From the NCBI GenBank assembly GCA_015061035.1, contig SUXK01000004.1, forward strand, positions 1 through 64,000: 64,000 bases of DNA, given 5' to 3'. This DNA is from Bacteroidales bacterium. GTDB taxonomy: Bacteria; Bacteroidota; Bacteroidia; Bacteroidales; G3-4614. Below the pieces are notes generated by a model. The model was not told the origin of the DNA. It was given only the letters and a program-made list of their open reading frames with translations, and searched no databases. This document shows, piece after piece, positions 1 to 64,000 of this stretch; positions within the stretch are counted from its first letter, which is position 1; every line of letters begins with the position of its first letter. Position numbers and translations under genes: made by a program.

Positions 1-1
1 G

Positions 2-250
2 CGACTGAACAATATGCACTCCGAATCAAAATCGTTTGTATTTGCCTCACAACACGCCGTAGCAACTATTCTCTACATAATGCACGATGCTGTAGCCAAA
101 TACGAGCGAGGCAAAAAGGCCCGCTTTTAGAATCGACAAGGTGAGTTATTCACAGAGTTCTTCCGCTTGTTGACAAACAACTACAAACAACAGCGCTCTG
201 TGATGTATTATGCCGAACAGATGTGTCTTACACCTCATCACCTATCCCTC
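2..250 (+). pseudogene. AraC-family regulator remnant (in-frame stop, 3' end lost)
   Basis: One reading frame runs from base 2 with an amber codon at 128-130 and then continues in the same frame. The part after the stop (GELFTEFFRLLTNNYKQQ, then YYAEQMCLTPHHLS) is the start of an AraC-type DNA-binding domain. The part before it (SQHAVATILYIMHDAV) fits the linker helix that precedes that domain in Bacteroidetes AraC proteins. Similarity stops around base 240, exactly where the 3' end of the minus-strand AraC gene begins, so most of the helix-turn-helix is gone. The gene is therefore both interrupted and truncated. The true 5' end lies outside the window. Reading it as an AraC remnant rests on motif recognition only. 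Confidence 0.7.
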
Positions 251-1053
251 TATGTATTCATCTTTTTATACTCTTTTGGGGAGATTCCTGTATAGAGTTT
301 AAAGTATTTTCGGAAGGTGAACTGCTCGGGGAAGTTTAATTCTATGGATACATCTTTTATTGTTGTGTTGTTGTAACGCAACATTTTTTTTGCTTGATTT
401 ATTGTTACAAGTGCTATCCATTGTGAGGGGGTACGTCCTGATGCTTTCTTTATTATTCGGGTAAAATGGTTTGGGGAGAAGTTTAGCGCATCGGCATAGA
501 AACTTACCTCTCTGTGATTTTTATAGTTTTGAAATAGATAGAATACAAATTTTATCATTATACTCCGCTCTTTTTCATTCTTGACTGTTTCAAAATCTTG
601 CTGACGGAGAAATATTCTTGCGTACTCTAATATAGTGGTTTGCTCTAATAGTGCTATTATATTTTGCACTACTGTGTGTTGCTTTGATGATTGACTGAGG
701 GTTAACAACTCCTCTTTGTAACCATCAATCAAACTTTTGCGATATAGTAAATCGGTTTGTTCTTTTGGGGTACAAGTTGAATAAAATTTGTTTTGTTGCA
801 GGAACTCTTGTACTACATCTATGTTTACCTCGGCAATAGGAGCGAGTATATCTATCTCATCTTTGAATATGGTTACGATATTAAAGTCTTCCGACTTATG
901 TTTTACCTTTATCTGTATTAACGGTGATTTTATAATGGCATCTCCCGCTTTTAAACAACATAGTCGGTCATTTACTACCATTTCGCAACTTCCTTGTGTA
1001 CATAGGAAGAGTGCGAAATATATTTCATTATCGGGGCTTTCAAATATATCCAT
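250..1053 (-). CDS. AraC-family transcriptional regulator
   Basis: A 267-residue protein. The N-terminal ~80 residues look like a small beta-barrel (cupin-type) sensor domain. The C-terminal ~100 residues form the AraC double helix-turn-helix, with YADALNFSPNHFTRIIKKAS as the first reading helix and the usual end (FRKYFKLYTGISPKEYKKM). It is likely a cytoplasmic DNA-binding regulator. It lies divergent from the efflux operon starting at 1210, which makes that operon its most plausible target. A -7 element (TATCTTTG, minus strand, 1065-1058) sits only four bases from the annotated ATG, so the mRNA would be nearly leaderless or the true start lies further in. The effector is unknown. Confidence 0.9.
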   Translation of the reverse strand: MDIFESPDNEIYFALFLCTQGSCEMVVNDRLCCLKAGDAIIKSPLIQIKVKHKSEDFNIVTIFKDEIDILAPIAEVNIDVVQEFLQQNKFYSTCTPKEQTDLLYRKSLIDGYKEELLTLSQSSKQHTVVQNIIALLEQTTILEYARIFLRQQDFETVKNEKERSIMIKFVFYLFQNYKNHREVSFYADALNFSPNHFTRIIKKASGRTPSQWIALVTINQAKKMLRYNNTTIKDVSIELNFPEQFTFRKYFKLYTGISPKEYKKMNT

Positions 1054-1151
1054 ATAACAAAGATAAATATTTTGACTAAACTAATTACCTATTTTTAGGA
1101 GTAAAATGAGTTTTATGGTGGATTTTGCTCAATTTTTGCTAAGTATTGGCA

Positions 1152-1182
1152 TTTGTTTTATATTTGATAAGGTATATCTTTG
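1152..1182 (+). promoter_or_regulatory. Bacteroidetes-type promoter of the efflux operon
   Basis: TTTG at 1152-1155, a 19-base spacer, then TATCTTTG at 1175-1182: a full match to the -33/-7 consensus. The TTG start proposed by the ORF track (1180) lies inside the -7 box, so translation must begin downstream, at ATG 1210. Confidence 0.8.
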
Positions 1183-1209
1183 TGTTATAAATTTCAATGT
1201 AATGAAGTT

Positions 1210-2487
1210 ATGAAGCGTTTTTATCTATTATTTACACTGACTGTTTTTTCATTGTTTGTTTCTGCCCAATCTTTAGAAGAGTGCAGATCTCTTGCTAAGG
1301 AACACTACCCTGAGATAAGTCAGTATGATTTGATTAGCAAAACGGAGGAGTACAATTTATCTAATGCTACAAGGGCTTGGATTCCTCAGGTTATGTTGTC
1401 GGGACAGGCTACTTATCAGTCGGCTACTCCTACTTATCCTGATGCTTTTAAGAAGATTATGCAGAGCAACGGTATGAATATGGTTGGTATTGATAAGGAC
1501 CAATATAAAATTGCTATTGATGTTACTCAAAATATTTGGGATGGTGGTCAATCAAAAGCAAATAGGGCAATTGCAGAAGCTGAGGCTAAGGAGCAACGTA
1601 GCAGGGTTGATGTGTCGTTGTATGATTTGCAATCGAGAGTTGATGATATCTACTTTGGCATTTTACTCCTTGATGAGCGTATAGAACAGACTAATGCTTT
1701 GATTGATATGTTAGAGAGTAACCTAAATAGGATGCGTTCTTACTATAATAATGGCATTGCAATGCTGAGTGATGTTGATGCTATTGAGGCTGAATTGCTT
1801 TCGGCCAAACAGACTCTTACTCAGGTTGAGGCATCGAGAGCAAGTTACCGCCAAATGTTGGAAATCTATATTGGGCAACCTTTGAAGGATAGTATATTGA
1901 AACGCCCCGATATGTGCGAGGTTACTAATCGCACTTCTCTACGCCCTGAACTATCGCTTTTTGATGCTCAACAGAATAAATTCAAGGCTCAAAGCAAGGC
2001 TATTAATTCATCGGTTATGCCTCAATTCAGCGCTTTTGCTCAAGGGTATTATGGTTACCCCGGTATGGATATGTTCAAGAGTATGGTTTCAGATGATTGG
2101 AGTTTAAATGCTATTGTTGGTGTGCGTATGATGTGGAATATTGGAGCATTTTATACTAAGAAGAATAATACAGAGAAACTGAATATTGCTCAAAAGCAAA
2201 TTGATGTTCAACGCAATGTTTTTTTGTTTAATACTCAATTGCAAACTACCCAATATGATGGAGAGATTATTCGCTTAAACAAAGCGATTAAAGATGATGA
2301 CAGAATTGTTGAACTTAGAACGAGAGTGCGTAAGGCTGCGGAATCGCAACTTGAAAATGGGGTTATTGATGCTACTGATTTGCTTCGTAAAATTACTGAT
2401 GAAACTACTGCTATTTTAAATAGAAGCACTCATGAGATTGAACTTTTACAGGCTACATATAAACTTAAAAATACTTTAAACCAATAG
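1210..2487 (+). CDS. TolC-family outer-membrane efflux protein
   Basis: 425 residues from ATG 1210, chosen because the track start overlaps the promoter and because a clean signal peptide begins here (MKRFYLLFTLTVFSLFVSAQ). The rest has the alternating helical and strand segments of TolC-type outer-membrane factors, with two related halves (for example LSKQTLTQVEA-type coiled-coil segments around the middle). It is likely the outer-membrane exit duct of a tripartite ABC exporter. It is the first gene of a six-gene operon, with the lipoprotein adaptor starting three bases after its stop. The substrate cannot be inferred. Confidence 0.9.
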   Translation: MKRFYLLFTLTVFSLFVSAQSLEECRSLAKEHYPEISQYDLISKTEEYNLSNATRAWIPQVMLSGQATYQSATPTYPDAFKKIMQSNGMNMVGIDKDQYKIAIDVTQNIWDGGQSKANRAIAEAEAKEQRSRVDVSLYDLQSRVDDIYFGILLLDERIEQTNALIDMLESNLNRMRSYYNNGIAMLSDVDAIEAELLSAKQTLTQVEASRASYRQMLEIYIGQPLKDSILKRPDMCEVTNRTSLRPELSLFDAQQNKFKAQSKAINSSVMPQFSAFAQGYYGYPGMDMFKSMVSDDWSLNAIVGVRMMWNIGAFYTKKNNTEKLNIAQKQIDVQRNVFLFNTQLQTTQYDGEIIRLNKAIKDDDRIVELRTRVRKAAESQLENGVIDATDLLRKITDETTAILNRSTHEIELLQATYKLKNTLNQ

Positions 2488-2490
2488 GAT

Positions 2491-3375
2491 ATGAAACGAT
2501 TTGTATATATTGCCATAACATTGCTTATGGTTTCTTGTGGAGAAAAGAGTGAGTTTGATGCTCAGGGTACTTTTGAGGCTACTGAGGTTATTGTTTCTTC
2601 AGAGGCTAATGGCAGAATTATTAGTTTTAATATTGAAGAGGGTAATATGGTTGATGCCAATACTATTATTGGAACTATTGATAGTGTTCAACTTTATCTT
2701 CAACGTAAACAACTTGAGGCTCAACAATCGGCTCTTCTTGCTTCTCGCCCCGATATTAAGAAACAGGTTTCTTCATTAAAAGAGGAGATTGCTAAACAGA
2801 AGGTTGAGTTAAAACGCATAGGTAATATGCTACGTGATGGTGCGGCTACTCAAAAGCAGTATGATGATATTGAGGCTCATATTCGTATTTTAGAGGGTAA
2901 ATTGGATGCTACGCTCTCTACTCTCACAAAGAATGCTTCTACTATTGATGATAACTCTGCGGCATTAGAGGCTCAAATCTCGGCTCTTGATGATAGAATT
3001 GAGAAGTGCAAAATTGTTTCTCCTATAAATGGTACTGTTTTGGTTAAGTACGCTGAGGCTGGTGAACTTGCAACAGTTGGCAAACCACTTATGAAGGTTG
3101 CTGACCTTGAGAATATTTATCTTCGTGCATATTTTACTTCAAACCAACTTGCTGATATTAAATTGGGGGAGAGCGTTACTGTTATTGCTGACTTTGGAGA
3201 TGATAATCGTTATGAGTATGATGGCAAAATAACTTGGATCTCGGCTGAGAGTGAATTTACTCCCAAAACTATTCAAACTAAGGAGTCTCGCTCTAATTTA
3301 GTGTATGCAGTAAAGATTGCGGTTAAAAACGACGGTCGTATTAAAATTGGTCTTTCTGGCGAAGTTAAATTATAG
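2491..3375 (+). CDS. HlyD/YbhG-type periplasmic adaptor lipoprotein
   Basis: 294 residues. The N-terminus has a lipoprotein signal (ITLLMVSCGEK, acylated Cys near residue 16). Next come a lipoyl/biotinyl-like half (EATEVIVSSEANGRIISFNI), a coiled-coil hairpin at about residues 70-170, the second lipoyl half (KIVSPINGTVLVKYAEAGE) and a beta-barrel. This is the membrane-fusion architecture that bridges inner-membrane permeases and TolC. The order adaptor, ATPases, two ABC-2 permeases matches the E. coli ybhGFSR exporter. It lies between the TolC gene (3-base gap) and the first ATPase (1-base gap). Confidence 0.9.
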   Translation: MKRFVYIAITLLMVSCGEKSEFDAQGTFEATEVIVSSEANGRIISFNIEEGNMVDANTIIGTIDSVQLYLQRKQLEAQQSALLASRPDIKKQVSSLKEEIAKQKVELKRIGNMLRDGAATQKQYDDIEAHIRILEGKLDATLSTLTKNASTIDDNSAALEAQISALDDRIEKCKIVSPINGTVLVKYAEAGELATVGKPLMKVADLENIYLRAYFTSNQLADIKLGESVTVIADFGDDNRYEYDGKITWISAESEFTPKTIQTKESRSNLVYAVKIAVKNDGRIKIGLSGEVKL

Positions 3376-3376
3376 T

Positions 3377-4276
3377 ATGAATGCAATAGAGGTTGATAAT
3401 CTTAGTAAGAGTTACGGCAAAGTTGATGCCTTAAAAGGGGTGTCATTTGAGGTGCGAAAGGGTGAACTTTTTGGCCTTATAGGACCTGATGGTGCTGGTA
3501 AGACTACTCTGTTCCGTTTACTTACCACATTGCTCAATCCCGATTCGGGAAGTGCAAAGGTGGAGGGTTGCGATATTGTAAAAGATTATCTTTCTATACG
3601 TTCGAGAATTGGTTATATGCCTGGTAGGTTCTCGCTATACAGCGACTTGTCAGTTGAAGAGAATCTAAATTTTTTTGCTGCTATATTTGGTGTTACAATA
3701 GAGGAGTCGTACGATTTGGTTGCTCCTATATATAAACATATCGAACCTTTTAAGAGACGTAAAGCAGGAAAGTTATCGGGAGGTATGAAACAGAAACTTG
3801 CTCTCTCTTGTGCTTTAATTCATCGCCCAAGTGTTTTATTCCTTGACGAACCTACAACGGGAGTGGATGCTGTATCGCGTAGCGAGTTTTGGGATATGCT
3901 TTCGGATTTAAAATTGAAAGGTATTACTATTCTTGTTTCTACTCCTTACATGGATGAGGCAAACCGTTGCGACCGTATTGCTCTTTGTAACGAAGGCTCT
4001 ATTTTAAGCATTGATACACCCGAAAAAATTGTTCAAAGTTTTGATTCAAAACTATATGGTGTTAAAGCAAAAAATATGTTTGCTCTTTTAGAGAGTAGTC
4101 GTAAATTCAGTGGGGTTGTTAATTGCTATCCTTTTGGAGAGTGGCACCATATTGTTATTGATAAGGATTTTGATATAGAAGCATTTAAAAAGGAGAATTG
4201 CCTTATTGAAGGTTTTGAGATTAAGAGTGTTGATGCCTCTATTGAAGATGTATTCATTAAATTGATGAAAAAATGA
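3377..4276 (+). CDS. ABC transporter ATP-binding protein (YbhF N-terminal-half type)
   Basis: 299 residues from ATG 3377, one base after the adaptor's stop; the track start at 3317 lies inside the adaptor gene. Walker A is GPDGAGKTT, the signature is LSGGMKQK and Walker B with D-loop is VLFLDEPTTGVD, all intact. GPDGAGKTT is typical of the first half of YbhF. A C-terminal extension of about 80 residues follows the ATPase core. Its last four bases overlap the next gene's start (ATGA), indicating translational coupling. It powers the two permeases downstream. Confidence 0.92.
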   Translation: MNAIEVDNLSKSYGKVDALKGVSFEVRKGELFGLIGPDGAGKTTLFRLLTTLLNPDSGSAKVEGCDIVKDYLSIRSRIGYMPGRFSLYSDLSVEENLNFFAAIFGVTIEESYDLVAPIYKHIEPFKRRKAGKLSGGMKQKLALSCALIHRPSVLFLDEPTTGVDAVSRSEFWDMLSDLKLKGITILVSTPYMDEANRCDRIALCNEGSILSIDTPEKIVQSFDSKLYGVKAKNMFALLESSRKFSGVVNCYPFGEWHHIVIDKDFDIEAFKKENCLIEGFEIKSVDASIEDVFIKLMKK

Positions 4277-5013
4277 ACGATATAGTTATTTCTGTTAAAA
4301 ATCTTACTAAACGATTTGGCAACTTTACTGCCGTTGATAACATATCGTTTGATGTGAAGAGAGGAGAAATTTTTGGTTTTCTTGGTGCTAATGGTGCTGG
4401 TAAAACTACCGCTATGCGTATGTTGTGCGGTTTGAGTTATCCCACTTCGGGCAGTGGCTGTGTTGCTGGTTTTGATGTTATGCACGAAGGCGAAATGATT
4501 AAAAGGCATATTGGTTATATGAGCCAACGTTTCTCGCTCTATAACGACCTTACTGTTTGGGAGAATATGCGTCTGTTTGCAGGAATCTATGGAATGACAA
4601 AAAAGGATACTGAAGCGAGAGCGACTGAGTTACTCACGCAACTAAACTTTTTGTCAGAGAGGGATACCCTTGTAGGTTCTCTACCTTTGGGGTGGAAACA
4701 GAAGTTATCGTTTGTTATTGCTACTATTCATTCGCCTGAGGTGGTTTTCTTAGATGAACCTACGGGTGGTGTTGACCCTATTACCAGACGTCAATTTTGG
4801 GAACTTATATATAAGGCAGCCGAAAGTGGTACTACTATTTTTGTTACCACACACTATATGGATGAGGCGGAGTATTGTTCGAGAGTTTCAATTATGGTGG
4901 ATGGCGAGGTACGTGCTTTGGACACCCCTGCACGCCTTAAACAAGAGTATGGTGTTGAGTCGATGGATGAGGTTTTTCGTATTTTGGCTCGCAAAGCAAA
5001 GAGAGGAGAGTAA
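4273..5013 (+). CDS. ABC transporter ATP-binding protein (YbhF C-terminal-half type)
   Basis: 246 residues. Walker A (GANGAGKTT) and Walker B (VVFLDEPTGGVD) are intact, but the ABC signature is degenerate (LPLGWKQK in place of LSGGQ). In E. coli YbhF two nucleotide-binding domains are fused in one chain; here they are two overlapping genes, giving an asymmetric ATPase pair. The altered signature suggests that one of the two ATP sites is weak or structural. The permease gene starts four bases after the stop. Confidence 0.92.
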   Translation: MNDIVISVKNLTKRFGNFTAVDNISFDVKRGEIFGFLGANGAGKTTAMRMLCGLSYPTSGSGCVAGFDVMHEGEMIKRHIGYMSQRFSLYNDLTVWENMRLFAGIYGMTKKDTEARATELLTQLNFLSERDTLVGSLPLGWKQKLSFVIATIHSPEVVFLDEPTGGVDPITRRQFWELIYKAAESGTTIFVTTHYMDEAEYCSRVSIMVDGEVRALDTPARLKQEYGVESMDEVFRILARKAKRGE

Positions 5014-5017
5014 TTAA

Positions 5018-6112
5018 ATGAAAGGCAATTTTATTTCATTCGTTAAAAAAGAGTCGCTACATATTCTGCGAGATAAGCGTACAATGTTAATTGTTATGCT
5101 AATCCCTGTTGTGCTTATGATTCTTTTTGGTTTTGCAATTTCTACAGAAGTGAACAATATTCGTGTGGCTGTTGTGGCACCTGAACGTACTGACGGAATA
5201 AGAGATGCTGTTGAAAAAATTTCGCAAAATAGTTATTTTACTTTTTGCGGATATATAAATAATGATGACGTTGATAATAAGTTACGTACAAATGAGGTTA
5301 GTGCTGTTATTGTATTTGCATCGGATTATGACAGACGTGTTGCTCTTGCCTCAGAGGGTGTTCCCTCAAAGCCCGTTATTCAGTTGATTGTTGATGCCTC
5401 AAATGTTAATAGTGCTGGTGCGGCTACTGCTTACTTACAGAATATATTATTGGGGAGGGAATCGCAACAATCAATGTTTGAAACACGTATGTTATTTAAC
5501 CCTCAGATGAAGAGTGCCTATAATTTTGTTCCCGGTATTATGGGGCTTATCTTTATTCTTGTTTGTGCAATGATGACCTCTGTTTCAATTGTTCGAGAAA
5601 AGGAGATGGGTTCTATGGAGGTTTTACTTGTTTCTCCCGTTAGACCTGTTAAGATTATTTTTGCCAAGATGATTCCCTATTTTGCTATTTCGTGTATTGT
5701 TCTTATAACAATTCTAATGTTGGCTCATTATCTGTTAGAGGTTCCTATGACGGGGGGTGTTGGGGGTATTCTATCAATTTCGATATTATATTTGATTCTT
5801 TCACTTGCTCTTGGATTATTAGTATCTACTATTGCAAAGACTCAGGTTGTTGCTCTATTGATTTCGGCAATGGTTTTGATGATGCCTATTATGATGCTTT
5901 CAGGACTACTATTCCCTATTGAAAATCTCCCTAAGTTTTTTCAGGTAGTATCGAATATAGTTCCTGCTCGTTGGTATATTGATGCAGTGCGTAAAATGAT
6001 GATTCAAGGTGAATCTATTACCGCAGTTTGGCAAAATTGTGCTATTCTTTTTGGTATGACTGTTGCCCTACTTGATATCTCGTTGAAAAAGTTTAATGAT
6101 AAACTCGAATAG
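5018..6112 (+). CDS. ABC-2 type permease (YbhS-like)
   Basis: 364 residues with the ABC-2 exporter layout: one N-terminal membrane helix (about residues 22-42, LIVMLIPVVLMILFGFAIST), a large extracytoplasmic domain to about residue 170, then five membrane helices. The segment EKEMGSMEVLLVSPVRP after the second helix is the typical ABC-2 signature loop. It probably pairs with the next permease to form the inner-membrane channel of the exporter. The ends of the two permease genes overlap or nearly touch. Confidence 0.9.
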   Translation: MKGNFISFVKKESLHILRDKRTMLIVMLIPVVLMILFGFAISTEVNNIRVAVVAPERTDGIRDAVEKISQNSYFTFCGYINNDDVDNKLRTNEVSAVIVFASDYDRRVALASEGVPSKPVIQLIVDASNVNSAGAATAYLQNILLGRESQQSMFETRMLFNPQMKSAYNFVPGIMGLIFILVCAMMTSVSIVREKEMGSMEVLLVSPVRPVKIIFAKMIPYFAISCIVLITILMLAHYLLEVPMTGGVGGILSISILYLILSLALGLLVSTIAKTQVVALLISAMVLMMPIMMLSGLLFPIENLPKFFQVVSNIVPARWYIDAVRKMMIQGESITAVWQNCAILFGMTVALLDISLKKFNDKLE

Positions 6113-6116
6113 ATTT

Positions 6117-7220
6117 ATGCGTACGTTTATTGTATTACTTCAAAAAGAGTTCTTGCAGATTCGCCGCAACTCGTTTCTGCCAAAATTGATTATTGCATTT
6201 CCTATAATGCTAATGCTAATTATGCCTCTTATTATGACAATGGATGTGCGTAATGTTAATGTTGCTATTGTGGATATGGATTGTTCTTCTGTTTCACGCA
6301 GGATTGCTTCTCATATTGAGGCTTCGGACTATTTTTCTCTGAAACAAACGTCCTCTGAATACCCTCTTGCTTTGAGTGCTTTGGAAGAGGGAGATATTGA
6401 TGTTATTGTTCAGATTCCTAAAGATTTTGAACGTAATATGACGACCTCCTATCAAGAAAGAATTAGCATTACTGCTAATGCTGTTAATGCCACAAAGGGT
6501 AGTATGGGTATGCAATACGTTATTCAGACTATTGCATCATCACTAAAAGAGGTCAAAAGCGAGAATAGTGCGATTGCTACATCAGAATTAATTACTATTG
6601 AGAATAGATATAATCCTACGCTTAATTATAGGCACTATATGATTCCTGCTCTAATGATTATTATATTTATTCTTATTTGCGGATTTCTTCCTGCATTGAG
6701 TATTGTTGGAGAGAAAGAGAGCGGAACTATTGAACAGATTAATGTTACTCCTGTTTCGAGATTTAGTTTTATTCTTTCAAAACTTCTGCCTTACTGGATT
6801 ATAGGTTTGTTTGTGGTTACTATTGCTATGATTATTGCCCGATTGGTTTATGGTCTCGCCCCAATAGGCTCGGTTGGTACAATTTATTTGGGAGCATTGC
6901 TCTTTATATTAACTATATCAGGGTTAAGCCTAACGGTTGCTAATTTTTCAGAGACTATGCAACAGACTATTTTTGTTATGTTCTTTATTATTATGGTTAA
7001 TATGCTTATGAGCGGTTTGCTTACGCCTATTGACTCAATGCCTGAATGGGCTCAGAACTTTACTCTGATATTACCTCCAAGATTCTTTATTGAGATTCTT
7101 CGCTCGGTTTATCTTAAAGGTACAACAATTACAGAGTTATGGAACAACTTTGTGGCACTCGGCTTATTTGCTATTATATTTAACTCTCTTGCTGCTATTA
7201 CTTATAAAAAGCAGAGTTAA
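6117..7220 (+). CDS. ABC-2 type permease (YbhR-like)
   Basis: 367 residues from ATG 6117, four bases after the previous stop; an alternative in-frame ATG at 6096 would overlap the upstream gene by 17 bases. It has the same fold as its neighbour: an N-terminal helix (LIIAFPIMLMLIMPLIMT), an extracytoplasmic domain, the loop EKESGTIEQINVTPVSR and five C-terminal helices. It is the last gene of the efflux operon. A new promoter (7278-7308) begins about 60 bases after its stop. Confidence 0.9.
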   Translation: MRTFIVLLQKEFLQIRRNSFLPKLIIAFPIMLMLIMPLIMTMDVRNVNVAIVDMDCSSVSRRIASHIEASDYFSLKQTSSEYPLALSALEEGDIDVIVQIPKDFERNMTTSYQERISITANAVNATKGSMGMQYVIQTIASSLKEVKSENSAIATSELITIENRYNPTLNYRHYMIPALMIIIFILICGFLPALSIVGEKESGTIEQINVTPVSRFSFILSKLLPYWIIGLFVVTIAMIIARLVYGLAPIGSVGTIYLGALLFILTISGLSLTVANFSETMQQTIFVMFFIIMVNMLMSGLLTPIDSMPEWAQNFTLILPPRFFIEILRSVYLKGTTITELWNNFVALGLFAIIFNSLAAITYKKQS

Positions 7221-7277
7221 GTTAAGGTTAAATAAGGGATAAAATAGAAAGCCCAAAGGTCATAAAGGGGAAAAGGT

Positions 7278-7308
7278 TTTGTTATTTAAAACTTTTTTAA
7301 TAGTTTTG
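7278..7308 (+). promoter_or_regulatory. Promoter of the 7.4-kb RNA/small-protein unit
   Basis: TTTG at 7278-7281, exactly 19 bases, then TAGTTTTG at 7301-7308, matching the Bacteroidetes consensus. Transcription would start near 7315, more than 350 bases before the next protein gene (7683), so it makes either a separate RNA or a very long leader. A second, weaker -7-like match (TAAATTTG, 7365-7372) lies downstream. Confidence 0.65.
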
Positions 7309-7420
7309 CATATAGATTATGGTGTTACATAAAATGGATACCACAAACATATTACTAATTAAAATAAATTTGCCTATGAAACATTAGCGTATAGTTAGTA
7401 CGCACATTTTAGATATTTTG

Positions 7421-7595
7421 GAAAAAGCGTTTTAGCATTTATTCTTCTGCTCATAAAGTTTGGCGACTTAAAAGAAAAGATTGAATAATAGTTAAGATGC
7501 TCGTGCTATATTGGTACGGGCTTTTAGTTATTCATCTTTTCGGGTTACGCCAAACACCTATGAGCAGGAATACTAAGAGTTCCGTGCTTTTTTTA
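7421..7595 (+). ncRNA. Long-hairpin structured RNA candidate (6S-like shape)
   Basis: About 175 bases fold into one continuous rod. AAAAAGC (7422-7428) can pair with GCTTTTT (7586-7592). After a large open bubble, TTCTGCTCATA (7445-7455) pairs with 7559-7569, GTTTGGCG (7458-7465) with CGCCAAAC (7548-7555), AAAAGAT/GAATAA with TTATTC/ATCTTTT, and GCTCGTGC with GTACGGGC at the tip. The right arm ends in seven T residues, as a terminator would. A closing stem, a large central bubble and a long apical stem are the outline of 6S RNA, but I see no conserved 6S sequence, so the class is unassigned. It could instead be the leader of the 7683 gene. Confidence 0.55.
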
Positions 7596-7682
7596 TGTGC
7601 GTAATTGAAATTGTAATCGGAACAAGGAGGAAACCGAAAAGCCGATAAGTGAGTAGGAAATATTTATTTTAATTTAAAGATT

Positions 7683-8042
7683 ATGAAAAAGATTATATTG
7701 ATTATTGTAGCTGTATTCACTTTTACAATTACTAAAGCAACATATACCTCAGACTCTGCTACAAATTACACAAATAGCGAAACATATGCAGACGCACCCA
7801 CTTACTGGAGTGGTTGGGCTTCTGATCATATAGCTTGTCCTGATATGGAAATATTCATAAAGGTATACAATTCTCCAAATTCGTGTAATTCTTATTATGC
7901 AGTGGCATCACAAGTAAAAAAGTATAGCCTAAATAGAGTAACTAAACAATACGATATAAATGAGACATTAGTTGTAAAAGAAAGAAATGATGGAGAATAT
8001 TATGTTACCTATAATGGTAAAAATTTATTTTTCAGAATGTAA
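7683..8042 (+). CDS. Small secreted protein of unknown function
   Basis: 119 residues; not recognised. A signal peptide is clear (MKKIILIIVAVFTFTITKA), followed by about 100 residues rich in Tyr, Asn and Ser with two Cys (around residues 59 and 71) that could form a disulphide. No membrane segment follows, so it is probably periplasmic or released. No good -7 box lies between the upstream RNA candidate and the ATG, so it may be read from the promoter at 7278-7308. A strong terminator hairpin (8100-8134) ends the unit. Confidence 0.65.
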   Translation: MKKIILIIVAVFTFTITKATYTSDSATNYTNSETYADAPTYWSGWASDHIACPDMEIFIKVYNSPNSCNSYYAVASQVKKYSLNRVTKQYDINETLVVKERNDGEYYVTYNGKNLFFRM

Positions 8043-8099
8043 TCATTTTAGGAGGAAAAACAATGTGAATATACAAACGTATGTGAGCAAAATAAAAGA

Positions 8100-8134
8100 G
8101 AAGGAGTATCAAAATACTCCTTCTCCCTATTTTA
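8100..8134 (+). terminator. Terminator of the small secreted protein unit
   Basis: GAAGGAGTAT (8101-8110), loop CAAA, ATACTCCTTC (8115-8124), a perfect 10-bp stem followed by CCCTATTTT. Placed 60 bases after the stop of the 7683 gene. Confidence 0.75.
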
Positions 8135-8172
8135 AAAAGTTTGATAGTTGAGATAAGTTTTGGGATTTGTGC
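8133..8172. repeat. 40-bp direct repeat, copy 1
   Basis: TTAAAAAGTTTGATAGTTGA and the following 20 bases recur exactly at 8275-8314. Each copy directly follows a hairpin (8100-8124 and 8229-8254), so hairpin plus repeat looks like a duplicated module. It is followed by TTAGTTGTTAG-type intergenic sequence. Confidence 0.85.
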
Positions 8173-8228
8173 TTTTTAAAGTTGTTAGTTGTTAGTTTTT
8201 TGTTGTTAGAAACTTATATTATAAAATA

Positions 8229-8254
8229 AGCGGAAATCCAAATGGACTTCCGCT
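8229..8254 (-). terminator. Hairpin between the direct repeats
   Basis: AGCGGAA-A-TCC, loop AAAT, GGA-C-TTCCGCT: ten base pairs with one mismatch. Read on the minus strand it is followed by TATTTTATAA, so it may contribute to stopping transcription from pgk; on the plus strand the tail is less T-rich. Confidence 0.5.
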
Positions 8255-8274
8255 CTATCTTAAAGGTTTATATC

Positions 8275-8314
8275 TTAAAAAGTTTGATAGTTGAGATAAG
8301 TTTTGGGATTTGTG
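8275..8314. repeat. 40-bp direct repeat, copy 2
   Basis: Exact copy of 8133-8172, 142 bases further on. A third hairpin (AGGCGGA 8333-8339 with TCCGCCT 8354-8360) follows it. Confidence 0.85.
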
Positions 8315-8394
8315 TAGATTTTTTAATATTAAAGGCGGAAAACCTATTGATTCTCCGCCTTATATCAAGCTTTATTAGAAAGGTTTAGATACAA

Positions 8395-8462
8395 CTAACT
8401 TGGTGGAGAAAACGACGGGAGCATACTGACGTATGTGACCGAGTTTGATTCCTACAAGTTAG
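8395..8462. other. Long hairpin with tandem G-A internal loops downstream of pgk
   Basis: CTAACTTG (8395-8402) pairs with CAAGTTAG (8455-8462). Inside it, GGA/TCC, AAAC/GTTT, CGG/CCG and GCATAC/GTATGT pair in register, separated by small internal loops, one of which is symmetric GA/GA (8419-8420 opposite 8437-8438). The tip is the tetraloop TGAC. No T-run follows on either strand, so a simple terminator is unlikely. It lies 30 bases from the pgk stop and could be a 3'-UTR element or a processed RNA. Confidence 0.55.
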
Positions 8463-8492
8463 GAAGTAGATGAGCCTTTATAATGAAGCGAC

Positions 8493-9743
8493 TTAGCCTT
8501 TGATAGCCTTAATACCAGGCAACACCTTACCCTCAATAGCCTCTAACAAAGCACCACCACCTGTTGATACGTAAGATACTTTGTCTGCTAAACCGAATTT
8601 GTTTACACATGCTACTGAGTCTCCTCCTCCTACAAGTGAGAATGCTCCGTTTTCTGTAGCCTCTACTATTGCATCTGCAATTGCACGTGATCCTGCTGTG
8701 AAGTTATCAAACTCGAATACTCCAGCGGGTCCGTTCCAAAGGATTGTTTTTGCATCTTTAATAGCGTTTGTAAACAATACGCGAGTTTCAGGTCCTGCAT
8801 CAAGACCTTCCCATCCTTCGGGTATTGCTCCAACTGGAACGATTTGTGTGTTTGCATCGTTGCTGAATGAGTCAGCAGCAACACAGTCTGTTCCTAATAC
8901 AAGGTTTACGCCTTTTGCTTTTGCTTTCTCAATGATGTTTAGAGCAAGGTCAAGTTTATCTGTCTCGCAGATTGATAGTCCTACTTCTCCTCCCATTGCT
9001 TTTGCAAATGTGTATGTCATACCACCGCAAAGGATTAGGTTATCAACTTTGTCCATCAAGTTCTCGATGATACCGATTTTTGTTGATACTTTTGATCCTC
9101 CCATAATTGCTGTGAAAGGACGTTTGATATTGTTAAGTACGTTCTCAACAGCGTTTACCTCTTTCTCCATTAGGTAACCTAACATTTTGTTATCTGCATC
9201 AAAATAGTCAGCGATAACTGCTGTTGAAGCGTGTTTACGGTGTGCTGTTCCGAATGCATCGTTTACATAAGCATCGGCATAACTTGCAAGTGTTTTTGAG
9301 AACTCTTTTTGACTTGCTTTCATTGCCTCTTTTGCCTCTGCATATGCTGGATCTTCTTTATCAATTCCTACAGGTTTTCCTTCCTCTTCGGGATAGAAAC
9401 GAAGGTTCTCAAGTAGTAAAACTTCTCCTGGTTTAAGTGCTGCTGCTTGTTCTGCTGCTTTTGCACAATCAGGTGCAAATTGTACTGGTACTCCAAGTTT
9501 CTCTGCTACTACGTCTTTGATTTGTCCAAGAGAGAATTTAGGATTTACTTTTCCTTTGGGTTTTCCCATGTGTGACATGATGATTAATGCACCACCGTCA
9601 GCAAGAATTTTTTTAAGTGTGGGAAGTGCTCCGCGAATACGTGTATCGTCAGTAACTTTTCCATTCTCATCAAGAGGTACATTAAAGTCAACGCGAACGA
9701 TTGCTTTTTTACCTGCAAAATTGTAATTGTCGATTGTTTGCAT
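8493..9743 (-). CDS. pgk: Phosphoglycerate kinase
   Basis: 416 residues, the full family length. It converts 1,3-bisphosphoglycerate and ADP to 3-phosphoglycerate and ATP in cytoplasmic glycolysis. The N-terminal signature RVDFNVPLD, the Lys-rich hinge region and the C-terminal nucleotide-binding loop [15 protein letters not shown] are all present. A promoter variant (TAACTTCG on the minus strand, about 9798-9791) lies upstream, so pgk need not depend on pyrF, whose stop is 95 bases upstream. The large antisense ORF at 8581-9177 is a shadow. Confidence 0.98.
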
Positions 9744-9838
9744 AGTTTTTTTATTTTAATTGGTTATTGTTTCTTTTATTATATGAGTGCGAAGTTAATA
9801 AATTTTCGTTAGTTTACATCTATTTTTTTGCTTTTTGT

Positions 9839-10669
9839 TTATACAATACCTCTCTCTTTCAGTATTGCCTCCATCTCTTTTTGTACAGACTCTGCTGCTT
9901 GTGCTGCTGCCTCTGCAAAATCTTCTCCTTTTGAGACATATATTACTCCTCTTGAAGAGTTTACCAATAATCCGCAATCTTCAATCATTCCATATTTGCA
10001 TACGTCTTGAAGACTTCCGCCTTGCGCTCCTACTCCCGGCACTAACAGGAATGATTTAGGTGCAACTTTACGTACATCTGTGAAGCGTTCGCCTTGTGTT
10101 GCTCCTACTACAAACATCATCTCTTCGGGTGTTGCCCATGTTTGTGCTGTACGCATCACTTTTTCAAATAGTTGCTCACCCTCTGTATCGGTTGTCAATT
10201 GAAAATCGTGTGAGCCTTTGTTTGATGTCAATGCCAATAGAATTACCCATTTGCCTTCGTAGCCTAAGAATGGTTTTACGCTGTCCTCGCCCATATAGGG
10301 TGCTACTGTTACTGAATCAATGTTTAGATGCTCAAAGAATGAACGTGCGTACATCTCTGATGTGTTTCCTATATCTCCTCGTTTTGCATCGGCTATTATA
10401 AACATGTCGGGATAGTTTGCCTGAATATATTTAACTGTTTTCTCAAATGCTATCCATCCCTCTACTCCTAAACTTTCGTAGAATGCCAGATTTGGTTTAT
10501 ACGCTACACAATATTGTGCTGTTGCATCGATTATCGCTTTATTGAAAGCAAAGATTGGTTCTTCCTCTGACAACAGGTGTTGAGGTATTTTTTTAATGTC
10601 GGTATCAAGTCCTACGCACAAAAATGAGCGTTTGCGTTTGATGTTCTCAAAAAGTTCTTTTCGTGTCAT
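9839..10669 (-). CDS. pyrF: Orotidine 5'-phosphate decarboxylase
   Basis: 276 residues, the longer bacterial (type 2) form. It decarboxylates OMP to UMP, the last step of de novo pyrimidine synthesis. The catalytic Asp-Lys-Asp cluster is visible in [10 protein letters not shown] (around residue 95), and the phosphate-binding end in [10 protein letters not shown] and [10 protein letters not shown]. It follows prfA on the same strand after a 91-base gap, so the two may share a transcript. Confidence 0.97.
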
Positions 10670-10760
10670 GTTTATTTAGTTGTTAGTTATCAACTCCGTT
10701 GTCCCTTTGGGGTAATTTACAAATATTTGCTTGTTGAATCTGCTCTCGCTTACTCGCAGA

Positions 10761-11870
10761 TTATAGTTCACTCTCTTTTAGTCTCTCTGCATTTTCTGCA
10801 ATCATAAGGTTATCAATACAGTCTTGTATATCGCCATCCATAAATGCTGACAGGTTATATATGGTATAGTTTATACGATGGTCTGTGATACGTCCCTGTG
10901 GATAGTTATAGGTGCGTATTTTTGCTGAACGGTCGCCTGTTGATACCATTGTTTTGCGTTTGTTCGAAATGTCATCGATATATTTTTGATGCTCTTTGTC
11001 ATAGATGAATGTACGAAGTCGTGCCAATGCTCTCTCTTTATTTTTTGGTTGGTCGCGTGTTTCAGTACACTCAATCAATATCTCTTCTGTCTCGCCTGTA
11101 TTGGGATTTTTCCACATATAACGCAAACGGACTCCCGACTCTACTTTATTTACGTTCTGTCCTCCTGCTCCTCCTGAACGGAAGGTATCCCATTTTATCT
11201 CGCCTTCGTTTATTTCAACGTCAAATTGCTCTGCCTCGGGTAACACTGCTACTGATGCAGCCGATGTGTGTACTCGTCCTTGTGTTTCGGTTACTGGTAC
11301 TCGCTGTACTCGATGTACTCCAGATTCGTATTTTAGTGTTCCGTAGACTTTCTCTCCAGATACTGAACAGATAATCTCTTTAAATCCGCCACTTGAACCT
11401 TCGCTTACGCTTGATACTTCAAGACGCCAACCTTTTGTTTCGCAATATTTTGAGTACATGCGGAAGAGGTCTCCTGCAAATATTGCTGCCTCATCTCCTC
11501 CTGTTCCGCCACGAATTTCAAGGATTGCATTCTTGTCATCTTGTGGATCGCCAGGTACGAGAAGGAGTTTTATTTTCTCTTCTATTTGTGGTAATGCCTC
11601 GTTGTTTATATCCAACTCTTCTTTTGCCATTTCGCGCATTTCGGCATCATCCTCACTCTCCAATATCTCCTTTGCCTCTGCAATAGAGTTCAAGCATCCT
11701 TCATACTCTTTTTTGGCCTCTACTATTTTCTCAAGGTCTTTGTACTCTTTGGTGAGTTTTACATATCGTCTTTGATCGGCAATTGTTTCGGGGTCTGTTA
11801 TAAGTGTGGCCACCTCCTCAAAACGGAATTGCAGAGTCTCTAATTTATCAAGTAATGTATTGTTACTCAT
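10761..11870 (-). CDS. prfA: Peptide chain release factor 1
   Basis: 369 residues. It ends translation at UAA and UAG codons. The peptidyl-tRNA hydrolysis motif GGQ is present (RSGGAGGQNVNKVESG, around residue 235), as is the tripeptide anticodon region PVT (RVPVTETQGRVHTS), which distinguishes RF1 from RF2 (SPF). The N-terminal helical domain and C-terminal region are complete. It has its own promoter (-7 at 11981-11988) and a short structured 5' UTR, and is probably followed by pyrF on the same transcript. Confidence 0.98.
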   Translation of the reverse strand: MSNNTLLDKLETLQFRFEEVATLITDPETIADQRRYVKLTKEYKDLEKIVEAKKEYEGCLNSIAEAKEILESEDDAEMREMAKEELDINNEALPQIEEKIKLLLVPGDPQDDKNAILEIRGGTGGDEAAIFAGDLFRMYSKYCETKGWRLEVSSVSEGSSGGFKEIICSVSGEKVYGTLKYESGVHRVQRVPVTETQGRVHTSAASVAVLPEAEQFDVEINEGEIKWDTFRSGGAGGQNVNKVESGVRLRYMWKNPNTGETEEILIECTETRDQPKNKERALARLRTFIYDKEHQKYIDDISNKRKTMVSTGDRSAKIRTYNYPQGRITDHRINYTIYNLSAFMDGDIQDCIDNLMIAENAERLKESEL

Positions 11871-11961
11871 ATTCTTTTCTTATATATCTTCTATGCTAAA
11901 ATAATACAAACCGAGAGCAGAACTAAATCTATTTAAGTTATGCCGAGGTGCAGCCTATTTT

Positions 11962-11988
11962 CGCGGTAGTTTATCTACCGCAAAGATA
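11962..11988 (-). promoter_or_regulatory. prfA -7 element and start-site palindrome
   Basis: Minus-strand TATCTTTG (11988-11981) is immediately followed by GCGGTAG-N5-CTACCGC (11980-11962), a perfect 7-bp dyad at the predicted start of transcription. It could be a repressor site or a hairpin that caps the mRNA 5' end. Confidence 0.6.
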
Positions 11989-12001
11989 GTTAAAAAAAAG
12001 T

Positions 12002-12039
12002 GAGCAACCAAGTTTTTTATATTCTTGGTTGCTCTTTTT
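12002..12039. terminator. Bidirectional terminator between tyrA and prfA
   Basis: GAGCAACCAAG (12002-12012) pairs with CTTGGTTGCTC (12024-12034), an 11-bp stem, with T5 on one side and A8 on the other. It ends tyrA transcription on the minus strand, just before the prfA promoter. Confidence 0.85.
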
Positions 12040-12053
12040 ATTTGTGTCTATTA

Positions 12054-12827
12054 CTACTTCAATTTCCCTCGAATTGCATTCAGGTATTTTATCATTCCCG
12101 ATGTGTCTTTCTCTTCTACCATCTTTTGTAATATTGACAACTGTTTTTGTATATCTTCTAATTGTTGTGGTGTATGTGGATTGAAAAGAATTTCGGTTAA
12201 TAGATAATCATCTTCTGACAGCAATCCTCGTGCTATATTCATATGCTTTTTGAATGTTGTTCCCGGTGCATCTTGATGCTTCATTACACTTGCAAATACT
12301 AATGTTGATGCAAAGGGTATTGATAGCGAGTAGGCTATTGTTTCATCGTGTTCTTGGAATGTGTACTCAAATATATTCAAATGTAATTTGCTATACAAAT
12401 CCTTGAAAAAGACTTTTCCTAAATGGTCACTCTCTGAAATGATTATTGTATTTTGGGTACTTAAATCACTTAGATTGGCAAATGTTGGTCCGAACATTGG
12501 GTGTGTTGAAACAAACGGACGCCCTGCATCTTTATAAAACTCGGGCAAACCTGTTTTTACTGATGCAATATCGGAAATTATACATCTTTCGGGAAGGTAT
12601 GGTATTACCTCTTTATAGGCTTCTATGGTATATTTTACCGTTACTGCATTTATAAGCAACTCTGGTTCAAACTCTTTTATCTCCTCTAATTTTGAAAATC
12701 GTAGGGTATTGAATGTAAATCGTAAGCGTGCAGGATCTTTATCGAACATTGCCACTTCATGCTCAAAACTTAACACATCGGCAAAGAACGATCCCATCTT
12801 GCCTGCCCCCATTATCAATATTTTCAT
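12054..12827 (-). CDS. tyrA: Prephenate dehydrogenase
   Basis: 257 residues. It oxidatively decarboxylates prephenate to 4-hydroxyphenylpyruvate in tyrosine synthesis. The N-terminal Rossmann loop is MKILIMGAGKMG; STHPMFGPTFANL is the conserved HPMFGP substrate-site motif. It is a short monofunctional form with no mutase or ACT domain; the mutase is fused to the DAHP synthase upstream. It is third in the aromatic operon, 45 bases after the DAHP synthase stop with a hairpin in the gap, and a strong terminator follows. Confidence 0.93.
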   Translation of the reverse strand: MKILIMGAGKMGSFFADVLSFEHEVAMFDKDPARLRFTFNTLRFSKLEEIKEFEPELLINAVTVKYTIEAYKEVIPYLPERCIISDIASVKTGLPEFYKDAGRPFVSTHPMFGPTFANLSDLSTQNTIIISESDHLGKVFFKDLYSKLHLNIFEYTFQEHDETIAYSLSIPFASTLVFASVMKHQDAPGTTFKKHMNIARGLLSEDDYLLTEILFNPHTPQQLEDIQKQLSILQKMVEEKDTSGMIKYLNAIRGKLK

Positions 12828-12841
12828 AATATATGAATTTA

Positions 12842-12865
12842 GGGGACGTGCCTTTGCACGTCCCT
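12842..12865 (-). repeat. Intra-operon hairpin between DAHP synthase and tyrA
   Basis: GGGACGTGC, loop, GCACGTCCC: a perfect 9-bp stem with a 4-base loop filling most of the 45-base intergenic gap. No T-run follows, so it is more like a REP-type or mRNA-stabilising hairpin than a terminator. Confidence 0.6.
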
Positions 12866-12872
12866 ACATTTA

Positions 12873-13946
12873 TTATTCTTTACCTTTCAATATCTCAACT
12901 TGTTGACGAACACTCTCCTCGTGTATGGCTTGCATGATTGTCATCATAAAATCGCCTTTCATCTCGGCTGACTCGGCTTGCTCTACGCGTTTTTTCAGTA
13001 TCTCATCGTAACGTGCTGCCTGAAGTACTGTCATTTTATGTTCTTTCTTAAATCTTCCTATCTCGCGAGATACACGCATACGTTTTGCCAAAAGGTCTAT
13101 TAATTCGTTATCCAACACGTCAATTTGTTTACGAAGGTCTCCTAAATCTTCGGTTGTTGTGTGTTGGTCACGTATAATCAAATCATCTAATATCAAATCT
13201 AATGTTCCAGGTGTTATTTGTTGGTTTTTATCGCTCCAAGCATAGTCGGGAGAACAGTGTGACTCTATTATAAGTCCGTCAAATCCCAAGTCCATTGCTT
13301 GTTGTGATAGTGGAGCGATAAAATCACGTTTTCCGCCTATATGGCTGGGATCACTAAATATTGGTAAGTTTGGTAAACGGCGACGCAACTCAATGGGTAT
13401 ATGCCATTGTGGTGAGTTACGATATACTTTTTCATCGTAACTACTAAATCCGCGATGTATTGCTCCTATTTTGCGTAGTCCTGCATTGTATATACGCTGT
13501 ATTCCTCCTATCCAAAGTTCTATGTCAGGGTTTACCGGGTTTTTAATCAATACTGGAATGTCTGCTCCTTTTAGTGCATCGGCAATCTCTTGCATTGCAA
13601 AGGGGTTTGCTGTTGTTCTTGCTCCTATCCACAACAAATCTACTCCGTGTTTTAATGCTTCAAGTACATGATATTGGTTTGCAACCTCTGTTGCTACATA
13701 CATTCCTGTCTCTGCTTTTACCTTTTTAAGCCACAAAAGTCCTTCGCTACCTACTCCTTCAAAACCTCCTGGTTTTGTACGGGGTTTCCATATTCCTGCA
13801 CGGAATATTTTTATTCCTCGCGATGCTAAATCTTTTGCTGTTTCCATTACTTGGTCCTCTGTCTCTGCACTACAAGGTCCTGCTATTACAAGTGGTCGTT
13901 TTGTGTCTAAACCCGGTAGGGTGATTGGTTCAAATTGCATTTCCAT
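12873..13946 (-). CDS. aroF: Bifunctional DAHP synthase / chorismate mutase
   Basis: 357 residues in two domains. Residues 1-260 are a type I-beta 3-deoxy-7-phosphoheptulonate synthase (VIAGPCSAET, IWIGARTT, PIFSDPSHIGG), which condenses phosphoenolpyruvate and erythrose 4-phosphate. Residues ~268-357 are an all-helical AroQ chorismate mutase (LRKQIDVLDNELIDLLAKR). This fusion is known in Bacteroidetes such as Porphyromonas, where prephenate made by the mutase domain inhibits the synthase. Here it therefore opens and controls the pathway and also makes prephenate for tyrA. It starts 30 bases after the aminotransferase stop. The symbol is a family-level choice. Confidence 0.93.
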   Translation of the reverse strand: MEMQFEPITLPGLDTKRPLVIAGPCSAETEDQVMETAKDLASRGIKIFRAGIWKPRTKPGGFEGVGSEGLLWLKKVKAETGMYVATEVANQYHVLEALKHGVDLLWIGARTTANPFAMQEIADALKGADIPVLIKNPVNPDIELWIGGIQRIYNAGLRKIGAIHRGFSSYDEKVYRNSPQWHIPIELRRRLPNLPIFSDPSHIGGKRDFIAPLSQQAMDLGFDGLIIESHCSPDYAWSDKNQQITPGTLDLILDDLIIRDQHTTTEDLGDLRKQIDVLDNELIDLLAKRMRVSREIGRFKKEHKMTVLQAARYDEILKKRVEQAESAEMKGDFMMTIMQAIHEESVRQQVEILKGKE

Positions 13947-13976
13947 AGTTGTATATTTTAAATTTTTATACTCTGT

Positions 13977-15140
13977 TTATATTATTGTTTGTATTCTCTC
14001 TTTTGCTTCTTTTAATTTATTTTCTGTTGCACAAAGTGATATGCGTATAAATTTGTCTCCTTCGCTTCCGAATATCATTCCCGGTGTTATGAATACTCTT
14101 GCGTCATATAATATTTTATCGGCTAACTCTGCTCCATCTTTATATTTATCAGGGACTTTTGCCCATAGAAACATTCCTCGTTGTGCAGGGTCAAATTTAC
14201 ATCCTAACATTGTTGCTATCTCTTCGGCTAATACTCTTCGTGGTCGGTATATTGTATTTATCTCTTCGTACCACTCCTTGCCAAGTGATAATGCTTTTGA
14301 TGCGGCTATTTGCATTGAACGGAATGTTCCTGAATCAATATTACTTTTTACCCTCAATACCCAAGCAACAAATTGTGGATTTGATGCCAACATTCCTACT
14401 CGCCAACCTGGCATATTGTGCGATTTACTCATTGAATTGAGTTCGATACATATATCTTTAGCACCTTCTACTGATAAAATACTTAATGGGTTGTCGTTAA
14501 GAATAAAACTATATGGGTTATCGTTTACTATTACTATGCCATGTTTTTTTCCAAATGCAACCAATTGTTCAAATAACTCTTTTGTGGCTACTCTTCCTGT
14601 TGGCATATTGGGATAGTTTACCCACATTAGTTTTACGTTTGATAGGTCGTTTTTCTCTATCTCCTCAAAATCAGGTAACCAATCGTTCTCTTCTTTTAAA
14701 TTGTAGGTTATTATATTTGCCTCTGCCAAACGACTTACCGAACTATATGTTGGGTATCCTGGATTTGGTACTAATACTCCATCTCCTGGATTCAGGAAAG
14801 CCAGCGATATATGTAATATGCCCTCTTTTGAGCCTATTAGGGGTTGTATCTCGGTTTTTGAATCGAGTTCTACACCAAACCATGTTGAATACCATGCTGC
14901 AAATGCCTCGCGTAGTTTTGCTATTCCTACGTATGGTTGGTATCCGTGTGCTGTATCTTGGGCAGCATCGTTTGACAATGTCTCAATAACTTCTTTGTGT
15001 GGTGGACGGTCGGGACTTCCTATTCCTAAACTTATTATATCCAAACCTCGAGCATTCATCTCTGCCACCTCTTTTAACTTCTTAGAAAAGTAGTATTCGC
15101 TTATTGTTCCTACTCTGTTTGCAGGTTTAATCTCTTTCAT
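13977..15140 (-). CDS. Class I/II aminotransferase (aromatic operon)
   Basis: 387 residues from ATG 15140; the longer track ORF starts upstream at a GTG and would translate through the attenuator terminator. It is a fold-type I PLP enzyme: SMSKSHNMPGWRVGM carries the Schiff-base Lys, NYPNMPTGRVA and the C-terminal Arg region are also present. Its position as first gene of the Phe/Tyr operon suggests transamination of phenylpyruvate or 4-hydroxyphenylpyruvate; sequence alone cannot exclude LL-diaminopimelate or aspartate specificity. A separate prephenate dehydratase is not in this window. Confidence 0.9.
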   Translation of the reverse strand: MKEIKPANRVGTISEYYFSKKLKEVAEMNARGLDIISLGIGSPDRPPHKEVIETLSNDAAQDTAHGYQPYVGIAKLREAFAAWYSTWFGVELDSKTEIQPLIGSKEGILHISLAFLNPGDGVLVPNPGYPTYSSVSRLAEANIITYNLKEENDWLPDFEEIEKNDLSNVKLMWVNYPNMPTGRVATKELFEQLVAFGKKHGIVIVNDNPYSFILNDNPLSILSVEGAKDICIELNSMSKSHNMPGWRVGMLASNPQFVAWVLRVKSNIDSGTFRSMQIAASKALSLGKEWYEEINTIYRPRRVLAEEIATMLGCKFDPAQRGMFLWAKVPDKYKDGAELADKILYDARVFITPGMIFGSEGDKFIRISLCATENKLKEAKERIQTII

Positions 15141-15149
15141 TGCTTTTTT

Positions 15150-15180
15150 AATAAAAAATCCCGCTCTTTTAAAGAACGGG
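15150..15180 (-). terminator. Attenuator terminator of the Phe/Tyr operon
   Basis: On the minus strand CCCGTTCTT (15180-15172), loop TAA, AAGAGCGGG (15168-15160), then ATTTTTTATT. The stem includes a G-U pair that works only in the minus-strand RNA. It lies 10 bases before the aminotransferase ATG. An identical AAGAGCGGG at 15237-15229 can pair with the same left arm instead, giving an antiterminator. Confidence 0.85.
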
Positions 15181-15235
15181 ATATTGTATTTGTTTTTATT
15201 TATTTCTTGTATCTTACACACGCAAAACCCCGCTC

Positions 15236-15298
15236 TTACTTGATGCTAAAGTAAAAGTAATAATAAAAGTATGCGAATGTTGACATTAAATTTTTCAT
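15236..15298 (-). CDS. Phe/Tyr-rich attenuator leader peptide
   Basis: A 20-codon ORF, too short for the ORF track: MKNLMSTFAYFYYYFYFSIK. It holds one Phe at position 8 and then eight consecutive aromatic codons (four Phe or Tyr pairs in YFYYYFYF), nine in all. A purine-rich stretch (AAAAAAAGAG) stands before the ATG. Its stop codon overlaps the first competing arm (15237-15229). A ribosome stalled on Phe/Tyr codons would leave that arm free to form the antiterminator; a ribosome reaching the stop would cover it and let the terminator form. This is the arrangement of classical pheA/trp-type attenuators, found here from sequence alone. Confidence 0.88.
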   Translation of the reverse strand: MKNLMSTFAYFYYYFYFSIK

Positions 15299-15316
15299 CT
15301 CTTTTTTTATGCGGTT

Positions 15317-15364
15317 GTGTAATTTACACCTTGCAAAGGTATATAGATTTTTTTTCTTTGCAAA
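15317..15364 (-). promoter_or_regulatory. Promoter and start-site palindrome of the aromatic operon
   Basis: Minus-strand TTTG (15364-15361), 19 bases, TACCTTTG (15341-15334): a full consensus match. The predicted start region contains the perfect 13-base palindrome GTGTAATTTACAC (15317-15329), a possible repressor site or short 5' hairpin. Confidence 0.8.
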
Positions 15365-15399
15365 TATTTTGATATTTTTTTTCAATTTTTTTTTGCGAA

Positions 15400-16395
15400 C
15401 TATTCAAATCTATAAATGTTATTTCTTGTTCGTTCTTGCTGTTCTCTTAAATCAAGACGTAATTGTTGAATATAATCTGAAAGATATGCAATCTCGGGAT
15501 CATATACGCTCTTCTTGCGTGAATGGAGTGCAAATGATATACGGGCCCACATTAACGACTTATCAAAATTGTGTTTTATCTCTTCGTACATTGCTAAATT
15601 TGCTGATGTTCGTGCTTGAAATTTCTTTGAACGTTTGTTTTCGTAAAGATATTCCCATATAAATGACGCTTCATCGTATTTTCCTTCTCTCCAAAATTTA
15701 TCTGCTTTTCGCATCATTCTGTTGCCCGAAACAAAATAGAGTCGAACAAAATTTTCGCTACTTGGCATAAATTGTGCCGATGCTACTTTTGCTATATTGG
15801 GTACTAATTTATTTATACATTCATACTGTGATGGTAGTGAATTTATAGCCTCTTCTCGTGTATAACCTGCTCCATTAAATACTAATGTATCGACACACGA
15901 ATATAAGACTATGGTATCATAATTAGGTCGAGCGATAGAGAGTTGTATTTCGGTGGGTACAAACAAATCAACAAAGTGCCAATCTTCATCTATTGTTCCT
16001 GAACGATAATAGGGATTTATTGATACCTTATTTAATGCTATAATATTATTCTCCGATGGACTATACTCTTCTATCATATTCTTAGTTATTAATTGTGAAG
16101 AGGGGGAATCAACAATATACTCTTTTACTATGCAGGGAGACTCTGAAGTGTTTAGTCTGTCAGATATTGCAGCATATATATATTGGGCAACTGAGTCTTG
16201 TATATGCAATACTGTTTGATTCTCTTGTACTGATATTTTGCTTACATTATATAATAAGACTATGGGAGTTGTATCTGAAAGTGCAATATTAGGTGCGTTT
16301 TTTATATTATACTCCACAACTTTCATTGATGTACAACTCATCATTGTTAGTATAATTGTCAGAAACAGATATATAGTTCCTTTTTTCATATTCAT
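15400..16395 (-). CDS. Lipoprotein with TPR-like C-terminus (DUF6340-like)
   Basis: 331 residues. A lipoprotein signal is clear (TIILTMMSCTS, acylated Cys near residue 21). The middle contains beta-rich sequence around VDLFVPTEIQLSIARPNYDT; the C-terminal ~100 residues are helical and resemble a pair of TPR-like repeats (DKFWREGKYDEASFIWEYLY). The whole resembles the Bacteroidetes family DUF6340, whose role is unknown; this assignment is tentative. A -7 element (TACTTTTG, minus strand 16443-16436) lies 40 bases upstream with no clear -33 box. It is a separate unit from the aromatic operon. Confidence 0.8.
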   Translation of the reverse strand: MNMKKGTIYLFLTIILTMMSCTSMKVVEYNIKNAPNIALSDTTPIVLLYNVSKISVQENQTVLHIQDSVAQYIYAAISDRLNTSESPCIVKEYIVDSPSSQLITKNMIEEYSPSENNIIALNKVSINPYYRSGTIDEDWHFVDLFVPTEIQLSIARPNYDTIVLYSCVDTLVFNGAGYTREEAINSLPSQYECINKLVPNIAKVASAQFMPSSENFVRLYFVSGNRMMRKADKFWREGKYDEASFIWEYLYENKRSKKFQARTSANLAMYEEIKHNFDKSLMWARISFALHSRKKSVYDPEIAYLSDYIQQLRLDLREQQERTRNNIYRFE

Positions 16396-16495
16396 TACTT
16401 TGTGTTTTATATCCGAAATTTCCGTTTTATATACACAAAAGTAATGAATATTTTTATTTATAGGTTATTTATGGTTGTTAAATTGAGTATAAATT

Positions 16496-17611
16496 TTAAT
16501 ACCTATATGGCGGTGGTGGTGGCATAATGGTATTGGGAGTATAACCCGGACCCCACTCGTTCCAAGGGGTAAGCACCACCCTTAAATTTATATCGCCGTA
16601 AGTATGTAACTCTAATATTGGATTTTGTCTGCAATTAAGATATACTAAAGAAGAACATAATGATACATCGAGTGTGGTTATAGAGTTATTACTGCAATCG
16701 AGGTGTTGCAGCAGTGTTCTGGCGTGTAAATCTAAATCATCAATACTATTGTAAGAGCAATCGATAAACGAAAGATAATCACACTCTTCAATATTTATTT
16801 GTCGTAAATTATTATAGGAGCAATCAAGGTGCGTTAGCAATGGTGAGTTATATATTGAGAAATATGTCATATTGTTATTGCTACAATAGAGTGTTGTCAG
16901 TTTCTTTAAATTCATAGGTGTAAATCGGGTTATATTATTATTGTCGATATTGAGATTTGACAACATGGGAACACCCGATAAATCTATTTGTGTTAGATTG
17001 TTATATCCACAATAGAGATTATACAGAGAGTCGCATCCTGATAAATCTATATTTTGTAGTTTACAACCTTGTATATTTAATGTGTTAAGTGTTTTTGAGG
17101 CAGAGGCTGTGAAGGTTATAAAATCATTATCGCCACAATTTATTATTGAGATTGATGGCAGGAACGATAGATTGAGTTCTTTTAAATGATTTTTATTGCA
17201 TAACAGTCGTTTCAGAGAGATGCAATTCTCTAAATTAAGGGTTTCGATATGATTATTTGAGACGTTTAAACTTTTAAGTTTTGTACACCCCGATATATTT
17301 AACGCAGTTAGTTTATTTCGTGATAAATCAACAGTTTGAAGCATTGTCATATCCGATAAATCCAAGTCGCCAGAGAGGGAATATCCACGCCACATTATTG
17401 ATTTTAGATGTCCGTTGCTCCACTCTATCCCGTGCCAAGAGAGCGGATTATTCAAATCTTTTATTCCTATTGATTGTGCATTGGTTTTGTTTGAACGTGA
17501 TGTTTGAGATAAGAATGTTTTTAACTTTTTTAGTTCGCTCTTATCAATTTGCTGTGCATTTACCGTTAGCGTTGCAAAAATTAGGAGTGTTAGAAATAGA
17601 ACTCTTTTCAT
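16496..17611 (-). CDS. Secreted leucine-rich-repeat protein
   Basis: 371 residues: a signal peptide (MKRVLFLTLLIFATLTVNA), then about 11 leucine-rich repeats of 21 residues with a conserved Cys (for example LKRLLCNKNHLKELNLSF), ending in a short Pro-rich tail (MPPPPPYRY). The repeat pattern is internalin-like rather than the BspA type seen at 54768. No T9SS sorting tail or lipobox is visible, so it is probably periplasmic or released. A terminator-like hairpin with T7 ends six bases before its ATG, and no promoter is obvious between that hairpin and cvfB, so expression may depend on read-through. Confidence 0.88.
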   Translation of the reverse strand: MKRVLFLTLLIFATLTVNAQQIDKSELKKLKTFLSQTSRSNKTNAQSIGIKDLNNPLSWHGIEWSNGHLKSIMWRGYSLSGDLDLSDMTMLQTVDLSRNKLTALNISGCTKLKSLNVSNNHIETLNLENCISLKRLLCNKNHLKELNLSFLPSISIINCGDNDFITFTASASKTLNTLNIQGCKLQNIDLSGCDSLYNLYCGYNNLTQIDLSGVPMLSNLNIDNNNITRFTPMNLKKLTTLYCSNNNMTYFSIYNSPLLTHLDCSYNNLRQINIEECDYLSFIDCSYNSIDDLDLHARTLLQHLDCSNNSITTLDVSLCSSLVYLNCRQNPILELHTYGDINLRVVLTPWNEWGPGYTPNTIMPPPPPYRY

Positions 17612-17616
17612 AGGAC

Positions 17617-17648
17617 AAAAAAATAGTATATGCTTAAAACATATACTA
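17617..17648 (-). terminator. Terminator hairpin abutting the LRR gene start
   Basis: Minus strand: TAGTATATG, loop, CATATACTA (17648-17624), then T7 (17623-17617) and GTCCT before the ATG at 17611. It would end the tilS-cvfB transcript or attenuate the LRR gene. Confidence 0.75.
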
Positions 17649-17711
17649 CTCCTAAAAAGTTCGACACTATATAATATCTGCTGACGTGACGGATCACCTC
17701 CCTACTTGTTG

Positions 17712-18551
17712 TTAACACAACTCTATTGTGGTAGGTGTTATTGTTATTAGTTTTGCTTTATATAATGCTCCTATTGCTTTTTTGTAACTTTTTTTACTGC
17801 AACCAAATATCTCGGCTATCTCTGTTGCCGATGATTTATCTGATAGTGGTATTATTCCTCCCGATGCTTTTAGTTTATCGTATATCTCTGTTGCAAGGGC
17901 ATCCATTGCTTGAACGTCGTACCCTGTTTTTTGCAGAGTTATATCTAACTTCTCATCATTTCGGATATGTTTTACATATCCTTTTAGGGTGTCGCCTTTT
18001 TGTATGGGAACAAATATCTCATTGTCGTATATCATTCCGCTATGCAGGCTGTTTACTATTACCTTCCAGCCTATATCGGTCTTTTGTGTTACAAGCAAAT
18101 CTACCTCTTGATTAAACTCATACTCAACTGGGGTGTTGTCTAAAAACTTATTCAGTTTTGCCGATGCTACAAGTCGTTGGCTCTCAACATCGGCATAGAT
18201 ATATACAATGTATCGGTACCCCTCTTTCATCTCGCTACGTTGTTCGCGGAAAGGTACTAACAGATCTTTTGGTAAACCCCAATCTAAAAATGCTCCTATG
18301 CGGTTTACCGACTTTACTTGCAAATAGGCAAACTCTCCTGCTTGAGCATAGGGTTTTAGGGTGGTTGCTATTATGCGATCTTCGGAATCGAGATAGAGGA
18401 AGACCTCTATTTCATCGCCCACCTTTGTTCCTTTGGGTATATATTTGGTTGGTATAAGAATTTCGCCAAACTCCTCTCCCCCATCAAGGTACATTCCAAA
18501 GTCTAACTCTTTTACTACTTTAAGTGTGTTATATTTTCCTAACTCTACCAT
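17712..18551 (-). CDS. cvfB: S1-domain RNA-binding protein, CvfB-like
   Basis: 279 residues: a run of S1-like beta-barrels (LDFGMYLDGGEEFGEILIPT, then VNRIGAFLDWGLPKDLLVPF, then a third around residue 150-210) and a C-terminal winged-helix (SDKSSATEIAEIFGCSKKSY). This is the layout of CvfB/YitL proteins, cytoplasmic nucleic-acid-binding proteins linked to virulence-gene control in Firmicutes; the exact role in Bacteroidetes is not established. Its ATG directly follows the tilS stop, so the two are translationally linked. Confidence 0.88.
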   Translation of the reverse strand: MVELGKYNTLKVVKELDFGMYLDGGEEFGEILIPTKYIPKGTKVGDEIEVFLYLDSEDRIIATTLKPYAQAGEFAYLQVKSVNRIGAFLDWGLPKDLLVPFREQRSEMKEGYRYIVYIYADVESQRLVASAKLNKFLDNTPVEYEFNQEVDLLVTQKTDIGWKVIVNSLHSGMIYDNEIFVPIQKGDTLKGYVKHIRNDEKLDITLQKTGYDVQAMDALATEIYDKLKASGGIIPLSDKSSATEIAEIFGCSKKSYKKAIGALYKAKLITITPTTIELC

Positions 18552-19871
18552 CTATTTTATTGTAAATTTTGCAACTCGTTTTGTTGCTTCGGTTATTTTA
18601 TATTTATTGCTTTGCCTTTCGCCTACCAGCCATAATATCTCTTCACCTGCAACCAACAGCCATATTTGCTCTTTTTGCAAAAGTGAAAATTTATGTGTTG
18701 TAAAATAGTCGCTTAACTTTTGTGTTCCTTTCATTCCAAAGGGCATAAATCTATCTCCCATTCTCCAGTGACGTAGTTTCAATCCTGAAGGTAACTTATC
18801 GGCATCAAAATAGGCACATCCCCTATCACGAGTGAGTGGTGGCAAATCTTCAATGTTTATATATTCCACTCTTAACATCTCCTCAGCAGGATAGGTTATT
18901 ATGAAATTATCTTCTTGCCCCAATGGAGATACTATAAGTTTATTGCGATCTTTTATTATTCTGTGTGTTAATGAGAAAAATCTTTTACCTGACTCTTCTC
19001 CAAATGATGATATTATATCGTTTAGTTGCGATGTAGCAAAACCATACGTTTTTATTATCTCATATAGTATGGTGCGTGGCGCTGTTTGGTGAATGAGTTT
19101 AGGCAAATCAATGTATGCTATATCCTCTCTTATATCAACAACTTCTCCTATTATCTTATTGAGGGCAGAACGATATATTAATTCTGTCTCTCTTAAATGG
19201 GTTGCTGTTGACTCTATTGCCTCGTAAACCGAAGGGTTTATCTCTTTCATCATTGGCAATATACGATTACGTATTTTATTACGCACATATATCACCTCGT
19301 TATTTGTGCTATCGGTTACGTAATTTAATCCACTTTGTTGTATATACTCCTCTACATTGTTACGTGATAATGAGAGTATAGGACGAATAACTGTTCCGTT
19401 TAGTGGTGCTATTCCTGTAAGACCTGATATACCTGTACCTCGAATAAGATTTATCAATACTGTTTCAACAGAGTCATCGCGATGGTGGGCTACGGCTAAA
19501 TATCGGCAACCGAGTGCTATGCGTTGCTTTTCGAACCACTCATATCGCAACTCTCTACACGCCATTTCAACAGATATTTTATTTTCTGCAGCATATTTTA
19601 GCGTATCAAACTGAACCTCAATAAACGGCACTTCCAATTTTGTTGCAATATGCTTTGCAAAATTACGGTCGCGATCTGACTCCTCGCCTCGCAATGCAAA
19701 ATGACAATGTGCTGCAAAACAGCAATAACCCAACTCCTTGAGTATTGAGAGTAGCGCAACAGAATCTGCTCCTCCACTCAGTCCTACCAATATTTTATCA
19801 CCTACAGATAGTGGAATATTGTTAGAGATATACTCTTTTACTTGAGATATTATTTGGAGTTTGGTTGACAT
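18552..19871 (-). CDS. tilS: tRNA(Ile)-lysidine synthetase
   Basis: 439 residues. It attaches lysine to C34 of the CAU-anticodon tRNA-Ile, changing its decoding from AUG to AUA. The N-terminal PP-loop ATPase motif is VGLSGGADSVALL, followed by the HCHFALRGEESDRD segment and the C-terminal TilS domain (LRHWRMGDRFMPFGMKGTQK). It is complete and essential in most bacteria. A -7 variant (TATTTTCG, minus strand 19907-19900) lies just upstream; cvfB follows with no gap. Confidence 0.96.
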   Translation of the reverse strand: MSTKLQIISQVKEYISNNIPLSVGDKILVGLSGGADSVALLSILKELGYCCFAAHCHFALRGEESDRDRNFAKHIATKLEVPFIEVQFDTLKYAAENKISVEMACRELRYEWFEKQRIALGCRYLAVAHHRDDSVETVLINLIRGTGISGLTGIAPLNGTVIRPILSLSRNNVEEYIQQSGLNYVTDSTNNEVIYVRNKIRNRILPMMKEINPSVYEAIESTATHLRETELIYRSALNKIIGEVVDIREDIAYIDLPKLIHQTAPRTILYEIIKTYGFATSQLNDIISSFGEESGKRFFSLTHRIIKDRNKLIVSPLGQEDNFIITYPAEEMLRVEYINIEDLPPLTRDRGCAYFDADKLPSGLKLRHWRMGDRFMPFGMKGTQKLSDYFTTHKFSLLQKEQIWLLVAGEEILWLVGERQSNKYKITEATKRVAKFTIK

Positions 19872-19971
19872 TTTATCTTTTTACGTGATTTTATGATGCG
19901 AAAATAATATTTTTAACTCTGTTGTGGAAATATTTATGAGAGTTATATTATAAAAAGTCGCTTTAAATTAT

Positions 19972-19979
19972 TAATTTTG
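19972..19979 (+). promoter_or_regulatory. pheS -7 element
   Basis: TAATTTTG; the TTG start in the ORF track (19977) falls inside it, so pheS begins at ATG 20007. No clear -33 TTTG at the expected distance. Confidence 0.55.
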
Positions 19980-20006
19980 CACAGTTTTAAACAAAATGAC
20001 TCTGTA

Positions 20007-21026
20007 ATGATAACTAAAATAGAGAATTTAAAAAAGGAAATTGAGGCGTTAAAGGCTTCGAATGCCGAAGAGGTTGAGGCTTTACGCATTAAATATTTGA
20101 GTAAAAAAGGTGAAGTAACTTCGTTGTTAGCAGAATTTAGAAATGTTCCTGCTGAACAAAAACGTGAAGTTGGTAAACTTATTAACGAACTTAAAGAGTT
20201 TGCTACTGAAAAGATTAATACTCTTAAAGAGGAGGTTTTGAGTAACGTTAAAGAGGATGATACTATTGACCTTACCCGTTCAGCATACGTTTTAAAGAGA
20301 GGTACTCGCCACCCACTCTCTATTGTAAAGAATGAGATTTGCGATATATTCGGTAAACTTGGTTTCTCAATAGCAGAGGGCCCAGAGGTTGAAGATGACT
20401 GGCATGTATTCTCTTCTCTTAACTTTGCAGAAGACCACCCTGCTCGCGATATGCAAGATACTTTCTTTATTACTCGTAACCCAGATGTACTTTTGCGTAC
20501 ACACACTTCATCGGTGCAAACTCGTGTTATGGAGAAGGCTCAACCACCAATCCGTATCATTTGCCCCGGACGTGTATATCGTAACGAGGCTATCTCGGCT
20601 CGTGCACACTGTTTCTTCCACCAAGTTGAGGCTTTGTATGTTGACAAAAATGTTACATTTGCAGACCTTAAACAGGCTCTATTGTTCTTTGCAAAAGAGA
20701 TGTTTGGGCCAGAGACTAAGATTAGACTTCGCCCATCATACTTCCCATTCACAGAGCCTTCGGCAGAGATGGATATTTCTTGTAACCTTTGCGGTGGTAA
20801 AGGTTGTTCGTTCTGTAAAGGGACAGGCTGGGTTGAAATTCTTGGATGTGGAATGGTGGATCCCAACGTTTTGGAGGCTTGTGGTATAGATAGCAAAGAA
20901 TATACTGGTTATGCTTTGGGTATGGGTGTTGAGCGTATCACTAACCTTAAATACCAAGTTAAAGACTTGCGTATGTTCTCTGAAAATGACAAACGTTTCT
21001 TGGAAGAGTTTGAGTCGGCTTTATAA
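20007..21026 (+). CDS. pheS: Phenylalanyl-tRNA synthetase alpha subunit
   Basis: 340 residues from ATG 20007. It forms the alpha2beta2 enzyme that charges tRNA-Phe. An N-terminal coiled coil (residues 1-85) is followed by the class II catalytic core: motif 2 in GRVYRNEAISARAHCFFHQVE and motif 3 in GYALGMGVERI. Between the conserved FTEPSAEMD and WVEILGCGMV lies a four-Cys knuckle (C259, C262, C267, C270; CNLCGGKGCSFC) absent from E. coli PheS and probably zinc-binding. pheT is not adjacent; nth follows after three bases. Confidence 0.97.
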   Translation: MITKIENLKKEIEALKASNAEEVEALRIKYLSKKGEVTSLLAEFRNVPAEQKREVGKLINELKEFATEKINTLKEEVLSNVKEDDTIDLTRSAYVLKRGTRHPLSIVKNEICDIFGKLGFSIAEGPEVEDDWHVFSSLNFAEDHPARDMQDTFFITRNPDVLLRTHTSSVQTRVMEKAQPPIRIICPGRVYRNEAISARAHCFFHQVEALYVDKNVTFADLKQALLFFAKEMFGPETKIRLRPSYFPFTEPSAEMDISCNLCGGKGCSFCKGTGWVEILGCGMVDPNVLEACGIDSKEYTGYALGMGVERITNLKYQVKDLRMFSENDKRFLEEFESAL

Positions 21027-21029
21027 CAG

Positions 21030-21659
21030 ATGAAAATTCAGGAGAGATATAACAATATTATAAATTGGTTTAAGATCAATATGCCCATTGCTGAAACGGA
21101 GTTGAATTACGAAACTCCGTTTCAGTTGCTTATTGCTGTTATACTCTCGGCTCAGTGTACCGACAAGAGGGTTAATATGATTACCCCTGCTCTATTTGAG
21201 GCGTACCCTTCGCCCGAAGTTTTGGCAGTTGCCTCGCCCGATGCTGTTTTTGAACTTATACGTAGTGTCTCATACCCAAATAATAAGGCTAAACATCTTG
21301 TTGGTATGGCTAAAAAGTTATTGAGTGATTTTAATGGCGAAGTGCCTTCGGATATTGACAAACTGCAAACATTACCGGGTGTTGGCAGAAAGACGGCTAA
21401 TGTTATTGCTGCTGTTGTTTTCAACAAAGAGGCTATGCCTGTTGATACTCATGTTTTTAGGGTATCAAACAGAATTGGTTTGACAAACAATTCCAAAACT
21501 CCTCTACAAACCGAGAAGACTCTGGTTAAATATATTCCCGGAGAACTGCTCCCGATTGCTCACCATTGGCTGATACTTCATGGCAGATATGTGTGCAAGG
21601 CTCGTAAACCCGATTGTCTGAATTGTGGTATTAAGGAGTGGTGTAAGAGTTTTAAGTAA
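21030..21659 (+). CDS. nth: Endonuclease III (DNA glycosylase/AP lyase)
   Basis: 209 residues. It excises oxidised pyrimidines in base-excision repair. The helix-hairpin-helix LPGVGRKTANVI carries the catalytic Lys (about K121), PVDTHVFRVSNR the catalytic Asp (about D139), and the C-terminus the iron-sulphur ligands C-x6-C-x2-C-x5-C (CKARKPDCLNCGIKEWC). All key residues are present. It is probably cotranscribed with pheS. Confidence 0.97.
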   Translation: MKIQERYNNIINWFKINMPIAETELNYETPFQLLIAVILSAQCTDKRVNMITPALFEAYPSPEVLAVASPDAVFELIRSVSYPNNKAKHLVGMAKKLLSDFNGEVPSDIDKLQTLPGVGRKTANVIAAVVFNKEAMPVDTHVFRVSNRIGLTNNSKTPLQTEKTLVKYIPGELLPIAHHWLILHGRYVCKARKPDCLNCGIKEWCKSFK

Positions 21660-21812
21660 TTAGTTGTTAGTTTTCGGCATTGCCGTCCTTCGGGTAGTTT
21701 TTAGTTGTTAGATGATTTTTACCTTCAAGGCAACATTCTTTTTGCATTAAACTTTTTATCTTATAATCTAACAACAAACAACTAAGGTGTATAGCATCGT
21801 ACAACTAACAAC
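21660..21812. repeat. Intergenic cluster of TTAGTTGTTAG-type short repeats
   Basis: TAGTTGTTAG occurs at about 21661 and 21703, and in inverted form at about 21765 and 21800 (CTAACAAC, ACTAACAACTA). The same word appears near 8188, 10678 and 54647, always between genes. Confidence 0.55.
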
Positions 21813-21817
21813 TATCA

Positions 21818-22300
21818 TCAAAATAGTTCAGTAATCTCTGCCCCTACATAATCGATTAGTTTTTGAGGAGATATTTTAAGTTGTAATCCTCGCACTCCTG
21901 CACTTACATATATATAAGGAAAGTTTGTGGCTGTTGAGTGAAAGAATGTGGGATATGGCTTTTTCATTCCTATTGGACAACAACCTCCACGAATGTAACC
22001 TGTCAAAGGTAATAACTCTTTCATTGCTATCATCTCGGCACTTTTGTTACCAGATACCTTTGCTGCATATTTTAGGTTTACTTCGCAATTACCCGGTATA
22101 ACACAAACAAACAATCCGTTGCGATCACCTCGCAATACAAGAGTTTTGAATACCTGATTAATATCTTCGCCAAGTTGGTCGGCAATATGCTGAGCCCCAA
22201 GGTCGCTCTCATCTACTTCATATGGTATCAACTCATACTCAATTTTTGCTTTGTCTAACAGACGTGCAACATTGGTTTTATTTATCTTTTGAGGTTTCAT
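21818..22300 (-). CDS. ybaK: YbaK-type aminoacyl-tRNA deacylase
   Basis: 160 residues from ATG 22300 (the track start at 22318 is a TTG). It belongs to the YbaK/ProX family, which hydrolyses mischarged Cys-tRNA-Pro and, in E. coli, works with prolyl-tRNA synthetase. Family motifs seen are VFKTLVLRGDR (with the catalytic Lys), NLKYAAKVSGNKSAEMI and LTGYIRGGCCPIG. It is a stand-alone editing factor. A -7 variant (TACCTTCG, minus strand 22329-22322) precedes it; no operon partner. Confidence 0.93.
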   Translation of the reverse strand: MKPQKINKTNVARLLDKAKIEYELIPYEVDESDLGAQHIADQLGEDINQVFKTLVLRGDRNGLFVCVIPGNCEVNLKYAAKVSGNKSAEMIAMKELLPLTGYIRGGCCPIGMKKPYPTFFHSTATNFPYIYVSAGVRGLQLKISPQKLIDYVGAEITELF

Positions 22301-22468
22301 TGTTATCTTAATTTGCAAATGCGAAGGTAATAATAAGTTGGTAATTATCCAATTTGTATTGTTTATATAGTTAATATATGTTAAAAATGGGGGGGGTAAT
22401 TTTTCCCTTGCATATTATTAATTTATTTAATATCTTGCAAAAAATTAACCTCAAAAACAAGAGAAGTT

Positions 22469-22780
22469 ATGAGACTAAAAAAAACAATCGCACTAATTGC
22501 ATTAATAGTATTATCTTCTACATTTGCGAGTGCAAATAGTGAACAACCTCGTGGAATAGATTTAGGAGAGAACGCTTTTGGCATACCCGTAAATCAAAGT
22601 ACTTTTGACAGTAAAGAATCTTACACAATTTCATTTTGGGCTAATATAAAAGAGTTTAATGACAATACAGAAATATCTCAATTGATTAATATTAGAGATG
22701 TAACTGATGAGTGGCCAATGAATAGTTGGGGTTGGATGTGGGGAGTTATAAATCAATCGGGTAAAATTATTGTGAAATAA
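22469..22780 (+). CDS. Small secreted protein resembling a truncated LamG domain
   Basis: 103 residues with a signal peptide (LIALIVLSSTFASA). The segment ESYTISFWANIKEFN followed by QLINIRDVTDEW resembles the first strands of a laminin-G/concanavalin-like sandwich, a domain normally of 150-200 residues, but the ORF stops after about 80 mature residues. A good terminator follows ten bases later, so the short form is a self-contained unit. It is either a fragment of a larger ancestral protein or a small secreted protein that keeps only part of the fold. A tract of eight G residues (22389-22396) lies in its upstream region. Confidence 0.6.
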   Translation: MRLKKTIALIALIVLSSTFASANSEQPRGIDLGENAFGIPVNQSTFDSKESYTISFWANIKEFNDNTEISQLINIRDVTDEWPMNSWGWMWGVINQSGKIIVK

Positions 22781-22790
22781 TTAAATAATA

Positions 22791-22829
22791 AAGAGGCTAT
22801 CAAACAAGAATGTTGAGATAGCCTCTTTT
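22791..22829 (+). terminator. Terminator of the LamG-like gene
   Basis: AAGAGGCTATC (22791-22801) pairs with GATAGCCTCTT (22817-22827), 11 bp, followed by TTATTG. Confidence 0.8.
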
Positions 22830-22889
22830 ATTGTTTTTATCTTTTTATTTGACTTTTTTTTTACTATTGTTTATTATCTGATTGTTTTG

Positions 22890-22935
22890 TATCTTTGCAG
22901 TTTACAGAGAAGATATTCTTATATAGAAATAAGAA
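22890..22935 (+). promoter_or_regulatory. thrS promoter and 5'-UTR hairpin
   Basis: TATCTTTG at 22890-22897 (an ATTG 20 bases upstream is a poor -33 box). The 5' UTR carries TTCTTAT-N6-ATAAGAA (22916-22935), a 7-bp hairpin 45 bases before the ATG. Confidence 0.6.
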
Positions 22936-22980
22936 CTATTATATAATTGACAATTACTAATTTATTTATAAGATAGTCAG

Positions 22981-24954
22981 ATGATTAAAGTTAAATTACT
23001 TAACGGAAATGCTCAAGAGTTTTGTACTGAGAGCAATGAGGTAAATTTTATCGATGTTTTGAAATCGATTGATCCTCAACTTTTAAATAGTGTTGTTGCC
23101 GTTAAATTAAACGGCGAAATTACCGATTTAAGAACGACTATCACGACGGATTGCGATATTGAACTTGTTACTACCGATAGCAAGGAGGCTCTTCATATTC
23201 TTCGCCACACCACTACTCACATTATGGCTGAGGCGGTTACTCATCTTTTCCCAGAGGCTAAAGTTACAATAGGTCCTGCTACTGAAACAGGTTTCTTCTA
23301 TGACTTTGAGTGTGCTCCTTTCAGCAAAGAGGATTTGGAGAAGATTGAGAAGGAGATGAAGAAGATTATTAAATCGAACCCAAGAATTGAGCGTAAGGTT
23401 GTTTCAAGAAATGAGGCTTACGAACTTATGAAGGCTAAAAACGAGCCATATAAGTTAGAACTTATTGATGCTATCCCAGAGGGAGAGACTATTACTCTAT
23501 ATTCGCAAGATGATTTTGTTGATCTTTGTATGGGCCCTCACTTGTTAAATACTAAAATGATTAAGGGCTTTAAGTTACTTTCAACTTCAACTGCTTATTG
23601 GCGTGGTGATAAGAGCAATGCTTCGTTATCGCGTATATATGGTACTGCGTTCTTTACTAAAGAGGATTGCGATGCTTATCTTGCTCACTTGGAGCATATC
23701 AAAAACATTGACCACAACAAGATTGGTAGAGAGATGGAGTTATTCACAACTGTTGATGTTATTGGTCAAGGTTTGCCTTTGCTTATGCCTAAGGGTGCTA
23801 AGATTGTTCAAACTCTTCAGCGCTGGATTGAGGATTTAGAGGATAACGAATGGGGTTACATCAGAACTAAAACTCCTTTGATGGCAAAGAGCGATTTGTA
23901 TAAGATTTCGGGACACTGGGATCACTACAAAGATGGTATGTTTGTTCTTGGTAACGAGGAGGAGGATAAAGAGGTGTTTGCTCTTCGTCCTATGACTTGT
24001 CCTTTCCAATATTATGTTTACAAAGCAACTCAACACTCATATAGAGATCTTCCTTTACGTTACAGCGAGACCTCTACCCTATTCCGCAATGAGGATTCGG
24101 GTGAGATGCACGGTTTGACTCGCGTTCGCCAATTTACTATAAGCGAGGGACACCTAATTGTTCGCCCCGACCAGATGGTGGAAGAGTTTAAAAACTGTCT
24201 TGCTTTGGCTAAACACGTTATGACTACTCTTGGTCTGCAAGATGATGTTACATACGTTTTGGCTAAATATGATCCAGAAAACACTACTAAATATATTGGT
24301 ACTGCTGAGGTTTGGGAGGAGACTCAAGAGCATATTCGCCAGATGTTACGCGAACTTGAAATTCCTTTTGTTGAAGAGGTTGGTGGTGCTGCATTCTATG
24401 GTCCTAAGGTTGATATAAACGCTAAAAACGTTTATGGCAAAGAGGATACTATGATTACTGTTCAATGGGATGCTCTATTGAGCGAACAATTTGATATGTA
24501 TTACATTGACCAAAACGGAGAGAAAGTTAGACCTTATATTATTCACCGTACAAGTATGGGTTGTTACGAGCGTACTCTTGCTTGGTTGATTGAGAAATAT
24601 GAGGGTAAATTCCCAACATGGTTATCTCCTGAGCAAGTGCGTATATTGCCTATATCTGACAAATATATTGAGTACGCTGACAAGGTTGCAGCAGAACTTA
24701 AACGCAATGGTGTTCTTGTTACTGTTGATGGCAGAGCAGAGAAAATTGGATATAAAATCCGCGATGCTCGTAACAATCGTGTTCCTTATATGTTGGTTAT
24801 TGGTCAACAAGAGGAAGAGAGCAACTCTGTTGCTGTTCGTAGTCGCTTTGCTGGCGATGAGGGTAGCAAACCTCTGGCTCAATTTGTTTCGGAAATCTGT
24901 GAAGAGATCAGAACAAAGGCTATCCGCAAAGAGGTACCTCAAGAGAATAAGTAA
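22981..24954 (+). CDS. thrS: Threonyl-tRNA synthetase
   Basis: 657 residues, full length. It charges tRNA-Thr. Domains in order: TGS (1-60), the editing domain with HTTTHIMAEAV (HxxxH, around residue 78), the class II catalytic core (RPMTCPFQYYVYK with the zinc-binding Cys; motif 2 near RNEDSGEMHGLTRVRQF; IIHRTSMGCYERTLAWLIE with the last zinc ligand and motif 3) and the C-terminal anticodon-binding domain. In many Bacteroidetes thrS is followed by infC-rpmI-rplT; here a terminator and an unrelated protease gene follow. Confidence 0.98.
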   Translation: MIKVKLLNGNAQEFCTESNEVNFIDVLKSIDPQLLNSVVAVKLNGEITDLRTTITTDCDIELVTTDSKEALHILRHTTTHIMAEAVTHLFPEAKVTIGPATETGFFYDFECAPFSKEDLEKIEKEMKKIIKSNPRIERKVVSRNEAYELMKAKNEPYKLELIDAIPEGETITLYSQDDFVDLCMGPHLLNTKMIKGFKLLSTSTAYWRGDKSNASLSRIYGTAFFTKEDCDAYLAHLEHIKNIDHNKIGREMELFTTVDVIGQGLPLLMPKGAKIVQTLQRWIEDLEDNEWGYIRTKTPLMAKSDLYKISGHWDHYKDGMFVLGNEEEDKEVFALRPMTCPFQYYVYKATQHSYRDLPLRYSETSTLFRNEDSGEMHGLTRVRQFTISEGHLIVRPDQMVEEFKNCLALAKHVMTTLGLQDDVTYVLAKYDPENTTKYIGTAEVWEETQEHIRQMLRELEIPFVEEVGGAAFYGPKVDINAKNVYGKEDTMITVQWDALLSEQFDMYYIDQNGEKVRPYIIHRTSMGCYERTLAWLIEKYEGKFPTWLSPEQVRILPISDKYIEYADKVAAELKRNGVLVTVDGRAEKIGYKIRDARNNRVPYMLVIGQQEEESNSVAVRSRFAGDEGSKPLAQFVSEICEEIRTKAIRKEVPQENK

Positions 24955-24989
24955 TAATTATTACTAAATAAATATTTATTTACAAGGCT

Positions 24990-25020
24990 AAAGGGTATAT
25001 CGTTGATATGCCCTTTGCTG
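24990..25020 (+). terminator. thrS terminator
   Basis: AAAGGGTATATC, loop GTT, GATATGCCCTTT: a 12-bp stem with one G-T pair, then GCTGTTTT. Confidence 0.8.
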
Positions 25021-25048
25021 TTTTAACACTCTTTGGAGTTAGTTATAT

Positions 25049-25079
25049 TTTGAAATACAGAGGTTTATTTGTACCTTTG
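25049..25079 (+). promoter_or_regulatory. Promoter of the T9SS subtilase
   Basis: TTTG at 25049-25052, 19 bases, TACCTTTG at 25072-25079: full consensus. The track start (25069) overlaps it, so translation starts at ATG 25129. Confidence 0.8.
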
Positions 25080-25128
25080 CCATATCACAGCAAAATGGTT
25101 TGCTGATATTTTTTATAAATTTCAGATT

Positions 25129-27288
25129 ATGAAAAAACTTTTTACTCTTGCATTTTTATTTATTTCCACTATTGTTTTTGCAAATGGATATAACAATAAA
25201 CTTTCGATAAATACATTCAACTTTATAAATGAGATTAACAACGAAAATAGTTCGTTGCTAAAATCTTCGAAAGATAGATGCTCGGAAATTGGGGCTTATA
25301 TTATTGTTGAAGAGGGTTGCAACCCCTACTCTTTGGAAGAGTATGGAGTGAAAGTTAATATGGTTTTGGATTCTATTATATCGGCACGTATTCCTCTTGA
25401 TGTAATAGATGAAATTTCTTCTCTTGACATAGTAAAGAGAATTGATTCTGGTGGCAGACCTAAACCAAAATTAGATAAAGCAAGAGAGGCTGTTAATGTA
25501 GATGATATTATTAATGCTATTGAGTTACCTTCGGCATATACTGGTAAGGGTGTGGTTATTGGCATCATTGACTGTGGTGTTCAATTGAACCATATAAATT
25601 TTTACGACAAAGATGGTAATCTTCGTATTAAACGTTTTTGGAATCAGCCTATTAATACTGGTACTCCTCCTGAAGGTTATAGTTATGGTAGCGAATACAA
25701 GAGTGAAGAGGATATTGAAAATGTTGGTTTTGATGACACATACGAAACTCATGGTTGCCATGTTTTAGGTATTGCTGCAGGTAGTTATAAAGATAATAAC
25801 TTTCATGGTATTGCACCAGAAAGTGATATTGTAGTTGTTAGTTACAACTATAACGATCAAAGTATTGAATGGAACTCTATAAGCGATGGTTTGAAATATA
25901 TTTATGATTACGCCGATAGTGTTAATAAACCATGCGTTGTTAATATAAGTTTAGGTGATGTTTATGGCCCTCATGACGGATGTTCTATTTTAGACCAAGT
26001 TTGTGATGCTCTTCAAGGAGAGGGGAAACTGCTTGTTGGTAGTGCTGGTAACGAAGGAAATAACAGACAACATATTAAAAAGACTTTTACTACAGCACAA
26101 GATAGTTTGAGAACATTCGTTAATTTACTTACTAAATATAATACCTACTATGCTTCTCAATGCGATTTTTATGGAGAACATAATCAAGAGTTTAAGGTTA
26201 AGGTTTGCGTTGTTAAGGCAAGTGATGGTACTGTAGTTAATGAGACAGAGGCTGTATCATCAAGTAATATTGGTGTTCACGAATTCTCTCTTTCAAAGGT
26301 TGATAACGTTGGAGCAAATGCAACTATTCAAATTGGTTGTGAACTTGAACAAGGAAGCAACAGACCGCATATAAACGTTATGGTTCTTGCAAGTTCTGTA
26401 AAAACAGGATATACCATTGGTTTTAAAGTTATTGGTGCAACTGGTACTACAATTCATGGTTGGTGCGATGACTATTATAGCAGATTTACCAATAAATCGA
26501 ATCTTGAGGGTTGGACTCCTGGAGATTTTGAGAGTAACATTGCTGAAATTGGCGGTACGGGTAAACGTATTATAAGTGTTGGTTCGTATGTAACAAGAGC
26601 ATATTCTGTAATGTCTTCTGAGGATGATATATCAAGTTTCTCAAGCAAAGGTCCTACTCTTGACGGAAGAATGAAACCTGACATCACTGCTCCCGGTGAG
26701 TATCTTGTTTCATCAATGTCTAACTCTTCTTACTCGGTTAGCAACAATAGTACAGAAATTCAACGTGGTGATACTGTCATTGTTAATGGTATTAACTACT
26801 ATTGGGGTGCTATAAGAGGAACTTCTATGAGTTCTCCTATGGTTGCTGGTACTCTGGCTTTGTGGTTAGAGGCTAATCCTAATCTTACCCCCGAAGATGT
26901 TAGAGAGATTTTTAGTGAAACTGCAATAAGAGATGAATGGACTGGTAGTCAACCTAACAATACATGGGGATATGGAAAACTTGATGCCTGGGGTGGATTA
27001 AAAAAGGTTTTGGAGTTGAATGGCATTGAGGAGAGTGAAATTATAGATAATGATAAGAGCATAAGAGTTTATGCCAACAACGGATTGTTAAATATTTTAT
27101 TCACTAACAATATAAATAATTGCTCTATCTCTGTTTACGACATTACAGGCAAGATTATAACTAATAAATTTATTGGTAGTGCTAATGCGGGTGATGAGAT
27201 TTGCATTAATAAGATTTCAAATAAAGGTATATATATTATAAAAATTGATGACGACAGTTTTGCTACTGTACAGAAGATTATCTTGTAA
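25129..27288 (+). CDS. Subtilisin-like (S8) protease with T9SS sorting tail
   Basis: 719 residues from ATG 25129. Signal peptide (LFTLAFLFISTIVFANG), then a propeptide-like region to ~125, then an S8 catalytic domain with the triad D148 (GIIDCGVQLNH), H208 (ETHGCHVLGIAAG) and S566 (RGTSMSSPMVAG). The large gap between His and Ser holds a beta-rich insert (about residues 320-450), as in other Bacteroidetes S8 proteases. The last ~75 residues (SISVYDITGKIITNKF and a terminal KIIL) form a type IX secretion sorting domain, so the enzyme is probably surface-bound or released. It has its own promoter and terminator. Confidence 0.93.
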   Translation: MKKLFTLAFLFISTIVFANGYNNKLSINTFNFINEINNENSSLLKSSKDRCSEIGAYIIVEEGCNPYSLEEYGVKVNMVLDSIISARIPLDVIDEISSLDIVKRIDSGGRPKPKLDKAREAVNVDDIINAIELPSAYTGKGVVIGIIDCGVQLNHINFYDKDGNLRIKRFWNQPINTGTPPEGYSYGSEYKSEEDIENVGFDDTYETHGCHVLGIAAGSYKDNNFHGIAPESDIVVVSYNYNDQSIEWNSISDGLKYIYDYADSVNKPCVVNISLGDVYGPHDGCSILDQVCDALQGEGKLLVGSAGNEGNNRQHIKKTFTTAQDSLRTFVNLLTKYNTYYASQCDFYGEHNQEFKVKVCVVKASDGTVVNETEAVSSSNIGVHEFSLSKVDNVGANATIQIGCELEQGSNRPHINVMVLASSVKTGYTIGFKVIGATGTTIHGWCDDYYSRFTNKSNLEGWTPGDFESNIAEIGGTGKRIISVGSYVTRAYSVMSSEDDISSFSSKGPTLDGRMKPDITAPGEYLVSSMSNSSYSVSNNSTEIQRGDTVIVNGINYYWGAIRGTSMSSPMVAGTLALWLEANPNLTPEDVREIFSETAIRDEWTGSQPNNTWGYGKLDAWGGLKKVLELNGIEESEIIDNDKSIRVYANNGLLNILFTNNINNCSISVYDITGKIITNKFIGSANAGDEICINKISNKGIYIIKIDDDSFATVQKIIL

Positions 27289-27351
27289 AGGATTTCCGTC
27301 TTTACGGACGCCCGCAGTTCTTCCTTTATGAATAATCGTTTACATAAGAAT

Positions 27352-27399
27352 ATATAACATAAAAGAGTGTTGCTGTTGCAACACTCTTTTATGTTATAT
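27352..27399. terminator. Bidirectional terminator between the subtilase and fcl
   Basis: ATATAACATAAAAGAGTGTT continues to a perfect 22-bp stem with loop TGTT; T-rich on the right and A-rich on the left. It separates convergent units. Confidence 0.9.
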
Positions 27400-27450
27400 C
27401 TCCATTCCCTTGTTAATGGGCAAAAAATCTCAAATAACTTTTCACTTTGC

Positions 27451-28392
27451 TTATCTCTCGGCACGCATTGGATTGTTGAGGAAATCCTCATACGAAAGTC
27501 TGATACCGTCTTCAAGTTCCGTACTGTATCTCCATCCAAGAGCGGCGCTCTTCGAAACATCAAGCAGTTTGCGAGGAGTGCCGTTGGGCTTGCTTGTGTC
27601 CCATTTGATTTCACCCTCATATCCTATAACCTTGGCAACCAGTGTTGTCAGGTCCTTGATTGAAACCTCTTTTCCTGTTCCTGCGTTTACGGTCTCGTTG
27701 CCACTGTAATTGTTCATAAGGAACACGCATAGGTTTGCAAGGTCATCAACATACAGGAATTCGCGCATAGGTGTTCCGTCACCCCAGCATGTAACTTCTT
27801 TCAACCCGTTCTCCTTTGCCTCATGGAAACGGCGGATGAGTGCCGGCAACACATGGCTGTGAGTAGGGTGGTAGTTATCGTTGGGTCCGTAAAGATTGGT
27901 CGGCATAACACTGATGAAGTCTGTACCGTATTGGCGGTTCAGATATTCGCAATATTTAAGTCCCGAAATCTTAGCAAGTGCATATGCTTCATTTGTAGGC
28001 TCAAGTTCTGATGTCAACAAGCAGCTCTCCTTCATTGGCTGCGGTGCCAAACGTGGGTATATACATGATGAACCAAGGAACTCCAGTTTCTTGCAACCGT
28101 TGCGCCATGCAGCATTGATTACATTCATCTCAAGCATCATGTTGTCGTACATGAAGTCGGCGAGGGCAGTGTGGTTCGCGATTATTCCACCTACCTTTGC
28201 GGCTGCGAGGAAAACATATTCAGGCTTCTCTGCAGCAAAGAATTGCTCGACCTGATCCTGACGGCACAAATCAAGTTCGCTATGGGTGCGTGTGATTATG
28301 TTTGTATAACCTTGGCGATGCAGCTCGCGTACTATTGCAGAACCTACCATTCCACGGTGTCCTGCAACGTATATCTTAGAATTCTTTTCCAT
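27451..28392 (-). CDS. fcl: GDP-L-fucose synthase
   Basis: 313 residues. It epimerises and reduces GDP-4-keto-6-deoxy-mannose to GDP-L-fucose, the donor for fucosylated glycans and capsule. It is a short-chain dehydrogenase-type fold: [14 protein letters not shown] at the N-terminus, the catalytic GSSCIYP Ser-Cys and [10 protein letters not shown] (Tyr-x3-Lys). It starts 18 bases after gmd. GC content is well above the neighbouring genes, as in gmd, which suggests joint acquisition or a distinct codon bias. Confidence 0.96.
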
Positions 28393-28410
28393 TGTCTGTG
28401 TGTTATGGAT

Positions 28411-29499
28411 TTATTTCACAATACCGCGTTCAAGGAACTCTGCAAGGTTTGTGCGAACCTTCTCTCCAGCCTTCTCTACAGCGACTTTAGCCATATCCGA
28501 GTCTACCATAATCTTTACCAACTGCTCGAAGGTGGTCTTCTGTGGATTCCAACCGAGTTCCTTGCGTGCCTTTGATGGGTCACCCCACAGGTTTACAACG
28601 TCTGTAGGGCGGTAGAAGTCGGGAGATACCTCAACCAGAACCTTACCTGTAGCCTTGTCGATGCCTTTCTCATCAGCGCCTTCGCCAACGAACTCAAGTT
28701 CTATGCCTACATGTTTGAATGCGTAGTAGCAGAACTCGCGTACAGAGTGCTGTTCACCAGTAGCAATCACGAAATCTTCGGGTTTGTCATTCTGCAGCAT
28801 CAGCCACATACATTCAACATAATCCTTTGCATATCCCCAGTCGCGCAGTGACGAGAGATTGCCAAGATAAAGTTTCTCCTGTTTGCCTTGTGCAATACGT
28901 GCTGCAGCCAATGTGATCTTGCGTGTTACGAATGTCTCTCCACGACGCTCGCTCTCATGGTTGAAGAGAATGCCCGAGCAGCAGAACATGTTGTATGCCT
29001 CGCGGTACTCCTTTACAATCCAGTGTCCGTAAAGTTTGGCAACTGCATAAGGGCTGTATGGGTGAAATGGAGTCTTTTCGTTCTGTGGAACCTTCTCCAC
29101 TTTTCCATAAAGTTCCGATGTTGATGCCTGGTATATGTGGCATGTTTCGGCAAGACCGCAAAGACGTACAGCCTCAAGCACTCTCAATACTCCTGTCGCA
29201 TCGATATTGGCAGTGAACTCAGGAGAGTCGAAACTTACCTGAACGTGGCTCTGTGCTGCAAGGTTGTATATCTCATCGGGGCGCACTTTGCTGATGACCT
29301 GTACAATGCTCATCGAGTCGCCGAGATCGGCATAATGCAAGTGGAATTGCGGATGTCCTTCAAGGTGTGCTATTCGTTCGCGGTAGTCAACAGATGATCG
29401 TCTTATCGTGCCATGTACGTCGTATCCTTTTTCTATCAGAAGTTCCGACAGGAATGAACCGTCCTGTCCAGTAATACCTGTAATCAGTGCTTTCTTCAT
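28411..29499 (-). CDS. gmd: GDP-mannose 4,6-dehydratase
   Basis: 362 residues. It converts GDP-mannose to GDP-4-keto-6-deoxy-mannose, the substrate of the next gene. The NADP-binding N-terminus is [22 protein letters not shown]; the active site is in [16 protein letters not shown] and [10 protein letters not shown] (Tyr-x3-Lys). Sampled lines are about 48-55% GC against about 30-38% in flanking genes. A -7 element (TAACTTTG, minus strand 29541-29534) precedes it, so gmd-fcl is a two-gene operon supplying GDP-fucose. Confidence 0.97.
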
Positions 29500-29533
29500 A
29501 ATTGTTTTATTTTGAATGTTTTGAATCTTGCTA

Positions 29534-29541
29534 CAAAGTTA
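29534..29541 (-). promoter_or_regulatory. gmd-fcl -7 element
   Basis: Minus-strand TAACTTTG, 35 bases before the gmd ATG; no clear -33 box. Confidence 0.55.
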
Positions 29542-29617
29542 CAAATTTTTTATTGACTATCTGCATCAACCGATGATATTTCTATTTTTATATCTTCTTG
29601 CATCTTTATAGTAATTA

Positions 29618-32600
29618 CTAATTAACTTCGGGAATTACTTTTATTTTACTACTTGAGTTTGTCCCCTCTTGTATTACCTGAATTTGTACTGGAACACACT
29701 CTCGAAGTGCCTCTACGTGTGATATTATTCCTACATGACGTCCCGCTTTTATGTGAAGCGTTCTGAGAGTATCTATAACGTTTTGGAGTGCATCACCACT
29801 TAGTGTTCCAAATCCTTCATCTATAAAGAGTGTATCAACTGATAAGGTTGTGCCTATATCACTAAGTGCTAATGCCAACGAAAGAGAGACAAGAAAACTC
29901 TCACCTCCTGAGATTGTACTTGCTGCTCGAGAAAGATAACCTTGATAGGCATCCTGAAGCATTATTACAAATGTTCCTGGTTCTACTTTTAATAGATAAC
30001 GATCTGTTAATGACCTCATATAATTGTTTGCTGAGTGTACTAAATTGGATAGGATGTAACTCTGGGCTATTTGTCGGAATTTGTTTCCTGTTGCATCGCC
30101 CAAGAGGGTATCTATTTTACTCCAGTTTTCGTACTCAATGCGTTTACTCTCTTTTTCGTCAAGGAGTTTTTTTAGTGCTTTATTTTGTTCATCATTGTTC
30201 TTGAGTTCTTGTGCGATTGTTGCTTTCATCTCAACTATTTTAACAGACTCTTTCTCTTGCTCCTCCATTCGTTGAGATATTAACTCTAATGTATCATCTT
30301 CGGTCAAAGAGGGTTGTTTTGCTGAATGTATATCTATTTGCTGTTTTAACATCTTATATTGAGCCTCAATTGCTACAAAGTTTTCTCGAACCTGTTTTAT
30401 TCTGTCAGTCTCTGCTTTTATATTATCAGATGTATATGTATTTAGTTCTATTAGCCTCTCTTTTGTTATAGATGGATGTGAAGATAGATATTTTTCAAGT
30501 TCTTCAGAACTCTCTTTTATCATACCTTCTGCTATTTTTAAATTGCCAAGTGTTGTTGTTATACTTGTCTCTAATGTTCTTGCTCTATCGTTTAAATCTT
30601 CTATTTTTACTATATCTGTGGGGTTGTATTTTTGTAATAAAGGGATTAATTCTTGAATCTTTGTTAGTGTAGTTTTTACATTATCACATAGATTCTCCAA
30701 TTTATTACCTTGTAATTGAAGACTCTCTCGCTCATTTTGGTTTGCACTATATTTGTTATACTCTGAATTTAATTTTACGACAAACTCTTGTGGTTGCAAA
30801 CTCCAATCTATACCCCATTTAATTAGAGGCAGATACTCTTGAACTTTTGCCTTGTCTTCTTCTACCTCGCCTCTTTTTGTTTTTACTATTCCCTCCTCTT
30901 TCTCTATTGCTGTATTTTCATGGGCTATGCTATGTTCTGTTTCTGAAACTTTATTGTTAAGTTTATCTACATTATCACGCATAGTGTTGAGGGTTATTTG
31001 TAATATCTGTACCTCTTTCTCCTTTGCCTCTCCAATAGATATTTTTGTTTCTAAATCTATTTTTTTTGTATTGTTTGTTTCTTGTAAATTATTTAGTGCA
31101 GATAGGGTTGTATCGTTTAGTGTTTCTACTCCACAATCTTTGCATCCGTTTATTACTTTTTGTGTTGCCTCTTCAACAGATTTGTCGGCTTCTAATAGTT
31201 GCTTATCTCTGTTATATGTTTCAATTGCAGATTTAATCTCTGCATCAATTTTTAATTTTACTTCTCGCAATTGGTTATAATTATTCTCAGCCTCTTCATA
31301 CGCAATTATGAAATCATCAACCAATGCTGACAAGGCATCCTCATGTGGTATCTCCGACACTATCTTTTGTTGACATAAGGGACATGTATCCCCTATGGTT
31401 AGTTTTGAACGTAGCGTTTTTGTAAACTTATCAACAGTATCTTTCTGTTTGTCTAACGTTGCTTTTCGCTCTTTCATTATTAAATCTGCTTCTCGAAGTG
31501 GAGTATCTATATCTGCTGATTGTTTCTTCTTTTCCTGTATTGAGAATTCTTGAGCAGCAATACTTTTTTTTATAGTTTCAATACGTTTTTTTTCTTGCTC
31601 TAAGTTCTCAATTCTCTCTTTTGCTATTGCTATTTTATTCAGCAAATCGCATACTTGTGCGTGTGTTGCACGAAGTTGCGAAAGATTTATATCTTCAAGT
31701 TCTTTTTTTGCAGTGTTTAACTCATCAGTTTTCAGAGCATACTCTTTTTTAGCCGCCTCAACTTTACGTATTGCCTCTTGATGAAGGGGTAATAAATTAT
31801 TTGTAAGTGATTGGCGATTATTTTCAATAAGTCTGCTTTTAATCTCTATTATCTCATAATCATTTGCGATATTTAGCAATAGGGTTTTTATTGTTTGTGC
31901 ATTTTCGTATATGGCTTTATTTTCTTGCTCTTCTTCAAAATAGGTATCTATTTTTTCAATAGAAGATTTAATTGCTACGAGTTGGGTTAATTCATACTTA
32001 TAACCACCTGATAATTTCTGGTACTCTTCTGTTAAGGCTTTAAGTTTCTCTTCTTGTATTTGTTGCATTGTTTTACCTTTGGTAATCTCTGCAAGACATT
32101 CTCGTGCATCAATTGTCTCTTGCCACTCATGAACAAGTTTTTCTTTTTGCTTAAACTGAGTATCCTCAAGTGATTGTTTTGCTTGTTGAAGAGATTCGCA
32201 ACTGCTCTTCTCTTCCTCTTTTAGATTTATATCTGTTTTAAGCCACTCAAGTTTTACTGATTCCTTTTCGGTTGACTTTTTTATAATTTTATACTCTTCT
32301 TCAAGAGTGTTTAACATATCTTTTTTTACAGTTATTTCTTCTTCTGTTAGTATATGAATATTATCTACTTGTTTGTTTATTGTGTTATACTCATCTCTCT
32401 TCTCTGATGTTATAATATATATCTGCTTTCCTATTTGAGAATATATATCTACTCCTGTTATCTTCTCTAATATTTCGGCTTTTTCGTTATTATTACTATT
32501 TAAGAATCGCGTAAATTCGCCTTGTGCAAGTAGGGTTGTTCTACAAAATTGATTAAAATCCAATCCTATTGCAGACTTTATCTCATCTTGAATCTCTGCA

Positions 32601-33031
32601 TCTTTTGTTAATGTAATACCTCTTGTGATATTTTTTAATATCCAACTTTTGGATTGTAGTTTACCTGATACTTTGTTATTTGCTCTACGAACTCCCCATG
32701 TTGCCTCATAACTAATCTCATTCTTTCCAATAAAAGTCAAAGTTACATACGCCTCTGCCTCATTTCTTCTTAGTAGTTGTCGGGGGTCTTTAAGTGTTAA
32801 GAAATCGCTCTTTCCTGCATCCTCTACCTTTCCGCCCATTTTACAATTTGTTAATCGAGGTGTATCGGCATATAAAGCAAGACATATTGCATCAAGGATT
32901 GTTGATTTTCCTGAGCCTGTTTTTCCTGTTATTAGAAATATATCACTGTCGGCTAATGGTTGCGACTCAAAATCGATAACTGCATCTTCGACCGATGCTA
33001 TATTGTGGATTGTTAGTTTTTGTATTTTCAT
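29618..33031 (-). CDS. sbcC: SbcC exonuclease subunit (Rad50-like ATPase)
   Basis: 1137 residues. With SbcD it forms the Mre11-Rad50-type nuclease that opens hairpins and processes blocked DNA ends. Walker A is LITGKTGSGKSTILDAI near the N-terminus; two very long coiled coils follow, separated by a zinc hook (GDTCPLCQQKI, around residue 548). The C-terminal ATPase half has the signature STISGGESFLVSLSLALALS and Walker B LFIDEGFG. The order sbcD-sbcC with a 14-base gap is conserved. Confidence 0.97.
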   Translation of the reverse strand: MKIQKLTIHNIASVEDAVIDFESQPLADSDIFLITGKTGSGKSTILDAICLALYADTPRLTNCKMGGKVEDAGKSDFLTLKDPRQLLRRNEAEAYVTLTFIGKNEISYEATWGVRRANNKVSGKLQSKSWILKNITRGITLTKDAEIQDEIKSAIGLDFNQFCRTTLLAQGEFTRFLNSNNNEKAEILEKITGVDIYSQIGKQIYIITSEKRDEYNTINKQVDNIHILTEEEITVKKDMLNTLEEEYKIIKKSTEKESVKLEWLKTDINLKEEEKSSCESLQQAKQSLEDTQFKQKEKLVHEWQETIDARECLAEITKGKTMQQIQEEKLKALTEEYQKLSGGYKYELTQLVAIKSSIEKIDTYFEEEQENKAIYENAQTIKTLLLNIANDYEIIEIKSRLIENNRQSLTNNLLPLHQEAIRKVEAAKKEYALKTDELNTAKKELEDINLSQLRATHAQVCDLLNKIAIAKERIENLEQEKKRIETIKKSIAAQEFSIQEKKKQSADIDTPLREADLIMKERKATLDKQKDTVDKFTKTLRSKLTIGDTCPLCQQKIVSEIPHEDALSALVDDFIIAYEEAENNYNQLREVKLKIDAEIKSAIETYNRDKQLLEADKSVEEATQKVINGCKDCGVETLNDTTLSALNNLQETNNTKKIDLETKISIGEAKEKEVQILQITLNTMRDNVDKLNNKVSETEHSIAHENTAIEKEEGIVKTKRGEVEEDKAKVQEYLPLIKWGIDWSLQPQEFVVKLNSEYNKYSANQNERESLQLQGNKLENLCDNVKTTLTKIQELIPLLQKYNPTDIVKIEDLNDRARTLETSITTTLGNLKIAEGMIKESSEELEKYLSSHPSITKERLIELNTYTSDNIKAETDRIKQVRENFVAIEAQYKMLKQQIDIHSAKQPSLTEDDTLELISQRMEEQEKESVKIVEMKATIAQELKNNDEQNKALKKLLDEKESKRIEYENWSKIDTLLGDATGNKFRQIAQSYILSNLVHSANNYMRSLTDRYLLKVEPGTFVIMLQDAYQGYLSRAASTISGGESFLVSLSLALALSDIGTTLSVDTLFIDEGFGTLSGDALQNVIDTLRTLHIKAGRHVGIISHVEALRECVPVQIQVIQEGTNSSSKIKVIPEVN

Positions 33032-33045
33032 AACTCTGACTCTTT

Positions 33046-34212
33046 TTACTCATTTCGTAACTCTTCATTTAATCTACCTAATGCCTCTTGAAATAGAGTC
33101 TGCATTGTTTCATCAAAGATTATTCCTTTGTCTTTGGCATATTGACGTGCAATATCAATTGGTGCTTCGGACTTTAGTTCCTGAATAGTCATTACCTTTG
33201 TTTCTACTCCTCCTGAATTTTTAAGTTTTGCATTTATATAACAAAATCTACACTCTTTATCTTTTGTTAATGCAACTGCTTCGGCATTTGCGTTAGGTGA
33301 TAAAAAGTTTTCTATCTCTACATTTAGTCGAATGTAGGCTGGTATATCAGCAGGGTAATTGCTTAGTAATGTTTTTACATCAGCCCATGTTGCTACTCCT
33401 TCTGTGGGGAGTGTTACCAAAGGTCGTGGATTGGTTATCTCTATTTGGGTTGTTACAGGTACTGCACCATGTTTTTCAATATCTACCATTGTTACTGTAT
33501 GTGGGTAGGCTTCATCGAAACTTACTGCAAGTGGCGAGCCAGAGTACCTTACATTATGCTTGCCTGTATGGACATATTGTTGATGGTGTATATGACCAAG
33601 TGCCAAGTAGTCATAACCTAAACCGAGTTCTTCTATATCAAGGGTGTCGATACCTCCTACTGAGAATTCGGTTGCATTGCTGTGTCCCATATAATCGCAT
33701 CCCTTTACTGTTGTGTGTGCGGTTAATACGACTGGAAGAGATTCTCTGTTTTGTGAGTTTACTTCATCTAACAGGTTTTGAAAAAATCCTTCGGGTATAT
33801 TACGTGTGTTTGCATAGGGTACTGCCAAAACATATCCTTTATCTCCTATTTTTATAATATGATCAAATATGTTCTCTTTATTGAGTGTTCCTATTGTGTG
33901 TACTTTCATTGAACGCCATGGGGTACGGAAAATTTCGTGCTTTGTGGCACTATCGTGATTTCCTGCTGTTACAATTATATGCATCTGGGGATTGGCATCG
34001 TGCAGTTGTACTAAAAAATCGGTAAACATAGTTTGCACTGCCGATGATGGTTGTGAGGTGTGATATACATCTCCACATAGCAAAAACAGGTCGGGCTTTT
34101 GCTCAGATACTATACTTATCATCTGACTCATCATACTCTGTTGCTCCTCTACCCTATCGTAGTTGTAGAGTGTGTGCCCTAAATGCCAATCGCTTGTATG
34201 CAATAATTTCAT
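33046..34212 (-). CDS. sbcD: SbcD exonuclease subunit (Mre11-like)
   Basis: 388 residues from ATG 34212; the 23 extra residues of the track ORF have no family support. It is a metallophosphoesterase: MKLLHTSDWHLGHTLYN (DxH), LFLLCGDVYHTSQPSS (GDxxD-like), TAGNHDSATKHE (GNHD) and ALGHIHHQQ (GHxH) give the two-metal site. The C-terminal region contains the SbcC-binding domain. It is first in the sbcDC operon. Confidence 0.97.
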   Translation of the reverse strand: MKLLHTSDWHLGHTLYNYDRVEEQQSMMSQMISIVSEQKPDLFLLCGDVYHTSQPSSAVQTMFTDFLVQLHDANPQMHIIVTAGNHDSATKHEIFRTPWRSMKVHTIGTLNKENIFDHIIKIGDKGYVLAVPYANTRNIPEGFFQNLLDEVNSQNRESLPVVLTAHTTVKGCDYMGHSNATEFSVGGIDTLDIEELGLGYDYLALGHIHHQQYVHTGKHNVRYSGSPLAVSFDEAYPHTVTMVDIEKHGAVPVTTQIEITNPRPLVTLPTEGVATWADVKTLLSNYPADIPAYIRLNVEIENFLSPNANAEAVALTKDKECRFCYINAKLKNSGGVETKVMTIQELKSEAPIDIARQYAKDKGIIFDETMQTLFQEALGRLNEELRNE

Positions 34213-34386
34213 TATAGATTTTATTTGATTGTAGTAATAATTAGAATGTATAAAATTACGGAATTCTTTTAATGGTAACAACTATTATTAATTAAAAGTT
34301 ATAAACATTTGTTTTGGGTTTCTATTGTTATATTCCCTACCCCTTATGAAATGATTCATGTGAGATGAAAGTTTATAATATATAAA

Positions 34387-34420
34387 TAGAGAAAAGGCAC
34401 CTAATGGTGCCTTTTCTCTA
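34387..34420. terminator. Strong terminator downstream of the DUF2795 gene
   Basis: TAGAGAAAAGGCACC, loop TAAT, GGTGCCTTTTCTCTA: a perfect 15-bp stem flanked by T- and A-rich sequence, 30 bases past the DUF2795 stop. Confidence 0.85.
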
Positions 34421-34449
34421 TTTTGTCAATTATATTTTTCATAGATTGA

Positions 34450-34671
34450 TTAATACTCCTCTTCGTTGAAGAAGAAATCTTCTTTTGTAGGATAGTCGGG
34501 CCAAATGTCTTCGATACATTCATATACCTCGCCTTCATCCTCTATCTCTTGAAGATTTTCAATTACCTCTAATGGCGCTCCTGAACGGTAAGCATAATCG
34601 ATTAATTCATCTTTTGATGCTGGCCATGGTGCATCCTCTAATTTTGAAGCCAATTCTAATGTCCAATACAT
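34450..34671 (-). CDS. DUF2795 small protein
   Basis: 73 residues, acidic, no signal peptide. DAPWPASKDELIDYAYRSGA followed by EVIENLQEIEDE is the DUF2795 signature, with the usual end YPTKEDFFFNEEEY. In Bacteroidetes this protein is small, cytoplasmic and widely conserved, but its function is unknown. It is a single-gene unit between two sizeable intergenic gaps. Confidence 0.88.
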   Translation of the reverse strand: MYWTLELASKLEDAPWPASKDELIDYAYRSGAPLEVIENLQEIEDEGEVYECIEDIWPDYPTKEDFFFNEEEY

Positions 34672-34789
34672 ATTCTATCTAACTTTTAATAATTTAACGT
34701 TTATATTACTTGCTATTAGAGTTTTGATTTTAAAATAATTTAACACTCATTTTTGCAAATCGACCACGAAAATATAAAATATTTTCTAT

Positions 34790-35335
34790 TTAACAATGAT
34801 TATCCCAAAATATTTCTTCTTTATTTTCAATTATATTACAATAGCGAGAAAGAACAAAGAAATAATCAGATAAACGATTTATAAATTTAAGTACATTATC
34901 AGATACGTTATCTTCTGATTTTAAAGCACATATACATCTTTCTGCTCTACGTGCAACGGAGCGACATATATTGGCTTTTGTTGCTGATGGTACTCCTTGT
35001 GGTAGTATAAATTTATTATGTTTTGGGAGTTGAGCATCTATCTCATCTATTCGTTTTTCAATAACTGCTATTTGCTCTTCTCCTATTTGTGGCATTTTAT
35101 TTATATACTCCTCCTCACTTGCTAATATTGAGCCTATATTAAACAACCAGTTTTGTATTTTGTTTAATAATTCAATATCGGGGGGAGTTTGCATTACTGT
35201 TAATAAATCTCCTATAAAACAATTTAATTCATCTATTGTTCCGTAGGCTTCTATTTTTGTGCAGTGCTTACACACTCGTGTTCCTCCTACTAATGAGGTT
35301 GTGCCTGTGTCGCCTCCTTTTGTATATATCTTCAT
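34790..35335 (-). CDS. ATP:cob(I)alamin adenosyltransferase (PduO type)
   Basis: 181 residues. It transfers the adenosyl group of ATP to reduced cobalamin. The N-terminal ATP-binding motif KIYTKGGDTGTTSLVGGTRV and the catalytic/cobalamin-site helix (SVARRAERCICAL, and KFINRLSDYFFVLSR) are intact. It probably supplies adenosylcobalamin for a mutase elsewhere; MetH in this window uses methylcobalamin instead. It starts five bases after the stop of the methyltransferase-like gene, so the two form an operon. Confidence 0.94.
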   Translation of the reverse strand: MKIYTKGGDTGTTSLVGGTRVCKHCTKIEAYGTIDELNCFIGDLLTVMQTPPDIELLNKIQNWLFNIGSILASEEEYINKMPQIGEEQIAVIEKRIDEIDAQLPKHNKFILPQGVPSATKANICRSVARRAERCICALKSEDNVSDNVLKFINRLSDYFFVLSRYCNIIENKEEIFWDNHC

Positions 35336-35340
35336 ACTCT

Positions 35341-36018
35341 TTAAAATCCTATTTTAAATGTTTGTTTATTTAATTTTGGCGATGCTACTAATATTGCATA
35401 GTCATATATATCAATTGTTACCTTTATTGTTTTGTTTGAGGCAAACTCCTCAAAATTAGTGTATGAGTGTTTTGTTGATCTTATCCCTGTCACTATTATT
35501 ACTGATGTTTCCTTTATTTTTGAAGATAGGTGATTGTATATTTGCTTGTATCCCTCTTCGGTTTGTTTATGTATATATATTAAATCGGATAATGGATTTG
35601 TTGTGTAATAGACAGGGATTTCTGTATTGTAATCACTCTCTTCAACTCTTGTTATTTGTACATCGGGATTAGCCAAAAGAAATATTGTATCTACTAATCC
35701 GCAATCACTTCCACACTCTAATACGTGTTGTGGTTTTACTCGGTTTAATATTCGGTATAGGAGTTTGTAATATTTTAATGTTTGTGGCTTGGGTACGACT
35801 CCTTTTTTTGATTGTATTTTTAATTGTTTATATTGCTCCTCTATTTTATCGTAAGCATAGTATCTTGCTTTCTCCTCTATTACTCGTATTATAAAGTTAA
35901 ATACATAGGGTGAGTGTACACCATGTCCTTTACGGTGTATTATGTTGCGAACGCCTTTACTATATTGTCGCTTTATTCTTTTGAATATACTCCTTTTCTC
36001 TTTGCTTGTTTTTTGCAT
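35341..36018 (-). CDS. Class I SAM-methyltransferase-like protein
   Basis: 225 residues. The start RKGHGVHSPYVFNFIIRVI is typical of a Bacteroidetes family annotated as class I SAM-dependent methyltransferases. The motif I equivalent HVLECGSDCGLVDTIFLLA keeps the E-x-G-x-x-x-G outline but not the canonical second Gly spacing, and the rest of the fold (TSVIIVTGIRSTK) is recognisable. The substrate is unknown and activity is uncertain. A -7 element (TACCTTTG, minus strand 36066-36059) lies 41 bases upstream. Confidence 0.75.
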   Translation of the reverse strand: MQKTSKEKRSIFKRIKRQYSKGVRNIIHRKGHGVHSPYVFNFIIRVIEEKARYYAYDKIEEQYKQLKIQSKKGVVPKPQTLKYYKLLYRILNRVKPQHVLECGSDCGLVDTIFLLANPDVQITRVEESDYNTEIPVYYTTNPLSDLIYIHKQTEEGYKQIYNHLSSKIKETSVIIVTGIRSTKHSYTNFEEFASNKTIKVTIDIYDYAILVASPKLNKQTFKIGF

Positions 36019-36058
36019 AAAAAAGATTAGATGTAAATCTTTATTTACGTTATAAATA

Positions 36059-36066
36059 CAAAGGTA
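36059..36066 (-). promoter_or_regulatory. -7 element for the methyltransferase/adenosyltransferase pair
   Basis: Minus-strand TACCTTTG; no -33 match at the usual distance. Confidence 0.55.
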
Positions 36067-36120
36067 ACTAATGGTTTTGGTTTTTACTTGTTTTAATAAA
36101 ATTTTTTACTTGTTGTTTAT

Positions 36121-36150
36121 AAAAAAAGGTCAGTTCTCTCGAACTAACCT
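36121..36150 (-). terminator. Second terminator downstream of the GH2 gene
   Basis: Minus strand: AGGTTAGTT, loop CGAGAG, AACTGACCT, then T7; one G-U pair works only on this strand. Confidence 0.75.
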
Positions 36151-36270
36151 TTCAAACTTGAAATATATCAAAAACAAGAAAGAGGATAACTTTTATACCT
36201 ATATAACAATCTTGTTTCTGTTTTGTTTTAAGCAAATGTTATTTTTATAAAAACTTTCTTTTTTAAATTA

Positions 36271-36314
36271 TAACAAGAGCGAGGAGAGTGATACCACTCT
36301 CCTCGCTCTTGTTA
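36271..36314. terminator. GH2 gene terminator
   Basis: A perfect 20-bp stem (TAACAAGAGCGAGGAGAGTG) with loop ATAC, ending 16 bases from the GH2 stop. With the hairpin at 36121-36150 it gives a double stop. Confidence 0.88.
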
Positions 36315-36329
36315 TTGGGGGTTATTATT

Positions 36330-41120
<4,791 letters not shown>

Positions 41121-41185
41121 TTATATTTTAGTTGTTTGTATTTTACAAAATTTGTTATCACCTAATATAATTATACATTGATTAT

Positions 41186-41210
41186 GTTATATTATTTGCA
41201 AATATATAAC
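41186..41210 (-). promoter_or_regulatory. GH2 gene -7 element inside a palindrome
   Basis: GTTATATTATTTGCAAATATATAAC is a near-perfect dyad. Its centre contains the minus-strand -7 box TATATTTG (41206-41199), so a repressor bound here would block the promoter. Confidence 0.55.
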
Positions 41211-41284
41211 ATATTTCTTGACAAATAAAATTTTAGATCTTTTATAGTGCTGATTTTTAATAAGTCTTTAAACAGACTCTTTAT

Positions 41285-42022
41285 TTATTTACGCTGACGC
41301 AATACTTCATATATCATTACTCCTGCCGCAACTGATACATTTAATGAGGCTATTTTTCCATATTGAGGTAGCGATACTGTTGTATCTGTAAGTGATAGTA
41401 TCTCTGTTGAGATGCCTTTGTCTTCGGCTCCCATTACCAATGCCAATGGTGTTGTCATATCGGCATCGGTGTAATTGATATTCGATTTTTCAGAGGCTCC
41501 CATTATTTGCAAACCACAATCTTTTAGATACTTAACACAATTATACAACGATTGTACCCGACAGACTGGTATATTCATTAATGCTCCTGCCGATGTTTTT
41601 ACGGCATCTGCTGTTACCGATACACTTCCCTTTGAGGGTATTATTATTGCATCTACTCCTGCACACTCGGCTGTTCGAGCAATTGCTCCAAAATTGCGAA
41701 CATCGGTTAGATGATCAAGTACTATGATAAATGGTACTTTTCCTTGCTCATATAGTGATGCTACTATCTCTTCGATAGGTTGATAATTTATTGGTGAGAT
41801 AAACGCTATTACTCCTTGATGATTTTTTCGTGTGATTGAATTTAACTTCTCTTGTGGTACACGTTGTACTACAATGTTACTTCCTCGCAACATTTCAAAG
41901 AGTTCTCCTGCCAACTCTCCAGAGAGATCTTTACGAATTAATATCTTATCTACCTCTTTTCCTGCTGATATTGCTTCTGCTACGGCACGGATGCCAAATA
42001 TCATATCACTGCTCTTTATCAT
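41285..42022 (-). CDS. rlmB: RlmB/TrmH-type RNA 2'-O-ribose methyltransferase
   Basis: 245 residues. SpoU family: an N-terminal RNA-binding (L30-like) domain (FGIRAVAEAISAGKEVDKIL) and a C-terminal knotted SAM domain with motif 1 in DHLTDVRNFGAIARTAEC, motif 2 in LALVMGAEDKGIS and motif 3 in VSLPQYGKIASLNVSVAAG. It probably methylates G2251 of 23S rRNA; specificity is inferred. It is the last gene of the dnaN operon, 4 bases after recN. Confidence 0.93.
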   Translation of the reverse strand: MIKSSDMIFGIRAVAEAISAGKEVDKILIRKDLSGELAGELFEMLRGSNIVVQRVPQEKLNSITRKNHQGVIAFISPINYQPIEEIVASLYEQGKVPFIIVLDHLTDVRNFGAIARTAECAGVDAIIIPSKGSVSVTADAVKTSAGALMNIPVCRVQSLYNCVKYLKDCGLQIMGASEKSNINYTDADMTTPLALVMGAEDKGISTEILSLTDTTVSLPQYGKIASLNVSVAAGVMIYEVLRQRK

Positions 42023-42026
42023 CTAT

Positions 42027-43682
42027 CTATTTATTTGTGTTTAATAATTGTGTTGCCAAACTCATTGCTGCTGGAGTTATATCTCCATCACTCATCATTC
42101 GTGCAACCTCCGCTACTCGCTCCTCTTGATTGAGTTTCTTTACTACTGCAATGGTTCGTTCATCAGTATCTTGTTTTTGTATATTGTAATGACACTCTCC
42201 TTTTGCTGCAACTTGAGGGAGATGGGTGATTACTATTATTTGTCGTTCAGATGACATTTCGGACATTATTCTTCCTACTTTTCCTGCTGTCTCGCCAGAT
42301 ATTCCTGAATCTACCTCATCAAATAGCATTACGGGCATTGCTCGGTTTGTTGCTATCATTGCTTTTACGCATAGCATCAAACGCGATATTTCTCCTCCAG
42401 ATGCACTCTTTGATAGTGGCGAGAGTGGCATATTTTTATTTGCTGAAAAAGTGAATATTGCTCTCTCTGTTCCGTTCTCGGTAAACTCCTCTGTTGGCTC
42501 CCACTCTACTTTGAAATTCAGATTTGGCAGAGATAGTGGACGTGCCATATCAATTAATGCTCTGGCAAAAGAGTCGCCGCCTTTATGTCGTGCTGCTGTT
42601 AGGTTGTTTGCTGCTGCGACAAGGTCAATTTTTAGTTTTGTTATGTCGTTCTCTAACTTCTCTATTGCTGTATCTGCTCCATCTATTGTTTGAAGCCTCT
42701 CTTCCATCTCTTTTTTATATTGTAATAGAGATGACACATTAGGTTGTGAATAGCGTTTTTGTAGAGTGTATATTAATGATAGTCGCTCCTCTACCTCTAC
42801 TAATCGTTGTGGGTCACACTCTATCTCATCAAGTCGGGAAGTGACCTCAGAGGCTATATCTTTTGCTTCTATATATAGCGCCTCTAATCTGTCTAATAGG
42901 TCGCCAGTTTTTACCTTTTTATTTATTGTCCTTATTTCGGACAAAATGCTTGAGAGTTTAGAATTAACGCCATCCTCCTCGTCAAACAGGAGGGATGTTT
43001 TATAAAACCCCTCTTTTATCTCTTCGGCATGTGACAGGTAATTTTGTTCCTCCTCAAGTTCCTCCTCTTCGTTATCTTTTATTGCAGCCTCGCTGAGTTG
43101 ATTTACTACAAATTTTATATACTCCTCTTCTTGTTTTGCTTGTTGTTGAAGTGAAATGAGTTGCTTTAAAGCGTTCTGTTTTTGATTATACTCGTTATAG
43201 AGTTCTTTATATTGGTTTAACTGCTCTGTATTATCGGAATATATATCTACTGCATCTAATTGAAACGTGTTGTCTGCCAACAATAGGTTTTGGTGTTGCG
43301 AATGTATCTCTATTATATGTTTTGATAACTCTTTGAGTAGTGATACAGACACTGGTGTATCGTTTATGAATGCTCTTGATTTGCCACTCTCGGAAACTTC
43401 TCTACGGATTATTGTTTCTTCTTCGTAATCAATATCATTTTCTTCAAATATATATTGAAGGGATAATTTAGATATTTCAAATACTCCTTCGATTATGCTT
43501 TTTGTGGCTCCCGGAGATATACTCTTTGAATCGGGTTTTGCTCCTGCCAACAATCCTAAGGCTCCTACAAGTATTGACTTTCCCGCTCCTGTCTCGCCTG
43601 TTATTACTGATAATCCTTTACCAAATTCTATGGTCAAGGAGTCAATTAATATGTAGTTTTTTATAGTTAGTCGTTTAAGCAT
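42027..43682 (-). CDS. recN: DNA repair protein RecN
   Basis: 551 residues. SMC-like ATPase that acts at double-strand breaks with RecA. Walker A GETGAGKSILVGALGLLAG near residue 30; central coiled coils (about 150-370); signature SKSASGGEISRLMLCVKAM; Walker B PVMLFDEVDSGISG; and the final THLPQVAAKGECHYNIQK block. It lies three bases after the DUF4835 gene in the conserved operon. Confidence 0.97.
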   Translation of the reverse strand: MLKRLTIKNYILIDSLTIEFGKGLSVITGETGAGKSILVGALGLLAGAKPDSKSISPGATKSIIEGVFEISKLSLQYIFEENDIDYEEETIIRREVSESGKSRAFINDTPVSVSLLKELSKHIIEIHSQHQNLLLADNTFQLDAVDIYSDNTEQLNQYKELYNEYNQKQNALKQLISLQQQAKQEEEYIKFVVNQLSEAAIKDNEEEELEEEQNYLSHAEEIKEGFYKTSLLFDEEDGVNSKLSSILSEIRTINKKVKTGDLLDRLEALYIEAKDIASEVTSRLDEIECDPQRLVEVEERLSLIYTLQKRYSQPNVSSLLQYKKEMEERLQTIDGADTAIEKLENDITKLKIDLVAAANNLTAARHKGGDSFARALIDMARPLSLPNLNFKVEWEPTEEFTENGTERAIFTFSANKNMPLSPLSKSASGGEISRLMLCVKAMIATNRAMPVMLFDEVDSGISGETAGKVGRIMSEMSSERQIIVITHLPQVAAKGECHYNIQKQDTDERTIAVVKKLNQEERVAEVARMMSDGDITPAAMSLATQLLNTNK

Positions 43683-43684
43683 AT

Positions 43685-44593
43685 TTACCTATTCTCTTTT
43701 CCTTTGCGTAATTGTGATAGACGTTGTTCCTCTGTGGGATATAGATTTGAGAGTATTTTATATACCTCTTCACGTTCTGTTTGGGGGGCTTCGGAATAGA
43801 GACTTACTAATTCATCTAATTTTGAGTCTCGGAATATTGACAACAAAACAGACATTGAGTTATCCTCATATATCTTTTTTAGTTGGTTTTTTATTGTTTC
43901 TGTTACTACTTTGCGTCCCTTATCTACTGATACAGACATTTCATCAAATCCTTTTAGATGATATAGATATAAGAGTTCCCTGAATGGTGCTGTTCGCTCT
44001 TCGGTAAATCCTGCCAAGATTGCTGCTCGGTTACGATTACTTCCAAATGCTTCCCAACCTGCCTCTTGCGAACCTTGCCCCATCATTACAAATTTTTCTG
44101 CTTGACGAAAAAAGAGTTCGCCTCCATTGGGTGAGAAAGTGTCAAAGTCTATTCCTAAAATCAAATAGGCATAAAAGTTGAGAATACATGTGAGGTTATT
44201 CTCAAACATACTCTCGTTATATATGAGTGGTTCGTACTCTTGGTATGTGAAACTGCACTCTGTATCTTTAAAATTTAATGTTGTAGTTGTATAATTACTA
44301 TTATAGACTGGACGGCTTGCCTGTATTTGTATGTCGCAATTATAACGGGTATCCTCTACTGAGTTTACTGTTACATATATTGTGCAGTCAATACGCTCAT
44401 TTACTGCTATTTGTGCGTTACTCCATTTTCTATCGTTCATATATTCGGTTATAGATTGTTCCAATGTTTGAAACAAATCTGTATCGGCACTCTCTATTTT
44501 GTTTGAATTGACTGTTACTTTACAATTCAATTCTTGCGCATAGAGGGTAGTTGCTAATAGGGCAAAAAATATGAACGATATTATTTTACGCAT
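43685..44593 (-). CDS. porD: DUF4835 protein, possible T9SS component PorD
   Basis: 302 residues. Signal peptide (IISFIFFALLATTLYAQ), then a beta-rich domain with ELNCKVTVNSNKIESAD, NFKDTECSFTYQEYEPLIYN and the well-conserved YLILGIDFDTFSPNGG, and a helical C-terminus. This is the DUF4835 family, found next to coaBC and recN in Bacteroidetes and annotated in places as T9SS protein PorD; I assign that from memory of the family, not from a search. Three proteins in this window carry T9SS tails, consistent with the lineage using that pathway. Confidence 0.8.
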   Translation of the reverse strand: MRKIISFIFFALLATTLYAQELNCKVTVNSNKIESADTDLFQTLEQSITEYMNDRKWSNAQIAVNERIDCTIYVTVNSVEDTRYNCDIQIQASRPVYNSNYTTTTLNFKDTECSFTYQEYEPLIYNESMFENNLTCILNFYAYLILGIDFDTFSPNGGELFFRQAEKFVMMGQGSQEAGWEAFGSNRNRAAILAGFTEERTAPFRELLYLYHLKGFDEMSVSVDKGRKVVTETIKNQLKKIYEDNSMSVLLSIFRDSKLDELVSLYSEAPQTEREEVYKILSNLYPTEEQRLSQLRKGKENR

Positions 44594-44596
44594 TGG

Positions 44597-45790
44597 CTAT
44601 TTTAATAGTTTGTATGTGTATTCAACTATATCTTTTGCTACCTCCTCTTTTGATTTTAAGGGATAACTCTCTTTTTCTCCCGATTTGCCGATTATTGTTA
44701 TCTTATTGGTATCGTATCCAAAGCATGCTCCTTTGTCGGCAAGGGAGTTTAATACTATATAGTCTAAGTTTTTCTTCTTAAGTTTTGATTGTGCATTTGC
44801 CTCTTCATCGTTTGTTTCGAGTGCAAATCCTGCTAATATTTGAGTCTCTTTTTTTAATTTGCCTAACGTTGCAGCAATATCGGGATTTGGCACCAACTCT
44901 ATGGTTAAATCTCCTGTTCGCTTTATTTTTGTTGAACTATACTCTTTGGGGGCATAGTCGGCTACCGCTGCACACATTATCGCAATATCTGCATCAACAA
45001 ACTCCTCTTGAGATACCTTGCTCATCTCTTTTGCCGACACAACATCTATTCGTTTTATATTTGAACTGCACGAGATATTTACTGGTCCTGATATTAATGT
45101 TACTTCTGCTCCTTGAGAGGCAAACTCTTGGGCTATGGCATATCCCATTTTACCTGTTGAGTTATTTCCGATGTAGCGAACAGGATCAATTTTTTCGTAT
45201 GTTGGGCCTGCTGTTATCATAACTTTCTTGCCAGCAAACTTTTGTTCTTTGGTGAAAAAATTCTCAAGGCAGGCTATTATGTTTTCGGGTTCTTCCATAC
45301 GACCTTTGCCTTCAAGTCCACTGGCTAAGAATCCTGATGCTGGCTCTATTATGTAGTTACCATATGACTGCAATGTTTTTAGATTATTTTGTGTTGATGG
45401 ATGTTTATACATATCTAAATCCATTGCTGGTGCAACAAATACGGGTGCTTTTGCCGACAGATATGTTGTTATTAACATATTGTCTGCTACCCCTGTTGCC
45501 ATTTTTGCTATGGTTGATGCTGTTGCTGGTGCAATTATCATTGCATCGGCCCATAGTCCTAAATCTACATGACTATGCCACTCTCCTGTATTTGCAGTAA
45601 AAAACTCTGAAACTACGGGTTTACCTGTTAATGCAGAAAGAGTTACTGGTGTTATAAACTCTTTGCCAGATGGTGTGATTACAATCTGTACCTCCGCTCC
45701 CTTTTTTATTAACAATCGGGTTAGGTATGCTGCTTTGTAGGCTGCTATACTTCCTGTAATTCCTAAAATTATATGTTTCCCTTTTAACAT
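44597..45790 (-). CDS. coaBC: Bifunctional phosphopantothenoylcysteine decarboxylase/synthase
   Basis: 397 residues; coenzyme A synthesis. The N-terminal flavin decarboxylase (CoaC, ~1-185) begins with IILGITGSIAAYKAAYLTR and has APAMDLDMYKHP. The loop GFLASGLEGKGRM has Ser where E. coli CoaC has its catalytic Cys (ACGDIG region). The C-terminal CTP-dependent ligase (CoaB) has MITAGPTYEKIDPVR, NNSTGKMGYAIA and KIKRTGDLTIELVPNPD. It lies one base after the exonuclease gene. Confidence 0.96.
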   Translation of the reverse strand: MLKGKHIILGITGSIAAYKAAYLTRLLIKKGAEVQIVITPSGKEFITPVTLSALTGKPVVSEFFTANTGEWHSHVDLGLWADAMIIAPATASTIAKMATGVADNMLITTYLSAKAPVFVAPAMDLDMYKHPSTQNNLKTLQSYGNYIIEPASGFLASGLEGKGRMEEPENIIACLENFFTKEQKFAGKKVMITAGPTYEKIDPVRYIGNNSTGKMGYAIAQEFASQGAEVTLISGPVNISCSSNIKRIDVVSAKEMSKVSQEEFVDADIAIMCAAVADYAPKEYSSTKIKRTGDLTIELVPNPDIAATLGKLKKETQILAGFALETNDEEANAQSKLKKKNLDYIVLNSLADKGACFGYDTNKITIIGKSGEKESYPLKSKEEVAKDIVEYTYKLLK

Positions 45791-45791
45791 T

Positions 45792-46568
45792 TTAACCTCT
45801 CTTTTTTAATTGATACTCTGCATACAATTTGGTTAATACTTTTTTTGTGTTAAGAGAGAACTCTCCCTTTTGCATCCAATCGTAAAACCCTAAATCTGTT
45901 GCAAATACATCAAATACAAATTTACCTTTGTGCTTTCCGAAGTTAAATATTGCTCTGCCTTTGTCATCTACAATTATTCTTCCTGCCAAATCGAGATTAT
46001 TGTTGTATGTTGTAAACTCTGATAATGCCGCCATATCATTTGGCAAGTCTGAGTATCTGTCTAATTGCGATTTTAACACCTCATATGTTGCTCGGGCGTC
46101 GGCCTCGGCTGAGTGTGCATTATCGAGTTCTTTATCGCAATAGAACTTATAGGCAGCAGTTAATGTACGTTGTTCCATTTTGTGAAATATTGTTTGCACA
46201 TCTATCTGCTTGCGTTTTGATATATCAAAATCAACTCCTGCTCTTAACATCTCTTCTACCAAAAGTGGTACATCAAACCGACTTGAATTGTACCCTGCCA
46301 AATCGCAACCTTTTATCTCTGCCGCCAAGGTTTTTGCTATCTCCTTAAAGGTTGGGCAATCGGCTACATCAGCATCTGTTATTCCGTGTATAGCAGTGCT
46401 TTGTGGTGGGATTGGCATTTCTGGATTTATTCTTCGGGTTTTACTCTCCTCTTTACCATTTGGCCAGACTTTTAAATAACTTATCTCAATTATTCGGTCT
46501 GTTGCTATGTTAAGACCCGTTGTCTCTAAATCGAAAAATACTATTGGATTCTTGATATTAAGTTCCAT
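45792..46568 (-). CDS. DEDDh 3'-5' exonuclease
   Basis: 258 residues, DnaQ-like. FFDLETTGLN carries the Asp-x-Glu metal ligands, GYNSSRFDVPLLVEEM the second Asp, and AHSAEADARATYEVL the His-x4-Asp end: all four catalytic acids and the His are present. A ~70-residue C-terminal extension (FNFGKHKGKFVFDVFATDLG) resembles small exonuclease-associated domains. It may proofread or process DNA alongside the beta clamp encoded immediately upstream (21-base gap). Confidence 0.92.
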   Translation of the reverse strand: MELNIKNPIVFFDLETTGLNIATDRIIEISYLKVWPNGKEESKTRRINPEMPIPPQSTAIHGITDADVADCPTFKEIAKTLAAEIKGCDLAGYNSSRFDVPLLVEEMLRAGVDFDISKRKQIDVQTIFHKMEQRTLTAAYKFYCDKELDNAHSAEADARATYEVLKSQLDRYSDLPNDMAALSEFTTYNNNLDLAGRIIVDDKGRAIFNFGKHKGKFVFDVFATDLGFYDWMQKGEFSLNTKKVLTKLYAEYQLKKRG

Positions 46569-46589
46569 TGCGTTCTACGAACCTACTAT

Positions 46590-47717
46590 TTAAAAGTCGT
46601 TTAACATTATAGGCATCAACAATACCAACATATCTTCGTTCTCATCATTTTGCATTGGCACAATAACTCCTGCTCTTGAAGGATCAGATAGTTGTATTGA
46701 AACCTCTTGTGATGACATATTGTTCAATATCTCTATTAGATAGTTGGCACTAAATCCAATATTCATTGTATCTCCTGTATAACTACATGCTACACTCTCT
46801 TCGGCAGATGTTGCAAAAGAGGTATTTTTCGCTGATACTATAAGTTTATCGGGAGATAATTGTAATTTAACTAAACTGCTTGCCTGATCAGAGAATATTG
46901 CTGTACGGCGTAATGATGTTGTAAATATAGAACGGTCTATTATCAATTGACTTGGATTATTTTGAGGTATCACCGATGCGTATTTTGGATAATTTCCCTC
47001 TATCAAACGACAGTTCAAAATAAAGTTTTCAAGATTGAAACATGCGTTTTTTTCATCAAATGTTATTGTTACATCGCCACTCTCTTTTGCTAATATGTTT
47101 TTTAACAATGCTGCTGGTTTACGTGGTAATATGAACGAAGTTTGAAGCCCTGTTTGTACTGACATATTTTTAAAACATGCTAATTTTTGACTATCTGATG
47201 CTACAAACACTACATATTCTGGGTGAACATCAAAATAGATACCGCTCATTACTGGACGTAAATCATTATCGGCAAGTGCAAATGCTGTATTATTGATTCC
47301 TTTTAGCAATGCACTTGAATCCATTGATATTGTTTTTGCTATCTCGCTTAGTTGCGCTCTTTGTGGATATTCACTTCCGTTTATTCCTACAAAGTTGAAT
47401 TTACCATTTTGAAAATATAGCAATATATCCAATGTCTCATCATTGATTTCAAATGCCAATGGTTGATCGGGCAATTCTTTTAATGAATCTAACAGCATTT
47501 TTGCCGATACTGCAAATAATCCGCTTCCCTCAGACTCTTGAACCTCAATTGATGTGGTCATTGTTGTCTCTTGGTCAGAGGCTGTTACTGTTAATTTATC
47601 TCCTGACAAATTAAACAAAAAGTTCTCTAATATAGAGATTGTGTTTTTTGAACTGATTACTCTTCCAACTGTTTGCAAATGAAACAATAGTGAAGAACTT
47701 GATACTACAAATTTCAT
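46590..47717 (-). CDS. dnaN: DNA polymerase III beta subunit (sliding clamp)
   Basis: 375 residues, three repeated clamp domains. It encircles DNA and tethers the replicase. Typical blocks are MKFVVSSSSLLFHLQTVGRVI, the central MSGIYFDVHPEYVVFVASDS and the terminal VVPMQNDENEDMLVLLMPI. It is the first gene of a six-gene operon; the -7 box (TATATTTG, minus strand 47798-47791) lies 74 bases before the ATG. dnaA is not adjacent. Confidence 0.98.
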   Translation of the reverse strand: MKFVVSSSSLLFHLQTVGRVISSKNTISILENFLFNLSGDKLTVTASDQETTMTTSIEVQESEGSGLFAVSAKMLLDSLKELPDQPLAFEINDETLDILLYFQNGKFNFVGINGSEYPQRAQLSEIAKTISMDSSALLKGINNTAFALADNDLRPVMSGIYFDVHPEYVVFVASDSQKLACFKNMSVQTGLQTSFILPRKPAALLKNILAKESGDVTITFDEKNACFNLENFILNCRLIEGNYPKYASVIPQNNPSQLIIDRSIFTTSLRRTAIFSDQASSLVKLQLSPDKLIVSAKNTSFATSAEESVACSYTGDTMNIGFSANYLIEILNNMSSQEVSIQLSDPSRAGVIVPMQNDENEDMLVLLMPIMLNDF

Positions 47718-47790
47718 AATTCTTATTTTTTATTTATTTTACTTATATTCAACCAATTGCCTTTTTGCTAAAACATAAGGCATACAAAAG

Positions 47791-47798
47791 CAAATATA
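47791..47798 (-). promoter_or_regulatory. dnaN operon -7 element
   Basis: Minus-strand TATATTTG; a CAAA 13 bases upstream is too close to be the -33 box. Confidence 0.55.
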
Positions 47799-47911
47799 AT
47801 GTTTTTTTGACAAATATCTACTTTTAAAAATAAAAAATTGAGAGAATTGTTGATAACTTTAATTATTGTTGTTGTACGCCAACTTTTGAAGGAGAACAGA
47901 TATTTGTTACT

Positions 47912-49351
47912 CTATGCTTTTAGTCTCTTAGAAAGCACAATATACGAGAAGAGTATTGCTATTACAGAGAGAATTGAGGGTATAACATAGTTTGAGATCT
48001 CAAAATTCACTACTAATGCTTGTGTGTACACTAAAACAAATGCAACCAAAGAGACTGTATAGAATGTTTTTTCCGGGACAAAACAATATCGCTTTTTACA
48101 TATTATCCACATATAGGTTGTGTATATTGCAAAGTTAATGGTATAAGCGATTCCTAAGCCCTCGATACCTAACACAAGATAGAGCAATATACTGATTATC
48201 AATGTTGTTATATCAGATATTAGCTCTGTTATTAAAAAGAGTTTTCCCTCGCCCTTCGCTAATAGTATAAAACCTAACGACCATGATATTGCTTTAAATA
48301 GTACTCCCGGTATTGCCCATCCCACATAAGTTGATACTACCACAAATTGTGGAGAATACAGGAGTTCTATTATCCAATCTTGAAATAATAGAAATAATGC
48401 TATAATTGGGAGTAACATTAATATGGAACTCTCCATTTGACGTGACACCTGAAGCGAAACTTGACTATTATCGCTTTGTACCTTTGACAATCGAGGATAA
48501 TACTCTGTTGACATTGCTACAAATACCATCCCTACATATCGAGTTACAAGGGTAAATCCGGCTTGATAATATCCAACTTCGGCCATTGTTGAATAGTTAT
48601 TCATCCATGCTATAAGAATATAATTCAAAAGTGTAGTCATAAACCCACTAATGGTCATATATATTCCTAACTTTAACATAGGGCTACCCTCTTTAAAGGC
48701 TGTTTTTACAGAGAGTTTTTCTGTTTCAATTTTCTCTTTCCGAGATGCTATGTAATTAAACAAGAATGCAAAAAAGGATGTTAGCAATAATGATGGTACT
48801 ACTCCTTCTATTCTGAAAAGATAATACAGGGGTATGGAGAAAATCAATGATACTACACTTGCTGCTACTGTTGATTTGGCAAAGGTTTTGAGTTTTTCAC
48901 TTCCTTGCAATATCGCTTGCTCACCTGATGATAGAGCATTAAATAATAGCGCTGCCGAAAGAATAACAAAACTCCATAGATTTTTATCTGTACCAAATGT
49001 TATCTTGCTTAGAAGTGGGGCCGCCCCAATAAATACCATAGCACCCAAAAGTCCTAATACAAGAGAGAGTTTGCGGACTACTCCTGCTATTTTTTTTAAT
49101 TTTTCTGGAGTGGTATTATATGCCGATGATATATCTCTTACTGAACTTTGACGCAAACCTAAATTGGTCATTGATGATACCATCTCTATTGCACTATTAA
49201 ATAACCCTATCAGTCCCACGCCTTCGGCTCCAAGTAGTATTGCTATTACTTTATTTCGGATTAATGAACATAGCATATTTATCACCTGCACTCCTCCAAA
49301 AAGGGAGGTTGCGTTAACTATTCTTCTATATATGCTACTCTTTTCGGACAT
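47912..49351 (-). CDS. Polysaccharide flippase (Wzx/O-antigen translocase family)
   Basis: 479 residues with about 12-14 predicted membrane helices spread over the whole length, starting NATSLFGGVQVINMLCSLIR. This is the polysaccharide-specific transport (MATE-like) fold that flips lipid-linked sugars across the inner membrane. The substrate is unknown. It is the last gene of the dut operon, seven bases after the FemAB-like gene, so an O-antigen-like or exopolysaccharide role is plausible but not shown. Confidence 0.9.
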   Translation of the reverse strand: MSEKSSIYRRIVNATSLFGGVQVINMLCSLIRNKVIAILLGAEGVGLIGLFNSAIEMVSSMTNLGLRQSSVRDISSAYNTTPEKLKKIAGVVRKLSLVLGLLGAMVFIGAAPLLSKITFGTDKNLWSFVILSAALLFNALSSGEQAILQGSEKLKTFAKSTVAASVVSLIFSIPLYYLFRIEGVVPSLLLTSFFAFLFNYIASRKEKIETEKLSVKTAFKEGSPMLKLGIYMTISGFMTTLLNYILIAWMNNYSTMAEVGYYQAGFTLVTRYVGMVFVAMSTEYYPRLSKVQSDNSQVSLQVSRQMESSILMLLPIIALFLLFQDWIIELLYSPQFVVVSTYVGWAIPGVLFKAISWSLGFILLAKGEGKLFLITELISDITTLIISILLYLVLGIEGLGIAYTINFAIYTTYMWIICKKRYCFVPEKTFYTVSLVAFVLVYTQALVVNFEISNYVIPSILSVIAILFSYIVLSKRLKA

Positions 49352-49358
49352 GGGTACT

Positions 49359-50300
49359 TTAGAGTGTTATTTTATACGAATTGTATATTGTTGCTGTTGC
49401 TCCAAACCCCTCTTTTTGAGATAGTAATCCATTATTAAGAATCTCTCCATTTGATTCGGTTGATATTCCGAAATCAAAATATCTATAATCTTTATAACGC
49501 TCTTTTATAAGATTTAAGAAGAGTAAATCTAATGCCGACAAATCTCTTCCTTTCTGCGATGAGGCTATATATTGTGAGTGAATACACATTGGCGTTTCAT
49601 ATATTACTACTCCTGCTAATAACTCATTGGATTGTGTAGCGGTGTATAGTCGGATATTTTCAGGAAAGCGATCACGTAGCATCTCTATCTCTTTTAACGT
49701 ATGAACCGGCGACACTGAGTGACGTTGTTGTAAATTTTGTGTTAACATTTCCCAAAAGGGAGCAAAGTTAAACTCCTCCTTTATCTTAACATTATTTGTT
49801 AATGCTTTTTTTACACCTCTGGTTCTTAACGAATTAAAACAGATATCTTGTGTAAGATCTATGGTTGATGATATTCCACACGAATAGAGTTCCGCTTTAT
49901 ATCTGTACAAAGCATATAGATCTTCTTCAGATGGTTTTGTATGATATATGTGAGGTACGGGTTTATAGATTATCGCTTTTATTCCATTAGCACGATAATA
50001 TCCTATCATCTTCTCAAAAATTTCAAGCACCACTGCCCCTTTACAACGTGATGTCATTATAACTCCACCATATGTTAATCCTTGATGAGAATAGATTACC
50101 CCTTCTTTTTGATTGGCAGGTAATAGTGCTACAATCTCTCCCCCCAATTCAAACATTAGGGAGTGATCGCTAAATCTGTCTGAGTGATAATCAAGATAGT
50201 TTCGCTTAAACAAAAATGTTCCATTACGCGATTCTTCCACTACTCTATCCCACTCTGATGCAAATGAGGAGTTGTATCGTTTACATATTATGGTATTCAT
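49359..50300 (-). CDS. FemAB/GNAT-like acyltransferase
   Basis: 313 residues without a signal peptide. NGTFLFKRNYLDYHSDRF and the GLTYGGVIMT block resemble the FemAB-type double-GNAT fold used to acylate peptidoglycan precursors or polysaccharide sugars. Its position directly before a flippase gene suggests that it modifies a cell-envelope glycan before export. Substrate and acyl donor are not inferable. Gap to envC: six bases. Confidence 0.78.
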   Translation of the reverse strand: MNTIICKRYNSSFASEWDRVVEESRNGTFLFKRNYLDYHSDRFSDHSLMFELGGEIVALLPANQKEGVIYSHQGLTYGGVIMTSRCKGAVVLEIFEKMIGYYRANGIKAIIYKPVPHIYHTKPSEEDLYALYRYKAELYSCGISSTIDLTQDICFNSLRTRGVKKALTNNVKIKEEFNFAPFWEMLTQNLQQRHSVSPVHTLKEIEMLRDRFPENIRLYTATQSNELLAGVVIYETPMCIHSQYIASSQKGRDLSALDLLFLNLIKERYKDYRYFDFGISTESNGEILNNGLLSQKEGFGATATIYNSYKITL

Positions 50301-50306
50301 ATCCGT

Positions 50307-51539
50307 TTAATCTCCTAACCACGTTTCGGGATTCAATTTGTTTGTCTCTTTCCATATCTGAAAGTGCAATAGTGTTGCATTGTCATCTTCAGGATCGGAA
50401 TATATCTTTCCTATTGCTTGGCGTGTTTTTACCTTATCGCCAGTTTTTACATATACCTCTTTTAGGTTTGAATAGATGGTCAGGTAGTTTCCATGTCGTA
50501 CAATAACACAACTATTGTATCCCGGCATCACAAATATACGTGTTACTTCTCCATCAAATACACTTCGGGCCGACGTTCCGGGCGTTGTTTTTATTACTAT
50601 TCCACTATTGTTTACTTGAACATATTTTAGTTCTGAGTGTTGTTGTGTTCCATAATGACCAACAATCTTATATTTACCAGATAATGGCATTGGCAATTTA
50701 CCCTTGTTTTGCTCAAAATTGGCAGCCAATTTCTGTTCATCTTTTGTCATCTTATAACCGCTATATGCACCGCTTGTTGATGAAGATGATGAAGATGATG
50801 AAGATGAGCGTCTTGCCTCCTCTGCTATTAATTGCTCTATTTTGCGATTTAACTCTGCTGCTTGTTTTTTCTGTTTCTCTAACTCTTTACGCAGAGCCTT
50901 TTCGTTTTTCTTGGCTTTATTTACTATCTGTTTTTGTTTCTGCTCCTGAGTTTTAAGTTTGTTTGCCTCATTTGTTCGTTGCGATACTATTTTATTTTTT
51001 TCATCACGCAATGCTCGTAACTCTTCTCGCTTTTTCTCCAACTGTTGTTGATGTTCGGTAATCTCTAATGCCTGTGTTTTTCGCCAAGCAGAGAACTCTT
51101 TTAAATATCTTGCTCTTCGCATTGCTTGTTTAAACGAGTTTGCAGAGAAAAGAAATATGAATATATCCTGTCCTGAGTTTTTTCGATATAGACTCTGCAT
51201 TGACTTGGCATAGTCTTCCTTCTTTGCCTTTATCTCTTTTTCTGCAAGTTCTATTTCACGAGTTAAAGCATTCTCCTCTCTACGCAACCTGCTTATTTCG
51301 TTATTGAGTTTATTTATTACTCTATTCTGCGTCTTTATCTCGGCAGATATTTCATTTAAGGCTGACAGTGATTTTTTTGCTTCGCGTTGCGCCGCCTTTA
51401 GTTTCTTATTTGTATTTGCTACTTGTCTATCTGCCTGACTCTTTTGTTCTTTAAGAGTTTTTACATTTGTTGATGCAGCACTCACAGTTGGTGTTGCTAT
51501 TACAAATGCTAACAGAAAGATTATTACCCTGAATATCAT
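50307..51539 (-). CDS. EnvC-like murein hydrolase activator
   Basis: 410 residues: signal peptide (IIFLLAFVIATPTVSAA), a long coiled coil (~25-250) with a Ser-rich linker, and a C-terminal LytM (M23) domain. The LytM domain lacks the metal ligands of true endopeptidases: the HxxxD is missing and HxH is replaced by LLHFQIW. It therefore probably activates an amidase at the division site, as EnvC does for AmiA/B, rather than cutting peptidoglycan. It lies one base from the DUF4292 gene. Confidence 0.92.
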   Translation of the reverse strand: MIFRVIIFLLAFVIATPTVSAASTNVKTLKEQKSQADRQVANTNKKLKAAQREAKKSLSALNEISAEIKTQNRVINKLNNEISRLRREENALTREIELAEKEIKAKKEDYAKSMQSLYRKNSGQDIFIFLFSANSFKQAMRRARYLKEFSAWRKTQALEITEHQQQLEKKREELRALRDEKNKIVSQRTNEANKLKTQEQKQKQIVNKAKKNEKALRKELEKQKKQAAELNRKIEQLIAEEARRSSSSSSSSSSTSGAYSGYKMTKDEQKLAANFEQNKGKLPMPLSGKYKIVGHYGTQQHSELKYVQVNNSGIVIKTTPGTSARSVFDGEVTRIFVMPGYNSCVIVRHGNYLTIYSNLKEVYVKTGDKVKTRQAIGKIYSDPEDDNATLLHFQIWKETNKLNPETWLGD

Positions 51540-51540
51540 A

Positions 51541-52362
51541 TTAAAAATAGTTCCCTAATAGTTGACTTAATGAGACTCGTTTATAACGTGATGAGATTTT
51601 TGTATCTTTTACTACTCTTTTATTCCACTCTACCGACATACCACTTATTGTTGCCGATATGGACATTCCTAATTGTGGAATATTTGACCATACTTTAATT
51701 TGCGATGGGCGTAACTTTGCTTGAGCATCGGGTTTGTGAGAGGTATATTGAAATTCTACTATTGGTTTTGCATTATACTCAATGGTTGTTGATTGCAATA
51801 CTCCCTCCAAATTGTTTGAGAATATAATTGATGCCGACTTATCTAATACACTTTGCATTTGAACTGTTTCTGGAGTTCTATTCCATTCAAATTTTTTATA
51901 TTTATTTTTTGTTAGCGTATCGGCAACAAGAAATGGAACTCCCAATATTATTTTTTGTAACTCTTTTATACCTACTCCTTGTGGAAGATATTTTTTTACT
52001 GAAGCAAGGGGTTCTTCTGCTACCTGTGAATTTATTTTGTCAATTACATATATTGAGTCTTGAGTCATTGTTATCCTAAATACCTCTATTCCTAATAGTG
52101 GTGTTAAAGATATTTGAATATACTCTCCGTTTATCATCTTTATTTGAGCCTTTGAACTCAATTTGTCGATAGCAACATTACATTTTGTTGTTGCTGTTGA
52201 AAATTGTGGTTGCTGCTCTATTATCTTCTCAAATATTAACAATTCACTTTTCTTAGTCTCTTGTTCTGGTATTGATATTTCATCTGTTGTTCGACACGAA
52301 GATACTAAAAAAACTATAAGCAGTAGCAGTATATATATGTGTTTATATCTAATTTTCATCAC
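51541..52362 (-). CDS. DUF4292 lipoprotein
   Basis: 273 residues. Lipobox IVFLVSSCRTT (Cys near residue 23). The rest is a beta-rich LolA/LolB-like fold (KCNVAIDKLSSKAQIKMINGEYIQISLTPL is the family's opening block) of the DUF4292 family. It is conserved between the TPR gene and envC across Bacteroidetes; the function is unknown but an outer-membrane lipid or lipoprotein role is plausible. Its first codons overlap the end of the TPR gene by four bases. Confidence 0.88.
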   Translation of the reverse strand: MMKIRYKHIYILLLLIVFLVSSCRTTDEISIPEQETKKSELLIFEKIIEQQPQFSTATTKCNVAIDKLSSKAQIKMINGEYIQISLTPLLGIEVFRITMTQDSIYVIDKINSQVAEEPLASVKKYLPQGVGIKELQKIILGVPFLVADTLTKNKYKKFEWNRTPETVQMQSVLDKSASIIFSNNLEGVLQSTTIEYNAKPIVEFQYTSHKPDAQAKLRPSQIKVWSNIPQLGMSISATISGMSVEWNKRVVKDTKISSRYKRVSLSQLLGNYF

Positions 52363-54122
52363 TCTTTGATATAAGATTTCTGTTCTATTTTCTGTTTTAG
52401 AATCTCTTTATCATTACCTAAGGCTTTATTCATTTTTAATGCCTCTTGCCATTGCACAAGCGCATCTTCAACTTTTCCTTGATGATATAATATATCGCCA
52501 TAATGTTCTACAACCTCAGGATTATTTCGTCCTCCTTTATCCATTGCTTTTTTTATATATAACTCAGCAAAGAGATATTTTTCTTGTTTGAAGTATATCC
52601 ATGCGTATGTATCGAGATATGTTGGATCATCGGGTTTTTCTTTAATGGTTCTGGCACTCATATTCTCTGCCAATGAGAGATCTCCTCCTGTTTGTGCTAA
52701 ATAGTAGGCATAATTATTGAGTGTCATTGTATTGTCTGGATTATACTCTAACGACAATTTATAGTATTTCTCTGGTAACTCTTTCTCCTCTTCATTAAAA
52801 TATATATCTGCTATTGTAGAGTATATTTGCGAAAGAAACAGAGGTGAACTGTATTTTTGTGCCGCAAAGTTTAACTCCGATATAGCCTTTTCGACTTGTT
52901 GAGTTGAATAGTAGTATGCTGAAGATTCTAATACAAATGTTGAATCGGCATACTCCGATGCATTCTCTACTGCAATATTCATTGCTTCATAGTTTTTAGA
53001 AAATGCTAACATTCTTATCAACTGTCGATGAATATCCATATCTGATGGCGAAATATAGAGTGCCGAATGACACTGCTCTATTGCTTCAGAATATCTTTGT
53101 TGTATCTGCAACACCTCAGCATAGAGCATCTTTATAAATGTTTCGCGAGGATTCTCCTCTATCAAATATTTAAATAGTGAATCGGTATTTTTTAAATCGG
53201 TTTGTAGTTCTTCGTATGATGAATTGAGTTTTTCATTATTACCTAAAATAACTGATATATATTCTCGCAATATCTCTTTTTTTGCACTATATACTATATC
53301 AGGACAACTCAACACCTGAGACATTGATATTTTTGCACTATCATTGTTATTCTGAGCCTTGTAATACTCTAAATCATATAGTGATATTTCACAACCTGCT
53401 CCTGCATCTTTTGCTTTGTTGATATAGTTTTTTGCTTGTGTAAGACTATCTATTTGGATATAGAGTTGCGACAGAGATAATAGATAGGTTATATTGGTGG
53501 AATCGTTTTTTAACAGACGCTTAAATTCAGAGGCGGCTTTGTCGTATTGTTTTAAATAGAGATATACATCTGCTCTTGCAAATGCAGCATACTCCGTGTT
53601 GTCAGTCAATCGCTCAACCTTATTGTAACACTCTATGGCTTTTTCAATATCTGCTTGTTCTAAATAGAGATTTGCCATCATTGTATAGAGGCTCTCATCA
53701 TTGGGATAGTTTCGGATTAATCTTTCATATATCTCCGTAGCCATTTCGTAATCCCCATTTTTTTGTGCATTATCGGCCGCTACTATGTTATAGTAATAGT
53801 TTGTGGTGTCAGAATATGCTGCCAATAATATATTATCGTAATATTTATCGGGCATATTCATCTTGTAATAATATGATGAGAGTTTAAATCTTGCGTCCTG
53901 ATTCAAGTTGTCATCTTTTATGGCCGCTTTCAACATTTCAAATGCGGCAACAAGAGAGTCTGGGTTATGAGTCTGCTCAAGACGTTGTGCCTCTAACAAA
54001 AGATATGTTATCTTATCGTTGTTTTGCTCTCTGTTATCAGCAAAAAGGGTTACTATTGATGTTATTTGAAATAGTAACACCAATAGAAATATCTTTTTTG
54101 CTAATTTAATTTTATAGAGCAT
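52359..54122 (-). CDS. TPR-repeat protein of the dut/envC cluster
   Basis: 587 residues. A hydrophobic N-terminus (KIFLLVLLFQITSIVTLFA) is a signal peptide or anchor, followed by about 14 tetratricopeptide repeats (for example YEMATEIYERLIRNYPNDES and DIEKAIECYNKVERLTDN). It is probably a periplasmic or outer-membrane scaffold. No catalytic domain is visible. It begins one base after the dut stop, a gene order common in the phylum, but its partners are unknown. Confidence 0.9.
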   Translation of the reverse strand: MLYKIKLAKKIFLLVLLFQITSIVTLFADNREQNNDKITYLLLEAQRLEQTHNPDSLVAAFEMLKAAIKDDNLNQDARFKLSSYYYKMNMPDKYYDNILLAAYSDTTNYYYNIVAADNAQKNGDYEMATEIYERLIRNYPNDESLYTMMANLYLEQADIEKAIECYNKVERLTDNTEYAAFARADVYLYLKQYDKAASEFKRLLKNDSTNITYLLSLSQLYIQIDSLTQAKNYINKAKDAGAGCEISLYDLEYYKAQNNNDSAKISMSQVLSCPDIVYSAKKEILREYISVILGNNEKLNSSYEELQTDLKNTDSLFKYLIEENPRETFIKMLYAEVLQIQQRYSEAIEQCHSALYISPSDMDIHRQLIRMLAFSKNYEAMNIAVENASEYADSTFVLESSAYYYSTQQVEKAISELNFAAQKYSSPLFLSQIYSTIADIYFNEEEKELPEKYYKLSLEYNPDNTMTLNNYAYYLAQTGGDLSLAENMSARTIKEKPDDPTYLDTYAWIYFKQEKYLFAELYIKKAMDKGGRNNPEVVEHYGDILYHQGKVEDALVQWQEALKMNKALGNDKEILKQKIEQKSYIKE

Positions 54123-54123
54123 C

Positions 54124-54561
54124 TTATTTTACTCCTGTATGACCAAAGCCTCCTGCTCCTCTTTCACTATCTTCAAGTGTTTCTGTCTCTTCCCACTCAA
54201 TTCGAGTATAAGGTTTTATTACCATTTGACAGATGCGCTCGCCATCTTCTACAATAAAGTCTTCTTGCGAAAGATTTATTAATATAACTCCTACCTCTCC
54301 TCTATAATCAGCATCAATTGTTCCTGGAGTATTTAAAAGTGTTATTCCTTTTTTTATTGCTAATCCACTACGTGGGCGTAATTGAGCCTCATACCCTTCA
54401 GGTAACTCAATATATAAACCCGTGGGAATTATTTTACGCTCCATTGGTTTTAATATTACCGACTCCGAGAGATTTGCTCTTACATCCATTCCTGCTGCAT
54501 GCAATGTTCCGTATTCGGGAAGTGCATGTTTTCCTTTATTTATAACTTTTACCTTTACCAT
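54124..54561 (-). CDS. dut: dUTP diphosphatase
   Basis: 145 residues. It hydrolyses dUTP to dUMP, keeping uracil out of DNA. Motifs are [32 protein letters not shown] and the C-terminal arm [12 protein letters not shown], all intact for a trimeric enzyme. It is first in a six-gene operon that otherwise encodes envelope proteins. A -7 variant (TATCTTCG, minus strand 54591-54584) lies 23 bases upstream. Confidence 0.97.
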
Positions 54562-54698
54562 TTTGTTTAATTTGTTTATGGTGCGAAGATAATAAATATG
54601 TGCGAGTATAACAACATATCGGAATTTAAATTCAGTTGTTAGTTTTTTAATTGTCAGTTATCTGCAATTAGTATTATTAGTTCAATAAAACTAATAAA

Positions 54699-54733
54699 CA
54701 ACAAAAGTTGTAACAATCGTTACAACTTTTGTT
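54699..54733. terminator. Terminator downstream of the BspA-like gene
   Basis: AACAAAAGTTGTAAC, loop AATC, GTTACAACTTTTGTT: a 15-bp perfect stem, 35 bases from the BspA-like stop. Confidence 0.8.
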
Positions 54734-54767
54734 TGTATTGGATGTTAATATGTATTAACTCAACAGA

Positions 54768-56384
54768 TTATAAAATAACCTTTTGTGAGTTATTGTCGGT
54801 TACAACTATATAAACACCTTTTGGAAGGTTTAACTTAACCGAGCCATTGACAACAACATTCTTTATAACTTGTCCTGAGAGGTTTACGATACGAAGTGTT
54901 CCATAATATTTATTTACTTCAATACCATCACCTACCATAATCTTAATTTCTGCTTTTGAAATTCCAACATCTTCAATACCAGAAAGGTCTGTCTCCACTA
55001 TATTTGCGAACTCACTCCAACCTCCAGTTGTTTCGTATGTTGATTTTGCTCCTTTAGGAACATATAGGGTACAGTTTGTTTTATCAACTCCCAAAAATTC
55101 ATAACTGCCTACCTCAAAGAGTTTTTCCGCAGGGATTAATGATGTTATACTTGTTAGACCTTCACAATATAAAAATGCGAACACTCCAATACTTGTTACA
55201 CTTTGAGGAATGGTTACACTGGTTAATTTAGTACATCCTGTGAATGCAAACATCCCTATACTTGTTACGTTACAAGGAATTACAGAATTATTACAAGTAG
55301 CGATCAAAGTATTTGTAGCCGTCTCTATTATTGCATTACAATCTTCTCGACTATCGTAATAACTATTTTCGGGAGCAACTGTTATTGTTGCTAAAACTTT
55401 ACAACCTTCAAATAAGGTAGAGCCTATACTTGTTACACTACTGGGTATTTCAATACTTGTTAGAGTTTCGCACCATGAGAATGCCGATGCTCCTATAGTT
55501 GTTACTCTATTGGGAATAGTAACACTTGATAGTTTGTAACAATATGAAAATGCAGACCGACCTATAGTTATAACACTATTCGGGATGGTTACACTGGTCA
55601 GTTTATAACATTCTTCAAATGCATTATCACCTATTATTGTAACACCCTCAGGTATTTCAATTGTTTTTAAATCACAATAATAGAATGCACTATTCCCAAT
55701 ACGGGAAACATTCTTACCAATATTTACAATAGCAAGATCCGAACAATTATTGAAAGTACCATCTTCAACAGCAGTAAGACCTGTGCCTATTGTTACACTT
55801 TTTAATTTTAAACACATAGCAAATACATATCCACCCATACTTGTAACACTATTGGGTATGGTTATGCTTGTTAAATTTTGACAACTATAAAATGCTTGAA
55901 AGCCTATAGTTGTTACACCATTACCAATAACAGCACTTGTTAGACCTGTGCAGCCAGAAAATGCATTATCTCCTATAGTTGTTACACTATTTGGTATTTC
56001 AATACTTGTTAAACTTGTGCAATTAGAAAATGCATAACGTCCTATATAAGAGACACTATTGGGTATTTCAACACTTGTTAGACTTGTGCAATTAGAAAAT
56101 GCATCTTCTCCTATACTTGTTACACTATTAGGTATTTCAATGGTTGCAAGTCCAGTACAATCTGAAAATGCTCCATATCCTATATCTGTAACAATATAAG
56201 CAATATCTTCATAAATGACTGTTTCAGGAATTATAATATTTCCTGCACAATCACTTCCCGAAACCTCTACTGCTATGTCGCCAATGATACGATAATATAT
56301 ACCATCAACCTCAAAATCACTTGCATTAAGTATTGGGCTACATAGTAACAATAAATAGATAAACATGTGTTTTAGTCTTTTCAT
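54768..56384 (-). CDS. BspA-like leucine-rich-repeat surface protein with T9SS tail
   Basis: 538 residues: signal peptide (MFIYLLLLCSPILNAS), about 14 LRR_5 (BspA/TpLRR) repeats of 23 residues (consensus near SVTTIGDNAFSGCTGLTSV), then a ~75-residue T9SS sorting domain (TLRIVNLSGQVIKNVV to KVIL). Related proteins bind fibronectin and other bacteria in oral Bacteroidetes; the ligand here is unknown. The repeats are nearly identical at DNA level in places, which allows copy-number change. A 290-nt structured RNA ending in a terminator (56442-56735) lies between its promoter and the ATG. Confidence 0.93.
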   Translation of the reverse strand: MKRLKHMFIYLLLLCSPILNASDFEVDGIYYRIIGDIAVEVSGSDCAGNIIIPETVIYEDIAYIVTDIGYGAFSDCTGLATIEIPNSVTSIGEDAFSNCTSLTSVEIPNSVSYIGRYAFSNCTSLTSIEIPNSVTTIGDNAFSGCTGLTSAVIGNGVTTIGFQAFYSCQNLTSITIPNSVTSMGGYVFAMCLKLKSVTIGTGLTAVEDGTFNNCSDLAIVNIGKNVSRIGNSAFYYCDLKTIEIPEGVTIIGDNAFEECYKLTSVTIPNSVITIGRSAFSYCYKLSSVTIPNRVTTIGASAFSWCETLTSIEIPSSVTSIGSTLFEGCKVLATITVAPENSYYDSREDCNAIIETATNTLIATCNNSVIPCNVTSIGMFAFTGCTKLTSVTIPQSVTSIGVFAFLYCEGLTSITSLIPAEKLFEVGSYEFLGVDKTNCTLYVPKGAKSTYETTGGWSEFANIVETDLSGIEDVGISKAEIKIMVGDGIEVNKYYGTLRIVNLSGQVIKNVVVNGSVKLNLPKGVYIVVTDNNSQKVIL

Positions 56385-56441
56385 ATCTTTTCTTTTATTT
56401 AAATTGCCTTTCGTCCCCCAAAAGACTTAAACAATAAGAAT

Positions 56442-56735
56442 AAAAAAAGCGTGGGAACCATACTGTTACTCGTCCCACGACATGAGGCCTTCGCATTGCC
56501 CATCAATGTTGAACGAGCAACGCAGAAGCCCACGCAGATATGCAATGGAGTATATATACATTATACTCCTATATTTACACACCAACAGGCATCTACAATT
56601 GCTTCATCCTTGACATTGATTTTAGAAGTTGCGAAGTTCCATGTCGTCAAGATTGAGCGTAAGTAAACGCTTTTTATTTTATGTCTGCACCCTACCCACA
56701 CAACCCATATAGGGCTTCTGCAAGCGATATGCTTT
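56442..56735 (-). ncRNA. Structured leader or stand-alone RNA ahead of the BspA-like gene
   Basis: Minus strand. GCAGAAGCCC (56721-56712) pairs perfectly with GGGCTTCTGC (56531-56522), enclosing GCAGAC/ATCTGC, an AGCGT hairpin (56671-56656), CTTGAC/GTCAAG (56651-56609) and GGAGTATA/TATACTCC (56569-56547). Downstream, GTTGCTCGT pairs with ACGAGTAAC. GCGTGGG (56535-56529) pairs with CCCACGC (56455-56449), followed by T7: a terminator. The GGG at 56531-56529 is used by both the closing stem and the terminator, so only one can form fully. I find no match in memory to tmRNA, RNase P, SRP RNA or known riboswitches. Confidence 0.65.
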
Positions 56736-56736
56736 G

Positions 56737-56744
56737 CAAAGATA
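56737..56744 (-). promoter_or_regulatory. -7 element of the structured RNA
   Basis: Minus-strand TATCTTTG; start of transcription would be near 56730, just before the closing stem. No clear -33 box, and no second promoter between the RNA's terminator and the BspA-like ATG. Confidence 0.65.
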
Positions 56745-56925
56745 CGAAAAAAAATCAAATCTATTGCCATTATATACACATCTTTGTCTGTTCTCCGTAA
56801 ACTTAAATGTAACAAAAAGGTATTTTTTTAACTATTATTATAACTTTTTGTTAGTACAAATCTAAAAAAATCATCTTTTGTCAAAAAAAATCGTAAAAAA
56901 GTTGCAAAATTCCGTTTTAGTATAT

Positions 56926-56990
56926 TACCTTTGCAAGGTCTTGATAAAGACCTATTGGGTTACAAACAAAACTATACCCAAATAGGTTAT
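56926..56990 (+). promoter_or_regulatory. gdhA promoter and two alternative 5'-UTR hairpins
   Basis: TACCTTTG at 56926-56933. Then GGTCTT-GATA-AAGACC (56937-56952) and CCTATTGGGT...ACCC-A-AATAGG (56951-56986). The two hairpins share the CC at 56951-56952, so they compete. Confidence 0.65.
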
Positions 56991-57037
56991 ACGAGATAAG
57001 AGTTTTGAATTAATAACAATTTTAAATTTATAAAAAA

Positions 57038-58372
57038 ATGGAAGTTAAGAAAGTTTTAAGCGATTTGAAAAGACGCTTTCCCAACGAGCCTGAATATCAT
57101 CAAGCAGTTGAAGAGGTTTTAATGACAATTGAAGAGGAATACAACAAACATCCTGAGTTTGATAAATATAATTTAATTGAAAGACTTTGTATTCCCGATA
57201 GAGTGTTTACTTTTAGAGTTACTTGGGTTGATGACAAAGGTCAAGTTCAAACTAATATGGGTTATCGTATCCAACACAATAACGCTATTGGACCCTACAA
57301 AGGTGGTATCCGTTTCCACTCTTCTGTAAACCTTTCTATTTTAAAATTCCTTGCTTTTGAGCAAACATTCAAAAACTCTCTTACAACTCTACCTATGGGT
57401 GGTGGCAAAGGAGGTTCAGACTTCAGCCCTCGCGGTAAATCTGATATGGAGGTTATGCGTTTCTGCCAAGCATTCGTTACTGAGTTGTGGCGTCATATAG
57501 GTCCTCAAACTGACGTTCCTGCTGGAGATATTGGTGTTGGTGGTCGTGAAGTTGGTTACATGTATGGAATGTACAAAAAAATGGCCCTTGAAAACACAGG
57601 TACTTTCACAGGTAAAGGTATTGAGTTTGGTGGATCATTGGTTCGCCCCGAAGCAACAGGTTATGGTAACGTATATTTCTTACTTGAGATGCTAAAGACT
57701 AAAGGCATTGATATTAAAGATAAAGTTGTTGCTGTATCAGGATCGGGTAACGTTGCTCAATATACAGTTAAAAAACTTATCAGCCTTGGTGCTAAGGTTA
57801 TTACAATGTCTGATAGCAATGGTTATATTTACGACCCAGATGGTATAGATGAAGAGAAACTTGCATTTATTTTCAACCTAAAAAATGTTCAACGCGGACG
57901 CATTAGAGAGTATGCTGAGAAATATGGTTGCAAATATGTTGAAGGCGCTCGTCCTTGGAATGAGAAATGCGATATTGCAATGCCAAGTGCAACTCAAAAC
58001 GAGATTGACGGAGATGATGCTCGCGCACTTCTTGCTAACGGATGTTTTGCTGTTTCAGAGGGTGCAAATATGCCTTCTACTCCCGATGCTATTGCAGAGT
58101 TCTTGAATGCCAAGATTCTTTACGCTCCTGGTAAAGCGGCTAATGCTGGTGGTGTTTCAGTTAGTGGTTTGGAGATGACTCAAAACTCAATTAAACTAAG
58201 TTGGAGCAGAGAAGAGGTTGATGCAAAACTTCAATCAATTATGAAAGATATTCACTCTCAATGTACTCTTTACGGAAAACAAGAGGATGGATACATTAAC
58301 TATGTTAAGGGTGCTAACGTTGCAGGATTCATGAAAGTTGCTAAAGCAATGATGGCTCAAGGTATTTTGTAA
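57038..58372 (+). CDS. gdhA: Glutamate dehydrogenase (hexameric, NADP type likely)
   Basis: 444 residues. It interconverts 2-oxoglutarate plus ammonia and glutamate. LPMGGGKGGSDF holds the catalytic Lys (about K124); the dinucleotide loop is AVSGSGNVAQYTVKKL; the C-terminus ends NVAGFMKVAKAMMAQG. It is of the hexameric small-subunit class usual for Bacteroides ammonium assimilation; the cofactor is inferred from family. It has its own promoter with a 105-base structured leader and a strong terminator, so it is a single-gene unit. Confidence 0.97.
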   Translation: MEVKKVLSDLKRRFPNEPEYHQAVEEVLMTIEEEYNKHPEFDKYNLIERLCIPDRVFTFRVTWVDDKGQVQTNMGYRIQHNNAIGPYKGGIRFHSSVNLSILKFLAFEQTFKNSLTTLPMGGGKGGSDFSPRGKSDMEVMRFCQAFVTELWRHIGPQTDVPAGDIGVGGREVGYMYGMYKKMALENTGTFTGKGIEFGGSLVRPEATGYGNVYFLLEMLKTKGIDIKDKVVAVSGSGNVAQYTVKKLISLGAKVITMSDSNGYIYDPDGIDEEKLAFIFNLKNVQRGRIREYAEKYGCKYVEGARPWNEKCDIAMPSATQNEIDGDDARALLANGCFAVSEGANMPSTPDAIAEFLNAKILYAPGKAANAGGVSVSGLEMTQNSIKLSWSREEVDAKLQSIMKDIHSQCTLYGKQEDGYINYVKGANVAGFMKVAKAMMAQGIL

Positions 58373-58395
58373 TTAACGTAGATAATACTCTATAT

Positions 58396-58434
58396 AAAAG
58401 TTCCAAAGTCGAAAGATTCTGGAACTTTTTTTTT
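58396..58434 (+). terminator. gdhA terminator
   Basis: AAAAGTTCCA (58396-58405) pairs with TGGAACTTTT (58420-58429), followed by a T-run. Confidence 0.88.
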
Positions 58435-58495
58435 GCAACAAGAATAACTAATTACCCTATATTAGAAATCTTAAAATGAGACTTTATCTATAAAA

Positions 58496-58577
58496 ATGTG
58501 GTGCAGCCTCACGGACACACCACATCAAAATCATGAAAAAACATTACAAAATCCATTAATTGAGCACAATTAATGGA
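58496..58577. other. Two adjacent hairpins in the gdhA-ruvC gap
   Basis: ATGTGGTG (58496-58503) pairs with CACCACAT (58518-58525); TCCATTAATTG pairs with CAATTAATGGA around loop AGCA (58552-58577). No T-run follows either, and no promoter is obvious next to them. Possibly a small RNA or a mobile-repeat relic. Confidence 0.5.
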
Positions 58578-58845
58578 CTCAGTACTTTGTTTTCTCAAAA
58601 TATTAAGGGATAGGTTGCTTTAGAGTATAATATTTATCAAAAAAAATGAAAGATTATCTCTAAATATAATTAACAAAAACGATAATGATATAAATCTGTA
58701 TTATCGGTTAAACTTCTATATATTCCCTCTTTTTGGTTACTGATGCAATATTAAATATTTTTTTTAATATTAACACCATATTGAATATATATTTTTACTT
58801 TTTGGTCAATTTTTTTTATTTTATTTACGATATAGTCAAAAAACA

Positions 58846-59083
58846 TTTGCTCTCGCTGTGAAAAATATTAAAGTAAACTTCTTATTTCTCGCTCGCTTTT
58901 TTATTCTATATTTGAGGGAAACCTCCAATATACTTTCGCTCCCTGTGAAATATTCAAGTAAACTTGATATTATTTCGCTCGTTTATTTATTGTATATTTG
59001 AGGTAAACCTCCAATATACTTTCGCTCGCTGTGAAATATTCAAGTAAACTTGATATTATTTCGCTCGCTTAATCGTATATTTG
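58846..59083 (+). repeat. Tandem promoter-bearing repeats upstream of ruvC
   Basis: Two complete units (about 86 and 83 bases, from 58911 and 58997) and one partial unit (from 58846) share TTCGCTCGCTGTGAAATATT and AAGTAAACTTGATATTATTT. Each ends in the -7 box TATATTTG (58907, 58993, 59076). The last lies 18 bases before the ruvC ATG. The units also contain the small dyad GAGG-TAAA-CCTC. Confidence 0.75.
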
Positions 59084-59100
59084 TACTTTAATAGTAAAGA

Positions 59101-59664
59101 ATGGCAGATAATAATTTGAAAATATTAGGCATAGACCCGGGCACTAATGTTATGGGATATGGCATTATTGAGTGTAATGGCAAAGAACCTTCGTTAATTG
59201 TAATGGGAACTCTTAAACTTAACAAGTTTGAAAACCATTACGTAAGGCTTAACAGAATATATGAACGTGTATCGGGGCTGATTTCGCAATACTCTCCCAA
59301 TGAATTGGCTATTGAGGCTCCTTTTTTTGGCAAGAATGTACAATCGATGCTAAAACTTGGCAGGGCTCAGGGTGTTGCTATGGCGGCTGCTATTCATCAC
59401 GAATTACCTATTACAGAGTATGCCCCCCTAAAAATCAAAATGGCTGTTACGGGTAATGGTGCTGCATCGAAAGAGCAAGTGGCTGATATGCTTAAACGGA
59501 TTTTACATATACCCGAAGAGAAGATGGCTCCCCAACTTGATGCTACGGATGCTGTTGCTGCTGCTTTATGCCACTTTTACCAAATGAAATCGCCAATTAC
59601 AGAAAAGGGGTGCAAAAGTTGGAAAGAGTTTATTTCTAAAAATCCCAACAAAATTGTTAAATAG
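59101..59664 (+). CDS. ruvC: Holliday junction resolvase RuvC
   Basis: 187 residues. It cuts four-way junctions in recombination. ILGIDPGTNVMGYGI carries the first catalytic Asp, LAIEAPFFGKNVQS the Glu, and PQLDATDAVAAALCHFY the C-terminal Asp pair. It starts 18 bases after the last of three repeated -7 boxes and stops 12 bases before metH, so the two are probably cotranscribed. ruvA and ruvB are not in the window. Confidence 0.96.
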   Translation: MADNNLKILGIDPGTNVMGYGIIECNGKEPSLIVMGTLKLNKFENHYVRLNRIYERVSGLISQYSPNELAIEAPFFGKNVQSMLKLGRAQGVAMAAAIHHELPITEYAPLKIKMAVTGNGAASKEQVADMLKRILHIPEEKMAPQLDATDAVAAALCHFYQMKSPITEKGCKSWKEFISKNPNKIVK

Positions 59665-59675
59665 TATATATTTCT

Positions 59676-62600
59676 ATGATGACATATAATCTGAAAGAAC
59701 TTCTAAACAGTCGTATTCTTATTCTGGATGGTGCTATGGGTACTGAAATCCAGAAGTTGAATTTAAATGAGGATGATTTTAGGGGTGATTTATTTAAAAA
59801 TTATAATAAAGAACTAAAAGGGAATAACGATATTTTAGTTCTTACTCAACCTGATATTATAAAAAATATTCATCGTGCATATCTTGAAGCAGGTGCTGAT
59901 ATTATTGAGACTAATAGTTTTAATGCTACCTCGGTTTCGATGAGTGATTATGGTTTGGAAGGTTATGTATCGGAGATTAACAGATGTGCTGTAAGAATTG
60001 CAAAAGAGGTTGCAAGTGAGTTTTCTACAAAAGATAAGCCTCGCTTTGTTGCTGGTAGTGTTGGCCCAACAAATAAAAGTTGTTCAATCTCTCCCGATGT
60101 TAGCAACCCTGCCATAAGGTCTATTACTTACGATGAACTTTTTGACGCATATTGCAAACAGATTGAGGTGCTTGTTGATGAGGGTGTAGACATTATTCTT
60201 TTAGAAACTGTTTTTGACACTCTTAACCTAAAGTGTGCTATTGATGCTGTAACTCATCTTTTTAAGAAGAAAGATATTGAACTTCCTTTGATGATTTCAG
60301 TTACTATTGCTGACAATGCTGGTCGTACTCTTTCTGGACAGACTCTTGAGGCTTTTGTTGCGTCTATATCTCATGCTCCTATTACAACAGTTGGAATTAA
60401 CTGTTCTTTTGGAGCAAAGGATATTTTACCTTTTTTACGAAGATTATCAGAGATTGCTCCTTTTGCAATATCGGTTCATCCTAATGCTGGTTTACCTAAC
60501 AGATTTGGTGAATACGACCAAACTCCCCAATTAATGGCAAACGATATGAAGCCATATATTGAGGAACAACTCGTGAACATTGTAGGGGGTTGTTGTGGAA
60601 CTACTCCTGAACATATTAAACGTATTGCTGAAATTGCTAAAAATAGTAAACCTCACTCCTACGCTAAGAGAGAGAGTAAACTTGTTCTGGCTGGACTTGA
60701 ACCTTTGGCTGTATGCAAAGAGAATAACTTTGTAAATATTGGCGAGAGGTGTAATGTTGCTGGTTCCAGAAAGTTTTTGAGGTTGATTAATGAGAAGAGT
60801 TACAGCGAAGCACTCTCTATTGCTCTTAAACAGGTTAATGATGGCGCCCAAATTATTGATATTAATATGGACGATGGCATGTTAAATGCCAAAGAGGAGA
60901 TGACAACCTTCCTCAGACTTCTTGCCGCTGAACCTGAAATTTGCAGAGTTCCATTTATGATTGACTCTTCGGATTGGGAAGTTATTGAGGCTGGACTAAA
61001 AAACGTTCAGGGCAAAGCAGTTGTAAACTCAATAAGCCTTAAAGAGGGAGAAGATATATTCATAGAGAGGGCTAAACGCATTAGAGATATGGGTGCGGCT
61101 GTTGTGGTTATGGCTTTTGATGAAGAGGGTCAAGCCGATACTTTTAATCGTAAAATTGCTGTTTGCAAAAGAGCATACGATATATTGACAACAGAGTGCA
61201 ACTTTGCAGCAGAGGATATTATTTTTGATCCCAATATTTTGGCTGTTGCAACAGGTATTGATGAACATAAGAATTATGCAAAGGATTTTATTGAGGCTAC
61301 TCGCTGGATAAAATCAAATCTACCTCACGCAAAAGTCAGTGGTGGCGTGAGTAACCTTTCATTCTCGTTCAGAGGAAACAACTACATTAGGGAGGTTATG
61401 CACTCGGTGTTCCTATATCATGCCATCAATGCTGGCATGGATATGGCTATCCTTAACCCTGCAACGAGTGTAAACTATAACGATATTCCAGAGAACATTT
61501 TAGAGGCTGTTGAGGATGTTATTCTTAACAGAAGAGATGATGCAACTGAGCGTTTGATTGAGATTGCAGAGAGCGTTAAAGAGGTTAAGATTACAAGTAG
61601 TGCCTCACCAACTATACAAAATAAAAACCTAACTGTTGCAGAGAGATTAAGCAACGCCCTTGTTAGGGGCAATAGCGACAATCTGGAGAGTGATATTAAT
61701 GAGGCTTTAACTCAATATGGCTCGGCTGTTGCAATTATTGAAGGACCTCTTATGGATGGTATGAATAAAGTTGGTTCTCTGTTTGGCGAAGGTAAGATGT
61801 TTTTACCTCAAGTGGTTAAGAGTGCCAGAACAATGAAGTGTGCTGTTGAAATTCTTCAACCTTATATTAAAAGCGAAAATAGTTCATCGCAAAAGAGTGC
61901 CGGAAAGATTGTTTTGGCAACTGTCAAAGGTGATGTTCACGATATTGGGAAAAATATTGTTTCGGTTGTTTTAGGTTGCAACAATTATGAGGTTATTGAT
62001 CTTGGTGTTATGGTAACAGCCGAGACTATTATTGATAAAGCGATTGAGGTTGGTGCTGATATTATTGGTGTTAGCGGCCTTATCACTCCTTCGCTTAACG
62101 AGATGTGCAATATCGCAAGAGAACTTGAAAATAGAGGGTTGGATATTCCTCTGTTAATTGGTGGAGCAACAACATCGGAATTGCATACTGCTGTTAAAAT
62201 TGCTCCTCTTTATAGTGGTGTTGTTGTGTATGTTAAGGATGCTTCGCAAGACCCCATTATTGCTGCAAAACTGACTAATAACAGGATTAGAGATAGTTAT
62301 ATTAATGAGATTAAAGAGCGACAACACTTTTTGAGAGAAAGTACAAAATGTGATGACACTGTTTCTTTGTCTGTTGCCGAAGGATTAAGAGATATAAGTT
62401 GCTGCAACGGATATACTCCTACTACTCCTAAGGTATTGAACAAAGAGATTAATTTATCTTTTGAAATAAGTGAACTTATTGATTTTATTAATTGGGGACA
62501 ACTTTTTAATGTTTGGAAACTGAGTGGTAAATTTGCTTCAGTTGCATACCTTAATGGTTGCGACCACTGCAAAGCATCGTGGCTTGCATCTTTAGCCGTA

Positions 62601-63353
62601 GAAGAGAGGAAAGAGGCTTCTGAGGCAATGCAACTACACAAGGAGTGTTTAAGAGTAATAAAAGAGGTTTGTGACAAACTTAATCCTAAGATTAAAGCAT
62701 CTGTATCGTTCTTCAAAGCAAATTCAAAAGATAATAGCATTATTATCAAGAGTGATAATGATATTATAATTCCAACCCTACGCCAACAAAAGAAGAGAGA
62801 TAATAATGAGGGTGGATACCTTGCTCTTTCTGATTTTATTTTACCCGAAGAGAGTGATAAGGTTGATTATATTGCAACTTTTGCTGTTACTGCTGGAAGA
62901 GATATTCAATCATATATAGAGTATCTGAAGAGTAACGGAGATGATTACAAATCGGTACTTCTGCAATCTATTGCAGACCGCTTAGCAGAGGCTGCCGCTG
63001 CATATACCCACTACCTTGTAAGAACCGATATGTGGAGTTATTCAAACGAAGAAAAGAACGTAGCCGATATAATTAAGGGTAATTGCTGTGGTATTAGACC
63101 TGCAATAGGATACCCTTCCCTACCCGACCAATCACTTATGTTTGAAATGAAAAATTTTATTGATTTTGACAAATTGGGTATTGAGGTTACTGAGAATGGT
63201 GCTATGTATCCAAGTGCTTCGGTATGTGGTTTTATGATTGCCAACCCTAATGCAAGATATTTTACCTTGACTATTGATGAAAATCAACGTAATGTATATT
63301 GTCAAAAGAGAGGTATAGCATTGGATGATGCTAAAAAATGGATTGCCGTATAG
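59676..63353 (+). CDS. metH: Cobalamin-dependent methionine synthase
   Basis: 1225 residues with all four modules in order: the homocysteine/zinc barrel (~1-320; zinc Cys in GINCSF and GGCCGTT), the methyltetrahydrofolate barrel (~345-610; NIGERCNVAGSRKFLR), the B12-binding region (~640-880; axial ligand in KGDVHDIGKNI, about H755) and the SAM reactivation domain (~900-1225; IRPAIGYPSLPDQ, with Arg and Tyr for SAM). It is full length with nothing missing. A second Met (codon 2) is an alternative start. Confidence 0.98.
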   Translation: MMTYNLKELLNSRILILDGAMGTEIQKLNLNEDDFRGDLFKNYNKELKGNNDILVLTQPDIIKNIHRAYLEAGADIIETNSFNATSVSMSDYGLEGYVSEINRCAVRIAKEVASEFSTKDKPRFVAGSVGPTNKSCSISPDVSNPAIRSITYDELFDAYCKQIEVLVDEGVDIILLETVFDTLNLKCAIDAVTHLFKKKDIELPLMISVTIADNAGRTLSGQTLEAFVASISHAPITTVGINCSFGAKDILPFLRRLSEIAPFAISVHPNAGLPNRFGEYDQTPQLMANDMKPYIEEQLVNIVGGCCGTTPEHIKRIAEIAKNSKPHSYAKRESKLVLAGLEPLAVCKENNFVNIGERCNVAGSRKFLRLINEKSYSEALSIALKQVNDGAQIIDINMDDGMLNAKEEMTTFLRLLAAEPEICRVPFMIDSSDWEVIEAGLKNVQGKAVVNSISLKEGEDIFIERAKRIRDMGAAVVVMAFDEEGQADTFNRKIAVCKRAYDILTTECNFAAEDIIFDPNILAVATGIDEHKNYAKDFIEATRWIKSNLPHAKVSGGVSNLSFSFRGNNYIREVMHSVFLYHAINAGMDMAILNPATSVNYNDIPENILEAVEDVILNRRDDATERLIEIAESVKEVKITSSASPTIQNKNLTVAERLSNALVRGNSDNLESDINEALTQYGSAVAIIEGPLMDGMNKVGSLFGEGKMFLPQVVKSARTMKCAVEILQPYIKSENSSSQKSAGKIVLATVKGDVHDIGKNIVSVVLGCNNYEVIDLGVMVTAETIIDKAIEVGADIIGVSGLITPSLNEMCNIARELENRGLDIPLLIGGATTSELHTAVKIAPLYSGVVVYVKDASQDPIIAAKLTNNRIRDSYINEIKERQHFLRESTKCDDTVSLSVAEGLRDISCCNGYTPTTPKVLNKEINLSFEISELIDFINWGQLFNVWKLSGKFASVAYLNGCDHCKASWLASLAVEERKEASEAMQLHKECLRVIKEVCDKLNPKIKASVSFFKANSKDNSIIIKSDNDIIIPTLRQQKKRDNNEGGYLALSDFILPEESDKVDYIATFAVTAGRDIQSYIEYLKSNGDDYKSVLLQSIADRLAEAAAAYTHYLVRTDMWSYSNEEKNVADIIKGNCCGIRPAIGYPSLPDQSLMFEMKNFIDFDKLGIEVTENGAMYPSASVCGFMIANPNARYFTLTIDENQRNVYCQKRGIALDDAKKWIAV

Positions 63354-63447
63354 GTATTATATTAAGAGTTTATTTAAAAATATTTAATTTCTATTATTTT
63401 TAGCGACAATATATTATTTTTGTGTGTCAAAAAAATTAATTATAAAT

Positions 63448-64000
63448 ATGAAAAAGATGAGAGTTGCCGTTGTTGGATATGGCAATATAGGTAAATTTAC
63501 TATCGATGCCATTGAGGCTTCGTGCGATATGGAAGTTGCAGGAATTGTTAGACGTAATGTTTGTGATATTCCTGAAGAGATAAAAAAATATAAAGTAGTT
63601 AGTAACATTAAAGAGATTGAAAAGGTAGATGTTGCTATTCTTGCCACACCAACCCGTAAGGTTGAGGAGTACGCAAAAGAGATATTGGCAATGGGTATTA
63701 ACACTGCCGATAGTTTTGATATTCACTCTGGGATTACCTCACTAAGAGCAAACCTCGATAAGGTTGCAAAAGAGAGTGGTGCTGTGGCTATAATATCGGC
63801 TGGATGGGATCCAGGTAGCGACTCTGTTGTACGTACTCTAATGGAGGCTGCTGCTCCTAAAGGTATTACTTACACTAACTTTGGACCAGGTATGAGTATG
63901 GGGCACACAGTTGCTGTTAAAGCAATAGAGGGTGTTAAGGCCGCTCTTTCAATGACAATTCCCGTTGGTACTGGTATTCACAGAAGAATGGTGTATATTG
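63448..64000 (+). CDS. ddh: meso-Diaminopimelate dehydrogenase (5' part, cut by the window)
   Basis: 184 codons from ATG 63448 to the window end, absent from the ORF track because it runs off the edge. The N-terminal Rossmann loop is VAVVGYGNIGKFTIDAI; ILATPTRKVEEYAKEIL, NTADSFDIHSGI and SAGWDPGSDSVVR are typical of NADP-dependent D-amino-acid dehydrogenases of the Ddh family, which make meso-diaminopimelate from tetrahydrodipicolinate in one step. The -7 box TATTTTTG (63415-63422) lies 26 bases upstream. The start may instead be ATG 63457. Antisense ORFs at 63414-63726 are shadows. Confidence 0.93.
   Translation, partial: MKKMRVAVVGYGNIGKFTIDAIEASCDMEVAGIVRRNVCDIPEEIKKYKVVSNIKEIEKVDVAILATPTRKVEEYAKEILAMGINTADSFDIHSGITSLRANLDKVAKESGAVAIISAGWDPGSDSVVRTLMEAAAPKGITYTNFGPGMSMGHTVAVKAIEGVKAALSMTIPVGTGIHRRMVYI

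Follow-up and report, generated by a model that had tools for sequence, protein, structure and literature searches.

The window, that is, the whole 64,000-nucleotide stretch of DNA that was analysed, carries at 7.3–7.7 kb a promoter, a rod-like RNA that runs into a U tract, and, behind them, the gene of a 119-aa protein. The features of this locus were as follows.

7278–7308 (+): Bacteroidetes-type promoter, TTTG – 19 nt – TAGTTTTG, a full match to the −33/−7 consensus; boxes TTTG at 7278–7281 and TAGTTTTG at 7301–7308
7376–7387 (+): putative mini-ORF ATG AAA CAT TAG inside the conserved TTTGCCTATGAAACATTAG motif, with an early-stop excess over shuffles
7398–7407 (+): 5′ strand of P1, GTACGCACAT, partner 7595–7604; a local hairpin 7387–7403 is also possible
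7420–7428 (+): 5′ strand of H1, GGAAAAAGC, partner GCUUUUUUU at 7586–7594
7447–7455 (+): 5′ strand of H2, partner 7559–7567
7458–7465 (+): loop of the 5′ side hairpin, GUUUGGCG, kissing partner CGCCAAAC at 7548–7555
7470–7488 (+): 5′ strands of H3 (7470–7475 and 7483–7488), partners 7535–7540 and 7528–7533
7499–7521 (+): apical hairpin GCUCGUGCU/GGUACGGGC, with compensatory changes
7514–7519 (+): 3′ strand of the apical hairpin, GUACGG, also complementary to CCGUGC at 7582–7587 directly before U7
7548–7555 (+): loop of the 3′ side hairpin (GGU...ACC), CGCCAAAC, kissing partner 7458–7465
7579–7583 (+): 5′ strand of P3, GUUCC, partner GGAAC at 7619–7623 across U7
7588–7594 (+): U7 tract, putative attenuation site; a U-run is kept by almost every one of 57 diverse members
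7595–7604 (+): 3′ strand of P1, AUGUGCGUAA, right after U7, partner 7398–7407
7619–7623 (+): 3′ strand of P3, GGAAC, partner 7579–7583
7624–7659 (+): candidate DUF805b RNA (RF02914) module between the leader and the start codon; 35.5 bits (gathering cut-off 35.6), E 1.9e-8
7683–8042 (+): gene of a 119-aa protein with a signal-like N-terminus and no Pfam family, the ORF behind the leader

The original prediction had described a perfect promoter, a 175-base rod with a large central bubble and a terminal T7, and a small secreted protein behind it. The promoter was confirmed by its full consensus match and by the 94–98% conservation of its site in two related genomes; in the 64-kb window, the −33/−7 pattern occurred 9 times, compared with 3.05 expected. 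Transcription was predicted to start downstream of it, at approximately 7313–7316. Across the members of the family described below, the promoter boxes peaked 40–120 nt upstream of H1. Because of this distance, and because the TAnnTTTG match in the conserved TTTGCC motif was not kept across copies, a promoter within that motif was dropped.

The rod proved real as well. The segment 7416–7602 folded at −66.9 kcal/mol, compared with −38.6 ± 3.8 kcal/mol for shuffled sequences (z = −7.5; 0 of 200 shuffles reached this value), and the rod itself spans 7420–7594, with the T7 present as U7 at its end. The ORF behind it agreed with a small secreted product in its size and signal-like start. The large central bubble did not hold up: the single-sequence fold had no open bubble of the 6S type, and comparison of members gave a central junction with two side hairpins. 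Moreover, the functional unit exceeds the rod, as 7398–7407 pairs with 7595–7604 (P1) and GUUCC pairs with GGAAC across U7 (P3).

A covarying RNA family in Bacteroidales

A plain DNA search, carried out first, gave further copies in the source genome and some match in 12 of 60 genomes, and the full copies preceded different genes. A covariance model (R1) placed the family in 104 of 393 Bacteroidales genomes, and a second model (R2), built from 88 diverse members, placed it in ~44% of the sampled Bacteroidales genomes (173 of 392) and in 100 of 204 genera. With R2, approximately 18 copies were counted in the source genome, which is 86% complete, and 27, the maximum, in one relative. Outside Bacteroidales, matches were few and weak: when R1 was run on 396 genomes drawn from the whole phylum, only 16 matched, the source genome included. 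The exact-pattern matches with names were MAGs, mostly of Bacteroidaceae, Rikenellaceae, Paludibacteraceae, Prevotella, and Muribaculaceae, many of them from ruminant gut. A search of related genomes had been proposed at the outset; in these, the structure recurred before same-strand ORFs, and its pairing was conserved by compensatory changes.

No Rfam 15 family matched the rod, either in the 7.3–7.7 kb copy or in 20 relatives. A literature search that covered neither Weinberg's survey of 2017 nor Wehner 2014 found no description of the structure. Fremin and Bhatt 2021 (PMC8040213) lists thousands of candidate structured RNAs, some of them in Bacteroidetes, an example being HMP2_4205 (132 bp, palindromic, and terminator-like), and overlap with the leader family is possible. 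We regard the family as new relative to Rfam 15 and the searched literature; large motif lists such as this one could contain fragments of it. Rfam has no entry for a covarying kissing-loop leader of ~175 nt that is spread this widely among the sampled Bacteroidales and reaches 27 copies in a single genome.

In the alignment, the basal helix H1 (AAAAAGCG/CGCUUUUUUU) is followed by the outer helix H2, the 5′ side hairpin, the inner helix H3, the apical hairpin (GCUCACGC/GCGUGGGC), and the 3′ side hairpin. The 5′ side hairpin takes the form AAGU...ACUU or GAAA...UUUC, and the 3′ side hairpin GGU...ACC or GGC...GCC. Their loops are complementary over 6–8 nt despite wholly different loop sequences among members, with types such as CUGGUA/UACCAG, CUUCGAC/GUCGAAG, and UUUGGCG/CGCCAAA. 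Drawn by eye on the alignment rather than by a pseudoknot-capable prediction, the core appears to be a four-way junction with two side hairpins whose complementary loops would kiss.

The alignment of 88 members (A4) contained double changes in 47 of 51 pairs, with 813 double-change cells compared with 225 ± 15 after shuffling, and 93% of its cells were paired, compared with ~45% when the alignment was slid. Since A4 was fitted to the covariance model, two checks matter here: a structure-blind MAFFT alignment of 24 members, which gave the same covariation outcome, and a segment permutation in 57 members of <70% identity, with the segment borders taken from the model alignment. The permutation z was −30 for H2, −24 for H3, −20 for the kissing helix, and −13 for the apical hairpin; beyond the rod core, it was −8.2 for the alternative pairing between the apical strand and the bases before U7, −7.7 for P3, and −3.4 for P1. 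H1 was paired in 97% of cells and nearly invariant (z = −0.6), too invariant to be testable by covariation. In the MAFFT alignment, 9 of 9 pairs of H2 had compensatory changes and the pairs of H3 (helices 6 and 7) were supported, while the apical hairpin had compensatory changes in both the 24- and the 88-member alignments. All 8 pairs of the kissing helix were compensatory among the 88 members, with G-U almost absent. Support for P1 was modest, with both sides changed in 4 of 10 pairs in the 24-member set (A2). P3 occurred as GUUCC/GGAAC, GUACC/GGUAC, and GUCCC/GGGAC in different members. At the level of aligned sequences, conserved RNA pairing is proven by this covariation.

The window holds a second, diverged copy, with the following features.

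54768–56384 (−): gene of a 538-aa exported BspA-type leucine-rich-repeat protein, behind the second copy
56441–56677 (−): second copy
56675–56668 (−): AAAAAGCG (A5GCG) of the second copy, read from the sequence
56737–56744 (−): −7 promoter box TATCTTTG of the second copy, read from the sequence

This copy was matched by R2 with 61.5 bits (E 1e-10) and was absent from the building set of both models, R1 and R2. Its kissing loops are CUUCGCA/UGCGAAG; GCGUGGG at 56535–56529 faces CCCACGC at 56455–56449, followed by U7 and then by GGGGGAC at 56419–56413, all on the reverse strand. It is an independent copy with all the parts of the leader.

Genes behind the leader and their exchange

A same-strand ORF lay downstream in 89 of 92 members, at a median of 77 nt past the element. 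First ORFs were called signal-like when a positive N-terminus was joined by a hydrophobic stretch, a simple criterion under which 66 of 86 look exported, compared with 15 of 48 window ORFs taken as the background. Among 78 downstream products searched with Pfam, Por_Secre_tail was found in 6 and LRR_5 (BspA LRR) in 5; WG repeats were also matched, and GmrSD, a C5 DNA methylase, and RmuC are examples of families matched once.

Leaders 93–98% identical to each other preceded unrelated genes elsewhere. At the 7.3-kb locus, one related genome (G005) had 94–100% identity in the upstream region, with 90% immediately ahead of the promoter, and ~95% through the promoter and the 5′ domain; identity was then 58–78% in most of the rod, an unrelated ORF followed, and ~99% identity was found in pgk. 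Two other genomes (G001 and G004) carried the leader at the same locus with two further unrelated ORFs behind it. As near-identical leaders precede unrelated genes and ORFs are swapped at the locus, leader and gene are not inherited together as a unit. A multicopy family with a freely exchanged downstream gene goes beyond what the first reading of this DNA had seen. Comparison has established the helices and the complementarity of the loops, the location of the leader just before same-strand ORFs of mostly exported proteins, and the fact that leader and gene are exchanged independently of each other.

The region 7683–8490 is a hypervariable gene slot, with four unrelated ORFs between the conserved leader and pgk in four related genomes. 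The efflux/ABC transporter operon upstream (338–7233) is present in G005 and absent here in G001 and G004. Behind the gene, a 44-nt direct repeat (98%) lies at 8128–8171 and 8271–8314, with short pieces at other genome sites. These repeats were rejected as the 3′ border of a cassette, since the pieces occur at many genome sites and are untied to the leader.

In several Flavobacteriaceae (L127, L128, L131, L133, L137, and L138), the element stands beside a small, oppositely oriented gene; three of those tested encode a Cro/C1-type HTH, and one had no Pfam match. Small HTH genes are also found behind the element in L083 and L120. The downstream gene of L127 encodes a CarboxypepD_reg domain, as in SusC-like receptors.

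Proposed function and alternative readings

Two functions had been suggested for the rod, the 6S RNA of this lineage and a regulatory leader of the 7683 gene. The leader resembles 6S (RF00013) and Bacteroidales-1 (RF01693), which we take to be the 6S RNA of Bacteroidales, in its rod-like shape and its own strong promoter, but it matches neither model, is multicopy and gene-linked, and has a junction instead of an open central bubble. The RF00013 model search that had been suggested gave no match in the window or the genome. A 6S RNA elsewhere in the genome had been named as evidence against this function, and by that criterion Bacteroidales-1 at C10:106367 (146 bits), on another contig of the source genome, refutes it in part. 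The leader is not a single housekeeping gene, as a 6S RNA would be, given this second RNA and ~18 copies that typically stand before genes. A Bacteroides 6S RNA has been reported, without an Rfam id (PMC7366714). The leader is almost certainly not the 6S RNA of its lineage. The other suggestion stood in its cis part, where the conserved same-strand position and the covariation make a structured cis-leader family very probable; we infer that the leader likely regulates the gene behind it.

Judged from the sequences, the pairings around U7 appear mutually exclusive, a usual sign of a switch. The 3′ strand of the apical hairpin can also pair with the bases before U7 (GCGUGGG/CCCACGC in the family, GUACGG/CCGUGC at 7.3–7.7 kb), and this pairing was present in 97% of cells among 24 members and reached in 0 of 5000 permutations; the 5′ strand was not complementary to the same bases (z = +2.3, 57 members). 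When forced in the window copy in isolation, the alternative was 16 kcal/mol less stable than the free fold and would therefore need a kinetic or ligand effect. A terminator-like alternative would also disrupt H2/H3 or form a pseudoknot, and for both reasons the default fold is not one that attenuates at U7. A pattern scan called no intrinsic terminator at U7, where a short GC-rich hairpin directly before the U tract would arise from the alternative long-range pairing alone; a canonical terminator was thus rejected, and the alternative pairing was retained as a proposal only.

The best overall explanation, and the one we moderately favour, would be a new cis-acting 5′ leader RNA family that probably works as a conditional attenuator at U7; attenuation at this site is itself proposed tentatively. 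The strong promoter would start an mRNA whose first ~300 nt comprise a tiny ORF and then the ~175-nt rod-like RNA, with its four-way junction locked by the two kissing side hairpins and closed by the A-rich/U7 basal helix. The apical 3′ strand would have two possible partners, its own 5′ strand, which leaves the rod intact, and the strand before U7, which gives an intrinsic-terminator-like form; after U7 has been passed, P3 would compete for the same pre-U7 bases. The share of transcripts passing U7 would most likely be set through the stability of the junction, raised or lowered by a cellular signal or a bound protein. With unrelated genes behind the leaders, this signal would more probably be a general physiological cue than a pathway product.

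AdoCbl and purine riboswitch leaders have multi-way junctions and kissing loops. The leader family is like them in its 5′ position, its junction with kissing loops, and its apparently mutually exclusive pairings ahead of a U tract, but differs in having no matching Rfam model, mutually unrelated genes without a ligand hint, and ~18 copies per genome. We consider it conceivable, if rather speculative, that it forms an undescribed riboswitch-like class, among the most copied, which would bring many unrelated genes for surface proteins in gut Bacteroidales under the control of a single general signal and offer a fixed regulatory port for gene exchange. As many genes behind the leaders encode T9SS-sorted, LRR, or other exported proteins, the leader may connect remodelling of the cell surface in gut bacteria with a general signal.

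The mini-ORF bears on a different, translation-coupled reading. The ATGs that precede the rod in 92 members were scored for a stop within 6 codons and compared with shuffles; the early-stop fraction was 0.88 compared with 0.46 for members with GCCTATG and 0.78 compared with 0.51 for those without it. Since the members have a common ancestry and no mini-ORF is present in 23 of the 46 without GCCTATG, this excess is suggestive only. The leader ORF of tetQ in Bacteroides is very short. A tetQ-type leader-peptide attenuator likewise has a very short ORF in a structured leader, but the conserved RNA of the leader family is much larger, the genes are many and unrelated, and the mini-ORF is not universal. 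Ribosomes on the mini-ORF (AUG AAA CAU UAG), which abuts the P1 strand, might melt the adjacent hairpin or P1 and so choose the downstream fold, as in the translational attenuator control of tetQ (PMC5418344). The early-stop excess in both subgroups favours this, but early stops could simply exclude ribosomes from the rod, and such coupling would leave most of the conserved structure unexplained; we consider it unlikely.

The unrelated genes and the very stable fold would also suit a non-switching 5′ structure of constant effect, one that protects or stabilises exported-protein mRNAs or docks an RNA-binding protein. The kissing loops, P3, and the exclusive apical/pre-U7 pairing exceed the needs of a protective hairpin, and this reading has only a small chance of being right. 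If transcripts ended at U7, the ~280-nt product could act elsewhere as a small RNA with an incidental downstream gene, a reading that draws on the own promoter, on U7, and on some Flavobacteriaceae in which at least ~220 nt separate the element from the start of the ORF. It is quite improbable in view of the same-strand ORF 24–136 nt downstream in most members and of up to 27 copies per genome, which point to a cis role. Exchange at the DNA level, or a mobile element to which the RNA fold is secondary, would account for near-identical leaders with unrelated genes behind them and for rod and gene replaced between 94–100% identical flanks; but the order of promoter, leader, and start codon is preserved, no recombinase gene or terminal repeats were recognised, and we think this very improbable. 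A phage or plasmid element was rejected, as no match was found; the viral scan comprised one exact genus-type pattern only, which matched no viral contig.

The DUF805b module downstream

DUF805 and DUF805b (RF03081 and RF02914) are Rfam cis-regulatory motifs, and DUF805b directly follows the leader here and in several copies; in L074, both follow it. Unlike the leader, they measure 35–68 nt, cover only the post-leader module and not the rod, and occur without the leader too. In the source genome, DUF805b was found at 7 places, partly without a rod leader, the sites other than 7624–7659 being G000:C3:158269, C3:165059, C3:14304, C5:99730, C4:294418, and C9:242277. Where it co-occurred with the rod, it lay between the rod and the start codon or before the second gene. 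This places a known Rfam motif, in several copies, inside a larger leader. GAGTAGG was found downstream of 15 of 45 leaders with GCCTATG, compared with 1 of 47 without it. Since GCCUAU and the GUAGGC of DUF805b are complementary, a long-range pairing of 7372–7377 with 7651–7658 is possible.
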